The translations under genes were made by a program, and so were the position numbers. Below the pieces are notes generated by a model that did not search any database, was not told the DNA's origin, and saw nothing but the letters and a program-made list of their open reading frames with translations. From an uncultured Rhodobiaceae bacterium (GTDB lineage: Bacteria > Pseudomonadota > Alphaproteobacteria > Rhizobiales > TMED25), in contig CAJWEW010000008.1 in assembly GCA_913030915.1 (NCBI GenBank), forward strand, positions 1 through 59,162: 59,162 nt of DNA. The letters are read 5' to 3'. This document shows positions 1 through 59,162 of the stretch, one piece after another (positions within the stretch are counted from its first letter, which is position 1; every line of letters starts with the position of its first letter).

Positions 1-521
1 AACTGGAACTTATCGATCCAATGATTTATAAATTTTGCTGGATTGTAGACTATCCAATGTTTGAGTTTGATGACGAATCAAAAGGATATCAATTCTCTCA
101 TAATCCTTTCTCAATGCCGCAAGGTGGCCTTGAAAGTCTAACTCAAGAAAATCCACTTGATGTATTGGCATACCAATATGATATTGTGTGTAACGGAATA
201 GAGCTTTCATCTGGTGCAATTAGGAATCATGTCCCTGAAATAATGGAAAAGGCGTTTGAAATTGCAGGATATGATAAGTCAATTTTAGAAGAAAAATTTT
301 CAGGAATGTATAACGCGCTCAAGTTTGGAGCTCCACCTCATGGCGGGATTGCCCCAGGTATTGATAGGATAGTTATGCTTTTAGCTAATGAAGAAAACCT
401 CAGAGAAGTTACAATGTTTCCAATGAATCAACAAGCTGAGGATCTTCTAATGGGCGCACCATCTAGCGTTGAACCATCTCAGCTTACCGAATTATCAATT
501 AAATCAATTGAAAAAAAATAA
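1..521 (+). CDS. aspS: Aspartyl-tRNA synthetase, C-terminal part (5' end outside window)
   Basis: Class II aminoacyl-tRNA synthetase that charges tRNA-Asp (or Asp/Asn in non-discriminating forms). The open frame runs in from the left edge, so only about the last 170 residues are present. They include the segment [11 protein letters not shown] and the class II motif 3 region [18 protein letters not shown], with the ATP-contacting Arg, as in bacterial AspRS. The stop is at 519-521. The next gene begins inside its last codons. The identification is firm; whether the enzyme discriminates Asp from Asn cannot be judged from this fragment. Confidence 0.95.
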
Positions 522-1065
522 CAAAAAAGTAAACGTCATTGGCCATGCAATCATATCGACAGACTGCTATATAGCAGACTCTCTCGGATCAATGCCATCT
601 GACTTGAGATCTAATTCTGACTGGGAATTATTCCAAGAGGATCTTAATCATTCTGATTTGGTAGTCATTGGAAGGGCTAGTTATGAAAAATTCTCAGAAA
701 ATAGGCGTAATAGATTGATTCCAACAAATCAAATTAACGGGTACAAGATGCAAGATGATCTGTGTTTTTTTAATCCAAATGATATTTCAATGAGTCAAAT
801 CCTATTAAAGTACAATCCCTTCCCAAATAAAATTGCTGTCGCAGGTGGTCAGGGAGTATATCAACTAGTATTTGAACAATTTGCCTACAGCGAATTTCAT
901 CTCTCTGTAAAAGAAAACTATGAATTAAAAGATGGTATTCAAATGATCAAGGGTATCACAGAACTCGCACAAGTTGATAAATACATGAATAAATATGGCA
1001 TGTACCAAAGTGATTCGGTGCGTCTAGACTCTAACACGATCCAACTTAGATACCTACAATCTTAA
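508..1065 (+). CDS. Dihydrofolate reductase-like protein
   Basis: About 185 residues with the layout of the DHFR / RibD C-terminal fold: a first strand ([10 protein letters not shown]), a PSDL segment that lines up with the region carrying the catalytic acid of Fol[10 protein letters not shown] resembling the cofactor-binding VMGRxTxE, and [10 protein letters not shown] resembling the GG-x-x-(I/V)Y strand. There is no ATG in frame near the beginning. TTG at 508 (overlapping the end of aspS by 14 bases) is the likeliest start, and TTG at 469 is possible. It converges on nrdJ, overlapping its stop by 4 bases. A folate reductase would suit its size, but the usual S-x-D-G-x-I-A motif is altered, so substrate and activity are inferred only. 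Confidence 0.7.
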
Positions 1066-4000
1066 CTGCAGCCACTTGTAGCACCGCACGTATCACACTT
1101 AAGGCATGTTCCATTTCTTACCATTGTGAAGTTACCACAGTCATCACAAGCGACGCCCTCATAGCCTTTAATTCTTGCTTGCGTTATCAGGTCATTTTTT
1201 TCAATCTCTACATCAGTCCCAACATTTGCTTGGGCTGGTTGCGATTCTGTACTCTCTGACATACCTGTATTACTCATACTCACATTGGAGGCGGCTGCTG
1301 TTAACATATCATTCGTTCCTGTGAGTTGTAAGTCAGCAGATGGCAGAATGAAGAGATTATCATTTTTACTTCTACCATACCCTGTACTTATATATTTCGT
1401 TGCGGGTGCAGGATGATCAAGTTCAGCATTTCCTATAGTATCAGGTGATATTGTGCTTGGGTCTACATGAGCTAAATCGTTTCTTTCAAGATATGAAATA
1501 GCGAGCTCTCTGAATATATAATCAAGGACAGATGTAGCGTTCTTTATCGCGTCATTACCTTGCACTAAGCCAGCTGGTTCAAACCTTGTGAAAGTGAAGC
1601 AGTCGACATACTCATCAAGTGGAACACCATATTGTAATCCTAATGATATTGCTATTGCAAAATTATTCATTAGTGATCGGAATGCTGCACCTTCTTTGTG
1701 CATATCAATGAATATTTCACCTATTCTGCCATCATCGTATTCGCCTGTTCTTAGGTAAACTTTATGACCACCAACGACTGCTTTTTGCGTATATCCTTTT
1801 CGTCTATCAGGAAGCTTTTCCCTTTCCGTTCTCTCTGCTATTTCTATTATTTTATCGATCGTTCTATCAGCGACTGGTTCTATATCAGCTTCATCATCAT
1901 CGCTTTCTTCCTCAAGTACCTGGGCGTTTAAAGGTTGTGATAATTTTGACCCGTCTCTGTAAAGTGCATTTGCTTTAAGCCCGAGCTCCCATGACTTTAA
2001 ATAAGCGTTCTTACAATCTTCAACAGATGCTGTATTTGGCATATTAATCGTCTTGGATATTGCGCCAGATATGAATGGCTGGGCCACTGATAGCATTAAA
2101 ATATGACTATCAACTGATAATGCACGCTTTCCTGTTCTACCGCAGGGATTTGCGCAGTCAAAAATATTTAAATGCTCATCTTTTAAACTCGGCGCACCTT
2201 CTACGGTCATGGCGCCACAGCAGTAAATATTGGCATCAAGTTTATCTTGTTCACTAAATCCAAGATGATCCAAGAGGTCAAAAGAGAAATCCTCAAGCTG
2301 TTCTGCGCTAACTTTCAGAACATCCTTGCAAAAGTCTTCACCTAAAGTCCATTTGTTAAATACAAACTTAATGTCAAATGCATTTTCAAGTTGCTCTTCA
2401 ATGGCATCAAGTTGCTTTTTTTGAAAACCTTTACTTTCTAGTTTTTCATGGTTAATTCCTGGGGCATTTTTCAGTGTATTTTGACCAACAGCGTAATCAA
2501 CTATGTTGTTGATTGCATTATCTCCGTAGCCAAGTGTTTTTAATGCCTCTGGCACTGCTCTATTAATTATTTTGAAATAACCACCCCCAGCGAGTTTTTT
2601 AAATTTTACTAGTGCGAAATCAGGTTCGATGCCTGTTGTATCACAATCCATGACCAAGCCGATTGTACCGGTTGGGGCTATTACTGTGGTCTGAGCATTT
2701 CTATATCCGTGTTTCTCACCTAACTCAACTGCATCATCCCAAGACTTTGTTGCGGCAGCTAACAAATCCTTTTCCTTAATATTGGCATGATTTAGAGGAA
2801 CAGGGTTTGTGGATAGCCCATCATAGCCATCCTTATTACCATGCGCAGCGTTACGGTGATTTGACATTACCCTGAGCATATGCTTTGCATTTCTTTTATA
2901 ATCAGGGAATGGTCCAAGCTCTGATGCCATTTCTGCAGATGTTTTATAAGCTATTCCCGTCATTAATGCTGTTATAGCACCACAAATTGCACGTCCTTCA
3001 TCAGAGTCATAAGCGATTCCATTTGTCATTAAGTAACCACCAATATTTGCATAGCCTAGACCTAAAGTACGATATTCGTATGAGAGCTTTGCAATATTCT
3101 TTGATGGGAACTGCGCCATTAGAACTGATATTTCAAGAACCATCGTCCATAGTCTGACGGTGTGAATGAATTCATCAATTTTAAAACTTCCATCTTTATT
3201 TCTGAATTTAATTAAATTAATTGATGCTAAATTACACGCTGTATCATCAAGAAACATATATTCTGAACATGGATTTGATGCACGAATATCTCCTCCTTCA
3301 GGACAGGTATGCCAGTCATTTATGGTTGTGTGAAACTGGAGTCCTGGATCGGCTGAAGCCCATGCAGCATAACCGATTTGTTCCCAAAGATCATTCGCTT
3401 TAATTGTCTTCACAGGCGAACTATCTCTTCTAGATCTTAGGTGCCAATCATCATCACTTTTTAGTGCATGGATGAAGTCATCTGATAAGCGAACAGTATT
3501 ATTGGAGTTTTGACCAGAGACAGTTAGATACGCTTCAGAGTCCCAGTCAGTATCGTAGGTTTCGAAGGCCATTGAGGTATAGCCTTGCTCAGCAAATTGA
3601 ATTGCTCTTTTTATGTAATTTTCGGGAACTTGCAATTTTCTTGCACTGATTATCTCTTTCTTTAATGCAGGGTTCTTTTTCGGATCGAAACAATCTTTCT
3701 CAGAGCCCTCACAATTAACACAAGCCTTCAGAATTAAATTGAGATGTTTTGCGCATATTTTTGAACCTGTTACGAGAGCAGCAACTTTCTTCTCTTCCTT
3801 TACTTTCCAGTCTATAAACTCTTCAACATCTGGGTGATCAATATCAACCACAACCATTTTTGCGGCACGCCTTGTTGTCCCACCCGATTTTATGGCGCCT
3901 GCAGATCTGTCACCAATTTTTAAAAAACTCATTAATCCAGATGATTTACCACCACCAGATAGCCCTTCTCCATCACCTCTAATTTTTGAGAAATTTGAAC

Positions 4001-4673
4001 CAGTACCCGAGCCATATTTGAAGAGTCTTGCTTCTCTTGTCCATAGGTCCATAATACCACCTTCATTAACTAGGTCATCCTGAATAGATTGGATGAAGCA
4101 AGCGTGTGGTTGCGGGTGCTCATAAGCAGATGATGATTTGGTTAATTTTTTTGTTTTGTAATCCACATAGTGATGGCCTTGTCCGGGTCCATCTATCCCA
4201 TATGCCCAATGCAAGCCGGTGTTGAACCATTGTGGGCTATTTGGTGCGCACATTTGGCTTGCAAGAATATATCTTAGCTCATCAAAATAGTTTTTAGCAT
4301 CAGTTTCCGAATCAAAGTAATTACCTTTCCAACCCCAATAAGTCCATGTACCTGCTAATCTGTCGAATACTTGTTTTGAACTAGTTTCTGAACCCATTTC
4401 GGTTTCATCTGTTTCTGGGACGCTTCTCCATAACCAACTAGGTACATCATTTTCTTCAACTTTTTTTAAGGCTTGCGGCACACCAGCTCTTCGAAAGTAT
4501 TTTTGGGCAATAATATCTGCGGCTACTTGACTCCATTTCTTGGGTACCTCAATGTCATCGAGCTTAAATACAATTGAGCCATCTGGATTCTTTATTTGAC
4601 TCGATGTTTTGGTAAATTCAATTTGTGTATATGGAGATTCATTCTCTTTTGTGAAACATCTAACTATTTTCAT
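1062..4673 (-). CDS. nrdJ: Adenosylcobalamin-dependent (class II) ribonucleotide reductase
   Basis: Reduces ribonucleotides to deoxyribonucleotides using adenosylcobalamin as radical source, independent of oxygen. The protein has 1203 residues, typical of the long alphaproteobacterial NrdJ. Cys192 (HACFIQS) and Cys480 ([11 protein letters not shown]) fit the redox pair. Cys469 with Glu471 in NPCSE fits the thiyl-radical Cys and general base. The C-terminus ends in CDDCG...CLKCDTCG and a final CS, a metal-binding or thiol-relay tail. The ATG at 4673 gives the standard start [10 protein letters not shown]. No other reductase gene lies in the window. Its presence implies that the cell makes or imports cobalamin. 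Confidence 0.97.
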
Positions 4674-4992
4674 CTTATTCCTTCTTTCTTGTCTACTCGC
4701 AGAATTTCTAATTTAATTTTTTTGTTGTTTATGTCTACAGATAATTTTAATTATTTATACTTTTTAACAATGTTTTACTTTTATGCACAAATACAATAAT
4801 TAGTGCTAGAAAAGATACGATACATACTATATGTAGATCCTTACTAAAAAGTAAAGTTTGTTCAGAAAAAAAGGTTTTTTCCAGAAAGTAAATAAAAAAC
4901 TATATGTTTAATATAAAATTTGTTATTTAAATATAAAACTAACTTGATTCTTTTTTTATGTAACATAATATTTAATTTATTAAGTAATTAAA
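4674..4992. other. 319-base AT-rich divergent intergenic region
   Basis: This region separates nrdJ (leftward) from the NDUFA12-like gene (rightward) and holds no plausible gene. It is very AT-rich. Two copies of ACTATATGT lie at 4826-4834 and 4899-4907, each centred in a short inverted repeat (TAC-TATAT-GTA and AAAC-TATAT-GTTT), 73 bases apart. I see no cobalamin riboswitch on either strand. It should contain promoters for both flanking genes. Confidence 0.7.
4944..4971 (+). promoter_or_regulatory. Putative sigma-70 promoter of the NDUFA12-like gene
   Basis: TTGATT at 4944-4949 and TAATAT at 4966-4971 with a 16-base spacer, about 20 bases ahead of the ATG at 4993. The elements are good, but the region is so AT-rich that chance matches are likely. 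Confidence 0.35.
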
Positions 4993-5382
4993 ATGCTCAG
5001 AATAATAAAACAAGCCTTCACATGGTGGAATGGACAAACTATTTCAACGATGTTATATACCAGGTTTTTTGGCCAATATATTGGTCAGGATGAATTTGGA
5101 AATAAATACTACATGAGCAAAGCGAAGGTTAATAAGAAAAAAAGATGGGTTATTTATAATGGCTATGCAGACTCATCAAAAGTGCCCGCGAGGTGGCATA
5201 CATGGTTGCATGGCGTTGTCGATGAAATACCTTCTGAGCAAGACAGATCTGATAAAAAATGGATGAGAAGTCATTTACCAAACCTGACTGGATCCGATAG
5301 CGCATATCGTCCATCAGGTAGTTTATCTAAAAAAATAGTGAATGATGAGCGGGGAGGGAACTACGAGTCTTGGAGCCCATAA
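4993..5382 (+). CDS. NDUFA12-like accessory subunit of NADH:ubiquinone oxidoreductase
   Basis: A 129-residue homologue of the B17.2/NDUFA12 subunit of mitochondrial complex I, one of the few supernumerary subunits shared with Alphaproteobacteria. It is peripheral, on the hydrophilic arm. Recognisable parts are the N-terminal WWNG, then FFGQYIGQDEFGNKYY, RWVIYNGYADSSKVPARWHTWLH and a tail ending NYESWSP. It stands far from the nuo operon at the right end of this window, as is usual for this gene. It is followed after 19 bases by mlaD in the same direction. Confidence 0.93.
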   Translation: MLRIIKQAFTWWNGQTISTMLYTRFFGQYIGQDEFGNKYYMSKAKVNKKKRWVIYNGYADSSKVPARWHTWLHGVVDEIPSEQDRSDKKWMRSHLPNLTGSDSAYRPSGSLSKKIVNDERGGNYESWSP

Positions 5383-5401
5383 CAAAAATAGGGATATAAG
5401 C

Positions 5402-5842
5402 ATGAAAAGTAATTTTTTTGAGAGTCTTGTTGGACTGAGTGTAATATTTGTTGCGATTGTTTTTTTCTATTATGCGTATTCGAATTCTGGTAGAAGTAAT
5501 TCTTCTCAAACTTATGAAATATCTGCAATATTCACTGAGGTTTCAGGTCTGATGACGGGCGCAGACGTCAGGTTGTCTGGAATAAAAATTGGCTCTGTTT
5601 CATCACAAAATCTTGATGAGCAAACATACGACGCGGTGGTTTTGATGCAAATTAACAATGAAGTAAAAATACCAACTGACAGTAGCGCTAAAATTAGCTC
5701 TGAAGGACTTTTAGGGGGTAACTATATCGCCATTGAGCCAGGGGGCTCAGAAGAAATGCTAAATGCAGGAGATTCTATAGAGTTAACCCAAGGCTCAATC
5801 GATCTTATAGGACTGCTCGGTAATGCTGTATTTGGCTCTTGA
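5402..5842 (+). CDS. mlaD: MlaD-family outer-membrane lipid transport protein
   Basis: A 146-residue inner-membrane-anchored MCE protein. One N-terminal transmembrane segment (about residues 7-27) is followed by a single MCE domain: IFTEVSGLMTGADVRLSGIKIGSV, then the SSEGLLGGNYIAIEPGG turn. In the family it forms a hexameric ring that carries phospholipids between inner and outer membranes with MlaE/MlaF. I chose ATG 5402 over the in-frame ATG at 5342 because the latter lies inside the previous gene and would add a non-hydrophobic extension. No mlaE/mlaF partner lies beside it. Confidence 0.9.
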   Translation: MKSNFFESLVGLSVIFVAIVFFYYAYSNSGRSNSSQTYEISAIFTEVSGLMTGADVRLSGIKIGSVSSQNLDEQTYDAVVLMQINNEVKIPTDSSAKISSEGLLGGNYIAIEPGGSEEMLNAGDSIELTQGSIDLIGLLGNAVFGS

Positions 5843-6266
5843 GGGTTTAGCAATACAACAAATTAATCAAATTCTAAAATTATTCTTGCTTACAGTTTAT
5901 TTAATAGCATCAACATCAGAAATATTTGCAGAGCAGGTTACAAAATATAAAAATGCGGTTATTTTGATCTCAAGTACAATGACCCTAGATCGTGAAGTTC
6001 TAACTATTCCAATAAATTCAGAGACGCAATATAAAAATTTAGCTATAAGAGTAAATTCATGTTTTGAATTAATTTCGCCACGGGAGCTAGTTGGTAATAT
6101 AGATATAGAGCGCAACGACCCTGATGAAGTGAGAATTTACAGAAATTTTCTATTATACAACCAAAATCCAAATTTGAATTCTGATATGGAGAATTCATAT
6201 TACGAAATACGACTGCAAGATTGTCATGATAAAGAAGAAATAATTCTGAACGAAATCAATCAATAA
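5823..6266 (+). CDS. DUF2155 family exported protein
   Basis: 147 residues with an N-terminal signal-like segment (LKLFLLTVYLIASTSEIFA, probable cleavage before EQ). The rest follows the DUF2155 pattern divergently: an early LDREVLTIPI segment, a conserved Cys (VNSCFEL), an aromatic YRNFLLYNQNPNLN stretch and a second Cys near the end (IRLQDC), possibly forming a disulfide. It overlaps mlaD by 20 bases. A GAGGG at 5840-5845 suggests that translation might start slightly downstream, but no standard start codon is there. DUF2155 genes commonly sit with NDUFA12, accBC and aat in Alphaproteobacteria; their function is unknown. Confidence 0.75.
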   Translation: MLYLALEGLAIQQINQILKLFLLTVYLIASTSEIFAEQVTKYKNAVILISSTMTLDREVLTIPINSETQYKNLAIRVNSCFELISPRELVGNIDIERNDPDEVRIYRNFLLYNQNPNLNSDMENSYYEIRLQDCHDKEEIILNEINQ

Positions 6267-6275
6267 CCCAAGTTA

Positions 6276-7619
6276 TTAGCCAAGGTATTTTTCGAGCCAG
6301 TGGATATTATAATTGCCATCTTGAATATCATTATTTTTTAGTAGATCTTTAAATAATGGAAGAGTCGTTTCGACGCCTTCAATTACAAATTCATCTAACG
6401 CCCTGTCCAGCTTTGCTAAGCAATCATTTCTGTCTTGGCCGAAAACTATTAATTTTCCAATCATGCTGTCATAGTATGGGGGAATTGAGTATCCTGCATA
6501 TGCAGCACTATCAACCCTTACGCCTGGACCACTTGCTGGATGATAGGTTATAATTTTACCGGCTGAAGGGACGAATGTCTCTGGATTTTCTGCATTAATT
6601 CTACATTCTATTGCGTGACCATTAATTCTTACATCTTCTTGCTTTATGGATAGCTTTTTGCCTGCGGCAACAGATATTTGCTCTTTAACTAAATCAATAT
6701 TTGTAATTATTTCTGTTATTGGATGCTCAACCTGCAATCTTGTGTTCATTTCAATAAAGTAGAATTCTCCATTTTGATACAAAAATTCAATGGTCCCAGC
6801 ACCAACATATCCCAACTTTGATATTGCTTGAGCTGCGATATTACCAATTTTTTCTCGTTGATTGTCATCAATAACCGGTGAGGTTGCTTCTTCTAAAACT
6901 TTTTGATTTCTTCTCTGAAGGGAACAATCTCTTTCACCAAGATGTATTGCATTTCCATACCTATCTCCAAATATCTGAATCTCTATATGTCTGGGGGCAT
7001 TTAAATATTTTTCAATATAGACAGTATCATCTCCAAATGAAGCTTTGGCCTCAATTTTAGCTAAATTGAATGCGTTTTCAAGATCTGTTGAGGCATGTGC
7101 AATTTTCATTCCTTTACCGCCACCTCCAGATGATGCTTTGATTAAAATCGGATAGCCTATTTCATCGGCAACTTTTTTTGCGTGATTTAAATCCTCAATC
7201 TTACCACCTGAACCAGGAACAACGGGTATTCCTAACTTGGATACAGTTTCTTTTGCCGTTATTTTATCTCCCATAATCTGTATATGCTCTGAGCTTGGGC
7301 CAATAAATGTAAGATTGTGAGCCTCAAGTATTTCTGCAAACTGAGCATTCTCAGATAAGAAACCATATCCCGGATGAACTGCTTCTGCACCAGTGATTTC
7401 ACAGGCAGATATTATCGATGGTATATTCAAGTAGCTATCTTTGGCTTGGGGTGGGCCTATGCAAACACTCTCATCTGCTAATTTTACATGCATTGCCTCA
7501 TTGTCCGCTGAAGAATGAACTGCAACAGTTTTTATTCCTAATTCTTTGCATGCTCTATGGACTCTAAGTGCTATTTCACCACGATTGGCGATTAAGACCT
7601 TCTCGAAAAATTTCTTCAT
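6276..7619 (-). CDS. accC: Acetyl-CoA carboxylase, biotin carboxylase subunit
   Basis: Carboxylates the biotin of AccB with ATP and bicarbonate, the first step of malonyl-CoA formation for fatty acid synthesis. The 447-residue protein has the usual three parts: N-terminal VLIANRGEIALRV, ATP-grasp with the glycine loop SSGGGGKGMK, and the active-site FIEMNTRLQVEHP with its catalytic Arg. Full length and intact. It begins within the last codons of accB (4-base ATGA overlap), so the two are translationally coupled. Confidence 0.98.
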   Translation of the reverse strand: MKKFFEKVLIANRGEIALRVHRACKELGIKTVAVHSSADNEAMHVKLADESVCIGPPQAKDSYLNIPSIISACEITGAEAVHPGYGFLSENAQFAEILEAHNLTFIGPSSEHIQIMGDKITAKETVSKLGIPVVPGSGGKIEDLNHAKKVADEIGYPILIKASSGGGGKGMKIAHASTDLENAFNLAKIEAKASFGDDTVYIEKYLNAPRHIEIQIFGDRYGNAIHLGERDCSLQRRNQKVLEEATSPVIDDNQREKIGNIAAQAISKLGYVGAGTIEFLYQNGEFYFIEMNTRLQVEHPITEIITNIDLVKEQISVAAGKKLSIKQEDVRINGHAIECRINAENPETFVPSAGKIITYHPASGPGVRVDSAAYAGYSIPPYYDSMIGKLIVFGQDRNDCLAKLDRALDEFVIEGVETTLPLFKDLLKNNDIQDGNYNIHWLEKYLG

Positions 7620-8098
7620 TCTATTTCTATGATGTCTTCACCGAATTCAATCGGTTGTCCTTCAGTAACAAATATATTTTTTATGATGCCTGTCTCAGTG
7701 CTTGGTATTGTATTAAAGGTTTTCATTGCCTCAATAATGATAATTGGATCCCCCTTATTGATTTTTTTGCCAATTTCAATAAACGGTTTACTGCCTGGCT
7801 CAGGTGATAAATAGCACGTACCTACCATAGGTGATTTTACATATTTTGAACTTTCTTGCTTTGATAGAGTTGGGCGTTCTTCTTCATCGTGACTTGTTGG
7901 GATGGGTTCTGGGGCAATTACCTGAGTTGGCGGAGGTGATGATATAATTTGACTCACTTGGCTTGTCTGCAAACCCTGATTTTGCACTCTAATTTTGACA
8001 TCATCTCTTTCTATTTCAATTTCAGAAAGATTTTGATCTTTTAGAATTTTTGAGATTTCTCTGATAACTTCGATTTCATCTATAGGTTTTTTTGCCAT
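7616..8098 (-). CDS. accB: Acetyl-CoA carboxylase biotin carboxyl carrier protein
   Basis: 160 residues. An N-terminal helical part is followed by a Pro/Glu-rich linker (about residues 50-85) and a biotinyl domain with the canonical EAMKTFN, where Lys126 is the biotin attachment site. It carries the carboxyl group between AccC and the AccAD carboxyltransferase. It overlaps aroQ by one base upstream and accC by four bases downstream, giving an aroQ-accB-accC operon. Confidence 0.98.
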   Translation of the reverse strand: MAKKPIDEIEVIREISKILKDQNLSEIEIERDDVKIRVQNQGLQTSQVSQIISSPPPTQVIAPEPIPTSHDEEERPTLSKQESSKYVKSPMVGTCYLSPEPGSKPFIEIGKKINKGDPIIIIEAMKTFNTIPSTETGIIKNIFVTEGQPIEFGEDIIEIE

Positions 8099-8550
8099 CA
8101 GCTGGATCTTTCATTCATGATTCTTGTGACTGCGTCAATTGCCAGTATGTACCCTTGATCTCCTAGTCCTATTATTATACCGTCTACCACTCCTGAGATA
8201 TACGATTTATGTCTGAACTCCTCTCTTTTGTGGATATTTGATAGATGAACCTCTATTGCTGGTGAATTTGATGACTTCAATGCATCGTGAATTGCAATGG
8301 ATGTATGGGTGTAAGCGCCAGCGTTTATTATTATACCATCACTGTCTGATGCGGCTTGTATCATCTCAATTATTACACTTTCGTCGTTTGATTGCTCAAA
8401 TATTAATTCAATATTTTTCTGGGCGACATATCTCATGCAATTTTCTTTTATATCATTTAACGTCTTATTACCGTAATATTCAGGCTCTCTTTTACCTAAC
8501 AAGTTCAGATTGGGTCCATTAATAATGATAATTTTAGAATTCTGACTCAT
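8098..8550 (-). CDS. aroQ: Type II 3-dehydroquinate dehydratase
   Basis: 150 residues, the usual size of the small type II enzyme that dehydrates 3-dehydroquinate in the shikimate pathway. It contains GPNLNLLGKREPEYYG with the catalytic Arg and Tyr, INAGAYTHTS, and EVHLSNIHKREEFRHKS with the active-site His. First gene of the aroQ-accB-accC operon, the common alphaproteobacterial order. Confidence 0.97.
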   Translation of the reverse strand: MSQNSKIIIINGPNLNLLGKREPEYYGNKTLNDIKENCMRYVAQKNIELIFEQSNDESVIIEMIQAASDSDGIIINAGAYTHTSIAIHDALKSSNSPAIEVHLSNIHKREEFRHKSYISGVVDGIIIGLGDQGYILAIDAVTRIMNERSS

Positions 8551-8601
8551 AAGGTCATTAAAGACTATATTTGATTAAATTTGAATTAATTATTTATTTA
8601 T

Positions 8602-9939
8602 TCAGTTAATATTTTGTATATCATCTGCCAGCAGCCACTCGGATGAGTATGGCGTGAGACCATTCTTTGCACGCTTTGCAAAGTTACGTGCCATATCTTT
8701 GTTTCCAAGTATTGAATAATACTGAGCAACACTTAGGTCAGCCATCGGGATATTATTTAATTTAAAATACGACTTTGATAACTGCCAATAAACTCTTACA
8801 TTCCTGATGGTTTGGTCTTTGTGAGGATCCAGAAGTGAGATGCTTTCCCGTATATTTTCATCCCCACCTATCTGAGTGAGAATTTTTGCATGAAGAATTG
8901 AAAACTCTAACTCTGGTTGTTCAAGTAGGGCTTTGCCCTTCTTTAAGCTCTCGATTGCAAGTTCATTCTCATTAATTTCAAAATATATTTGCGCTAAAAG
9001 TTCGTAAAAATATGCATATTCGAATTCCTTAATCAAGCTTATCATTATTGTTTCGGATATATCATACTTACCCTTTTGATAATATGAAATTGCTTTTGAG
9101 TAATTTGCATATGGGGTATTATCAGCGAATTTATTTGGAAGATCTAAGTAACCAATAATCTTAGCTCTGGCAAGATTGTGCCTATGTATGAGTTCTTCAC
9201 TATCTTCAATATTGTAAAATCTCTGCTTAGATATCTTGTTTTTAAGGAAATCTATTCTGTCTTGGGGCAATTCATGGGTTAACTCTAATGGATTTATATC
9301 ACCGCCATATATTTCTTGTGATTTCTTAATTTTTTCAAGCATTTGGAGTAAGCCAATTGATGACTCTCCAATTGACTCCATCATACTGATGGCACTCATA
9401 TCTGCTTCATATTCTTGAACCCGTGAATGTTTAAGATAATCTCTTCTTGCAAGATCAGAACCACCGAGTGCAATTCCTGTACTAATATTAGACAGTGCGT
9501 CTGAGTCAGTAAGCATTCCAGTTAAGCCCGTACCAATACCAATAATTTGCGCAATATTTTGTTTCTTCTGGAAGTTCTCATACTCAATCATCCGAGTTAT
9601 GTGATGATTGTTCAAAATATGACCAATCTCATGAGCAATAATAGATTTAACTTCATTTGGTCTATCTGAGTGATATATTAAGCCAGTATTTATGTAAATG
9701 TTACCCTGAGCGGTTACAAATGCATTAATGCTTTGGTCTGATACGATGAATATATTCTGACTTGTTACCCCAAGCCCGATTTTGTGAAGATCCGCGGTAT
9801 ACTCAGACAGGAGCTTTTCAATTTCAGCATCCTTAACAATTGTCTTGGAATAAGTGGCACTTATTGGAAGGTAAAGAATAAATAGGATAAGTATGCATTT
9901 CTTTAGTATTTCTAAAAAAATCTGACTCCCATTAATCAT
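8602..9939 (-). CDS. M48-family metalloprotease with TPR region (BepA/YfgC-like)
   Basis: About 445 residues. A hydrophobic signal segment (CILILFILYLPISATYS) is followed by an M48 peptidase domain with the zinc motif HEIGH (IIAHEIGHILNNHH) and the third ligand in QEYEADMSAI. Its C-terminal half contains TPR-like helical repeats. BepA-type proteins act in the periplasm on outer-membrane protein assembly. I chose the ATG at 9939, which overlaps the rne stop by 8 bases (ATGATTAA); a start at 9966 would lie deeper inside rne and lacks a better signal. It sits downstream of rne, as in related genomes. Confidence 0.9.
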   Translation of the reverse strand: MINGSQIFLEILKKCILILFILYLPISATYSKTIVKDAEIEKLLSEYTADLHKIGLGVTSQNIFIVSDQSINAFVTAQGNIYINTGLIYHSDRPNEVKSIIAHEIGHILNNHHITRMIEYENFQKKQNIAQIIGIGTGLTGMLTDSDALSNISTGIALGGSDLARRDYLKHSRVQEYEADMSAISMMESIGESSIGLLQMLEKIKKSQEIYGGDINPLELTHELPQDRIDFLKNKISKQRFYNIEDSEELIHRHNLARAKIIGYLDLPNKFADNTPYANYSKAISYYQKGKYDISETIMISLIKEFEYAYFYELLAQIYFEINENELAIESLKKGKALLEQPELEFSILHAKILTQIGGDENIRESISLLDPHKDQTIRNVRVYWQLSKSYFKLNNIPMADLSVAQYYSILGNKDMARNFAKRAKNGLTPYSSEWLLADDIQNIN

Positions 9940-11980
9940 CCCACCAACCTGTTTTTGGATTTTCAACTGGTTTTAGTGTATTCTCTGTTTTTTTCTTATT
10001 GGAGGGTTTTTTCTTTGGTGCCGCTTTCTTTGCTTTTGCTGTTTTTTTGTCTCCCTCTGGATCACTAGTTTTTTCTTTAATGCGTTTTTTTGCTTCTGTA
10101 TTTTTCTGTTTCTTTGGCTTTACAGCGCTTTTGGTGTCTGCTATTTCCTCTTCAGCCTCTAATTTTTCTTTTTTATTTGTATTTTTGCTCGTGATTTTTG
10201 TTTTTTTCTGACTTGTTGGCGGCTTACGCTTTGTTGTCTTCTTGGAACTGACCTCAGTTTCTAGATTAATATCCTGTTCAGTCTCATCGTCAATAGAGGT
10301 TTTGTCATCTGATTTATCCACGTAAACACTGTCAATACTTAATGCTGAGTTGGTCGACTTAGGATCTAACTTTAATTCGCTCCTCTCAATTTTAAACGTT
10401 TCATCCCCATCAATCTCTGCAACCTTTATTTCAATTATTATTTCGTATCTATCTTCTATTTCGGATAAATTTTTTCTTTTCGAGTTTAGCAAATAATTCG
10501 ATAATTCAATATTTGTGTATAGTACGATGTTATTTTTACCATTTTTTATAAGATCTTGCTCAATAGCACGAATAATTTGAACGGATTGAGAGCTTATTGA
10601 ACCAACTCTTCCAATACCATTACAGTGATAACATTTAGTCATTGAAGACTCCAGTAGGGAGGACCGCATTCTCTGCCTTGACATTTCCATTAGTCCAAAT
10701 TGGCTAATATGACCAACTTGTATTCTTGCTCTATCCATTCGAAGCGCTTCTTTTAATCTCTTCTCAACCGATCTATTATTTCTTCGTTCTTCCATGTCAA
10801 TATAATCAATGACAATAAGACCTGCTAAATCCCTTAGCCTCAATTGTCGAGCTACTTCATCTGATGCCTCAAGATTTGTTCTTAAAGCTGTATCTTCAAT
10901 ATTGTGTTCTCTTGTCGATCTGCCAGAGTTTACGTCAATGGCAACGAGTGCTTCCGTTTGGTTGATTACAAGGTATCCTCCTGAAGGAAGTCGAACATTT
11001 GCATGGAACATATTATCTAGTTCGGACTCCGCGTTATAATTTATGAAAAGAGGGACGGCGTCCAAATATTTTTTTATAAATTTAACATGGCTAGGTATCA
11101 GCATTTTCATAAAGTTTTTAGCTTCAAGAAATGCGTTTTCTCCTGAAATTACAATCTCTTCTACTTCTTTGTTGTAAAGGTCTCTGATTGACCTTTTCAC
11201 CAAGCTACCCTCTTCATAAATTAGTTCAGGAGCAGAGGAATTCAAAGTTAGGTCCCTTATCGTTTGCCATAACCGGGTTAGATATTCAAAATCTCTCTTA
11301 ATTTCTGTTTTAGTCCTTTGGGCGCCCGCTGTTCTAATTATGACCCCCATTCCATCTGGGATTTTGAGTGAGTCTATTGAGTCTTTGATTTTGTTTCTTG
11401 TCTTGATATCCGAGATCTTGCGAGATATTCCACCCCCTCTTGCGGTATTGGGCATTAAGACACAATAGCGACCTGCTAATGAGATATAGGTTGTCAAGGC
11501 AGCCCCTTTATTACCTCTCTCTTCCTTTGTAACTTGCACGAGTATGATTTGTCTTTTTTTTATTACCTCCTGTATCTTGTATCGTTTCCTCTGCTTCGTG
11601 CTTCTCTTGGACTCTTCATGATTAATTACATCCTCAGCCTCATCAGACGGAGGTTCATCCATATTTTCAGAAGCATCACTGTTTGAAGCTAATTCAGATT
11701 CCTCATCCAGTAGTTTTTTTCTCTCTGAGGTTGGTATTTGATAATAATCTGGATGGATCTCATTAAAGGCAAGAAACCCATGCCTGTTGCCACCATACTC
11801 AACAAATGCGGCTTGAAGTGAAGGCTCAACTCTTGTGACTTTTGCTAAGTATATGTTTCCACGGATTTGATTTCTATCTTTGGCCTCAATATCAAATTCT
11901 TCAATTTTACCTTCAGTATTGAGAACAATGACTCTAGTTTCCTCATCATGATTTGCATCGATGAGCATTCGGTTTGGCAT
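9932..11980 (-). CDS. rne: Ribonuclease E/G
   Basis: Endoribonuclease of mRNA decay and rRNA processing. The 682 residues comprise an S1 domain split by an acidic insertion (about residues 95-130), the DNase I-like catalytic core with Asp349 (AIDVNSGR) and Asp392 (VIDYIDM), and the zinc-link CYHC at 450-453. A lysine- and threonine-rich low-complexity tail runs from about residue 570 to the terminal GWWDD. The tail is much shorter than in many alphaproteobacterial RNase E proteins, so the degradosome scaffold is reduced. The catalytic core looks complete. Confidence 0.95.
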   Translation of the reverse strand: MPNRMLIDANHDEETRVIVLNTEGKIEEFDIEAKDRNQIRGNIYLAKVTRVEPSLQAAFVEYGGNRHGFLAFNEIHPDYYQIPTSERKKLLDEESELASNSDASENMDEPPSDEAEDVINHEESKRSTKQRKRYKIQEVIKKRQIILVQVTKEERGNKGAALTTYISLAGRYCVLMPNTARGGGISRKISDIKTRNKIKDSIDSLKIPDGMGVIIRTAGAQRTKTEIKRDFEYLTRLWQTIRDLTLNSSAPELIYEEGSLVKRSIRDLYNKEVEEIVISGENAFLEAKNFMKMLIPSHVKFIKKYLDAVPLFINYNAESELDNMFHANVRLPSGGYLVINQTEALVAIDVNSGRSTREHNIEDTALRTNLEASDEVARQLRLRDLAGLIVIDYIDMEERRNNRSVEKRLKEALRMDRARIQVGHISQFGLMEMSRQRMRSSLLESSMTKCYHCNGIGRVGSISSQSVQIIRAIEQDLIKNGKNNIVLYTNIELSNYLLNSKRKNLSEIEDRYEIIIEIKVAEIDGDETFKIERSELKLDPKSTNSALSIDSVYVDKSDDKTSIDDETEQDINLETEVSSKKTTKRKPPTSQKKTKITSKNTNKKEKLEAEEEIADTKSAVKPKKQKNTEAKKRIKEKTSDPEGDKKTAKAKKAAPKKKPSNKKKTENTLKPVENPKTGWWDD

Positions 11981-12266
11981 CTTTTATTCCTTTTTATTGT
12001 AGCACAAATCATCTTTAGTCTATTCGTGTTATGAGTATTTTCTGACAGCGCTATTAAATTTATGGGGGTTTTATGATAAATATAGCCGAACCACGAAGAG
12101 GCTCTTTCTTGCTTGTTTTTGTGTATATTTAACATAATAAAATCTCTTACAATGATATATTTATGATTCTAAATATATATAATTATTGATATTATATTGA
12201 TAATTTTAATAATTTAGCAAGAAGATTTATTGAAAATTAAATTTTACCATATGAGGGAGATTAAAA
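11981..12266. other. Divergent intergenic region between rne and mrcA
   Basis: 286 AT-rich bases with no convincing gene. Many Alphaproteobacteria carry an N-acetylmuramoyl-L-alanine amidase gene between rne and mrcA; here there is none and no remnant that I can recognise. On the minus strand a short self-complementary AAGAG-C-CTCTT lies in what would be the rne leader. Near the right end, GAGGGAGA at 12253-12260 is the ribosome-binding site of mrcA. Confidence 0.6.
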
Positions 12267-14105
12267 TTGTTGTTAAAGTTCATAACGACTTTATTCAGTT
12301 TGTTTGTATTGGCAGCTATTAGTTTTTTTGCATTTCTAATTTTCATGTATTTTTCCTATACTAAAGATATTGTCGTATTCGAAAATATCTTAAAATCTCA
12401 ACCGGTGAGTGCAAACAGATTTTTTTCAGAAGATGGAATGTTAATCGCAGAAGAATATGATGTTCATCGTATTTATGTTACTGATAAGAATATACCCGAG
12501 TATTTGAAGCTCGCATTTATATCCGCAGAGGATAAAGGCTTTTACAATCATCCTGGATTTGATTTTAAGAGTATTATAAGGGCAACCTCACAGAATATTT
12601 ATAACTATTTGTTTGTTCGCGATAACAGCAGATTAATTGGCGCCTCAACAATAACCCAACAATTAATTAAGAATTTACTTAATGATAATGAACGGACTAT
12701 TACACGAAAGTTGAAAGAGATTATCTATGCCATAAAATTAGAGAGATCTCTGTCAAAAGAGAAAATACTAGAGCTGTATTTAAATGAAATATACTTAGGG
12801 AGGGGTGCTTTTGGAGTAGTTGCGGCCTCTGAGAAGTATTTTGGTAAAACGTTAAATGAATTGGATATTGAAGAAATGGCTCTTCTAGCTGCCCTTCCAA
12901 AAGCACCAAGCAATTATGATCCTCAAGAAAATTACGAATCGATCAAAGAGAGAAGGGATTGGGTTTTAGAAAGAATGGCAGAAAATGGTGTGATAACAAA
13001 AGTGGTAGCCCGCATCATGCAAGAGTCATCAATAAATTATATTGATAAGGATTTATATCGCAAGCCAAATCTTTTGGATAAAAATATTGCCGATAAGGTT
13101 CGGAGTAATCTTTACTTTGACGCTAACACAGCTAGAAATTTCGGACTCACACACTTCTTGACCATCAATCAAAATGCAACAGATTATATTAGTGGCCAGA
13201 TCGAGAAGCTAGAAAAAATACACAATCAAGGTGAATTACATGCCGATATTAGAATTATATCCCTTATTTCTGGAAGAACCCTTGTGGATATTCAAGACAG
13301 TCAAAAAAATACTAAAAACTATAAAATCAATATGAATGAGAGATCAATATTGAGACCTATTTATTTCAGCGGCATCATAAAGTCTGGGATAGATTTAAAT
13401 AAAAAATTGCTCTCAAGGGATGTTGACATTGAAGATGCAGATCCGGCTCTTGTTTCAGTTCGAAAATTATTTCGCTCGAGAGCTGCAATAGTTGATCAAA
13501 ATCTGAAGGGTAACGCGGAAGCATATTTATTAGAATATCTTCAAGATAAAATAGAAGGAAATATGATGACCTATAATTGGGACGAAAAAATAGAATTGAA
13601 CTTAGATGACATATTATCATTATACATTCCAATCCTTGCAGGTGGACTTCAACTCGATACATATCACGTGGACAAAATTGATGATAAGAATGGAAATCAA
13701 ATTTATTTGCATAAAAATGAAGACAACAAAGAGGGCCTCAAAAGCGAGATTGCCTTTAAAGTAAAAAGCTTATTTTGTGATATTGAGGTAGTGCAAATAA
13801 GTAGAAATAATAAGTATATGGAACCAAGAAATTGCGTTTACTACAACCAAAATGGAGATAAATTATTTTATTTAAAATTTACTGGCAATGTTGCTTTTTT
13901 TGCCATTATCTCAGGTGTTGATTTGCAAAGGGGGGATCATTTGATAACTATGCTGGATAACATCGCCTCAGACTCACTTGATTCAGTAGATAAGGTGCAG
14001 TTCAATAATTTTTTAATCCCTGATGAAATTAATGTACAAAAAATAAACAAAAATACTGGGAACAGGTATAATTATAAAGATAATTACGTTTGGGAGTTTT
14101 TCTAA
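12267..14105 (+). CDS. mrcA: Class A penicillin-binding protein (PBP1A type) with degenerate transpeptidase domain
   Basis: 612 residues, against roughly 750-850 for the family. A transmembrane anchor (residues 5-31) precedes a complete GT51 glycosyltransferase domain: Glu88 in SAEDKGFYNHPGFD, GASTITQQLIKNLL at 125-138 and ELYLNEIYLGRGAFG at 169-183. The transpeptidase part can be followed but its motifs are broken. The S-x-x-K site reads S360-I-L-R363, the S-x-N site reads S404-R-A406, and no K-T-G motif is found. It should still polymerise glycan strands but not crosslink. The start is TTG 12267, decided by GAGGGAGA six bases upstream. Placement between rne and prfB supports the mrcA assignment. 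Confidence 0.85.
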   Translation: MLLKFITTLFSLFVLAAISFFAFLIFMYFSYTKDIVVFENILKSQPVSANRFFSEDGMLIAEEYDVHRIYVTDKNIPEYLKLAFISAEDKGFYNHPGFDFKSIIRATSQNIYNYLFVRDNSRLIGASTITQQLIKNLLNDNERTITRKLKEIIYAIKLERSLSKEKILELYLNEIYLGRGAFGVVAASEKYFGKTLNELDIEEMALLAALPKAPSNYDPQENYESIKERRDWVLERMAENGVITKVVARIMQESSINYIDKDLYRKPNLLDKNIADKVRSNLYFDANTARNFGLTHFLTINQNATDYISGQIEKLEKIHNQGELHADIRIISLISGRTLVDIQDSQKNTKNYKINMNERSILRPIYFSGIIKSGIDLNKKLLSRDVDIEDADPALVSVRKLFRSRAAIVDQNLKGNAEAYLLEYLQDKIEGNMMTYNWDEKIELNLDDILSLYIPILAGGLQLDTYHVDKIDDKNGNQIYLHKNEDNKEGLKSEIAFKVKSLFCDIEVVQISRNNKYMEPRNCVYYNQNGDKLFYLKFTGNVAFFAIISGVDLQRGDHLITMLDNIASDSLDSVDKVQFNNFLIPDEINVQKINKNTGNRYNYKDNYVWEFF

Positions 14106-14117
14106 GAGGGTATATTT

Positions 14118-15213
14118 ATGGATTTTGATTTTAAGACAATAACACAAGATATTGATAATAAACTAAAATTGACTTGGAGGGGTCTTTGAATTAGAAACCG
14201 CACAAGAAAGGATAAAAGAATTAGACGATCTAATTGAAAATGAAAATTTTTGGAATAACCCTGAAAATGCTAAGCAGGTTATGCAAGAAAGACAAAATCT
14301 TGAGCAATGTTTGAGCAGCTATGAGGAATTAAAGGCTTTATTTTCAGACACCTTAGATATCTATCAATTAGCATTAGATGAGAGTGATTTAGATTTGTTA
14401 GAGGAGTCACAAAGAAATATCTACGATATACAAAAAAAAGTTCAATTAAAGTATATAGAAACACTATTTTCCGGGGAAGTTGACACTAATGATACCTATT
14501 TGGAAATACATGCTGGAGCAGGTGGTACTGAGAGCCAAGATTGGGTTAGCATGCTATTAAGAATGTATTTAAAATGGGCAGAAAAAAAAGGATATAAAAC
14601 AAATCAGATAAGTATGCATGATGGAGATGAAGCCGGCATAAAAAGTGTTATAATCTCTATTAGCGGCAAATTTGCTCATGGTTGGCTCAAACAAGAAAAT
14701 GGTGTACACAGACTGGTTCGAATATCACCCTTTGACTCAAATTCCAGAAGGCACACTAGCTTTGCCTCTGTCAGTATTTACCCAATAATAGATGATAAAA
14801 TTGATATAAAAATATCTGAATCAGATGTCAGGATTGATACTTATCGAGCAAGTGGAGCAGGCGGGCAGCATGTAAATACTACAGATAGCGCGGTGCGTAT
14901 TACCCATCTGCCAACAGGTATCGTAGTTCAATGTCAAAATGAAAGATCGCAGCATAGAAATAAAGAAACAGCATGGAACATGTTACGCGCAAAGATCTAT
15001 GAGAGTGAAATAAAGGCTCGAGAAGAAGCTGCCAATATCGCAAATATGGAAAAGTCAGATATTGGGTGGGGGCATCAAATCCGTTCTTATGTTTTACATC
15101 CATATCGTCAAGTAAAAGATCTAAGAACAAAACTTGAGAGCTCAAATCCAGACGCAATACTAGATGGAGATATTGATGGCTTTCTTGAGTCAGCCTTAAC
15201 AGAATTACTTTAA
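14118..15213 (+). CDS. prfB: Peptide chain release factor 2, with programmed +1 frameshift
   Basis: RF2 releases the finished peptide at UGA and UAA codons. The gene starts at ATG 14118, reads 23 codons to an in-frame TGA at 14187-14189, then shifts +1 and continues from GAA at 14188 to 15213, giving 364 residues. The SPF anticodon-like motif (VRISPFDS) and the catalytic GGQ (GAGGQHVN) are both present. It follows mrcA by 12 bases, as is usual in Alphaproteobacteria. Reading only the second frame from ATG 14281 would lose about 55 N-terminal residues and is not the real product. Confidence 0.96.
14176..14189 (+). promoter_or_regulatory. prfB programmed +1 frameshift site
   Basis: GGAGGGG (14176-14182) is an internal Shine-Dalgarno. 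The slippery CTT codon (14184-14186) is followed directly by TGA (14187-14189). Counting the core GGAGG, the spacing to CTT is three bases, as in the known RF2 autoregulatory site. Low RF2 stalls at UGA and favours the shift to full-length protein. Confidence 0.95.
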
Positions 15214-15216
15214 AAC

Positions 15217-15678
15217 TTAAATTTTTTGCGCTGCTTCTAAAACCTCTTCAACATGTCCGGTAACGTTCACTTTACGCCAGATTTTAGTTATTTTTCGATT
15301 TTTATCAATTAATATGGTAGCTCTTTCGATGCCCATAAACTTTTTACCGTACATACTTTTCTCAATCCAGACTCCATAGTCTTTGCAAACCTTTTTGTCT
15401 TCGTCGGAAGCAAGAATAACTTCAAGATTATGTTTTTCAATAAATTTTTTGTGCTTAGCTGTTGAGTCTGCCGACACCCCTATGATTGTTGTTTTGCATT
15501 CCTCGAAAGCATTTATATGGGCCGTAAAATCAATAGCCTCTCTCGTGCAACCAGGCGTATCATCTTTTGGATAAAAATAGAGAACAATATTATTATCAGG
15601 AAATGATTCAAGTGTTACAAAGTTTTCGTCATCAATTGGCATATTAAAGTTTATTGCATTATCACCCTCTTTTATCAT
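15217..15678 (-). CDS. bcp: Thioredoxin-dependent thiol peroxidase (Bcp/PrxQ family)
   Basis: 153-residue peroxiredoxin that reduces hydrogen peroxide and organic peroxides. The peroxidatic Cys44 lies in DTPGCTREAIDF. The resolving Cys found five residues later in many PrxQ proteins is absent (Ile at that position). Two other Cys (EECK, KKVCK) exist but are not at the known position, so this may work as a 1-Cys enzyme. It converges on prfB with a 3-base gap. Confidence 0.94.
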   Translation of the reverse strand: MIKEGDNAINFNMPIDDENFVTLESFPDNNIVLYFYPKDDTPGCTREAIDFTAHINAFEECKTTIIGVSADSTAKHKKFIEKHNLEVILASDEDKKVCKDYGVWIEKSMYGKKFMGIERATILIDKNRKITKIWRKVNVTGHVEEVLEAAQKI

Positions 15679-15830
15679 TTCTGACTCCTGCTTTATTTAG
15701 TGAGAATTAAAGATAAGATAACTAAATATTTAGATATCTATATTAATATTATTACATTAAGTTAAATTTACAAGGATTGTTAAGTCTAAAAACTAATAAT
15801 ATTTTTTGTTTGTGGGTTTCGAAATATTTC

Positions 15831-18800
15831 ATGAAGTTAAGACCAGTATTTAAATATTTATCTTATTTTGTGGGCATCTTAGCTGTAATTACATTATCAA
15901 CTTTTCTTATCTTTAAGTCATGGTTAGACACTAAACTCGAGTCTGATGTGCTCGATGTCACATTTATGAGTTCCCACGTTCAAGAATATCTAAATCAAAA
16001 TTTTTCAGGTCTCAAATTTGATGTTCAAAAGATTGTTTTGTCGAAATCTGAAAATCAAGAAATTTTGCTTTTACTAGAAGGGATGCAAATCAAAAGTGAT
16101 AGAAGCGGGATATCTCTGAATGCTGTAAATACTGAACTTAAGAATGGATTTATGAGTTCAATTCTAGGCCCTATATCTGAATTATTTAATGGTGGAAATT
16201 TTAATAATATTAAAATTTATGATCCACAAATTGATATAAATCTTGACATTCTTTTTCAAGACCTTGGAACAAATTTAGATCGTGAGGATGTAATTAATGA
16301 GCAAAATCAAATAGCTTATATTGATGCATTAGAATTTGGGGATCAAGCAGCAGCTTCTCATCATTTTTATCAAAATACACTGAGCGCTATTAATGTTGCA
16401 CTTCAAAATACCAATGCAGAGCAAAATGTGAATAACATTTTCAGTATTGAGAATGGATCTATTTCCATAGAGTCCACTGGTCAGCTTGTTAATCTTGAAA
16501 ATATATCACTTAGTGCAGAATTATTTAACGGCTCTACAGACTTGAAATTTGAATATAGCATGGGCTCCTCAGTTGACTCACAAAATGTAGAAATCTTATT
16601 AAATCATGATACTGAGAACGGAATTACGAATGCCGACATCATATTCAAGAATATAAATTTAAATGAGTCTATTGCGGGAAAAAGTTTTAAAGTCAATGAG
16701 AGTATTTATGATGGAAATTTATCAGGACGCCTCAATCTTAACTTTAATAAATTAGGAAGGATAATTGACTCGACCTTAGACTTAAATATTGGTGCAGGCA
16801 GCTTTGAAGCAGATCTTCCTTACTCAAAGCACGATATTCATAACATTGAAGACGCATATTTTAGCCTTTCTTATATCAGTTCCGCGGAACAGATAGATGT
16901 CAATGAGATACAGATAAAGCATGATGATTTTAGCTTGAACACCAAAGGAGTAATTAAATTAAATTATGATCTTGGCGGAAAAATATCTACATTTGACGCT
17001 CATCTGTCGGGCTTAAGCCTTTTCAAGAGTGGGCAGCAAATAGTTAATAATGCGAATGTTATTGTGAATGTTGATATTGTTAATAATGAAATTAACTTTC
17101 AAAAATTAGACGGTGAACTTAGTGAAGGCAAGATCAGCATGAGAGAAGAGGGGCTCGCAAATCAGAATGAAATTGAAATAATGATCGAAAATTCAAATGT
17201 TGAAAATGTTAAAGAATTATTTTCTTTAGTAAATGAAAATAAAATCACCAATTGGTTTAATCAAAATGTGTATTCAGGATCTATTGATCAGTTAAACCTA
17301 AATAGGTTGACTGACAAAGAGGGTAATTCCTTGGTAGATATGCGGATGGAATTCAGGGACTCTGAATTCTCATACTATGAAGATCACCCAAAAATATCTC
17401 AAGGAAGTGGAGCGATACTGTTAAGTGATGGCAAAGTATTAGCTGAAATTTATGATGGGAATTTAATGCTTGAAAAAGGGGTGGCAAACATAACACAAAC
17501 TTCAGGTGAAATAAATATTATTGATAATCAAAGTATTGCCTCATTTGACATAAACGCAGAATGTGAGCTAAATATTTGCGTTGATTACTTGACATATTTA
17601 GGTATTGATGCCGTAAAGTTAGAATCAGTTGAATCAAGAATCTCGGGTAATGCTAATATTTCCTCCACTATTGAGTTTCCGACAGCTACCGGGCCCAGTT
17701 TTGGGGAGGATTTAAAAGCAAACATTGAGGTTGAACAATTTTCATTCAGGCTGGATAATGAGAATGTGTTTATTTCGCCGCTAGCGGTGTTTCAGATTGA
17801 GAACTCAAAAATAAGCTCTTCAGGTGAATTTAACATTAGTGGAATACAATCTAAATTTGATATTCTTGCTGATATCTCGTCAGCAGAACCAATATTGGAG
17901 ATTGCAATTGAAGCGCAACCCAGTCCAACCGAGTTAAGTATACTTCAGCCTGCTTTAGCTAATTATATTTCTGGATTAGGTAGGATACCAACAGAGGTAA
18001 ATATTGTACTGCCTCTCTCGGATATCGATAGTCTAGATATTAACTCTTTTGATAAAGTGAGTATCAAAAGTGACTTAACAAGTGTAAGTATTTTATATCC
18101 ATTTTTTAGGAATGCGAAGCTTACTAATGAGAGGGCTGAAGTTAGATTTATAGTTGATAAACCCACAAATGACGGAATTGCAAAATATAAGATTGAGTAT
18201 GATGCGGAGAATATTGTTTTTGAACTGGAGCTTAGAAGGTCATTTAACTCCCTGACAAATAATTGGGATTTAGTAGATTTTGAGGTACTAAATTTATCAT
18301 CTGATGATATTTCAGATGCGCAGGTAATTGGTTACGTTGAAAATAATATTTTAATGGCCGAGTTAATAGCAAAAGAAGCTGATTTATCGAGCTTCATCCA
18401 ACAGAATTTATTTTCCCGAGAAAGAGATGATAATAACATTTTAAGAAATCTACCAAATATGCGCTTGAATATCGTAAACATTGATAAGGTGATTGGTAAT
18501 AATCGAGAAATTGGACTTCTATCAGGAGAAATCATTGTGCAAAATAAAAAGCTGAACAGGATGCAGCTTGATGGGTTCTTTAATCAGGATACCGGTAAAA
18601 GAATTGAAGTCAAATATACCTTACAAGAAGAGGATCTTCCGGCGGACTTAGGGGTAAATACTTCCGATGCAGGTGCTTTTTTGGGTTTCTTAGGTTTGTA
18701 TCAGAATGGTTTTAATGGCAATTTACAACTAAGAGCCACCGGTCCAAATATCAACAATATGAGTGGGGAAGTATTCATTGAAAATATAGATATCTATAAT

Positions 18801-19211
18801 GATAAGTACTTAGCAAGATTATTTGTGGAGTCCAGCCCAAGTGAATTAATCGATATCAACAGGGTTCAATTTGACTCCAGAGCAAGATACAGAATTATAG
18901 ATGAAACAATTCTAATCGACGCAGCGGAGCTTTTTGGCCAAAATGTAAAGTTTCAGCTGAGTGGTCAATTAAATAATGAGACGGGAACCTTAAAATTACC
19001 TGGTACTTATTGTCCAGAATATGAATTGAATGCATCATTTGGTACTATCCCTATATTTGGTCCAGTTCTTACAGGGGGCGACGATAATTGCATGTTTTCA
19101 CTTCCTTTTCAGATTGCAAGGGAGTCATGGGGTGAGAATACTCTTCTTATTGTAAATCCTACTGGGTTATTGGCCCCAGGAATATTCAGGGACGCTTTTG
19201 ATTATGACTAA
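15831..19211 (+). CDS. Large AsmA-like / YhdP-type (DUF3971) envelope protein
   Basis: About 1127 residues. One N-terminal transmembrane helix (YLSYFVGILAVITLSTFLIF) is followed by a very long, beta-rich periplasmic region. The C-terminal segment ends in VNPTGLLAPGIFRDAF, typical of the alphaproteobacterial DUF3971/AsmA-like proteins found next to bcp and tyrS. AsmA-family proteins are thought to bridge inner and outer membranes and move lipids. ATG 15831 places the membrane helix near the N-terminus; an in-frame TTG at 15777 is possible but has a Shine-Dalgarno only one base away. It overlaps the convergent tyrS by 4 bases. Confidence 0.85.
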   Translation: MKLRPVFKYLSYFVGILAVITLSTFLIFKSWLDTKLESDVLDVTFMSSHVQEYLNQNFSGLKFDVQKIVLSKSENQEILLLLEGMQIKSDRSGISLNAVNTELKNGFMSSILGPISELFNGGNFNNIKIYDPQIDINLDILFQDLGTNLDREDVINEQNQIAYIDALEFGDQAAASHHFYQNTLSAINVALQNTNAEQNVNNIFSIENGSISIESTGQLVNLENISLSAELFNGSTDLKFEYSMGSSVDSQNVEILLNHDTENGITNADIIFKNINLNESIAGKSFKVNESIYDGNLSGRLNLNFNKLGRIIDSTLDLNIGAGSFEADLPYSKHDIHNIEDAYFSLSYISSAEQIDVNEIQIKHDDFSLNTKGVIKLNYDLGGKISTFDAHLSGLSLFKSGQQIVNNANVIVNVDIVNNEINFQKLDGELSEGKISMREEGLANQNEIEIMIENSNVENVKELFSLVNENKITNWFNQNVYSGSIDQLNLNRLTDKEGNSLVDMRMEFRDSEFSYYEDHPKISQGSGAILLSDGKVLAEIYDGNLMLEKGVANITQTSGEINIIDNQSIASFDINAECELNICVDYLTYLGIDAVKLESVESRISGNANISSTIEFPTATGPSFGEDLKANIEVEQFSFRLDNENVFISPLAVFQIENSKISSSGEFNISGIQSKFDILADISSAEPILEIAIEAQPSPTELSILQPALANYISGLGRIPTEVNIVLPLSDIDSLDINSFDKVSIKSDLTSVSILYPFFRNAKLTNERAEVRFIVDKPTNDGIAKYKIEYDAENIVFELELRRSFNSLTNNWDLVDFEVLNLSSDDISDAQVIGYVENNILMAELIAKEADLSSFIQQNLFSRERDDNNILRNLPNMRLNIVNIDKVIGNNREIGLLSGEIIVQNKKLNRMQLDGFFNQDTGKRIEVKYTLQEEDLPADLGVNTSDAGAFLGFLGLYQNGFNGNLQLRATGPNINNMSGEVFIENIDIYNDKYLARLFVESSPSELIDINRVQFDSRARYRIIDETILIDAAELFGQNVKFQLSGQLNNETGTLKLPGTYCPEYELNASFGTIPIFGPVLTGGDDNCMFSLPFQIARESWGENTLLIVNPTGLLAPGIFRDAFDYD

Positions 19212-20464
19212 TTATTTATCCGTAAAAGCAAGTGTTTTTTCTTACCAAAAGACAATTTAGAGCCATTAATTTCTTCGCTTGAAAAAATTTTAGATGGATC
19301 ATTAACATTTATATCATTTAGCCTTACAGCTCCATTTTGTATAGATTTTCGCGCTTCACTGTTTGAACTTGCAAACCCAACCTCAACTAAGATACTTAGG
19401 AGCCCATAGCCATCAGAAAAACTGCTAGTATTTAATATTTTAACCGGAAGATTTTCTGATATCACCTTCTTTTCAAAAGTCTCCAAGGCTGAATTATAAA
19501 CCTTTTTAGATACCTCCTCACCATGCGTATTTTTGGTTAGTTCATTAGCAAGAATTTTTTTAGCTTCATTGATCTCGACACCTTTAAGTTTGGATAATTT
19601 ATTTATTTCCTCCATTGAGATGTCTGTAAAAAGTTTCAAGAACCTGATTACATCTTTATCATCAGTATTTCTCCAAAATTGCCAAAAATCATATGGGTCT
19701 GTAAGATCTTCATCTAACCAAACTGCACCATCTGCTGTTTTTCCCATTTTAGCACCTGAAGCCGTTGTGATTAGTGGGGTAGTTATGGCATATACCTCAT
19801 TCTTACAGGTTCGCCTGATGAGCTCGATGCCATTTATAATATTACCCCATTGATCAGAACCACCCATTTGAACTTTGCAACCATGCCTCCTGAATAACTC
19901 AAGGTAGTCATATGCCTGAAAGAGCATATAATTAAACTCAAGGAAAGTAAGAGGCTGCTCTCTGTCTAATCTTAATTTTACAGAATCAAATGCTAGCATT
20001 CTGTTTAGGGTAAAATGTTTTCCATAGTCCCTCAAGAATGAAATATAGTTTAGATCTTTTAGCCACTTTGCATTATTCTCAACAAATATCTTATTCTCGT
20101 CGAGATTGAGAAATTTCTTAAATATTTTCAAAATCCCGATCTCATTTTGCCCAATATCATGCTCTTCAATTATTTTTCTAGTTTCATCTTTTCCTGAGGG
20201 ATCACCAATTAACGTTGTCCCTCCACCAAAAAGAATGATAGGCTTGTGATCATAAACCTGCATCCATTTTAGAAGCATAATTTGAAGAAGTGATCCCACG
20301 TGAAGGCTTTTTGCGGTTAAATCAAACCCGATGTAACCTACTGCATTTTCATTGTGTAAATAATGGTCAACATCGTCATCATTAGAGGTTTGGTGAATAA
20401 ATCCTCTATCAGATAGAGTATGCAAAAATTCTGATTTAAATTTTTTCTTGCTTAAGTTTGCCAT
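19208..20464 (-). CDS. tyrS: Tyrosyl-tRNA synthetase
   Basis: 418 residues, class I synthetase charging tRNA-Tyr. The signature HIGH appears as HVGSL, and KMSKS appears as KMGKT (GAKMGKTADGAVW). The tyrosine-binding region (QAYDYLELFRRHGCKVQMGGSDQWGNI) is intact. An S4 RNA-binding domain closes the protein (EARKSIQNGAVRLNDINV). Full length. Confidence 0.97.
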   Translation of the reverse strand: MANLSKKKFKSEFLHTLSDRGFIHQTSNDDDVDHYLHNENAVGYIGFDLTAKSLHVGSLLQIMLLKWMQVYDHKPIILFGGGTTLIGDPSGKDETRKIIEEHDIGQNEIGILKIFKKFLNLDENKIFVENNAKWLKDLNYISFLRDYGKHFTLNRMLAFDSVKLRLDREQPLTFLEFNYMLFQAYDYLELFRRHGCKVQMGGSDQWGNIINGIELIRRTCKNEVYAITTPLITTASGAKMGKTADGAVWLDEDLTDPYDFWQFWRNTDDKDVIRFLKLFTDISMEEINKLSKLKGVEINEAKKILANELTKNTHGEEVSKKVYNSALETFEKKVISENLPVKILNTSSFSDGYGLLSILVEVGFASSNSEARKSIQNGAVRLNDINVNDPSKIFSSEEINGSKLSFGKKKHLLLRINN

Positions 20465-20530
20465 GTCATAAGATAAATTGATAAAAATTAAAATTATATT
20501 AAATACGTTGACTTACATATAACAATACAA

Positions 20531-21643
20531 ATGTATAAAAAAAATGTAAAAGAATTTTATTCTATTGGTTTAATGAGCGGAACCTCTATGGATGGTATAG
20601 ATGCTTCTCTCATCCAAACTGATGGATTTGTGATTGATGATTATATCCAAAATTGCTCAATTGAATATCCAGTTGATGTCAAAGTTAAATTAAAAGAAGC
20701 ATCAGAGCAATTTCACGAAAAAAATATAAACTGGACCAATACACACCAATTGAAAAGATCTCTTGCAGACCTTAACCTGATTGCGATCAATGAAATTTTA
20801 AAGAAAAATACAGACACATCATTAAAAGTAGATTTGATTGGCTACCACGGTCAGACAGTATATCACAGCCCACTAAATAAAGTTTCAATCCAGCTTGGTG
20901 ATCCAAAATATGTATCAAATATGACAAATATCCCTGTTGTCTTTAATTTTAGAATTTGTGATATATTGAATGGTGGTCAAGGCGCTCCTCTGACTCCAAT
21001 ATATCATGCCACACGATTTAGTAAGCTCTTTCGGGGGCCAATAGCAGTTGTAAATATTGGGGGTATATCAAATGTGACTTATATTGATGGCGAACGTTTA
21101 ACTGCATTTGATGTAGGCCCTGGTAATTGCCTGATTGATGATGTGATGCTTAAGTATTTTTCAAAAGATTTTGATGATGAAGGCCTATTTGCGTTGCAAG
21201 GAGATGTGGATGGCAAATTTCTTGCAACTTTGATGAGTGACGATTTTTTTAAAATTATGCCACCTAAATCCCTCGATCGTAATTATTTCCATAAATATCT
21301 AAAAAGTAGTGAAAAATCCCCTCAAAATCTAATTTCTACTCTTAGTTATTTCACAGCAAATATGATCGTTGACGCTCTGAAGTATTTTCCGACTGACGTG
21401 GACAAAATTATTATATGTGGCGGTGGTAGTAAAAATAAATATATAACAAAAAAAATTACAGAATTATCAAAAAAAGACGTAATTATATCTGACAGTATTG
21501 GAGTTAGTAGTAGGTATGTTGAATCTGAAGCATTTGCTTATTTGGCGGTTAGGTGTCTTCTAAATTTAGATATTTCGTATCCGATGACAACAGGTATCAA
21601 GTCTGCAATGAGTGGTGGGTCTGTATTTAGGCCGGCAGGTTAA
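20531..21643 (+). CDS. anmK: Anhydro-N-acetylmuramic acid kinase
   Basis: 370 residues. It phosphorylates and opens 1,6-anhydro-MurNAc released from the cell wall by lytic transglycosylases, giving MurNAc-6-phosphate for recycling. The N-terminal phosphate-binding signature GLMSGTSMDGIDASL is complete; GYHGQTVYH, VNIGGISNVTYI, FDVGPGNCLIDD and the second phosphate loop IICGGGSKN follow. Divergent from tyrS, a common alphaproteobacterial pairing. Confidence 0.96.
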   Translation: MYKKNVKEFYSIGLMSGTSMDGIDASLIQTDGFVIDDYIQNCSIEYPVDVKVKLKEASEQFHEKNINWTNTHQLKRSLADLNLIAINEILKKNTDTSLKVDLIGYHGQTVYHSPLNKVSIQLGDPKYVSNMTNIPVVFNFRICDILNGGQGAPLTPIYHATRFSKLFRGPIAVVNIGGISNVTYIDGERLTAFDVGPGNCLIDDVMLKYFSKDFDDEGLFALQGDVDGKFLATLMSDDFFKIMPPKSLDRNYFHKYLKSSEKSPQNLISTLSYFTANMIVDALKYFPTDVDKIIICGGGSKNKYITKKITELSKKDVIISDSIGVSSRYVESEAFAYLAVRCLLNLDISYPMTTGIKSAMSGGSVFRPAG

Positions 21644-21648
21644 GGACT

Positions 21649-22290
21649 TTATTTTTTTAGCACTTCTGATATGTATGTTGAAATTTCTTCATTAAGTGAG
21701 TCAATTTCGTTATCAAAGAAGTGATTGGCCCCATCAATGAGTGAGTGATTAATTTCAATTCCTTTTTGGGATTTCAGCCTGTCAACAAGCTTTTGGATGT
21801 CAGGTTTTGGTGCAACAATGTCATCCGAGCCATTTATTATCAGTCCTGATGATGGGCATGGCGCTAAAAAATTGAAATCATATAAATTCGCTGGTGGGGA
21901 TATTGAGATAAATGACTCTATTTCAGGTCGTCTCATAAGTAATTGCATTGCGATCCAGGCTCCGAATGAAAATCCTACAACCCAACAGCCTGTTGAGTCC
22001 CTATTTAACTCTTGTATCCAATCCAAGGCAGACGCTGCATCGGACAGTTCGCCAACACCAGCATCATACTCTCCCTGACTTTTTCCTACACCTCTAAAAT
22101 TAAATCTTAAAACTGAAAAGCCATTCTTAACAAAAGTATAATACGCATTGTGGATAATAGGGTTATTCATTGTACCGCCAAACTTTGGGTGAGGGTGCAA
22201 TAAGAGAACAATTTTAGATTCAGGAACCTCGTTGTGGTGGTAGCGTCCTTCAATACGACCTGATGGACCATTAAACATGATCTCTGGCAT
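21649..22290 (-). CDS. Alpha/beta hydrolase of the small KANL3/Tex30-like group
   Basis: 213 residues with the full alpha/beta hydrolase triad layout: nucleophile Ser in GFSFGAW, acid in GSDDIVAP and His in GANHFF. HPHPKFGGTMNNPI near the N-terminus is typical of the group that sits beside suf genes in Alphaproteobacteria. Substrate unknown. Divergent from the suf operon and convergent with anmK (5-base gap). Confidence 0.85.
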   Translation of the reverse strand: MPEIMFNGPSGRIEGRYHHNEVPESKIVLLLHPHPKFGGTMNNPIIHNAYYTFVKNGFSVLRFNFRGVGKSQGEYDAGVGELSDAASALDWIQELNRDSTGCWVVGFSFGAWIAMQLLMRRPEIESFISISPPANLYDFNFLAPCPSSGLIINGSDDIVAPKPDIQKLVDRLKSQKGIEINHSLIDGANHFFDNEIDSLNEEISTYISEVLKK

Positions 22291-22469
22291 TTATCCCTCC
22301 CAATGCATTCAACTTGCAATAATTAGCATATATGATTAACAATAGTAAATATATTTGTTCAATAGGATGAATTTTTTTATTATCAGCTTATATAAATAAT
22401 AATTCTCAATGTGAAGGATTTGCATGATTTTCTTGATTCCAGATATGGAATTCTATATTTTGAGTGCTT

Positions 22470-22499
22470 TTAACACCGTTGAAAATTTTTTTATATAAT
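22470..22499 (+). promoter_or_regulatory. Putative sigma-70 promoter of the suf operon
   Basis: TTAACA (22470-22475) and a perfect TATAAT (22494-22499) with an 18-base spacer, 20 bases ahead of the ATG at 22520. This implies a leader of about 14 bases. I see no clear Fur or iron-Rhodo box nearby. Confidence 0.55.
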
Positions 22500-22519
22500 T
22501 AAAAATGGATATTTGACTC

Positions 22520-23653
22520 ATGAGAGTATATTTTGATAATGCCGCTTCAACACCAATTAGAGACGAAGTGTGTCAATTTCTGAGGAGCGGAAGTGCAGAA
22601 GGATTTTATAACCCGTCTTCGGTCCATCAAGAAGGTCAAAAATCGAGAGCACAGATTAGTAAGGCCAGAGACCTAATATCAGAAATCTTAGAGTGTCAGA
22701 CGGAAAATATTCTTTTTACCTCGAGCGGAACCGAGGCGTGTAATTATATTATTAGCCATGCCCTACACACATACGAAATAAAAAATGTTTTGTATCTTGA
22801 AACAGAACACAGTGCAGTAATTGATACGATAAATTCTACAAATATTAATAAAGTAAAATGTCAACTTACGGCAGATGGGGTAATTAATTTGGCTGATTTT
22901 GAAAATCGCTTGGGAAGTCTATCGGGTAAAACACTTGTGTGCGTAATGCTTATAAATAACGAAACAGGTGTATTGCAGCCAATCGAAGATATCTCAAAAA
23001 TATGCAAAAAATACGAAGCACTTTTCTTCTCGGATATGATACAGGCACTTGGAAAAATGGATATACGGCAGGCTGTAGCCTATGCTGATTTTGCTTCATT
23101 TGCTTCACATAAAATAGGAGGTCTGCATGGCGTTGGGCTTGTATACATGCGTAATAGCCAGCCTGTTTACAAACAAGTTTTTGGTGGAGAGCAGGAGTTT
23201 GGTCGAAAAGCTGGTACTGAGAATGTGATCGGTATTTCAGCCTTTCAAATAGCGCTCGAGGCATGTATTAGCAAAATGGATGATGAACGCGCTAATAATT
23301 TAATATTACAACAAAAGCTAATTGACGGTGTACAGCAAATTTCTAAAAATATTATAATCCCAGCACTCGGCTCAGAAAAAGATGCAAGCATTTCAACGTT
23401 AATATTTCCGGGGCTTAAAGCAGAAAATGTTATTATAGGTCTTGATATTGAAGGGATAGCAGTTAGTGCGGGTGCTGCTTGTTCGTCTGGTAAAATTGGT
23501 GGCTCACACGTTCTACGTGCCTTAAAATATAATGAAAGTGACGCAAATAGCGCAATAAGAGTTAGTTTTGGCTGGCATAACTATCCTGAACAAGTAGATT
23601 TTTTTCTCAAAACGTTAGATAATACGCTTCAAGGGATGAATTTTAACTTTTAA
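22520..23653 (+). CDS. Cysteine desulfurase, class V aminotransferase (NifS/IscS-like)
   Basis: 377 residues. A PLP enzyme that removes sulfur from cysteine to give a persulfide for Fe-S assembly. It shows YFDNAASTP at the start, TSSGTEACN, the PLP lysine K198 in SHKIGG, and the active-site Cys loop SAGAACSSG. This loop is of the NifS/IscS type, unlike the SufS further down the operon. First gene of the suf operon. An Rrf2-type regulator gene often precedes it in related genomes; none is seen here. Confidence 0.94.
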   Translation: MRVYFDNAASTPIRDEVCQFLRSGSAEGFYNPSSVHQEGQKSRAQISKARDLISEILECQTENILFTSSGTEACNYIISHALHTYEIKNVLYLETEHSAVIDTINSTNINKVKCQLTADGVINLADFENRLGSLSGKTLVCVMLINNETGVLQPIEDISKICKKYEALFFSDMIQALGKMDIRQAVAYADFASFASHKIGGLHGVGLVYMRNSQPVYKQVFGGEQEFGRKAGTENVIGISAFQIALEACISKMDDERANNLILQQKLIDGVQQISKNIIIPALGSEKDASISTLIFPGLKAENVIIGLDIEGIAVSAGAACSSGKIGGSHVLRALKYNESDANSAIRVSFGWHNYPEQVDFFLKTLDNTLQGMNFNF

Positions 23654-23706
23654 ACAATTATATTAAAATAAACTATTTTTATTAATCATAACGTTATAGT
23701 AGTGAT

Positions 23707-25173
23707 ATGCCTGCAGTTAAAGAAACAGTAAAACAAGTCGACGATATTGGCGTGGATAAATACAAGTTTGGATGGTCTACGGATCTAGAAACTGAAACAG
23801 CACCAATCGGCCTAACAGAAGAAACTATAAGATTTATCTCAAAAAAGAAAAATGAACCTGAGTGGATGCTCGAGTGGAGATTAGACGCCTATCAAAGATT
23901 TTTATCAATGAAAGAACCAGAATGGGCAAAGGTAAATTATCCTGCAATTAATTACAATGATATGTACTTCTACTCGGCACCAAAAGATACTGATGGTCCA
24001 AAATCACTTGAAGAAGTTGACCCTGAGCTTTTAAAAACCTACGACAAACTTGGTATCCCACTAAAAGAACAGGAAATACTCTCGGGTGTAAAAAGTAACA
24101 TCGCTGTTGACGCCGTCTTTGACTCGGTATCCGTTGTCACAACATTCAAAGAAAAGCTATCAGAAGAGGGGATAATTTTCTGTTCAATATCAGAAGCCAT
24201 CAAAGATCACCCCGAGTTAGTAAGAAAATATCTCAGCTCTGTTATTCCAAAATCAGATAATTATTATTCAGCACTAAATTCTGCTGTATTTACTGATGGA
24301 TCGTTTGTTTACATACCTCCAAATACAAGATGTCCAATGGAACTATCGACTTACTTTAGAATAAATGCTGAAAATACAGGCCAGTTCGAGAGAACGTTAG
24401 TCATAGCTGACAAGGGATCTTATGTAAGTTATTTAGAGGGATGCACGGCACCACAAAGAGATGAAAATCAACTTCACGCTGCAGTTGTTGAATTAGTTGC
24501 ACTTGAAAACGCTGAAATTAAGTATTCAACTGTCCAAAATTGGTACCCAGGTGATGAGAACGGTGTTGGTGGTATCTATAACTTTGTAACAAAAAGAGGT
24601 GACTGCAGGGGGAAGAACTCAAAGATCTCATGGACGCAAGTAGAAACAGGTTCTGCTGTGACATGGAAATACCCTTCTTGTATCTTGCGCGGTGATAATT
24701 CAGTTGGAGAATTTTACTCCATTGCAATTTCTAATTCATACCAGCAAATAGACTCTGGAACGAAAATGGTTCACTTGGGGAAGAATACGAGCAGTAAGAT
24801 TATATCAAAAGGCATATCAGCTGGACACTCTTCAAATGCATATCGTGGCTTAGTTTCGTCACATCGCCGCGCAGAAAATGCACGTAACTTTACACAATGC
24901 GACTCATTACTGATTGGAAATAAATGTTCAGCGCACACAGTGCCATACATAGAAACAAAAAACTCAACTTCTGTTTTTGAGCATGAGGCAACCACTTCAA
25001 AAATATCGGATGATCAGATATTTTATTGTGGCCAAAGGGGTATCAATATAGAAGATGCAATTGCCTTAATCGTAAATGGATTTTGTAAAGAGGTCTTGCA
25101 AGAGTTACCTATGGAATTCGCAGTTGAAGCCCAAAAGCTAGTGGGAATTTCACTGGAAGGAAGTGTGGGGTAA
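23707..25173 (+). CDS. sufB: Fe-S cluster assembly scaffold SufB
   Basis: 488 residues, subunit of the SufBCD scaffold on which Fe-S clusters are built. Conserved segments include [41 protein letters not shown] and the C-terminal [22 protein letters not shown]. Full length and intact. Followed by sufC ten bases on. Confidence 0.97.
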
Positions 25174-25183
25174 AAAGTCGGTT

Positions 25184-25924
25184 ATGTTTAATGTATCAAA
25201 CCTTACAGTCTCAGTTGAAGATAATGAAATTCTCAAAAGTTTTAGCTTGGATGTTGGGCCTGGAGAAGTACACGCAATTATGGGCCCCAATGGTTCTGGC
25301 AAATCAACTCTTGCGCATGTTTGCGCTGGAAAAGAAGATTACACTGTACTAAATGGTGAGATAAATTTAAATGGCGAAGATTTGCTTGATCTAGAAGCAG
25401 ATGAGCGCTCAACGAGGGGTTTATTTTTAGCCTTTCAGTATCCAATAGAAATACCTGGGGTTACGACGTTGACTTTTTTGAAAAGCTCACTTGAGGCCCA
25501 TTACAAAGCTAATAATAGGGAGGTTTTATCGACGCCAGATTTCATGAAGCTTGTTAAGAAAAAAGCTGCGGAATTAAATATTGATGACTCAATGATAAAA
25601 AGACCTCTAAATGTTGGTTTTTCGGGCGGTGAAAAGAAGCGTAATGAAATATTGCAAATGGCGCTCTTGGACCCTCAGATTTGTATCTTAGACGAAACCG
25701 ACTCTGGCTTAGATATTGATGCGCTAAGACTTGTTGCTGAAGGTGTAAATAATTTGAGAAATGAAAAAAGGTCCTTTGTTGTCATAACACATTATCAAAG
25801 ACTGCTCGACTATATAAAGCCCGATTTTGTCCATATCATGTATAATGGTAAAATTATAGAAACAGGTGATAGTTCGCTAGCATTAGAGCTAGAGAAATCC
25901 GGTTACAATAACTACATAAAATAG
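25184..25924 (+). CDS. sufC: SufC, ATPase of the SufBCD complex
   Basis: 246 residues, ABC-type ATPase without membrane partners. It shows Walker A GPNGSGKST, the SufC-specific signature FSGGEKKRNEILQM and Walker B ICILDETDSGLD. It binds SufB and SufD and drives cluster assembly. I prefer ATG 25184 (MFNVSNLTV) to the in-frame GTG at 25163 inside sufB because the former gives the normal N-terminus. Confidence 0.97.
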   Translation: MFNVSNLTVSVEDNEILKSFSLDVGPGEVHAIMGPNGSGKSTLAHVCAGKEDYTVLNGEINLNGEDLLDLEADERSTRGLFLAFQYPIEIPGVTTLTFLKSSLEAHYKANNREVLSTPDFMKLVKKKAAELNIDDSMIKRPLNVGFSGGEKKRNEILQMALLDPQICILDETDSGLDIDALRLVAEGVNNLRNEKRSFVVITHYQRLLDYIKPDFVHIMYNGKIIETGDSSLALELEKSGYNNYIK

Positions 25925-25931
25925 TTTTTTA

Positions 25932-27281
25932 ATGTTAACTGAAGAAAAAAATATCAATGTTGAAGAGCAAGTAATTGCTTATTGTAAGGACAATATAAGT
26001 AATCAAGATATCAAGCACCCACTGTATCCAGCTCGACTCGGCGCATACGAGCTCTTTAGGATTCATGGCTTACCTTCGACCAGAAATGAGCAATGGAAAT
26101 ATACCAATATCACTAGCAAGCTTGAGAGAATTCCATCTCAATCGGATGTTAAACCGGTGCCAGTCAACCTCGATAATTTCATAAATAATTTCGAGATTGT
26201 AAAAAAGGCAAAAGAAAATAAAGACAGCGTACTTGTTTTTATGGATGGGGCAATGCAGAGCCAATTATCTGTTATCAGCAGTGACACGAAAACTATCAAA
26301 GTCACCTCTTTGAAAAAAGACCCTATTCCAGATTGGGCAATTAAACTAAATTCCGAAAAACACTCACAGAATGTAAATGAGATGTTCAATTTAAATACTG
26401 CTCTGATGGAAGATGGGGCTATAATAAATATCAATAATAACAAGGGTATAGCTGATAACATATACATCATACATGTGGGTAATAATGATGGTTTCTATAA
26501 TTATAGGCATATGATAAATGTACAAAATGGCGCACATGTCAATATCATTGAATTCAAAATATCAAATAAAGTTGATATTGAAGCACTCTACACATCTTCG
26601 ATTATATGGAAAATTGGTGATAATTGTGTTGTAAACAATGTTAAATATCAAGCTCACAACCAAATCACAATTGGATTTAATCAACAATATGCAGATATTG
26701 CAAATGATACAGAATTTAACAGCTTCACAATATCCTCTGGCTCAAAATTATTGCGTGAATTCAGGGATATTAATTGCAATGGATCGAATAGCAATATATC
26801 TATTTCTGGAGTTAACCTTCTCGATGGGGATAGCCATATTGATACAATGCTGTCTGTTAAACATAAAGCGCCAAATACAATAAGTAGAGAGAAGTATAAA
26901 TCCATATTAAATGATAACTCAAAAGGTGTCTTTCAAGGCAACATTATAGTTGATGATATTGCTCAAAAGACAATAGCAAAGCAGTCAATTGATGCGCTTA
27001 TTCTCTCAAAGAATGCTGAGCATGATGCGAAGCCTGAACTTGAAATTTATGCAGATGATGTGCAATGCGGTCATGGTGCAACCACAGGGCAAATTAGCCA
27101 GGACTCGCTATTTTATCTCAAATCACGCGGAATACCTGAGGAAGAGGCAAAAAGACTGCTTGTCCACGCTTTCTTGACTGATGCGCTTGAAGAGATAAAA
27201 GATAAGAAGATATTAGAAACTTTTGCAGATGTAATGAATAACATGCTCAATCGAGTTTCAAAGGGTAATCTCAATGTTTGA
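25932..27281 (+). CDS. sufD: SufD, Fe-S assembly scaffold partner
   Basis: 449 residues. N-terminal helical part with the SufD hallmark TRNEQWKYTNI, a beta-helical middle, and the C-terminal AEHDAKPELEIYADDVQCGHGATTGQI with the conserved Cys-x-His, then YLKSRGIPEEEAKRLLVHAFL. Pairs with SufB in the SufBC2D complex and helps iron entry. Its last codons overlap sufS by 8 bases. Confidence 0.96.
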   Translation: MLTEEKNINVEEQVIAYCKDNISNQDIKHPLYPARLGAYELFRIHGLPSTRNEQWKYTNITSKLERIPSQSDVKPVPVNLDNFINNFEIVKKAKENKDSVLVFMDGAMQSQLSVISSDTKTIKVTSLKKDPIPDWAIKLNSEKHSQNVNEMFNLNTALMEDGAIININNNKGIADNIYIIHVGNNDGFYNYRHMINVQNGAHVNIIEFKISNKVDIEALYTSSIIWKIGDNCVVNNVKYQAHNQITIGFNQQYADIANDTEFNSFTISSGSKLLREFRDINCNGSNSNISISGVNLLDGDSHIDTMLSVKHKAPNTISREKYKSILNDNSKGVFQGNIIVDDIAQKTIAKQSIDALILSKNAEHDAKPELEIYADDVQCGHGATTGQISQDSLFYLKSRGIPEEEAKRLLVHAFLTDALEEIKDKKILETFADVMNNMLNRVSKGNLNV

Positions 27282-28491
27282 TATTAAGAAGATACGCTCT
27301 GATTTCCCGTTTCTAAATATGAAGATAAATGAGGGTAACGCTATATATTTAGATAATGCAGCTTCATCTCAAAAGCCAAAAACAGTTATCGATCGTTTGA
27401 CGAAAGTCTATGAGCAAGAATATGCCAATGTACACAGGGGTATACATCATCTATCGATGAAGGCGACTGAAAATTTTGAAGATGCTAGAAATGAGATTGC
27501 ACGATTTATTAATTCAAAATCAAGTGAAGAGATTATATTTACAAAAAATGCAACAGAAGCAATAAACTTGGTTGCATCATCTTATGGTTCAGTAAATATT
27601 CAAGATGGTGATGAGATTATAATATCTATGCTTGAGCATCACTCTAATATAGTCCCGTGGCATTTTCTCAGAGAGAGAAATGGTGCTGTATTAAAATGGG
27701 TTAATATTGATCATAATGGGCTTATTGATATAGACCATCTTAACTCGCTGATTACTAAGAAAACCAAAATGATTGCCATGACACATATGTCCAACGTTCT
27801 TGGAACCGTTCAGCCAATAAGGGATATTGTAAATATTGCCCATAATAATGATGTACCTGTCCTTATTGATGGTACGCAAGGCGCGGTGCACGATACAATT
27901 AATGTTGATGACATTGGTGTTGACTTTTATGTATTTACTGGTCACAAGCTATATGGCCCTTCGGGTATTGGTGTTTTATACGCGAAGAAAGAGCGCCAAA
28001 AGGATATGATGCCCTTTCAAGGGGGCGGGGAGATGATCGCTGAAGTTACGATAGACAATGTCACCTATGCCGATGCTCCACAAAAGTTTGAGGCTGGAAC
28101 GCCTCCGATCGCTCAGGCGGTAGGGCTAGGGCATGCCATTAAGTATATCAATGAAATTGGTATTGAGGAAATTCATAATCACGAAGCTAAAATATCAGAT
28201 TACGCCAAACGAAAGTTACAGGAAATTGATGGTCTATCTTTTTTTGTAGATCCAGCTCATAGCAAAGGAATTTTTTCATTTAATATGAACGGTGCCCACC
28301 CGCACGATGTAAGCACAATAATTGATAAGAAAGGTATTGCGATAAGGGCAGGGACACACTGCGCTGAGCCTTTAATGCAATCTTTCGGTGTCACCTCAAC
28401 TTGTCGCGCATCCATCGCAATGTATAATGATGAGAAAGATATTGATAGTTTGTGTGAGTCTTTGTTATATTGTAGAAAATTTTTTTCATAA
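27274..28491 (+). CDS. sufS: SufS-type cysteine desulfurase
   Basis: 405 residues, group II cysteine desulfurase dedicated to SufBCD. The PLP lysine lies in FTGHKLYGPSG and the catalytic Cys in IRAGTHCAEP, the SufS-type short loop. Its usual activator SufE is not encoded in this operon. AAGGG about 9 bases upstream of ATG 27274 supports the start. Confidence 0.96.
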   Translation: MFDIKKIRSDFPFLNMKINEGNAIYLDNAASSQKPKTVIDRLTKVYEQEYANVHRGIHHLSMKATENFEDARNEIARFINSKSSEEIIFTKNATEAINLVASSYGSVNIQDGDEIIISMLEHHSNIVPWHFLRERNGAVLKWVNIDHNGLIDIDHLNSLITKKTKMIAMTHMSNVLGTVQPIRDIVNIAHNNDVPVLIDGTQGAVHDTINVDDIGVDFYVFTGHKLYGPSGIGVLYAKKERQKDMMPFQGGGEMIAEVTIDNVTYADAPQKFEAGTPPIAQAVGLGHAIKYINEIGIEEIHNHEAKISDYAKRKLQEIDGLSFFVDPAHSKGIFSFNMNGAHPHDVSTIIDKKGIAIRAGTHCAEPLMQSFGVTSTCRASIAMYNDEKDIDSLCESLLYCRKFFS

Positions 28492-28497
28492 GGACTA

Positions 28498-28845
28498 ATG
28501 ACTGCTATGACAGAAAAACCATTATTAGATGAAGATACAATAGCGGATTTGACAGAAAAGATTGTGTCTGCCCTCAAGACAGTTTACGATCCGGAAATCC
28601 CTGTCGATATATATGAATTAGGTCTTATTTATAAAGTAGATATTGATGAAAATTTTCATGTAGATGTTGAGATGACACTCACCGCACCTGGGTGCCCCGT
28701 AGCTGGTGATATGCCAAAATGGGTCGAGGATGCCGTATTATCTGTCGGAGGTATTGCGTCAGCAAAAGCAAACTTAGTATTTGATCCTCCTTGGGATATC
28801 TCGATGATGTCAGAAGAAGCCCAAGTTGCGCTTAATATGATGTAA
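28498..28845 (+). CDS. sufT: SufT-like DUF59 (MIP18) Fe-S assembly protein
   Basis: 115 residues, DUF59 domain: VYDPEIPVDIYELGLIYKV, then TLTAPGCPVAG with the conserved Cys, then VFDPPWDISMMSEEA. Proteins of this family help mature Fe-S proteins in suf-containing bacteria. ATG 28498 is used; a second ATG at 28507 is nearly as good. Confidence 0.92.
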   Translation: MTAMTEKPLLDEDTIADLTEKIVSALKTVYDPEIPVDIYELGLIYKVDIDENFHVDVEMTLTAPGCPVAGDMPKWVEDAVLSVGGIASAKANLVFDPPWDISMMSEEAQVALNMM

Positions 28846-28857
28846 GGTTAGAGTTGT

Positions 28858-29223
28858 ATGGTTAAGTCAAATATCATAAGTTTAACTCCACGGGCGATTG
28901 AGAGGGTCAATCATTTAATTGATGACTCAAATCAAGAAAATAAGATTTTGCGCATCGGTATCGAAAAAGGTGGCTGTGCCGGCCTTCACTACTCAATGGA
29001 TTATGTGTCTGAGATTTCAGATGGTGATGAGGTAGTCGAGCAGGATGGCGTTACCATTGTTATCGATCCAAAAGCCATCTTATATCTTCTGGGGACAGAG
29101 ATGGATTATGTTGAAGAAAAATTCAGTGCTGGATTTAAGTTTAATAATCCAAATGAGACATCAGCGTGTGGTTGTGGTGAGTCGGTTGACATTACCCCAG
29201 TATCTGAGCTTGAAATTAAATAA
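28858..29223 (+). CDS. sufA: A-type Fe-S carrier protein (SufA/IscA family)
   Basis: 121 residues, HesB/IscA fold. The three conserved cysteines are in KGGCAGLHY and in ACGCGES near the C-terminus. It carries assembled clusters from SufBCD to apoproteins. Last gene of the suf operon. Its stop codon directly abuts the stop of the convergent phoB, leaving no room for a terminator. Confidence 0.95.
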   Translation: MVKSNIISLTPRAIERVNHLIDDSNQENKILRIGIEKGGCAGLHYSMDYVSEISDGDEVVEQDGVTIVIDPKAILYLLGTEMDYVEEKFSAGFKFNNPNETSACGCGESVDITPVSELEIK

Positions 29224-29910
29224 TCAATTATTTCGGATACAATAACCAAACCCATGCACAGTATGTATTTTGCATGTGCCATGATAATTATCATTCAATA
29301 CCTTTCGTAGCCGGCTGACATGAACATCAACTGTTCTATTATCAATATCTGGCATGTTGTTCCATACAAAATCTATAATTTGGTCACGTGAAAAAACATT
29401 TTCTGGTCTGCTCATCAAAAGGGAGAGGATTTTAAACTCAGTTTTCCCAATTTTTACAATATTATCAGTAGCTTGTAGTATTTTTTTATCATTATCAATT
29501 AATAAGTCTTCATACTCAATTATAGAGGAATTTATTTCAGCGTTTGTCCGCCTTAATAATGAGTTGACTCTCGCAATCAACTCAATTGGTGAGAAAGGCT
29601 TTGTAATATAGTCATCAGCGCCTGATGATAAGCCGTGAGAGGTATCAATGTCCTCACCGCGGGCGCTCAATATAATTATTGGCAGTTTCTTGAGCTCTTT
29701 TGAAGATCTAATACGACGGCAAACTGAAATGCCTGAGGAGTTTGGCATCATCCAGTCCAAAATTACAATATCAGGTCTGTGTTCGACTATTAAATCAAAT
29801 GCCTCCTCACCGTCTCCGGCGGCAATCACATCAAAATTATTCTTTTTTAAATGAAAAGATATTAGCTCCAGTTGATTTTTTTCGTCGTCAGCTATTACTG
29901 CAAGGGGCAT
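29224..29910 (-). CDS. phoB: Phosphate regulon response regulator PhoB
   Basis: 228 residues, OmpR/PhoB class. The receiver domain has the acidic pair in IADDE, phospho-acceptor Asp52 in VILDWMMP and the switch Lys in YITKPF. It is followed by a winged-helix DNA-binding domain ending VSRLRKVLNDN...VHGFGYCI. When phosphorylated by PhoR it should bind the Pho box at 35228-35256. Last gene of the pst-pho run, 9 bases after phoU. Confidence 0.95.
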   Translation of the reverse strand: MPLAVIADDEKNQLELISFHLKKNNFDVIAAGDGEEAFDLIVEHRPDIVILDWMMPNSSGISVCRRIRSSKELKKLPIIILSARGEDIDTSHGLSSGADDYITKPFSPIELIARVNSLLRRTNAEINSSIIEYEDLLIDNDKKILQATDNIVKIGKTEFKILSLLMSRPENVFSRDQIIDFVWNNMPDIDNRTVDVHVSRLRKVLNDNYHGTCKIHTVHGFGYCIRNN

Positions 29911-29919
29911 TTTATTGCT

Positions 29920-30609
29920 TTAGAATGTTGTCATTGCCTTTGGGCGCTTGGTCTGTGGAACCGTTCCCTCAATTAAAAAATATGTCTGCTTGGCGATGGA
30001 TGTCGTGTAATCACCAACTCTTTCTAAATTTTTTGATATAAAGATTAAATGAGTTAGCATCTTTGCATCATCAGGATTCTCTGACATATAGCTCAAAATT
30101 TCTTTAAATATACTTAGGTACAGTCGATCTGTATCAATATCTGACTCCCAGATATTCATTGCCTTATCAATATTTAATTCCATATACGCGTCGAGACTTT
30201 TATGAAGGAGGTCTTGAACATGCTGCCCAAGCCCAATAATGTTTACGGGAAGACGATCAAAATTTTCTTCAGATACGATTACCTGACTTCGCCTTGCTAT
30301 ATTTTTTGAATAATCGCCAATTCTCTCAAGAATTGCGCCTACTCTGTCAGCAACCAATAAACTTCTTAGATCGTACGCAATGGGTGACCATAGTGCCAAT
30401 AATTCAAAAACTGATGAGCTGACATCAGCTGTAATCTTATCCAAACTTTTATCACGATTTATTATGGACTCAAATTTTTGTATATTTTTCTCTTTAAGGG
30501 CGGTCAAGGAGTCATCAAGCTGTGTCTCTGCAAGCGCTCCAAGCTTTGCTATTTGTTTGTTTACCTCTTTTAAACCGGTATCAAACGCTGAATTTATGTG
30601 CTCCGTCAT
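29920..30609 (-). CDS. phoU: Phosphate signalling protein PhoU
   Basis: 229 residues, all-helical, two PhoU repeats with the acidic metal-binding helices (ILERIGDYSKNIARR and NLERVGDYTTSIAKQ). It links the Pst transporter to PhoR and represses the regulon when phosphate is plentiful. 9 bases downstream of pstB. Confidence 0.96.
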   Translation of the reverse strand: MTEHINSAFDTGLKEVNKQIAKLGALAETQLDDSLTALKEKNIQKFESIINRDKSLDKITADVSSSVFELLALWSPIAYDLRSLLVADRVGAILERIGDYSKNIARRSQVIVSEENFDRLPVNIIGLGQHVQDLLHKSLDAYMELNIDKAMNIWESDIDTDRLYLSIFKEILSYMSENPDDAKMLTHLIFISKNLERVGDYTTSIAKQTYFLIEGTVPQTKRPKAMTTF

Positions 30610-30618
30610 TATTTTCTC

Positions 30619-31386
30619 CTAACCTATTCTTCCTGAGATATAAGCTTCAGTCATTTCATGTTTTGGATTTGTGAATATATTTGATGTGATGTCATATTCA
30701 ATCATTTTTCCTAGATGAAAGTATGCCGTTTTCTCTGATAAACGTGCCGCTTGTTGCATTGAATGTGTTACGATAACAATTGTATATCTCTCTTTTAGTT
30801 CATTGATTAGCTCTTCTATTACTGCAGTTGCAATTGGATCTAGGGCTGAGCATGGCTCATCCATCAATAGGATATCGGGATTTACAGCGATAGCCCTTGC
30901 AATACAAAGTCTTTGCTGTTGACCACCAGAGAGTGATAATCCAGACGCGTCAAGCCTATCCTCTACTTCGTTCCATAATCCTGCCCTTTTTAAGCTCTTC
31001 GTAACAATGTTATCTAAATCCTCATTTGATTTTGCCAAGCCGTGAATTCGAGGCCCGTAAGCAACATTGTCATAGATTGATTTCGGAAATGGATTGGGCT
31101 TTTGAAAGACCATGCCAATTCTCGCACGTAGTTCAACAATATCTGTATCTGGGGAGTTTATATCAACCTCATCAATCATGATTTTACCTTCAACCTTGCA
31201 ACCTTCTATTAGGTCATTCATGCGATTTAAGCATCGAATAAATGTTGACTTTCCACAACCAGAAGGGCCTATCAAGGCTGTAACTTCTTTCTCTTCAATT
31301 TGTAAATTTATATCATGTAGGGCTCTTTTGTTCCCATAATCAACGTTTACATTACTTGTAGTTATTTTGTACTGATTTGGAATCAT
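30619..31386 (-). CDS. pstB: Phosphate ABC transporter ATP-binding protein PstB
   Basis: 255 residues. Walker [10 protein letters not shown], PstB-specific [11 protein letters not shown], signature [14 protein letters not shown] and Walker [14 protein letters not shown]. It powers uptake of phosphate through PstAC. One base separates it from pstA. Confidence 0.98.
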
Positions 31387-31387
31387 G

Positions 31388-32647
31388 CTACCAACGTCTT
31401 TCGTATTTTTTTCTGAGTAGTATAGCTAATAAATTCATCATTATCAAAATAACAAGTAAAATTAATATTGCAGCACTAGTTAAATACTCAAATGATCTTT
31501 CAGGATTATTAGCCCACATGTATATCTGAGCTGGTAGAACAGTTGCTTTGTCCGTAATCTTTGATGGCACGTCAACAATAAATGCCATCATCCCAATCAT
31601 CAGTAATGGTGCTGTTTCACCGGCAGCTCGAGCAATACCAATTATAGTACCCGTAAGAATACCAGGTAAAGCGAGTGGGAAGACGTGATGAACAATGACT
31701 TGCATCTGTGATGCGCCCACACCATATGCTGCTTCTCTGATCGATGGGGGTATTGAAGCCATTGCAGCTCTTGTAGCAATAATTATAACAGGTAGTGTCA
31801 TCAAAGCTAATACGATGCCTCCAACAAGAGGTGCGGATCGAGGCATATTCATATAATTCAAAAAAACAGCCAAGCCTAACAGTCCGTAAACAATAGAGGG
31901 AACAGCCGCAAGATTATTAATGTTAACTTCAATTATGTCTGTAAATTTATTTTTTGGCGCAATCTCCTCAAGGTATATTGCTGCCAAAACACCAATTGGA
32001 AAACTAATAATAAGTGTCACAAACATCGTCAGTAGTGTGCCAACAATTCCACCTTTAAGCCCTGCTAACTCGGGCTCTCTACTATCACTGTTACTGAATA
32101 ATCGCCAAGATATAGTTTTCTTAATTCTATTATTGCTAATTAGTTTATCCAAATAGGATATTTGGTTATCAGAAATTGTTCTCATATCTTGCGGTAGATC
32201 CCTATCAATAATATCTTTGATCAGAAGATCAACATCATCAGATGCGGGTACATATATTATATTATTATCAGGAAGTTTATTTGGGTTATCCAAATAGAAT
32301 TTTTTAATTTCTATATACGCACCAGTGGATAAGAGCTTATTGAGTTCTTTCTTATCTTTACGTGTTTCAACATCTGGAAACATTGAATAGAATGATTTCT
32401 TTTGCAGGGAACGCCATGAGACATTTTCAGGATCTTCTTCGAATTGCAGAATCTGATCATCGTTCATCTTTACATCAATACCTATATTTATTTGCGTGAA
32501 AGCGGGTATGGATGATATTGCGATCGATGAAATCAGAGTTGCTAGTATTAGCAAAGCTAAAATTAGAGCGCTAACAGAGTAGATCTTAAATCGTTTTTCT
32601 GCGCGATACCTTTTTCTTAGACGAATCTCTGTGAAATTATCAGTCAT
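31388..32647 (-). CDS. pstA: Phosphate ABC transporter permease PstA
   Basis: 419 residues. After the first transmembrane helix (about residues 22-45) comes a long extracytoplasmic insertion (DUF3333 type, roughly residues 50-165), then the five-helix permease core with the cytoplasmic [29 protein letters not shown] coupling region. ATG 32647 is chosen because GGGAGC lies just upstream; it overlaps the end of pstC by 8 bases. Insert-bearing PstA proteins are usual in Alphaproteobacteria. Confidence 0.95.
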
Positions 32648-34028
32648 ATTGCTCCCTATATTTTCTAACGATGTATATTGATAGTACATTCAATAGGAGT
32701 GTTATTATGAATAGCGTAAAACCAAGTGCAAATGCAGCTAGTGTTTTTGCACTATCGAATTCTTGATCTCCAATTAGCAGAACAACAATTTGAACAGTCA
32801 CAGCTGTTACTGACTCGAAAGGATTGAATGTCAGATTTGCAGCAACCCCTGCAGCCATAACGACAATCATAGTTTCACCAATGGCCCTAGATAACGCTAG
32901 TAAAATTGCACTCACTATTCCTGGAAGAGCTGCAGGCAAGATTACGAGTTTAACAGTTTCCGATTGAGTTGAGCCCAAGGCGGCAGATCCTTCCCTCAAG
33001 CTCTGAGGCACAGCATTGATCACATCATCGGATAGTGATGATATCAAGGGTATGATCATAATTCCCATCACTAGTCCTGCTGCAAGGGCCGACTCTGATG
33101 ATAAGCTTAGCCCAACACTTGCACCACTATTTCGTAAAAATGGTGCAACAGTTAAGGCTGCAAAAAAACCATAAACAACTGTTGGAATTCCCGCTAGTAC
33201 TTCTAGCATTGGTTTGGCAATTGCGCGAATTTTAGGCTTTGAGTATTCTGATAGATATATAGCCGATAGCAAGCCAATTGGCACAGCTATGAACATGGCA
33301 ATGAGCGTTATTAAAATCGTACCAATAAAAATTGGTATTGCACCGAATAGCCCTTCACCGGCAACTTGATCTTCCCGAAGAGCAATTTGCGGGCTCCATT
33401 GCAGGCCAAAAAGAAAATCAGTAATTTTAATTATTTTAAAAAATTCGATTGTTTCTATGATTAAGGAAAGTACAATCCCGATCGTGGTGATTATGGCAAC
33501 GCAAGAAGCTAAAATCATCGAAAATTTTAAAATATTTTCAACTTTACTGCGTGCATTAAATCTCACTCTGATACGGTTCAGGGCAAAAAGAAAAAAACTG
33601 ACAGATACAAGAGCGCTAATTATAATTATAAAATTTGTACTGATAATGTTAGCGCTGTTGTAAAAACCTACGAATATTTCCATTTGTTCGGAGTCTACTG
33701 GTAATATGCCATCATATGCTGATATTACTTTGGATTTAAGGATATTAATTTCACCCAAGCTTAAATCAGGCAATGAGTTTTTAATTTTACTCTTTAGAAG
33801 AGAGTCGATAATATTTGGGCTCGATGCCAACCAAATAAGCGTGAGTATGATAGATGGTATGATTAAATAAAGAGATAAATATAAGCCATGATAACTGTCT
33901 CTAGAGTGTTGACTAATTTTTTGTTCATATACCCGCCTTCTGATTAATCTTTTTCCATAAAAATAGGATACAAAACTTAATCCAAGTAAAATTATAAGAT
34001 AGATTGTTAGCATACTAATTGACCACAA
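32640..34028 (-). CDS. pstC: Phosphate ABC transporter permease PstC
   Basis: 462 residues. An N-terminal extension with two to three extra transmembrane segments precedes the permease core with its coupling loop SLREGSAALGSTQSETVKLVILPAALPGIVSA. Together with PstA it forms the phosphate channel. It is separated from pstS by a gap that contains a GC-rich hairpin. Confidence 0.95.
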   Translation of the reverse strand: MWSISMLTIYLIILLGLSFVSYFYGKRLIRRRVYEQKISQHSRDSYHGLYLSLYLIIPSIILTLIWLASSPNIIDSLLKSKIKNSLPDLSLGEINILKSKVISAYDGILPVDSEQMEIFVGFYNSANIISTNFIIIISALVSVSFFLFALNRIRVRFNARSKVENILKFSMILASCVAIITTIGIVLSLIIETIEFFKIIKITDFLFGLQWSPQIALREDQVAGEGLFGAIPIFIGTILITLIAMFIAVPIGLLSAIYLSEYSKPKIRAIAKPMLEVLAGIPTVVYGFFAALTVAPFLRNSGASVGLSLSSESALAAGLVMGIMIIPLISSLSDDVINAVPQSLREGSAALGSTQSETVKLVILPAALPGIVSAILLALSRAIGETMIVVMAAGVAANLTFNPFESVTAVTVQIVVLLIGDQEFDSAKTLAAFALGFTLFIITLLLNVLSIYIVRKYREQYD

Positions 34029-34050
34029 ATATTGATCTTAAACAAAAATT

Positions 34051-34088
34051 ACCCCCGCACTTTTTTTTGTAAAAATAAGCGCGGGGGT
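34051..34088 (-). terminator. GC-rich hairpin between pstS and pstC
   Basis: ACCCCCGC (34051-34058) and GCGGGGGT (34081-34088) form an 8-bp stem that can extend into the A/T loop. It is striking in such AT-rich DNA. On the transcribed (minus) strand it follows pstS and is trailed by a short T-rich run. It is probably a partial terminator or a 3'-end stabiliser that keeps pstS expression above pstCAB. Confidence 0.7.
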
Positions 34089-34103
34089 AGATGTAAATTT
34101 TCA

Positions 34104-35156
34104 TTACATAGATAGTTTTGGCATAATCTCTGCTGCTTCACGATATATTACTCTCTCGTCTTCTGGTAGTGGAATAAGCCCCTTGTCAACAAGATAGCTA
34201 TCTTCTCCATACGCATCTTCGGATGTAAATTCTTTTGCATAGTCCTTAATACCCGGTACAACGCCGATATGCGCATGTTTCACATAAAAATAAAGCGATC
34301 TTGAAATATTATAAGAACCATCAGCAATATTCTCAAAAGTTGGTGAAATACCGTTAATATTTGCGCCCTTTAGTGTATCAGAGTTTTGATCTAGGAAGCT
34401 AAAACCAAATACGCCAACTGCGTCAGGATTTGCAACAAGCTTAGAAACCATGAGGTTATCATTTTCGCCGGCATCAATCCACTTTCCGTCTTCACGCATC
34501 CCATGAGCCACCGCTTCCCATTTCTTTTTATCAGCTTTTTTGATAGCGTTTAGGCATTCAAATGATTTAGCCCCGCCTTCCATTGCCAGTTCCACAAACG
34601 CATCACGGGTTCCAGATGTGGGGGGTGGTCCTAAGACCTCAATGCTTATATTTGGCAGTGACTCATCTATATCACTCCATTTTGTGTGCGGATTGTCTAT
34701 GAGTTTACAATCATCATTAGTAGTTTCAGAACTTGGAACTTTTGACGCAACGGCTTGAAATAGTTGACCAAGGGTCAAATTTAACTCAGCCCCTGAGTTA
34801 GAGTTAGCTACAACTATTCCGTCGTAACCAATAATAAACTCACTCATATCAATTCCATTAGCTTGACATTTATCAAACTCACTTTTCTTGATGCGCCTAG
34901 ATGAATTTGTGATATCAGGATGCTCAAACCCAATACCTGCACAGAATAATTTCATTCCGCCGCCTGAACCTGTTGACTCAATAACAGGGGTACTATTTCC
35001 AGAACCGCGACCATATTCTTCAGCAACAACTGTTGCAAAGGGAAATACCGTTGATGATCCGACAATTGAAATTGTATCACGGGCATCTACCTTACCAGTC
35101 GGAAGTAGATACAAGCCGCTAAATAATATAAATAAAAAATATTTAAAGATTTTCAT
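34104..35156 (-). CDS. pstS: Phosphate-binding periplasmic protein PstS
   Basis: 350 residues. A signal peptide (FLFILFSGLYLLPTGKVDA) is followed by the PstS fold: ISIVGSSTVFPF, IESTGSGGGMKLFCAG, DITNSSRRIKKSE and PPPTSGTRDAFVELAM, which hold the phosphate-contacting Ser/Thr/Arg/Asp residues. It delivers phosphate to PstCA. Preceded by a Pho box. Confidence 0.97.
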   Translation of the reverse strand: MKIFKYFLFILFSGLYLLPTGKVDARDTISIVGSSTVFPFATVVAEEYGRGSGNSTPVIESTGSGGGMKLFCAGIGFEHPDITNSSRRIKKSEFDKCQANGIDMSEFIIGYDGIVVANSNSGAELNLTLGQLFQAVASKVPSSETTNDDCKLIDNPHTKWSDIDESLPNISIEVLGPPPTSGTRDAFVELAMEGGAKSFECLNAIKKADKKKWEAVAHGMREDGKWIDAGENDNLMVSKLVANPDAVGVFGFSFLDQNSDTLKGANINGISPTFENIADGSYNISRSLYFYVKHAHIGVVPGIKDYAKEFTSEDAYGEDSYLVDKGLIPLPEDERVIYREAAEIMPKLSM

Positions 35157-35227
35157 TTTTCAAAAGTTCCTACAACAAGTTAATATTCAAAACTACTAAC
35201 TTTATGCTTTTTGTTTTTTAAAATATT

Positions 35228-35256
35228 GTTACGTAAATATTACAAAAATATTACAA
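35228..35256 (-). promoter_or_regulatory. Three-unit Pho box upstream of pstS
   Basis: On the minus strand three 7-base units repeat every 11 bases: TTGTAAT (35250-35256), TTGTAAT (35239-35245) and ACGTAAC (35228-35234). The first two are each followed by the spacer ATTT. This is the spacing and half-site shape of PhoB sites. It lies 72-100 bases upstream of the pstS start, between phoR and pstS. Confidence 0.85.
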
Positions 35257-35272
35257 GTTGATTTTATTTATT

Positions 35273-36283
35273 TTATCCACAGGGAAAGGATATAATAAAT
35301 TTTGTTTTCCCATTAATTTTACTTGTAATCTCCATATTTGCATTATGTCTGATTAGAATGTGTTTGACTATAGCTAAGCCAAGTCCAGTACCTCCAATGT
35401 CTCGCGACCTCGCCTTATCTACGCGATAAAATCTCTCAGTTAATCGGGGTAGGTGTTCTTCATTAATACCAGCACCGTCATTTGCAATTGTGGCCCGAAT
35501 ATATTCTTGGGTATCTACTGAATGAAGATCAATTGTTGCCACTATTGTACTCCCATCATTTGAGTATTTAATAGCATTATCAAATAGGTTATGAAATACT
35601 TCAATAATCTGGTCCGCATCACCTTTGATTCTTGGTATGTCTCCTTTGATTGTAACGTTTATCATCTTCCCAGACTCGGAGGCACGATGCTCTAGGGCAT
35701 TTTTTGCAATATTAATTTGGTCGATTACATTTACTTCATCCACAAGCTCCTTGTACATATCTATTTCAATTTTTGATAATGAAAGGAGGTCCGATATAAT
35801 TCTATTCATTCTATTGGACTCTTCTTGCATAATAGTTAGGAAGTGAGTCCTTTGATCCTTGCTTACATCCTCATTTTGTAATGTTTCGATAAATCCTGTA
35901 ATGCTGGTTAAAGGTGATCTTAATTCATGACTGACATTCGCAATGAGATCACGTCTTATATTCTGAAATTTCTCTTCCTCTGTACGATCATTGATAACAA
36001 TAATTCCTGGATTTTCATGTTTTTGATAATAGTGAAGTTGTAAATTGTGCTTCCCGATACTTGACGCATACGGAAAAGAAATATTTATTTCTTGCGATTC
36101 ATTAATTGCATCGATTACCTCACTATTTCTAATGAGATTATATATTGGTTTGCCAACAATTTTCTCTCCAAAGTAAGTGGTAGCGATTTCGTTAGCATAC
36201 ATAATATCAAATTCTGATGATGTTATTATTACCCCTTCATCCAGCTTTTCAAGCAACGATATAAATTGTTTTTCACCTAACAT
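35273..36283 (-). CDS. phoR: Phosphate regulon sensor histidine kinase PhoR, without membrane segments
   Basis: 336 residues. A PAS domain (about 10-100) is followed by HisKA with His119 in NVSHELRSPLTS and by a HATPase_c domain (FHNLFDNAIKYSNDG, GTGLGLAIVKHI). The usual N-terminal transmembrane helices of PhoR are missing: the protein starts directly with MLGEKQFISLLEKLDEGVI and nothing upstream supplies a helix before parE ends. It must be soluble or held at the membrane by PhoU/Pst. ATG 36283 is preferred over TTG 36289. Confidence 0.88.
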   Translation of the reverse strand: MLGEKQFISLLEKLDEGVIITSSEFDIMYANEIATTYFGEKIVGKPIYNLIRNSEVIDAINESQEINISFPYASSIGKHNLQLHYYQKHENPGIIVINDRTEEEKFQNIRRDLIANVSHELRSPLTSITGFIETLQNEDVSKDQRTHFLTIMQEESNRMNRIISDLLSLSKIEIDMYKELVDEVNVIDQINIAKNALEHRASESGKMINVTIKGDIPRIKGDADQIIEVFHNLFDNAIKYSNDGSTIVATIDLHSVDTQEYIRATIANDGAGINEEHLPRLTERFYRVDKARSRDIGGTGLGLAIVKHILIRHNANMEITSKINGKTKFIISFPCG

Positions 36284-36301
36284 TGACAACTTGCTTTTTT
36301 G

Positions 36302-38281
36302 TTAATTAAAGTTTGCATTTTCTTGAATGAATTTAAATCTTGCATCTGGTTTATTACCCATTAATTCATCAATCGTTTTTGCATATTGGTCTGGGGAATA
36401 GCTATCCATTGATATTTTTAATAGCTTTCTTGTCGATTTATTCATTGTTGTCTCTCTTAATTGGTTTGGAAGCATTTCACCTAAACCTTTGAAACGTGAT
36501 ATGTCGATCTTTTCGCTTTTCTTGAAGTGCTCTTTTATTATTCTTTCTCTATCTTCGTCATCAATAGCGTAGAATATTTTATTATTAGCTGATAATTTAT
36601 AAAGAGGCGGAACAGCAAGATACAAATGCCCGTTATTTATTAATTCAGGCATCTCAATATAGAAAAACGTTATCAATAATGATGCTATGTGGGCCCCATC
36701 AACATCAGCATCGGTCATTATAATAATTTTATCATACCTTAAATTTCCTTCATCGTAAGTCTGAGATGTTCCGCAGCCTAGAGCCTGAACTAAATCCTTC
36801 AGCTGCTGATTTTGGAAATATTTTTGTGCGCTACTGCTCGCAATGTTTAATATTTTACCCCGCAAGGGCAGGACGGCTTGATACTTCTTATCTCTCGCCT
36901 GTTTTGCAGATCCACCTGCTGAATCACCTTCAACGATAAATAATTCAGTATCATCGGCTTTATCTTCTAGACAATCTGCTAATTTTCCAGGAAGCCTCAG
37001 TTTTCTCAGGGCAGACTTTCGGCTTAAATCCTTCTCGTGTTTACGATTGATTCTAGTATTTGCTGTATTAATAAGAAAGCTGATTAATTTTTCTGCGTCG
37101 GTTGGATTTTCCGATAACCAGTAATCAAAGTTATCCTCGATAATTTTACTTGTCAGAGTGGTCGCATTTTTTGAACTTAATTTTTCTTTTGTTTGGCCTT
37201 GAAACTCTGGATCTGCAATAAAAATAGATAATATACCATCCATACTTTCTATTAGGTCATCCAGCGTTATGATTTTTGTGTTTCTTATACCAATTATGTC
37301 GCCGTAGCGTTTGATTGATTTGAGGATCGCGCTTTTAAAGGCATTTTCATGAGTACCTCCATTTATAGTTGGAATTGTATTACAAAAAGATTTTATTTTA
37401 TTTTTTCTATCTACTGCCCATATGATGGACCATTCAACTTTGCCAGCTGAGGATTTGGCTGATGATGATCCAGTAAAACGTGAGTTAATAATCAACTCTT
37501 TTTGGCGGGCATTTTCTTCAATGATATCAGCAATTCCATTTGGATAATAAAATTGTACTTGCTTGGAGTCAATTGTATCGCTTGCATCGGTAAAAGTTAT
37601 TTTTAAACCAGAAACAAGATAGGCTTTGGTTTTAAGTATTTCGATAAGCTCACCTGAATTAAAATCAAGTCCATCCTCGAATATCTCGTTGTCTGGCCTG
37701 AAACGAATTGAAGTCCCGTTTTGTTCTTTGGTTTTGCCTTTATACTCAAGTTTTGTCGTGGGTTTACCGCGTGCAAAATCTTGTCGATATAGTGACTTAT
37801 CGCGTACAACTTCTACAGACAAATATTCAGATAATGCATTTACTACGGATATGCCAACCCCGTGTAACCCACCTGAGGTTTTATATGAGCTATTATCAAA
37901 TTTACCCCCAGCATGGAGAGTGGTCAGGATAATTTCTAATGCTGACTTATTGGGAAACTTTGGATGCGAGTCAATTGGGATACCACGTCCGTTATCAGTT
38001 ATTACTAATTCGTTATCTACATTGCGCGTGACATTGATCGCACTTGCGTGCCCAGCAACGACCTCGTCAACCGCATTATCAATGACCTCATTAAATAGAT
38101 GATGAAGGGCTCTTGAATCTACGCCACCTATATACATTCCTGGTCTTTTTCTAACCGGCTCCAAGCCTTCTAATATTGTGATATTTTTTGCGGTGTAGTC
38201 AGCACCGTTAGTTTTTTTGGTCTTTTTAACTTTTATATTCTCTGAATTTGGTTCAGATAATTTTTCAAAAAGGTCATTCAT
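36302..38281 (-). CDS. parE: DNA topoisomerase IV subunit B
   Basis: 659 residues, GHKL ATPase/TOPRIM type II topoisomerase subunit that decatenates chromosomes with ParC. EGLEPVRKRPGMYIGG, GRGIPID and GGLHGVGISVVNAL form the ATP site. EGDSAGGSAKQARD and the DADVDGAHI triad form the TOPRIM domain. The short C-terminus without a GyrB-type insertion, and the N-terminal MNDLFEKL, favour ParE over GyrB. Confidence 0.94.
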   Translation of the reverse strand: MNDLFEKLSEPNSENIKVKKTKKTNGADYTAKNITILEGLEPVRKRPGMYIGGVDSRALHHLFNEVIDNAVDEVVAGHASAINVTRNVDNELVITDNGRGIPIDSHPKFPNKSALEIILTTLHAGGKFDNSSYKTSGGLHGVGISVVNALSEYLSVEVVRDKSLYRQDFARGKPTTKLEYKGKTKEQNGTSIRFRPDNEIFEDGLDFNSGELIEILKTKAYLVSGLKITFTDASDTIDSKQVQFYYPNGIADIIEENARQKELIINSRFTGSSSAKSSAGKVEWSIIWAVDRKNKIKSFCNTIPTINGGTHENAFKSAILKSIKRYGDIIGIRNTKIITLDDLIESMDGILSIFIADPEFQGQTKEKLSSKNATTLTSKIIEDNFDYWLSENPTDAEKLISFLINTANTRINRKHEKDLSRKSALRKLRLPGKLADCLEDKADDTELFIVEGDSAGGSAKQARDKKYQAVLPLRGKILNIASSSAQKYFQNQQLKDLVQALGCGTSQTYDEGNLRYDKIIIMTDADVDGAHIASLLITFFYIEMPELINNGHLYLAVPPLYKLSANNKIFYAIDDEDRERIIKEHFKKSEKIDISRFKGLGEMLPNQLRETTMNKSTRKLLKISMDSYSPDQYAKTIDELMGNKPDARFKFIQENANFN

Positions 38282-38333
38282 AATAGCAAAAGAAAAGAAT
38301 CAATAGATTTTTCTATTATATGAAAACTGTTGA

Positions 38334-38375
38334 ATAAAAAAAACCAAAAGTAACACATCAGTGCTACTTTTGGTT
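38334..38375 (-). terminator. Rho-independent terminator of glnBA
   Basis: Inverted repeat AACCAAAAGTA (38342-38352) / TACTTTTGGTT (38365-38375), with an inner CAC/GTG pair around the loop ATCA. On the minus strand it is followed by a run of T. It lies 25 bases past the glnA stop. Confidence 0.9.
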
Positions 38376-38399
38376 CTCTTGTTAGTAATATTTAATTAT

Positions 38400-39809
38400 T
38401 TACACACTATAGTACATATCAAATTCTACAGGATGAGGTGTGTGCTCAAACCTGATGACTTCTTCCATTTTGAGTTCAATGTAGGCCTCAATCTGGTCTT
38501 TGGTAAATACATCACCTTCTGTAAGGAAGCTATTATCTTTCTCAAGGCTTGTAAGAGCCTCTCTTAGGCTTCCACATACGGTTGGTATCTTCTTTAATTC
38601 TTTTTCTGGTAAGTCATACAGATCTTGATCTGTAGGTTTTCCTGGATGAATTTTATTTTTAATACCATCAATGCCAGCCATAAGCATGCATGCGAATGCA
38701 AGATAGGGATTGGCGGATGGATCAGGGAAGCGTATTTCAATCCGTTTAGCATTTGGTGATTTTCCAAATGGAATTCGGCATGATGCAGATCTATTTCTAG
38801 CAGAATACGCGAGTAATACAGGAGCTTCAAAGCCAGGCACAAGTCTTTTGTAAGAATTTGTTGACGCATTTGTGAATGCGTTAATCGCCTTAGCATGTTT
38901 TAGAATACCACCGATATAATAAAGTGCAGTTTCAGATAGACCTGCGTATTCAGAACCGGCAAATACTGGTTTCCCATTCTTCCAGATTGATTGATGGCAG
39001 TGCATACCCGTTCCATTATCGCCATATATGGGTTTTGGCATGAAGGTTGCTGTCTTTCCGTATGCATTTGCAACTTGATGAACAACGTATTTGTAAATTT
39101 GTTGTTTATCAGCGATTTTGGTTAGGCTATCAAATTTTATTCCCAATTCGTGCTGGGCTGCGCCAACTTCATGGTGATGTTTTTCAGTGACCACACCCAT
39201 ATCAGTCATTACGCTAACCATTTCAGATCTGATATCTTGTGCAGAGTCCACTGGGGGGACAGGGAAGTAGCCTCCTTTTGTCCTTGGTCTATGGCCAAGG
39301 TTACCTGACTCATATTCAGTCGCAGTATTTGATGGTAGCTCTGTGCAATCCAGTTCAAAACCTGTTTGATATGGATCCGCTGCAAACCTTACATCATCAA
39401 ACATAAAGAATTCAGCCTCAGGACCAAATGATGCTGTATCTCCAATGCCGGTTGATTTAAGGTAAGCTTCTGCTTTTTTTGCAACCGAGCGAGGATCTCT
39501 CTCATATGCTTCTCCGGATATTGGGTCCAGGATATCACAGAAAATAGCCATTGTTGACTGAGCAAAGAATGGATCGGTGTGTGCCGTATCAGGGTCAGGC
39601 ATTAGCGTCATATCTGACTCGTTAATAGCTTTCCACCCTGCTATTGATGAACCATCAAACATGACACCATCTGCAAAGGCATCACTATCCATTACAGATG
39701 CATCCATTGTTACATGTTGAAGTTTACCTCTTGGATCAGTAAAACGCAAATCAACAAACTTAATATCTGTGTCTTTAATTTCTTTTAAAATATCACTAAC
39801 TTTTGGCAT
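38400..39809 (-). CDS. glnA: Glutamine synthetase type I
   Basis: 469 residues, the dodecameric enzyme that makes glutamine from glutamate, ammonia and [20 protein letters not shown], the ATP-site [11 protein letters not shown] and [10 protein letters not shown] are all intact. The adenylylation site Tyr398 is present in [11 protein letters not shown], so control by GlnE is expected. Co-transcribed with glnB 21 bases upstream. Confidence 0.98.
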
Positions 39810-39830
39810 AATATTATTCTCCTTTTGCTA

Positions 39831-40190
<360 letters not shown>

Positions 40191-40195
40191 TTATT

Positions 40196-40213
40196 ATGCA
40201 AAAAACGTGCCAA
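40196..40213 (-). promoter_or_regulatory. Sigma-54 (-24/-12) promoter of glnBA
   Basis: On the minus strand TGGCACG (40212-40206), four T, then TTGCA (40201-40197): a near-perfect match to the RpoN consensus TGGCACG-N4-TTGCW. The invariant GG and GC are correctly spaced. The expected transcription start is near 40185, about 16 bases ahead of glnB. Confidence 0.88.
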
Positions 40214-40424
40214 CATATAAAAAATATAATAAATATGCTTTTATGTTCGGTTTTTTTACAATTTTTATTGTTATTTGTAAAATAAATCTACAAAAATGAT
40301 TAAAATATATGCACATTGATTAAATTTTAGACAATTTATATAACTTTGATTTAATTACTTCAGTATTTATTTTTCAAAATTTTGTTTTAAATTTACGATG
40401 ATTATATTATAACGTATTAATCCT

Positions 40425-40510
40425 GCGGGCGTGGCGGAACTGGTAGACGCGCCAGATTTAGGTTCTGGTTCCTTATAGGAGTGGGGGTTCGATTCCCTTC
40501 GCCCGCACCA
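40425..40510 (+). tRNA. tRNA-Leu (anticodon UAG)
   Basis: Full cloverleaf of 86 bases with encoded CCA. Acceptor GCGGGCG/CGCCCGC, anticodon stem CCAGA/TCTGG around loop TTTAGGT (anticodon TAG), a class II variable arm and the T-loop GTTCGATTC. It ends 25 bases ahead of tig and is on the same strand. Confidence 0.97.
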
Positions 40511-40535
40511 TCAAAATTTGATTAGTGAGTATAAT

Positions 40536-42008
40536 ATGAATGTTACAGAGGTTTTAGCAAAAGATTTAAATAGGGAAGTCAAGGTAGATATCCCACGAGA
40601 TAATATTGAAGGTAAACTTCTTTCTAAACTAGAAGAACTGAAAAATACTGTCCAATTAAAAGGCTTCAGACCTGGAAAAGTTCCAATACACCATCTTAGG
40701 AAAGTTTTTGGACAGCGGCTTATGCCTGAAATTATTGAAGACCTAGTTAAGGAAACATCAGCTAAGGCTATGAGTGATCGTAACGAAAGGCCTGCCATAC
40801 AGCCCAAGATTTCATTTTACCAAGGCAAGCCATCAGAGGACAAAGAAAAAGAAGAAATCGACCAGATAATAAAATTGGAGAAGGATCTATCCTACAAAAT
40901 GGTCTATGAAATAATACCCGAGATTGACATCCCAAAATATAATACAATATCCATCACAAAGAAAATAGCAAAAGTCACGAAAGATGATATTGATGAGGCA
41001 TTGCAGAGGATTGCAGACGAGAATAAGAGCTATGAGGAGAGAAAATCAAGCGAGAAAGCCCAATCGGGAGATCAGCTAATAATAGACTTCGTTGGAAAGA
41101 TTGACGGTGAAATTTTCGATGGTGGTACAGCAAATGATGCGCCACTTGTTATTGGCTCGGGGGCATTTATTCCAGGTTTTGAAGAGCAATTGACTGGGTC
41201 TTCAAAAGATCAAGAGTTGAACATTAGCGTTAAATTCCCAAAGGACTATCAGGTTCCTCATCTTGCAGGTAAAGATGCTATATTTGAAACGAAAGTAAAA
41301 AAAATTGAAAAAGAAGTACCAACAAAGATAAGCGATGACTTCGCCAAGAAACTTGGGTTTGATGACCTAAAAAAGTTGAAAGAGCAAATTTCCGAGCAGC
41401 TTGAAAAGGATTTTGAGTCAATTTCTAAATCTGATTTGAAAAGAAATCTACTTGATGGTTTAGATCCAAAGTTAAAATTTGATTTACCTCCAACCCTTGT
41501 AAAGGATGAGAGTGACTCAATTTGGAATAATTATATTACAGATATTGAGAAGTCTGGAAAAAAGGTCAAAGATGTCGTTAAAGATGAGAAGAAAACAAGA
41601 AAAGAATATGACGACATAGCGCGACGCAGAGTCAGACTTGGGCTTTTCTTTAATAAGATAGCCGAGGATGAGTCGATTAATGTATCGGACGATGAGGTAA
41701 ACAAAGCGCTTTTTGAACAGGCAAGAAATTACCCGGGGCAGGAAAGTGAAATAATCAAATTATATCAAGAAAATCCTGGTGCTATGATGCAAATAAGATC
41801 TCCATTGATAGAAGAAAAAGTAGTTGATCACATATTAACGCTAGTCAAAATTAAGGAGGAGCAGGTGGATAGGGCTAAACTATTAGGCAATGACGACGCG
41901 CCTGATCGTGGTGAACAAAAGTCCGAGCCTAAAACAAAAAGCAAAGTAACGAAATCTGCAAAAAAAACCACTGATAAAAAACCGAGTAAATCGAAAACGA
42001 AAAAATAG
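40536..42008 (+). CDS. tig: Trigger factor
   Basis: 490 residues, ribosome-associated chaperone and peptidyl-prolyl isomerase. The N-terminal ribosome-binding motif is [17 protein letters not shown]; the FKBP domain follows ([21 protein letters not shown]...FIPGFEEQL); the helical C-terminal domain closes with an extra lysine-rich tail of about 45 residues. ATG 40536 gives the standard MNVTEV start; an upstream in-frame TTG at 40518 is not needed. Confidence 0.96.
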
Positions 42009-42016
42009 GTAACAAA

Positions 42017-42640
42017 ATGACAAAAAAAGAGGACCTTGCGATGAACTTAATACCAATGGTAGTTGAGCAATCGAATAGAGGTGAAAGAGCATATGACATA
42101 TTCTCAAGACTTTTGAAGGAGAGGATAATTTTTATAACGGGTCCAATAGATGATAGTGTAGCCACAATAGTTACTGCGCAATTATTATTTTTAGAAGCTG
42201 AAAATCCTAAAAAAGAGATATCTCTGTATATCAATTCACCTGGTGGTATTGTTACCGCTGGCATGGCAATTTATGATACAATGCAATTTATACGGCCTCC
42301 CGTGTCAACTCTTTGCATTGGCCAGGCAGCATCGATGGGATCACTATTGTTGACCGCTGGCGAGAAGGGAATGAGGTATTGTTTGCCTCACTCAAGGGTT
42401 ATGGTCCATCAACCATCTGGAGGTTTTTCCGGTCAGGCTAGTGATATTGAGAGGCATGCAGAAGATATCATAAAGATAAAAAAAAGACTAAACGATCTTT
42501 ATGTAAATCATACAGGGCAAACATATAATACAATTGAAAAAACCTTGGACCGAGACTATTTTATGGACTCAGCAGAGGCAAAAGAGTTTGGAATTGTCGA
42601 TGCTGTAATCGCTTCAAGAGAGGACTCGGACGGCAAATAA
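42017..42640 (+). CDS. clpP: ATP-dependent Clp protease proteolytic subunit
   Basis: 207 residues, serine protease forming the tetradecameric chamber used by ClpX. Ser106 ([11 protein letters not shown]) and His131 (VMVHQPSGG) are the nucleophile and base. An in-frame ATG at 42041 has a better Shine-Dalgarno (AGAGG eight bases upstream) and gives [10 protein letters not shown], the common family start. The true start may therefore be 42041, with little effect because the N-terminus is processed. Confidence 0.97.
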
Positions 42641-42710
42641 CAGATCCTAAATTTATATCTTATTAAGAAATATAGGGTAGAAATAGATTATATTAATTTT
42701 ATGGTGAAAT

Positions 42711-43979
42711 ATGAGTAAAGTTGGAAATAATGACGCTAAATCAACATTGTATTGTTCATTTTGTGGTAAAAGTCAGCACGAAGTTCGAAAGCTTATAGCG
42801 GGTCCAACTGTGTTTATTTGTGACGAGTGTGTCGATTTATGTACTGATATAATTCGAGAAGAAACTAAATCGTCGATTATAAAATCTGATAAAGAACTTC
42901 CAACCCCCTCCGAAATATTTAATATACTTAATGAATATGTTATTGGGCAAAAACATGCAAAAAAAGTACTATCAGTCGCTGTTCATAACCATTATAAAAG
43001 ACTGAGCACCGAAGTTAGAGCATCAAGTGATGTTGAACTTTCAAAATCAAATATACTAATAGTTGGTCCGACAGGTAGCGGAAAAACGCTTTTGGCTCAA
43101 ACACTCGCTAGAATATTAGATGTTCCATTTACAATGGCCGATGCAACAAGTCTCACAGAGGCAGGCTACGTTGGTGAAGATGTTGAGAATATAATCCTTA
43201 AGTTACTACAGGCTGCTGATTACAATGTTGAAAAAGCACAACGTGGGATTGTTTATATTGATGAAGTCGACAAAATAAGTCGGAAATCTGATAATCCATC
43301 AATAACACGAGACGTTTCTGGAGAGGGTGTGCAACAAGCATTGCTCAAAATCATGGAAGGCACAATTGCAAGCGTTCCTCCACAAGGGGGAAGAAAGCAT
43401 CCACAACAAGAATTCTTACAAGTTGATACTACAAACATACTTTTTATTTGTGGTGGTGCATTTGCAGGACTCGAAAAGATTATTGCAAAAAGAACGAACG
43501 ATACCTCAATGGGTTTCAGTGCCCTCATTGATGAGGTAGAAGAGAAGAATTTAGATGAGTTATTCAGCGTTCTAGAGCCAGAGGATTTGCTCAAGTTTGG
43601 TCTTATACCCGAATTTGTGGGGAGAGTCCCAGTTATTGCATCACTGGAAAATTTAAATGAGGAAACGCTTGTTAAAATTCTAACTGAGCCAAAAAACTCC
43701 TTGATAAAACAATATCAAAGAATGTTTGAAATTGAGAATGTAAAGTTAACTTTTTCAGATGAGTCACTTAGAACAATATCAAACAAAGCTATTGAAAGAA
43801 AAACAGGCGCACGTGGGCTTCGTTCAATCCTAGAGTCTATACTTCTCGAAACAATGTTTGAGCTCCCTGAGCTGGAGCTTGTTGAGGAAGTTGTGATTTC
43901 AAACGAAGTTATTGAAGGCAAATCTAGACCACTATATATTTACTCTGATCAAAAAGAAGATTTAGGTAATTCTGCTTAA
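42711..43979 (+). CDS. clpX: ClpX, ATPase unfoldase of ClpXP
   Basis: 422 residues. The N-terminal zinc-binding domain has CSFCGK and CDECVDLC, followed by the AAA+ module with Walker A GPTGSGKT, Walker [11 protein letters not shown], the pore GYVGED and [13 protein letters not shown]. It unfolds tagged proteins into ClpP. Standard clpP-clpX order. Confidence 0.98.
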
Positions 43980-44067
43980 TAGTAGTTTATTTCTATTAAA
44001 AAAACTTGAAAGTCTGAACGTTAAGCTCCAAATTAGTATAGTATTATTAATTTGTTGAGTTAGTGCT

Positions 44068-46488
44068 ATGGACGATGATATAAAAGTTAACAAAGATTTG
44101 TATCCCATTCTTCCTCTGCGTGACATTGTGGTATATCCAAACATGGTTGTTCCTCTTTTTGTTGGTAGGGACAAATCAATACAAGCACTTGAAGAGGTCA
44201 TGAACAATGATAGAGAGTTGTTTCTAGTTGCACAGAAAGACTCCACAACAGAAGATCCGTCAGAGGATAATCTATACACCCATGGTACTGTTGCATCAAT
44301 AATGCAATTGTTAAAACTTCCTGACAACACCGTTAAGGTACTTGTTGAAGGCACTAGTAGGGCTAAAATTCGTAACTTCATACCGGGAGAAAAATTTCAT
44401 CAGGTCGAAGTCGATCTAGTTAATGAGATTGTTCTTGATGATCCTGAAATCGAGGCCTTGGCTAGATCCTGTCTAATGCAATTTGAAAGCTATACAAAAA
44501 TTAATCGAAAAATACCAACTGATACTTTCAATACTGTATCTGAGATTGATGATTACTCAAAAATAGCTGATACAATTGCATCAAACTTACAAATAAAACT
44601 GTCTCAAAAACAACAAATACTCGAAATTAACAACCTAAAAGAACGTTTCGAATTGATACTCAGTTTCCTTGAGGGAGAAATTGATGTACTGCAAACTGAA
44701 AAAAGAATTAGAGGACGAGTTAAGCGTCAGATGGAAAAGACTCAAAGAGAGTATTATCTTAACGAGCAAATGAAAGCCATTCAGAAAGAGTTGGGTAAAG
44801 ACTCTGAAGACGGTGGTGATGATATTAACGAACTCGAAAATAAACTCGAGAAGCTAAAACTACCAAAAGATGTTCAAGAAAAGGCAAGATCAGAATTTAA
44901 GAAGCTTAAGCAAATGAGCCCAATGTCTGCTGAAGCTACTGTTGTCAGAAACTACTTAGATTGGATTGTGTCGATACCTTGGGCAAAAAAATCGCGCTTT
45001 AATAAACCAATAACATTTTCTGAAAACATTTTAGATAACGATCACTATGGCCTCGAAAAAGTAAAAGAAAGAATAATTGAGTATATAGCTGTGCAGAAAA
45101 GAACAAAGAAACTAAAAGGTCCAATATTGTGTCTTGTAGGTCCGCCCGGCGTTGGTAAAACTTCATTGGGCAAATCCATAGCGCAGGCTACGGGCAGAGA
45201 CTTTGTGAGAGTAAGCTTGGGAGGAGTAAGGGATGAGGCTGAAATTAGAGGACACCGGCGAACATATATTGGTTCATTGCCTGGGCGAATAATACAATCT
45301 ATGAAAAAAGTGAAAACAAAAAATCCGTTATTCCTCTTAGATGAAATTGATAAGTTAGGCTCTGATTATAGAGGTGATCCATCTGCAGCTCTATTAGAAG
45401 TTCTGGATCCAGAGCAAAACGATAAGTTCAATGATCATTACTTAGAAGTTGATTACGATCTCTCTGATGTGATGTTTATCACAACTGCTAATACCTTAAA
45501 TATACCACCGGCACTCATGGACAGAATGGAAATAATTAGGATAGCTGGATACACCGAAAATGAAAAACTAGAAATATCAAAAAAACACCTCTTACCAAAA
45601 GTTTTCAAACAGCATGGACTTGATGAGTCTGAAATCAATATAGATGATACAGCGCTTCTCGAGACCATAAGACGATACACTAAAGAGTCAGGCGTCAGGA
45701 GTCTAGAACGTGAGTTGTCAAAGATCTCACGGAAGGCTACTAAAAATATATTATCAGATGGTGAAAAAAATATTAAAATAACAAAAAATAACGTTTCTGA
45801 ATATTTAGGGGTTTATAAATACAGATATGGGGAAGCGGAACGAGACGATCAAATCGGTATTGTTACTGGCTTAGCTTGGACTGAATACGGTGGTGAACTT
45901 CTAACAATTGAAGGTGCAATGATGCCAGGAAAAGGTTCAATGACAGTAACTGGAAATCTAAAAGATGTTATGAAGGAGTCAATTTCTGCTGCAGCTTCTT
46001 ACGTCAGATCCAATGCTACAAAATATGGAATAAAGCCTCCACTTTTTGACAAACGAGATATACATGTCCATGTACCAGAAGGTGCAACCCCAAAAGATGG
46101 TCCATCCGCTGGAGTTGCCATGGCAACAGCTATGATCTCATTAATGACACAAGTCCCTGTAAAAAAAGATGTAGCCATGACAGGTGAAATTACTCTTCGC
46201 GGTCGTGTATTGCCAATTGGAGGATTAAAAGAGAAACTGTTAGCTGCGACTAGAGGTGGTATAAAAACAGTATTTATTCCGAATGAAAACAAAAAAGATC
46301 TATCAGAGATTTCTGATGAAATTACGAAAGGTTTACAAATTATACCTGTTTCGAATATTGATGAAATCATCTCAAGCGCTCTTGCTTCCGAGCTCAAGCC
46401 AATAGAATGGAGTAAAAAAGATATTGAGGCGCACGATCAAAGTATAGCCGGCTCTAATGAAAAAGTTCGTCCTACTATAGCGCATTAA
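44068..46488 (+). CDS. lon: ATP-dependent protease Lon
   Basis: 806 residues. LonA layout: N-terminal substrate domain starting LYPILPLRDIVVYPNMVVPLFVGR, coiled-coil, AAA+ with GPPGVGKTSLGKSIA, and the C-terminal protease domain with the catalytic Ser in PKDGPSAGVAMATA and the Lys downstream of GEITLRGRVLPIGG. Removes misfolded and short-lived proteins. Full length. Confidence 0.98.
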   Translation: MDDDIKVNKDLYPILPLRDIVVYPNMVVPLFVGRDKSIQALEEVMNNDRELFLVAQKDSTTEDPSEDNLYTHGTVASIMQLLKLPDNTVKVLVEGTSRAKIRNFIPGEKFHQVEVDLVNEIVLDDPEIEALARSCLMQFESYTKINRKIPTDTFNTVSEIDDYSKIADTIASNLQIKLSQKQQILEINNLKERFELILSFLEGEIDVLQTEKRIRGRVKRQMEKTQREYYLNEQMKAIQKELGKDSEDGGDDINELENKLEKLKLPKDVQEKARSEFKKLKQMSPMSAEATVVRNYLDWIVSIPWAKKSRFNKPITFSENILDNDHYGLEKVKERIIEYIAVQKRTKKLKGPILCLVGPPGVGKTSLGKSIAQATGRDFVRVSLGGVRDEAEIRGHRRTYIGSLPGRIIQSMKKVKTKNPLFLLDEIDKLGSDYRGDPSAALLEVLDPEQNDKFNDHYLEVDYDLSDVMFITTANTLNIPPALMDRMEIIRIAGYTENEKLEISKKHLLPKVFKQHGLDESEINIDDTALLETIRRYTKESGVRSLERELSKISRKATKNILSDGEKNIKITKNNVSEYLGVYKYRYGEAERDDQIGIVTGLAWTEYGGELLTIEGAMMPGKGSMTVTGNLKDVMKESISAAASYVRSNATKYGIKPPLFDKRDIHVHVPEGATPKDGPSAGVAMATAMISLMTQVPVKKDVAMTGEITLRGRVLPIGGLKEKLLAATRGGIKTVFIPNENKKDLSEISDEITKGLQIIPVSNIDEIISSALASELKPIEWSKKDIEAHDQSIAGSNEKVRPTIAH

Positions 46489-46497
46489 CTGATTCTG

Positions 46498-46526
46498 TGG
46501 GTCAACTAACACCCAGTATTGTTTTT
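46498..46526 (+). terminator. Possible weak terminator after lon
   Basis: Short inverted repeat TGGGT/ACCCA (46498-46502 and 46511-46515) followed by GTATTGTTTTTG, 10 bases past the lon stop. The stem is only 5 bp, so the call is tentative. The rest of the lon-hupB gap is AT-rich and should hold the hupB promoter. Confidence 0.35.
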
Positions 46527-46706
46527 GTAAATACTCTATAAATTTCTATATTTCTAATTAAAATAGTGTATAAGTCCCAGTTTTCTGCTATTTTTCCAAG
46601 ATTTTACTTATTTTTTTTGATTAGCTTTGGATCAATTGTTAGGATTAACTATTAATTAACTATTTCTGTTAAATTATTAATTATAAACTCTGAAAGGGCT
46701 AATACT

Positions 46707-46979
46707 ATGAATAAGAATGATTTAATTAATAATGTCGCTGATGCGGCTGGTATTTCAAAAACTGCTGCAGCGAGCGCTGTTGACTCTGTCTTTGACTCGA
46801 TTTCATCCGCATTAAGTGGTGGAGGTGATGTAAGACTTGTTGGTTTTGGTACATTTTCTGTCGCGAATAGAAAAGCGACAACCGGCCGAAATCCACGTAC
46901 AGGAGAAGTTATTCAAATTAAGGCATCGAAAAGTCCAAAATTTAAGGCAGGTAAAGCCCTTAAAGATGCAGTTAACTAG
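46707..46979 (+). CDS. hupB: DNA-binding protein HU
   Basis: 90 residues, the histone-like HU/IHF fold. The DNA-binding arm signature GFGTFSVANRKATTGRNPRTGE is complete. AAGGG ahead of the ATG is a good ribosome-binding site. HU compacts and bends the chromosome without strong sequence preference. It follows lon, the widespread proteobacterial order. Confidence 0.97.
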   Translation: MNKNDLINNVADAAGISKTAAASAVDSVFDSISSALSGGGDVRLVGFGTFSVANRKATTGRNPRTGEVIQIKASKSPKFKAGKALKDAVN

Positions 46980-47013
46980 AATAATTTAGAATAGTTTTTC
47001 TTTAAACTAAATT

Positions 47014-47044
47014 ACGTGCAGCTTAAAAACTGCACGTTTTTTTT
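47014..47044 (+). terminator. Rho-independent terminator of hupB
   Basis: Perfect 8-bp stem ACGTGCAG (47014-47021) / CTGCACGT (47030-47037) with an 8-base loop, followed by a run of eight T. It lies 35 bases after the hupB stop. Confidence 0.95.
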
Positions 47045-47109
47045 ATTCAACTAAATATATTATATCTAGATTTTTTATTTGTTTTAATGTATGTATTGTT
47101 TATTGTAGT

Positions 47110-47185
47110 GGGCGGTTAGCTCAGTTGGGAGAGCATCTCGTTTACACCGAGAGGGTCGGCAGTTCGAGCCTGTCACCGCCTACCA
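47110..47185 (+). tRNA. tRNA-Val (anticodon UAC)
   Basis: 76 bases with encoded CCA. Acceptor GGGCGGT pairs with ACCGCCT (one G-U), anticodon stem TCTCG/CGAGA around TTTACAC (anticodon TAC), D-loop AGCTCAGTTGGGAGAGC and T-loop GTTCGAGCC. Confidence 0.97.
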
Positions 47186-47189
47186 TTAC

Positions 47190-47267
<78 letters not shown>

Positions 47268-47342
47268 CTTCTTATACAAATAGAACTTTATGGTTATTCT
47301 TTATTAACTGTTAGCATGCTATAAATAATATGTTTTCAAATT

Positions 47343-48068
47343 GTGTTGAGTATAAATTTGCAAAAAATTAGTCGTTCCGGTGTTGAGAAATATTTAGGCT
47401 GTCCAAGATGCTTTGTGCTTCAGTATAAGTATAAAGTTAGCTTGTCACAGATACCATTCACATTGAATTCAGCCGTTGATGAGTTATGTAAAAATGAGTT
47501 CGATCATTATCGAAAAAAAGGCGAACCGCACCCATTATTTTTGAAGCATGATATTGATGCGATACCATTCATGCACGACGATATTGATAAGTGGAGGAAC
47601 TTTAGACAAGGTTTATCTTATACTTCTGAGTCCCATGGCTATCACTTTTATGGCGCTATCGATGATGTATGGGTCAAGCCAAATGGAGAGCTAATTGTCT
47701 CAGATGTTAAATCAACTTCAAAAAAAGTATTTGATTGGAATGAAACAAAAAAATACGAGTATGCAAGAGGCTACCAGAGGCAACTTGAAATGTACCAATG
47801 GCTATTCAGAAAAAATGGCTTTGAAGTTTCTGATACAGCATATCTTGTTTACTATAATGGACAAAAAAATGAACCCATGTTCAACCAAATTTTGAAATTT
47901 GATTTACATCTGGTTGAGCTTGTATGTAATGCTGACTGGGTCGAAGATAAAATTATTGAAGCAAAAAATCAGTTGAGTAGTGACGAGATACCAGCTGGAA
48001 AAAAATATTGTGATACCTGTCAATACCTAAAAAAACGATGGGACGTTTATAATAATGTTGGCATCTAG
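47343..48068 (+). CDS. PD-(D/E)XK nuclease-superfamily protein with four cysteines
   Basis: 241 residues of the RecB/Cas4-like nuclease superfamily. Asp107/108 (GAIDDVWV), Asp121 and Lys123 (IVSDVKS) form the catalytic D...D-x-K, and Gln147/Tyr151 (RQLEMY) fit the Q-x3-Y motif. CPRC at 20-23 and CDTC at 223-226 could hold an Fe-S cluster or zinc. Cas4 and AddB instead use a 1+3 Cys pattern. The start appears to be GTG 47343. It stands alone 75 bases after tRNA-Asp, with no cas or recombination gene beside it. Its role is unknown; single-strand exonuclease or repair activity would fit the family. Confidence 0.75.
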   Translation: MLSINLQKISRSGVEKYLGCPRCFVLQYKYKVSLSQIPFTLNSAVDELCKNEFDHYRKKGEPHPLFLKHDIDAIPFMHDDIDKWRNFRQGLSYTSESHGYHFYGAIDDVWVKPNGELIVSDVKSTSKKVFDWNETKKYEYARGYQRQLEMYQWLFRKNGFEVSDTAYLVYYNGQKNEPMFNQILKFDLHLVELVCNADWVEDKIIEAKNQLSSDEIPAGKKYCDTCQYLKKRWDVYNNVGI

Positions 48069-48133
48069 ATAAAATCCTAATTGATAGGTTTGATGACATA
48101 AATTAGACACATTTCTATTTTAATCTTGTCTGC

Positions 48134-48865
48134 ATGAAGTCATTTACAAATTGTCTTGTTGTACTTCTCCTATTTCTTGGTATTTCTCCCCAAGATGCCT
48201 CGACCACTACTCTGTATAACAATGAGCACAAACTCAAGATGGTGGTCGAGGTTTTTCATGATCTTGAATTCAAAAAGGTCGAGAATATTAAACTTTTTAT
48301 CTCCCACAAGAAGAGTTCAATGAATACAGACTTGGAATATCGAACATATAAAAAATTATTCAACAATGAGTTGAAGGAGCGAAATTACGTTATTGTCGAT
48401 GATCGTGATGAGGCTGATTTTATTTTAGAGTTTGAATACGGAATAGACGAAAGAGTTAAATCCATTAATTATCCTGTATATAGATACACAAGGAAGGACG
48501 ATAATATTATTTATCAGAAAAAGAGAGATAATTTTGAATTTAAAATTAAAACTACAAGTCCACGAAAAAGAATTCTCATCGGCTACAAGACATTTAGGGA
48601 TGTAACGTATCATCGATATCTAAACGTTGATATTTTTTCATCAGATAACTTGCTTAAGGTTTATCAAGCAAAGGTCGGAAGTGAAGGAAAAATTAACTCA
48701 TTGCCCTATGTGATGAATGGACTCGTGCACGGCTTATTTATTGACTTTCCTGGTAATAGCTCTTCAATAAACTTATATGAGTTACCAGAAGATATCTATA
48801 ATCCAAATGCATATCAAAAAAAACAAAATTTGAATATGGAAAGCCTTATGAGAAGACGAAACTAA
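48134..48865 (+). CDS. Unknown exported protein
   Basis: 243 residues. The first 20 or so (MKSFTNCLVVLLLFLGISPQ) look like a signal peptide; no convincing lipobox. The body is highly charged, with the segment KERNYVIVDDRDEADFILEFEYG. This recalls DUF4136-type envelope proteins (a strand-turn-strand after a poorly conserved helix), but the match is by eye only. It ends in a basic MRRRN tail. No Shine-Dalgarno is obvious. It converges on the VTT-family gene with a 12-base A/T-only gap. I do not recognise the family with confidence. Confidence 0.6.
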   Translation: MKSFTNCLVVLLLFLGISPQDASTTTLYNNEHKLKMVVEVFHDLEFKKVENIKLFISHKKSSMNTDLEYRTYKKLFNNELKERNYVIVDDRDEADFILEFEYGIDERVKSINYPVYRYTRKDDNIIYQKKRDNFEFKIKTTSPRKRILIGYKTFRDVTYHRYLNVDIFSSDNLLKVYQAKVGSEGKINSLPYVMNGLVHGLFIDFPGNSSSINLYELPEDIYNPNAYQKKQNLNMESLMRRRN

Positions 48866-48877
48866 AAAATTTTAAGA

Positions 48878-49600
48878 TTAATTTTTTTGTGCATTTATAA
48901 TTTTTTTTGAAATAAAGATAACCAAAACAAAAATTACAAATATAATTAACGGAATTCTAACTTCTTCTGAGTTCAAAATATCAATAAATCTCGGTATACC
49001 CTCATTTTCTATTAGAATTTTATCAAAGCCTCTACCGATTGATGCCCAAATAAATACTGATGGCAATATGCCAATCGCAGTACCTAATAAAAAATTGATC
49101 ACACGGGCATTGAATAGAATCGCTATTAGATTTGATAATCCAAATGGGATACCAACAAATAGCCTATAAAATATAAAAAATATTAATTCATTCTGATGGA
49201 AAAGATATCTAACGCTTTGATATCTTTTATTAAATAGACTGGATATATTTTCTTTAAAAAAAAACTGAGCAAATAAGTATAAGAGGCCTGAGCCTAAGGT
49301 TAATCCAATAACGGAAATAAAAGTACCCATATATGTGCCCAAAATCATACCGGAAAAAATAGCGATGGGAGCATTAAATCCAAGGAAAAAAGCCCAAAAT
49401 AAACTAATTAGAAAAATTGACAGTGCTTTTATTGGGTAATAATTTAAAGCATTTTGATCGAATGCGTCTCTAATAATAACCAAAAATTCTAATGATTTTA
49501 TTTCACTTATTGAGAATGTAGAGAAAAATAAATAGACAAGGAGTAATAACAGAAGAGCATAAATTGATAGGGCTAATATATTTAAGTAAGACTTTTGCAT
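48878..49600 (-). CDS. TVP38/TMEM64 (VTT/DedA-superfamily) membrane protein
   Basis: 240 residues with five to six hydrophobic segments. The central stretch has the VTT-domain hallmarks: FSGMILGTYMGTFISVIGLTLGSGLLYLFAQFF, then a loop and FYRLFVGIPFGLSNLIAILFNARVINFLLGTAIGILPSV. Proteins of this superfamily are implicated in lipid scrambling or ion-coupled transport at the inner membrane. Downstream of an ABC-2 exporter on the same strand with a 53-base gap. Confidence 0.85.
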   Translation of the reverse strand: MQKSYLNILALSIYALLLLLLVYLFFSTFSISEIKSLEFLVIIRDAFDQNALNYYPIKALSIFLISLFWAFFLGFNAPIAIFSGMILGTYMGTFISVIGLTLGSGLLYLFAQFFFKENISSLFNKRYQSVRYLFHQNELIFFIFYRLFVGIPFGLSNLIAILFNARVINFLLGTAIGILPSVFIWASIGRGFDKILIENEGIPRFIDILNSEEVRIPLIIFVIFVLVIFISKKIINAQKN

Positions 49601-49653
49601 CGCATCGAAATTAATTTTATTTTTCTAAAAAAACATTACAAAATTAAAAAAAT

Positions 49654-50415
49654 TTAGCTTTTAATTCTATATCCAGTTTTAAATATTCGCCAGATTATTA
49701 GAATGCATGCAAAAGTAAAGACTAGAATTGCAAGAATGCTGTACCCAATGTACACATCGGCATTTCCAAAAAATGCCCATCTAAAACCTGAAATTAAATA
49801 AACAATTGGGTTAAATAGAGTTACTTTTTGCCAAAAATCAGGAAGGAGGCTTATTGAATAAAAACTTCCTCCTAAAAATACTAATGGCGTGATAATCAAG
49901 TCAGGTATAATAGTAATTTGTTCAAAGCTTCGAGCCCAAATACCAACAATAAAACCCATGAGGCTAAATGAAACGCAAGACAAAAATAAAATGCAAATCA
50001 TCCAAATAGGATGCTTAATTTCAATATCTACAAGAAAAGATGCTGTAATAAGAATTATTAAACCGATCGTCATTGATTTTGTAACCGCGGCCATAATGAA
50101 ACCAATCACTAATTCAAGATAAGATACGGGCGCAGATAAAAGTTCATTGATGGATCCAATAAACTTCGGGAAATATATTGAGAAAGATGCATTTGATATA
50201 CTCTGTAAACATACTGTAAGCAATATTAGACCGGGCACTATAAAGCTGCCATAACTTACATCACTTATATCTTCCATACGGCTTCCAATAGCAGATCCAA
50301 AGACGATAAAATATAAAACTGTTGAAATCACTGGCGATGCAATACTCTGAATGAGTGTCCTGAGTGTTCTGGACATTTCAAAAACGTATATTGCCTTTAT
50401 TGCGTATAAGTTCAT
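49654..50415 (-). CDS. ABC-2 type transporter permease
   Basis: 253 residues, six transmembrane segments with the ABC-2 pattern: YGSFIVPGLILLTVCLQSISNASFSI, ELLSAPVSYLEL and a late FLGGSFYSISLLPDFWQKVTLFNPIVYLISGFRW. This is the YadH/DrrB-like arrangement. It pairs with the ATPase gene one base upstream and probably exports a lipid, glycan or hydrophobic compound. The substrate cannot be told. Confidence 0.9.
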   Translation of the reverse strand: MNLYAIKAIYVFEMSRTLRTLIQSIASPVISTVLYFIVFGSAIGSRMEDISDVSYGSFIVPGLILLTVCLQSISNASFSIYFPKFIGSINELLSAPVSYLELVIGFIMAAVTKSMTIGLIILITASFLVDIEIKHPIWMICILFLSCVSFSLMGFIVGIWARSFEQITIIPDLIITPLVFLGGSFYSISLLPDFWQKVTLFNPIVYLISGFRWAFFGNADVYIGYSILAILVFTFACILIIWRIFKTGYRIKS

Positions 50416-50416
50416 T

Positions 50417-51337
50417 TTACTTACTAACTACATCAAGGAAAATTTGCTCAAGAGATTTTTCGTCTGTTTCAATGTTGAGTATTTTATATTTCCCTTTTTT
50501 TATTTTTAGGATCAATCTGTCCAGAGAGTCATCTTTTTTGGTATCACTGTGATGCATTATTATAGAGGCCTTATCGTGACCTTGGGTTAAATTAAATTCA
50601 TCTCTGAATATCTTAATATCTATTTCTTGATCTAGTTTGATGTTAATGACCTTTTTTCCTAATCTTTGCATTAGTTCTGACTTCTTTTCTGTCAATTGTA
50701 TTTTTCCATTATCAATTATTGATATTCTATCCGCTATTTCTTCTGCTTCTTCTATGTAATGAGTGGTAAGAATTATGGTTGTACCATCTTCTCTTAGCTT
50801 CTTAATTAACTCCCACATATCAAATCTCAAGTCAACGTCAACACCAGCTGTTGGTTCATCAAGGAAAAGTATCTTTGGCTCATGGCTCAGCGCCTTAGCT
50901 ATGATTACACGTCTTTTCATGCCACCCGATAACTCAACAATCCTCTTATCTTTTTTATCCCAAAGCAGGAGGCGGCGAAGTATTTTTTCGATATAAGCAT
51001 CATCATTTGCGCATCCAAATAAATTTCGAGAGTACCTGACAACATCAATGACTTTTTCAAATGGTTGTAATGCAATTTCCTGTGGCACAAGACCAATTAG
51101 GGCACGAGTTTTTTTATAATCTTTAATTACATCATGCCCGCTAACGCTAACCTCTCCAGAGGATATATTCGTAATACCACAAATGGCAGAAATTAGGGTT
51201 GTCTTGCCGGCACCGTTCGGACCCAGTAAGGCAATAATTTCGCCATCTATTATATTTAGGTTTATATCTTTTAGAGCTACCGTTCCATCTTTAAAGGTTT
51301 TCGAAAGGTGTGATATTTGGATTATGTTTTGATTCAT
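50417..51337 (-). CDS. ABC transporter ATP-binding protein (ABC-2/YadG-like)
   Basis: 306 residues. Walker A GPNGAGKTT, Q-loop VPQEIALQ, signature ELSGGMKRRVIIAKA, Walker B ILFLDEPTAGVD and the H-loop TTHYIEEAEE are all intact. An accessory C-terminal domain of about 80 residues follows, as in DrrA/YadG-type exporters. First gene of a two-gene exporter operon with the ABC-2 permease, divergent from the aldehyde dehydrogenase gene. Confidence 0.93.
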   Translation of the reverse strand: MNQNIIQISHLSKTFKDGTVALKDINLNIIDGEIIALLGPNGAGKTTLISAICGITNISSGEVSVSGHDVIKDYKKTRALIGLVPQEIALQPFEKVIDVVRYSRNLFGCANDDAYIEKILRRLLLWDKKDKRIVELSGGMKRRVIIAKALSHEPKILFLDEPTAGVDVDLRFDMWELIKKLREDGTTIILTTHYIEEAEEIADRISIIDNGKIQLTEKKSELMQRLGKKVINIKLDQEIDIKIFRDEFNLTQGHDKASIIMHHSDTKKDDSLDRLILKIKKGKYKILNIETDEKSLEQIFLDVVSK

Positions 51338-51454
51338 TTTTGTAGATTTGGTTTGAATAATAATCGCTTTTAGGGATTTAAACTTTAGTTTTTATTTTTA
51401 AACAATTACTATATATTATTTAGATGCTTTATTTATTAATACAAGGTGAAAGTT

Positions 51455-52888
51455 ATGCAATATAAAAATAAATTATTCATTGATGGCAAATGGTTAGATG
51501 GAGAAGGTGGTGTTACGTTTGACGTTATAAACCCTGCATCTGAAGAAGTTATTACCAAAGTTGCATCCGCCGAAATTGAAGACGCTAAAAAAGCCGTCAA
51601 TGCTGCAGAAATTGCGTTCGAGAGCTGGTCAAAAGTTTCACCAAGAGATAAGTCGGTAATTTTGAGAAAAGCATATGAATTATTTATGGATAAAATTGAA
51701 CACTTTGCAGAACTGATCACACTAGAAAATGGAAAGGCATATGGTGATGCAAAAGGTGAAGCACTTTATTCAGCAGAATTTTTTAGATGGTATTCGGAGG
51801 AAGCTGTACGAGGAATTGGGCAAATATCACATGCCCCTGCCACAGGAGCGAGGATTGTCGTTCAATACAAACCAATCGGAATATCTGTCTTGGTAACTCC
51901 CTGGAACTATCCAGCGGCAATGGGAACAAGAAAAATAGCTCCTGCTATAGCTGCAGGTTGCCCAGTGATTATAAAACCTGCATCAGAAACACCCCTTACC
52001 ATGCTTGAGCTAATGCCCATATTGGAAGAGGCTGGGGTTCCAAATGGACTTGTTTCTGTGTTACCGTCTAGAAATACATCAAAGCTTGTTGACCATCTCT
52101 TGCATGACAATAGGGTTAGACTGGTATCATTTACTGGATCAACAGAGGTTGGAAGAAAGTTATTAAAAGTTGCCTCTGACCAAGTTTTGAAAACATCAAT
52201 GGAGCTTGGAGGAAATGCACCTTTAATTGTATTTGATGATGCTGATATGGAAACTGCTGTGGATGGATGCATGGTCGCGAAAATGAGAAATTTAGGAGAG
52301 GCTTGCACTGCAGCCAATAGAATTTATGTACATGAGAATGTTGCAGATGAATTTAAAAATAAACTTTCCCAGAGGATGGGATCCCTTAAAGTTGGTAATG
52401 GTCTAGATAAGACGGTTGATGTTGGCCCTCTGGTAAATGCAGAAACAAGAGACAAGGTTGCATACTTTGTCAAAGACGCGATCGAAAAGGGCGCAGAGCT
52501 CACTGTTGGTGGTGAGAGTATTGAGGGACCTGGTTTCTATTATCCGCCAACTGTTTTGTTTAATGTACCTGATAGCTCTGAGTGCTTAAATGATGAGATA
52601 TTTGGTCCAGTTGCTGCTATTCAAACTTTTAAGGATACTGAGGATGTAATTACTAGGGCAAATAATACAGAGTATGGCCTTGTTGCTTATGTTTTTACAG
52701 AGGATATGAGAAAAGGAATGCAAGTATGTGAACGACTTGATTATGGAATGGTTGGCCTAAATAGAGGCCTTGTATCAGATCCTGCAGCACCCTTTGGTGG
52801 TACAAAACAATCTGGGCTCGGAAGAGAGGGTGGTCATGAAGGCATGCTTGAATTTATGGAAGCTCAATACATATCATCAATTTGGTAG
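51455..52888 (+). CDS. gabD: NAD(P)-dependent succinate-semialdehyde dehydrogenase
   Basis: 477 residues, aldehyde dehydrogenase superfamily, SSADH-like branch. Glu250 (SMELGGNAPLIVFDDAD) and Cys284 (GEACTAANRIYV) are the catalytic pair. The coenzyme loop is FTGSTEVGRKLL, and the C-terminus ends GLGREGGHEGMLEFMEAQYIS, typical of GabD. It would oxidise succinate semialdehyde to succinate. ATG 51455 is preferred over GTG 51446 because AAGGTG sits 6 bases ahead. No GABA transaminase lies beside it. Confidence 0.88.
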   Translation: MQYKNKLFIDGKWLDGEGGVTFDVINPASEEVITKVASAEIEDAKKAVNAAEIAFESWSKVSPRDKSVILRKAYELFMDKIEHFAELITLENGKAYGDAKGEALYSAEFFRWYSEEAVRGIGQISHAPATGARIVVQYKPIGISVLVTPWNYPAAMGTRKIAPAIAAGCPVIIKPASETPLTMLELMPILEEAGVPNGLVSVLPSRNTSKLVDHLLHDNRVRLVSFTGSTEVGRKLLKVASDQVLKTSMELGGNAPLIVFDDADMETAVDGCMVAKMRNLGEACTAANRIYVHENVADEFKNKLSQRMGSLKVGNGLDKTVDVGPLVNAETRDKVAYFVKDAIEKGAELTVGGESIEGPGFYYPPTVLFNVPDSSECLNDEIFGPVAAIQTFKDTEDVITRANNTEYGLVAYVFTEDMRKGMQVCERLDYGMVGLNRGLVSDPAAPFGGTKQSGLGREGGHEGMLEFMEAQYISSIW

Positions 52889-53131
52889 ACTGTAATTATC
52901 ACATTTGAAGAAAATAATATTCCACATTGACTCATTTTTTTAGATTCAATTCATTGCTTATAAAATTTTATTAGAAACTCTGTTTTTTTTTACAATTGAA
53001 GCATTGAAAGTGACTTTGGTATGTCATTAATTTAATAATACGGTATTTAATAACCAACTTGTACACCATGGCATTTTCCAAAAGTACTAAAGCGGAGGTA
53101 AATTTTAAACTAGATACTAAAGGAGAGCAAA

Positions 53132-54157
53132 ATGCCAAAATATCTACTTAATGTATTATCTCTATTCACGATACTAATTATAGCTGCCTCAAATCCAACT
53201 CCAGCCTTTTCAGGTGGTTGCGATCACGGCGATCATGCCCAGCATACGCAAGAAAAAGTTACACCATTAGTTTCAAGTGATTGGGTATACAATAAAATTC
53301 AATCTGGCGAAACAAATGATAATATTCTGCTAATAGATATCAGAAACTCAATAGGTGACGGAAGTTATGAAGCCTACCTAGAGGGTCATGTACCAACATC
53401 AATCCATTCCGATTACATGAAAGACGGCTGGAGAGTAAAGGTTGACAATACCGTCGGTCTTGTACCAACCGAAAGCCAATTTCAGGACCTTGCACGAAGC
53501 CTTGGTGTAAATTCTGATACACATGTTGTCATTATTCCCGCTGGCGTATCGTCAACAGATTTTGGCAGCGCTGCGAGAAGTTATTGGACTTTTAAGGCAT
53601 TTGGCCATGAAAATGTATCAATTCTTGACGGTGGCTACAGTGCATGGAAAAATGCATACCCAAATCAGATAGAAACAGGTGCTTTTAATACATTGGTTGA
53701 AGGTAATTTCACTGCTAAGTTTAATCCAGAATTATACATTAGTACCAATGATGTCGCAAAAATTGTAGATACAAAATCCGACGTAATATTGCTCGATGGC
53801 CGCCCTGAAAATCAGTTTTATGCCAAGGCAAAGCATGGAAAGGCTCGCGCTGCCGGCAGGTTACCAGGTTCCGTTTTATTATTTCAAGAAAACGCTTATG
53901 ACATCGCAAATAATGTACTTAAATCAGAAGATGAACTATCAGAAATTTACTCTGATTACTTAGAAGCAGATGTTGTCAGCTACTGCAATACAGGGCACTG
54001 GGCTGCCAATAACTGGTTCGTTTTATCAGAAGTCCTTGGTAATAAAAATGTCAAATTATATGATGGTTCAATGGTAGAGTGGACCGAAGATGCATCAAGG
54101 CCATTGGACACATCAGGTCCCTCTAATTTTGATAAACTAAAGGGTTTGATTGGTTAA
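53132..54157 (+). CDS. Exported double-rhodanese sulfurtransferase
   Basis: 341 residues. A signal peptide (to about AFS) precedes a His/Asp-rich CDHGDHAQH stretch and two rhodanese domains. The N-terminal domain (LLIDIRN...LDGGYSAW) lacks a Cys at the active-site loop, as in typical tandem rhodaneses. The C-terminal domain carries Cys285 in YCNTGHWAANNW. It should move sulfane sulfur in the periplasm. AAGGAGAG lies just upstream of the ATG. A YeeE/YedE transporter gene follows 41 bases on. Confidence 0.9.
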   Translation: MPKYLLNVLSLFTILIIAASNPTPAFSGGCDHGDHAQHTQEKVTPLVSSDWVYNKIQSGETNDNILLIDIRNSIGDGSYEAYLEGHVPTSIHSDYMKDGWRVKVDNTVGLVPTESQFQDLARSLGVNSDTHVVIIPAGVSSTDFGSAARSYWTFKAFGHENVSILDGGYSAWKNAYPNQIETGAFNTLVEGNFTAKFNPELYISTNDVAKIVDTKSDVILLDGRPENQFYAKAKHGKARAAGRLPGSVLLFQENAYDIANNVLKSEDELSEIYSDYLEADVVSYCNTGHWAANNWFVLSEVLGNKNVKLYDGSMVEWTEDASRPLDTSGPSNFDKLKGLIG

Positions 54158-54198
54158 TATTGCTTATTTTCAGCGTAAAGTTATGATATAAAAATAAC

Positions 54199-55299
54199 AT
54201 GTTGAAAGTAGATAATATAAGTATATTTGCCTTACTTATCTTAGCGGGTCTTCTTTTAGGCCTGCTAAGTTTTTTTGACTCTGGTATCCAAGGAATAATC
54301 TTATTATTGTTGGGCATATCGCTAGGCGCCGTGTTTCTTTTTTTCCAATATGGGTTTGCATCTGGATGGAGAAACCTAATTTTAAATAAAAATCCATCCA
54401 TGATTTCATATCATTTTCTTTTGGCTGCACTGTGCTGCATTATTTTCATCCCGCTAATTGAACTGAGTCCAAATATTATAGGTAGTTATGCGCCTGTAAA
54501 TTTATCTTTATTAATCGGTGCTTTTATCTTTGGTTTTGGTATGCAACTTGCAAATGGCTGTGGTTCCGGTGTTTTATTTACATTCGGCTCAGGATCAACG
54601 CGGATGATAGTTGCCCTCCCGTTCTTCATCATTGGTTCAGTTATTGGTACACTTATCTTACCCTTTGTAATCGATATAATGTCAATTGGGCAGATTATTA
54701 TCGCAGGAGATACGCCCGCTATTCTCAAAACATTAGTCAATTTTAGTGCACTTTTTGGTGTATACCTATTCTTTAATTCGTATGCTCGAAGAAAGAACAT
54801 AAAGTTAGATAAAAGATTACTTCTAGGGACCTTCACGGTAGCAATATTATGTATCCTGGTACTTTTTTTCTCTGGGTCACCGTGGGGTGTTACTTATGGA
54901 TTTACATTATGGGGCGCAAAGCTATTTCAAGCTTTTGGCATTCCAATTGAGTCATTTACGTTTTGGAATTATAGCGGTCCAAAAAGATCACTCGAGCATT
55001 CTGTACTTTCTGACACAAGTAGCTTATTAAATATTGGAATGATAATTGGGGCAGGGCTACTCGCATCCGTAATAGGCTTATTTTCTTCTAATAAATGGCC
55101 TTCAAAAGTCGAATTAATTTCAGCTGCTTTAGGCGGCTTGCTAATGGGTATTGGCGCTCGTTTAAGCTTTGGTTGCAACATTGGGGCATTTTTAGGTGGA
55201 ACAGCGTCTGGAAGCTTGCACGGCTGGGTGTGGTTTATCATGGCCTTTATTGGTACATACTTCGGAGTCGCATACAGAGAAAAAGTTGGTTTTAAATAA
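54199..55299 (+). CDS. YeeE/YedE family (TsuA-like) sulfur transporter
   Basis: 366 residues, about ten transmembrane segments in two sulf_transp repeats. The first has GFGMQLANGCGSGVLFTFGSGS and the second MGIGARLSFGCNIGAFLGGTASGSLHGW. The paired Cys in GCGSG and GCNIG are those of the thiosulfate-uptake family. It is translationally coupled to the next small gene, whose ATG overlaps its stop (TAATG). With the rhodanese ahead of it, uptake of thiosulfate or another sulfane-sulfur compound is the likeliest role. Confidence 0.9.
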   Translation: MLKVDNISIFALLILAGLLLGLLSFFDSGIQGIILLLLGISLGAVFLFFQYGFASGWRNLILNKNPSMISYHFLLAALCCIIFIPLIELSPNIIGSYAPVNLSLLIGAFIFGFGMQLANGCGSGVLFTFGSGSTRMIVALPFFIIGSVIGTLILPFVIDIMSIGQIIIAGDTPAILKTLVNFSALFGVYLFFNSYARRKNIKLDKRLLLGTFTVAILCILVLFFSGSPWGVTYGFTLWGAKLFQAFGIPIESFTFWNYSGPKRSLEHSVLSDTSSLLNIGMIIGAGLLASVIGLFSSNKWPSKVELISAALGGLLMGIGARLSFGCNIGAFLGGTASGSLHGWVWFIMAFIGTYFGVAYREKVGFK

Positions 55300-55451
55300 T
55301 GAATGGCAAAATAGTATATACAATAATCATAATACTCGCTCTTGCGCTTGTCATTTATGATCATCTTACAAGTCCAGTTTCATCCCTTTCATCCCCAGGG
55401 CAAACACAAGAAGCTTGTGCACCATGTGGCGCGCCCTGTAAAGTAGAGTAA
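55299..55451 (+). CDS. Small membrane protein ending in CAPCGAPC
   Basis: A 50-residue open frame. One transmembrane helix (residues about 5-20, YTIIIILALALVIY) is followed by a Ser/Pro-rich linker and three cysteines, Cys40, Cys43 and Cys47, in CAPCGAPC. By the positive-inside rule the short Lys-bearing N-terminus stays in and the Cys tail faces the periplasm. The ATG overlaps the stop of the YeeE/YedE gene, and dsbA-like starts 3 bases after its stop, so it is firmly inside the operon. The two Cys-x2-Cys / Cys-x3-Cys pairs could be a substrate or partner of the DsbA-like protein, or a sulfur relay. I recognise no family. Confidence 0.75.
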   Translation: MNGKIVYTIIIILALALVIYDHLTSPVSSLSSPGQTQEACAPCGAPCKVE

Positions 55452-55453
55452 AT

Positions 55454-56158
55454 ATGAAGAAATTAATAATCATATCTATCGTTATAATTTGTTTTGTCTC
55501 AAAATCAGAGAGTTCTACGCTTGAAAAGCTATACTTAGAGTCAAGACTAATTAATAACTTTGCAAACGAGCTATATGATAAGCCAGATGATTTTATAATC
55601 GGTAATCGAGAGGGCTCTATCACTATTGTTGAATTCTTTGACTACAACTGTGGTTATTGTAAAAGGGCGCTAGCTGATTTAAATGCTGTGATTGCTAAAA
55701 ATCCAAATATTCGTGTTGTTTTGAAAGATTACCCAATTTTAAACGAGAATTCATATGAACTGGCTCAATTATCTATTGCTGCAGGGCTTCAAGGAAAATA
55801 TTTTGAATATCACACCGAATTACTTAATAAACCTGGGAGAGTGACCTATCAAATGGCGATAGACATTGCAGCAGAAATTGGTCTTGATATCGAAAAATTA
55901 GAGCAGGATTTTAAGAGCAAAGAAGTGAATGATATGATTGCCAATAATAAAGTTTTAGGTTATTCTCTAGCTGTCTCTGGTACGCCATCCTATTTTATAA
56001 GGGATGTTAATATCCGAGGCGCTGTTGGCCTTGAAACTCTGCAAGAAGTTATTGATTATGCGTCAGAGAATCAACTGATTGATGACTACATAATAAAAGA
56101 AGCTGAGTCAGGGAATGAAGAGGCCTATAAAGTAATGTTTAGATACGGATTATATTAG
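55454..56158 (+). CDS. DsbA-family thiol:disulfide oxidoreductase
   Basis: 234 residues. Signal peptide (MKKLIIISIVIICFVSKSES), an N-terminal helical part, then a thioredoxin fold with Cys66-Gly-Tyr-Cys69 in FFDYNCGYCKRAL and the cis-Pro loop SGTPSYFI. The DsbA helical insertion lies between. Without DsbB beside it, it could be an oxidase or an isomerase like ScsC. Its position after the rhodanese, transporter and small Cys protein suggests work on sulfur-carrying thiols in the periplasm. Confidence 0.92.
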   Translation: MKKLIIISIVIICFVSKSESSTLEKLYLESRLINNFANELYDKPDDFIIGNREGSITIVEFFDYNCGYCKRALADLNAVIAKNPNIRVVLKDYPILNENSYELAQLSIAAGLQGKYFEYHTELLNKPGRVTYQMAIDIAAEIGLDIEKLEQDFKSKEVNDMIANNKVLGYSLAVSGTPSYFIRDVNIRGAVGLETLQEVIDYASENQLIDDYIIKEAESGNEEAYKVMFRYGLY

Positions 56159-56187
56159 TCATTTAATTTTAGAATAGGATTTAAAAA

Positions 56188-56724
56188 ATGGATAAAGGAA
56201 TTTTATGGAGAGCTGGATTAGTTATTGGCTTTGCACTAATTATCTGGGCTGGCTACTCATCATCACAAGATATGAGAGATGGAGCTACTGCACAACAAGG
56301 TAAACGCTATGATCAGGCAATCGCCATATATGAACCAATTGCAGAAAAAGGTTCTTGGATACCTTTCTGGAATCCTCAAACAAGAGCGCAACAGGAAATT
56401 GGGCACATACACGCATTCAGAGATGATGGTCAAGACAGAATGGATGAAGCAATTAAGTGGTGGGAAAGAGCTTCGAAAGGCGGTAACGTAGTTGCGCAAT
56501 TTGCTTTAGGTCAAGCATACTATCAAGGGGATGCTGTAGAGCAGGATTTAGAAAAAGCATATACTTGGGTAATGGTATCAGCTGATCCAAAGTCAAAAAG
56601 TCAAAGAAGATATCTAAAGCAAGCTTCAGCCTACAAAATGGAACTAACAGATGCACAATTGGCATCAGCTACAAAAGCAATAGAAACTTGTTTAAGTTCT
56701 GGTTATGCGGACTGTCCATACTAA
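56188..56724 (+). CDS. Membrane-anchored Sel1/TPR-repeat protein
   Basis: 178 residues. One N-terminal transmembrane helix (about residues 7-24) followed by helical repeats of the Sel1 type: GKRYDQAIAIYEPIAEKGS, EAIKWWERASKGGNVVAQFALGQAYYQG and DLEKAYTWVMVSAD. Ends with two Cys (ETCLSSGYADCPY). Sel1 proteins are adaptors. It lies 29 bases after the DsbA-like gene and may belong to the same transcript. Confidence 0.8.
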   Translation: MDKGILWRAGLVIGFALIIWAGYSSSQDMRDGATAQQGKRYDQAIAIYEPIAEKGSWIPFWNPQTRAQQEIGHIHAFRDDGQDRMDEAIKWWERASKGGNVVAQFALGQAYYQGDAVEQDLEKAYTWVMVSADPKSKSQRRYLKQASAYKMELTDAQLASATKAIETCLSSGYADCPY

Positions 56725-56737
56725 TTGAAAAAGATAT

Positions 56738-56766
56738 ATTGAGATGCTATTTTATAGCATCTCAAT
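56738..56766. terminator. Bidirectional hairpin between the Sel1 and GST genes
   Basis: 12-bp perfect inverted repeat, ATTGAGATGCTA (56738-56749) / TAGCATCTCAAT (56755-56766), loop of 5 bases. It contains the stop codon of the GST gene (56762-56764). On the minus strand it is followed by a T-rich stretch, so it most likely ends the GST transcript and may also serve the plus-strand operon. Confidence 0.8.
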
Positions 56767-57427
56767 GACCTAATGATATCGCCAATTTATCCTTCCAAGC
56801 AGTCAATCTCTTAAATTTCTTTTCAATTTTCGTATTATTGCTGACCTTTTCTCCCCAAGTGAGAGACCCCAGAACAATCATTTCTGCGTATGTAATGTTC
56901 TCACCCAATAAATAGCTTTGTTTTTGTAAAATTTTATCAAGAAAATTACAGCATTTATTAAAATTATTCTCAGATTTTTTCAAATTGTAATCCTGAAAAT
57001 CTTTTGGGCTCATTCCAAATCTCTTGCTTCGACTTTCATTAAAATATTCAATATCTCTATTATCAAGAACATTGACAATATCGTATGCTACTCTCTCCAA
57101 AATTGAGGTATTAAGGAAATAATCAGACCAGTCATTAATGAAATATAATGAGGCCTTATTTTCTGCATTTATTATTCTTTTATCGTTATCTATATACTTA
57201 TTTTCGATGTGTTCTGCGATATTAAATGAGTTTGATATTTTTATGTCATCATCTGTGATTGTTGGTAACCTTGCATCCCCAAAAAAAACATTATTCAATC
57301 TTTCTGTAAAACAGGTAGGCTTGGTTTGATATATGATTTTCCTAAAATTTAATAGATATTTTATTCTCCAGCAGTAGGGGCTGAAGCGCAAATCATTTTT
57401 TCCAGATAAGTCATATAGAGTAATCAT
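56762..57427 (-). CDS. Glutathione S-transferase family protein
   Basis: 221 residues. The N-terminal thioredoxin-like half shows LRFSPYCWRIKYLLN and LPTITDDDIKISNSFNIAEHIENKY, the glutathione-binding part. The C-terminal helical half ends ENITYAEMIVLGSLTWGEKV. This variant is common in Alphaproteobacteria and is related by eye to etherase-type GSTs. Substrate unknown. Divergent from nuoA. Confidence 0.85.
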   Translation of the reverse strand: MITLYDLSGKNDLRFSPYCWRIKYLLNFRKIIYQTKPTCFTERLNNVFFGDARLPTITDDDIKISNSFNIAEHIENKYIDNDKRIINAENKASLYFINDWSDYFLNTSILERVAYDIVNVLDNRDIEYFNESRSKRFGMSPKDFQDYNLKKSENNFNKCCNFLDKILQKQSYLLGENITYAEMIVLGSLTWGEKVSNNTKIEKKFKRLTAWKDKLAISLGH

Positions 57428-57487
57428 CTTTTTATCAATTATTTGAAATTCATAAAAGTTGCTTATAATGTAAATTTTAATATTAAA

Positions 57488-57515
57488 TTACTTGTTATGA
57501 CAGTCAATTTATAAT
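57488..57515 (+). promoter_or_regulatory. Putative sigma-70 promoter of the nuo operon
   Basis: TTACTT (57488-57493) and a perfect TATAAT (57510-57515) with a 16-base spacer, 32 bases ahead of the nuoA ATG. Plausible but in AT-rich DNA. Confidence 0.45.
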
Positions 57516-57547
57516 AATAATAATTAAAATTACACGTGGAATTATTT

Positions 57548-57913
57548 ATGAATCCAATCATTCTTGATTACCTGCCTATTTTGATTTTTATTGGTGTTGC
57601 AATAGTTGTATCTGCAGCTCTTATGGGGTCATCCTTTATATTAGCCAAATCAAATCCTGATAATGAAAAATTATCTACTTACGAATGCGGCTTTGAACCA
57701 TTTGAAAATGCCCGCGTAAAGTTTGATATTAGATTTTACTTAGTAGCAATTTTATTTATCATATTTGATCTCGAGGTAGCCTTTCTATTTCCTTGGGCTA
57801 TTACACTCGGTAAAATTGGTATATTTGGCTACGCCTCCATGATGATCTTTTTAGCGGTTCTAACCGTTGGTTTTGTATACGAATGGAAAAAAGGCGCGCT
57901 TGAGTGGGACTAA
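57548..57913 (+). CDS. nuoA: NADH-quinone oxidoreductase subunit A
   Basis: 121 residues with three transmembrane helices. The conserved loop [44 protein letters not shown] carries the Cys near the quinone site and the acidic helix. ATG 57548 is chosen over GTG 57536 since GTGGA then sits 7 bases upstream. First gene of the nuo operon. Confidence 0.97.
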
Positions 57914-57914
57914 T

Positions 57915-58436
57915 ATGACAATACAAGATCAAACCATAGATCAAGACGAATATTTTAAAGGTTTATCCGGAGAATTATCAGACAAAGGGTTTCTTGTTAC
58001 CTCAGTCGATGAGTTGATAAATTGGGCTAGAACTGGATCCTTGATGTGGATGACATTTGGCCTCGCATGTTGTGCAGTTGAAATGATGCAAGCATCGATG
58101 CCGAGATACGATCTTGAAAGATTTGGCACTGCACCAAGAGCTTCACCTAGGCAATCTGACTTGATGATTGTTGCTGGAACGCTAACAAATAAGATGGCGC
58201 CAGCTTTACGAAAAGTTTACGACCAAATGCCTGAGCCACGATATGTCATATCTATGGGAAGTTGCGCTAATGGTGGAGGCTATTACCACTATTCATACTC
58301 CGTCGTAAGGGGTTGTGATAGGATAGTGCCGGTAGATGTCTATGTGCCAGGTTGCCCCCCAACGGCGGAAGCGTTGTTGTACGGGATCCTCCAATTACAA
58401 CGGAAAATTAGAAGAACCGGAAATATAAAAAGATAA
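57915..58436 (+). CDS. nuoB: NADH-quinone oxidoreductase subunit B
   Basis: 173 residues, holds the N2 [4Fe-4S] cluster next to the quinone site of complex I. The cluster ligands are in [26 protein letters not shown] and [11 protein letters not shown] 57915 begins one base after the nuoA stop; an earlier in-frame start at 57867 lies inside nuoA and is not needed. Confidence 0.98.
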
Positions 58437-58448
58437 TCAAGTATTCCA

Positions 58449-59069
58449 ATGCCCAAAGAAAAACCTGTAAACCTGAATGATGAAGAAATTCAAAGTCTTC
58501 TCAATAGAAATTTCAAAAAATCAATTATACATATCGAATATGACCGTGATTTTTCGGTATCTATAGAGCCTGAAATTACACAAGATTTTATAAGATTTTT
58601 AAAAGAGTCACGCGATTTACAATACACCACTTTTATAGATATTTGTGGAGTTGATTACCCGAATAGACCTGATAGATTTGATGTCGTATATCATCTTTTA
58701 TCAATGACAAAAAATAAAAGAATAAGAGTAAAGATTTCAACTGGTGAAAGCCAATCAGTGCCATCTATTGTGAACATATTCCCAGCTGCAGAATGGTACG
58801 AAAGGGAGGCTTATGATTTATATGGAATAAACTTCTCCAATCACCCTGACATGAGACGGATGCTAACGGACTACAACTTTCAGGGGTTTCCACTTAGAAA
58901 AGATTTTCCGCTCACTGGTTATACTCAAGTTAGATATGATGACACGCAAAAAAGAGTAATTCAAGAAGCAGTTGAACTTGGGCAGGAATTTAGAGATTTT
59001 GATTTTGAGAGTCCATGGTTAGGGCATATTTCAGATCAAGATAATAATGAGGTTAGTGAAGATGACTAA
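58449..59069 (+). CDS. nuoC: NADH-quinone oxidoreductase subunit C
   Basis: 206 residues, peripheral-arm subunit of complex I. Conserved segments are [67 protein letters not shown] and the late [13 protein letters not shown]. Its last codons overlap nuoD by 8 bases. Confidence 0.97.
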
Positions 59070-59162
59070 CGTAAGAAAAGATAATACATTCACAATAAAT
59101 TTTGGCCCTCAGCATCCTGCAGCTCATGGAGTCTTGAGGTTGGTACTCGAGCTTGATGGTGA
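59062..59162 (+). CDS. nuoD: NADH-quinone oxidoreductase subunit D, N-terminal start (cut by window end)
   Basis: The first 33 codons of NuoD, the 49-kDa-type subunit that forms the quinone pocket with Nuo[22 protein letters not shown] is diagnostic. ATG 59062 overlaps the nuoC stop (ATGACTAA), with GAGGT about 10 bases ahead. Confidence 0.95.

Follow-up and report, generated by a model that had tools for sequence, protein, structure and literature searches.

A class A PBP with an intact GT51 domain and a transpeptidase-derived half lacking its catalytic motifs in a family of Alphaproteobacteria

The mrcA locus and its product

The window analyzed here is a stretch of 59,162 nucleotides from an uncultured Rhodobiaceae bacterium. 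At positions 12267–14105 of the + strand, it carries an open reading frame orthologous to mrcA (PBP1A), whose 612-aa product combines a GT51 glycosyltransferase (GT) domain with a pseudo-transpeptidase. The frame begins with a TTG codon preceded by GAGGGAG. It is flanked upstream by an RNase E/G family gene (9932–11980, − strand) and downstream by prfB (14119–15213, + strand), and both neighbors occupy the same place in the sister genus. The gene thus lies beside rne and prfB, the position characteristic of PBP1A, in agreement with the first-pass annotation, which had placed it at the mrcA location. The prfB gene itself shows an apparent classical +1 programmed frameshift near position 14187: its first frame stops at ...WRGL* (GGAGGGGTCTTTGA), after which the release factor resumes in the +1 frame.

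The best NCBIfam subfamily for the mrcA product is PBP_1a_fam, with 261.7 bits, which is below the cut-off of 508.75. Searched with the whole product, Pfam recognizes the GT51 domain alone, and neither a transpeptidase (TP) nor an OB domain. A model helix and the hydrophobic sequence indicate an N-terminal transmembrane helix at residues 2–33 (12270–12365; this and all the features of the gene described below are on the + strand). The GT51 domain spans residues 60–237 (12444–12977), where Pfam Transgly matches with 206 bits. The four catalytic motifs EDKGFYNHPG, GASTITQQ, RKLKE, and KILELYLNEIYLGRGAFG are all present, as previously noted, and 52 of the 58 near-invariant GT columns are retained. 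The modeled domain matches the GT of Aquifex PBP1A with a VIA Z of 24. As judged from these conserved residues, the protein very likely has polymerase activity.

Class A PBPs are regarded as bifunctional by definition. In the window protein, the TP-like domain (residues 321–612, 13227–14102) is inactive by motif. We aligned the protein with 18 intact PBP1A sequences from Alphaproteobacteria. The SxxK site, canonically GSAFKP, reads SILR (residues 360–363, 13344–13355), the serine being retained and the lysine replaced by an arginine. The SxN site, canonically SRN, reads SRA (residues 404–406, 13476–13484), and the KTG site is occupied by N522-C523-V524 (13830–13838). The signature of an active-site serine transpeptidase (SxxK, SxN, KTG) expected of a class A PBP is therefore missing, with the losses located where the first-pass annotation had reported them. 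The C-terminal half gave no PF00905 transpeptidase match in Pfam. An ordered set of the three motifs elsewhere in residues 300–612, which would have contradicted that annotation, was not found; the alternative placements considered (S397-VRK, S573-VDK, S512-RN, and K372-SG) are in the wrong order and context. Outside the GT domain, 20 of the 79 near-invariant columns are retained. The OB-like insert, about 107 columns of the consensus and present in the sister-genus proteins, is missing at the junction of residues 322/323 (13230–13235), so that the protein lacks the PF17092 domain that most alphaproteobacterial PBP1A proteins have between GT and TP. A few smaller loops are deleted as well.

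The TP fold can still be traced, as the same annotation had proposed. The segment LSLYIPILAGG lines up with the canonical ...NGG element, and the hhalign comparison of a genus-only with a canonical-only TP profile gave an E value of 1.8e-9 and a probability of 96% over 277 colinear columns. An AlphaFold2 model (mean pLDDT 75.8, pTM 0.62, stretch 379–439 unreliable), built on an alignment of canonical PBP1A proteins, matches class A PBP structures over its full length, and its residues 267–612 match the TP structures of PBP1b. Given this input alignment, the profile comparison is the more independent evidence for TP fold and descent. The TP half is thus recognizable by profile and fold yet devoid of catalytic residues. 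From the motifs, we consider the loss of transpeptidase catalysis close to certain.

Conservation of the motif loss and residual constraint

Orthologues of the window PBP1A are encoded in ten genomes of the genus (own genome included), with 68–81% or about 41% identity; two less complete genus genomes (73–75% complete) yielded no match. In all ten, the frame is open and the protein is about 600–620 aa long. The motif loss is common to all of them, an answer to the earlier question of whether close relatives share the substitutions: the first motif reads SILR, DLLR, NILK, or SILK, and neither SxN nor KTG is present. That ten separate genomes share this loss makes a chance effect or a misassembly very unlikely. 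The orthologues of G004 and G011 retain SILK, with SxN and KTG gone; by this motif reading, these two proteins might conceivably keep some residual transpeptidase activity.

In both genomes of the sister genus, proteins of 770–774 aa are encoded at the same place, in the order rne–mrcA–prfB. Their TP is still recognizable (PF00905, 70–82 bits) and the OB domain is present. The SxxK motif is SMLQ or SIIQ, SSN is intact, and KTG is replaced by KGG or KRG. Since these proteins lack the lysine of SxxK and the threonine of KTG and keep OB and SxN, the family ancestor had probably already lost catalysis. The sister genus probably displays an earlier stage of TP loss, in which these two residues went before the wider erosion. 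In the GT tree, each genus is supported by 100/100 and the two are joined with moderate support (84/77), so two separate losses are possible. Among 80 other alphaproteobacterial records, SxxK and KTG are intact in the related proteins wherever the region was covered and readable by the text pattern used; a few SxN strings fell outside this pattern. A CxxC pair found in a TP loop of canonical PBP1A is kept in the sister genus (L040 and L041) and lost in the window's genus.

For pairs with unsaturated synonymous change, dN/dS ranges from 0.20 to 0.45 in the TP-like half (95% bootstrap limits 0.13–0.74) and from 0.03 to 0.07 in the GT half; the former is constrained about 5–6 times less than the latter. 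Thirty-two columns of the TP-like half are invariant across the genus. They include Cys504 (13776–13778) and Cys523, the sole cysteines of this half, both invariant in the ten genus members. Cys523 occupies the place of the KTG threonine. That the two form a disulfide is a guess. Genus-wide conservation and dN/dS limits below 1 uphold the first-pass view of a domain under altered selection and not of a fresh pseudogene.

Wall enzymes of the genome and of its family

The host family apparently consists of uncultured, small-genome alphaproteobacteria. We surveyed 14 family genomes, seven of which are more than 90% complete with little contamination; the own genome is 93% complete, and individual enzymes listed here are missing from a few low-completeness genomes. 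The window PBP1A is the only GT51 protein of its genome. A second class A PBP, which would have pointed to a decaying copy, was not found there. An intact PBP1A of 813 aa was detected in G009 (L042, bases 191–2632 of contig C1). We treated it as probable contamination because its contig is 15 kb long, the contamination of G009 is rated at 7%, and the protein lacks an equivalent in the genus.

The own genome also encodes a single PF00905 protein, an FtsI that is intact with GSTFKP, SSN, and GKTG. Its gene belongs to a dcw cluster with murE, murF, mraY, murD, ftsW, and murG, as named from the translations. Across the genus, PF00905 finds an FtsI-sized protein alone, with one foreign-looking exception; in the sister genus, it matches the FtsI-sized protein and the weak TP of the PBP1A. 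A single SEDS protein, FtsW, is found in the family; its gene in the own genome is flanked by murD and murG. PBP2 and RodA were not detected in the family census. No MreB was found across the 14 genomes beyond two low-scoring matches per genome to the MreB model, which we read from their length and place as DnaK and FtsA.

Each genus genome encodes one YkuD protein, and the sister genus two. This protein is of the YcbB type (E value of 4.9e-51 to PDB 7aj9) and carries the catalytic cysteine motif SSGCVRV. One DacA-type carboxypeptidase is found per family genome, the own copy having SLTK, SAN, and KTG. The YcbB-type L,D-transpeptidase (LDT) and the DacA-type enzyme thus occur together in the own genome, and they are kept in nearly all family genomes. 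The first-pass annotation had expected cross-linking to fall to class B PBPs or LD-transpeptidases. This fits the genome, whose sole candidates are FtsI and the one YcbB-type LDT. Of 386 alphaproteobacterial genomes sampled, the own genome is alone in having exactly one GT51 and exactly one PF00905 match on separate proteins.

Known systems and proposed wall synthesis

Loci from other members of the order find their nearest matches among Hyphomicrobiales records. The group in question may be TMED25, marine Rhizobiales that receive a mention in PMC8879329. Hyphomicrobiales lack the Rod complex, so the missing PBP2, RodA, and MreB are ordinary in that order, where PBP1a is the elongation synthase. 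In Agrobacterium tumefaciens, this synthase is essential, about 30% of the cross-links are 3-3, and depletion of PBP1a raises the 3-3 share (PMC8546619). The window gene is orthologous to that of A. tumefaciens PBP1a by sequence and neighbors, and its product has the same GT51 half and transmembrane anchor. Unlike A. tumefaciens PBP1a, it lacks the TP motifs and the OB domain, and its genome encodes one GT51 protein versus several and one LDT versus 14. A second parallel comes from Escherichia coli, where the GT of PBP1b, DacA, and YcbB suffice to build the wall when the PBP transpeptidases are blocked, and where PBP1b S510A, with a dead TP, still works (PMC5089857). The window family similarly associates a class A GT without TP with a YcbB-type LDT and a DacA-type carboxypeptidase. 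However, the E. coli bypass was engineered and laboratory-selected, whereas in the family the combination has been fixed by evolution, FtsI is intact, and the LDT has a presumed role. Like MtgA (TIGR02070), the window PBP1A is a GT51 protein without a working transpeptidase. It differs from MtgA by its score (143.1 bits against a cut-off of 182.65), by about 370 further residues, and by its TP-derived ectodomain of 290 residues. A literature search, carried out mostly outside subscription papers, found no description of a naturally occurring class A PBP whose TP is inactive.

We propose that the window PBP1A is a naturally monofunctional, membrane-anchored polymerase and that FtsI and the YcbB-type LDT make the cross-links, which we regard as the likely arrangement. 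The ancestral PBP1A of the family would have lost TP catalysis; the window's genus would then have lost the OB domain, with the TP half eroding under relaxed but real purifying selection. The present protein would polymerize lipid II and make no 4-3 cross-links. As the family holds the parts of the E. coli bypass, septal cross-links may come from FtsI acting with FtsW, and those elsewhere probably from the single LDT, for which the DacA-type carboxypeptidase would trim stem peptides to the tetrapeptide substrate. By analogy with E. coli, we make the reasoned guess, slightly favored over its negation, that the LDT is the principal cross-linking enzyme outside the septum. The TP remnant may be kept as a folded ectodomain supporting the GT through folding, spacing, or partner docking. 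We put docking forward only tentatively, and the same reserve applies to the idea of a co-opted non-catalytic module that would tie the polymerase to the YcbB-type LDT or to FtsI. The first-pass annotation had similarly suggested that the remnant may have turned into a regulatory or binding domain, and that the beta-lactam response could be affected.

The remnant could also be explained by passive decay: in a streamlined genome, the TP half would be dispensable and kept only because the GT requires some segment behind it in order to fold, with no new function or special partner. We give this a minor share of the probability. The 5- to 6-fold higher dN/dS relative to the GT, the deletion of OB and several loops, and the retention of just 20 of the 79 near-invariant columns speak for it. 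Against it stand a frame that stays open at a similar length (about 600–620 aa) across ten genomes whose proteins share as little as about 40% identity, the 32 invariant columns with their two cysteines, and dN/dS upper limits below 1. Invariant positions and a fold kept in the model could alternatively reflect an unrecognized active site built from other residues. This is highly improbable, given that no Ser/Lys pair is invariant at the active-site positions and that SILR, DLLR, NILK, and SILK alternate within one genus.

A further alternative concerns the cross-links. FtsI is intact, and PF00905 matched no other protein of the own genome; it might make all of them, and the LDT would then remodel the wall or attach other things to it, and the wall would be 4-3, perhaps sparsely cross-linked. 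We give this, too, a minor share of the probability; against it, the YcbB-type LDT and the DacA-type enzyme are kept in nearly all family genomes, and Rhizobiales already rely on 3-3 links, as the A. tumefaciens values show (PMC8546619). The proposed division of labor between polymerase, FtsI, and LDT predicts a cell wall dependent on FtsI and one L,D-transpeptidase. In this family, evolution would have arrived at an equivalent of the YcbB-mediated PBP bypass obtained in the laboratory. A clade whose sole class A PBP has a dead TP would indicate that polymerization and cross-linking are separable in nature. Were the remnant indeed a docking module, non-septal wall synthesis by a polymerase, a carboxypeptidase, and an L,D-transpeptidase, without a D,D-transpeptidase, would exist naturally.

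Other wall-enzyme complements were observed outside the family. Five genomes of 1.3–1.4 Mb from family f91 (G103, G214, G370, G300, and G435) gave no GT51 match and one or two PF00905 proteins; these alphaproteobacteria are apparently without any class A PBP. The single-contig, 1.7-Mb genome G108 (family f96; L176) has one GT51 and one PF00905 match on a 1003-aa frame, apparently a class A PBP without detectable FtsI or PBP2. In G384 (f202) and in G075, G193, and G354 (f63), PF00905 matches lie on class B-sized frames alone and one GT51 is encoded elsewhere. These lone GT51 proteins may be MtgA or additional class A PBPs devoid of a TP.
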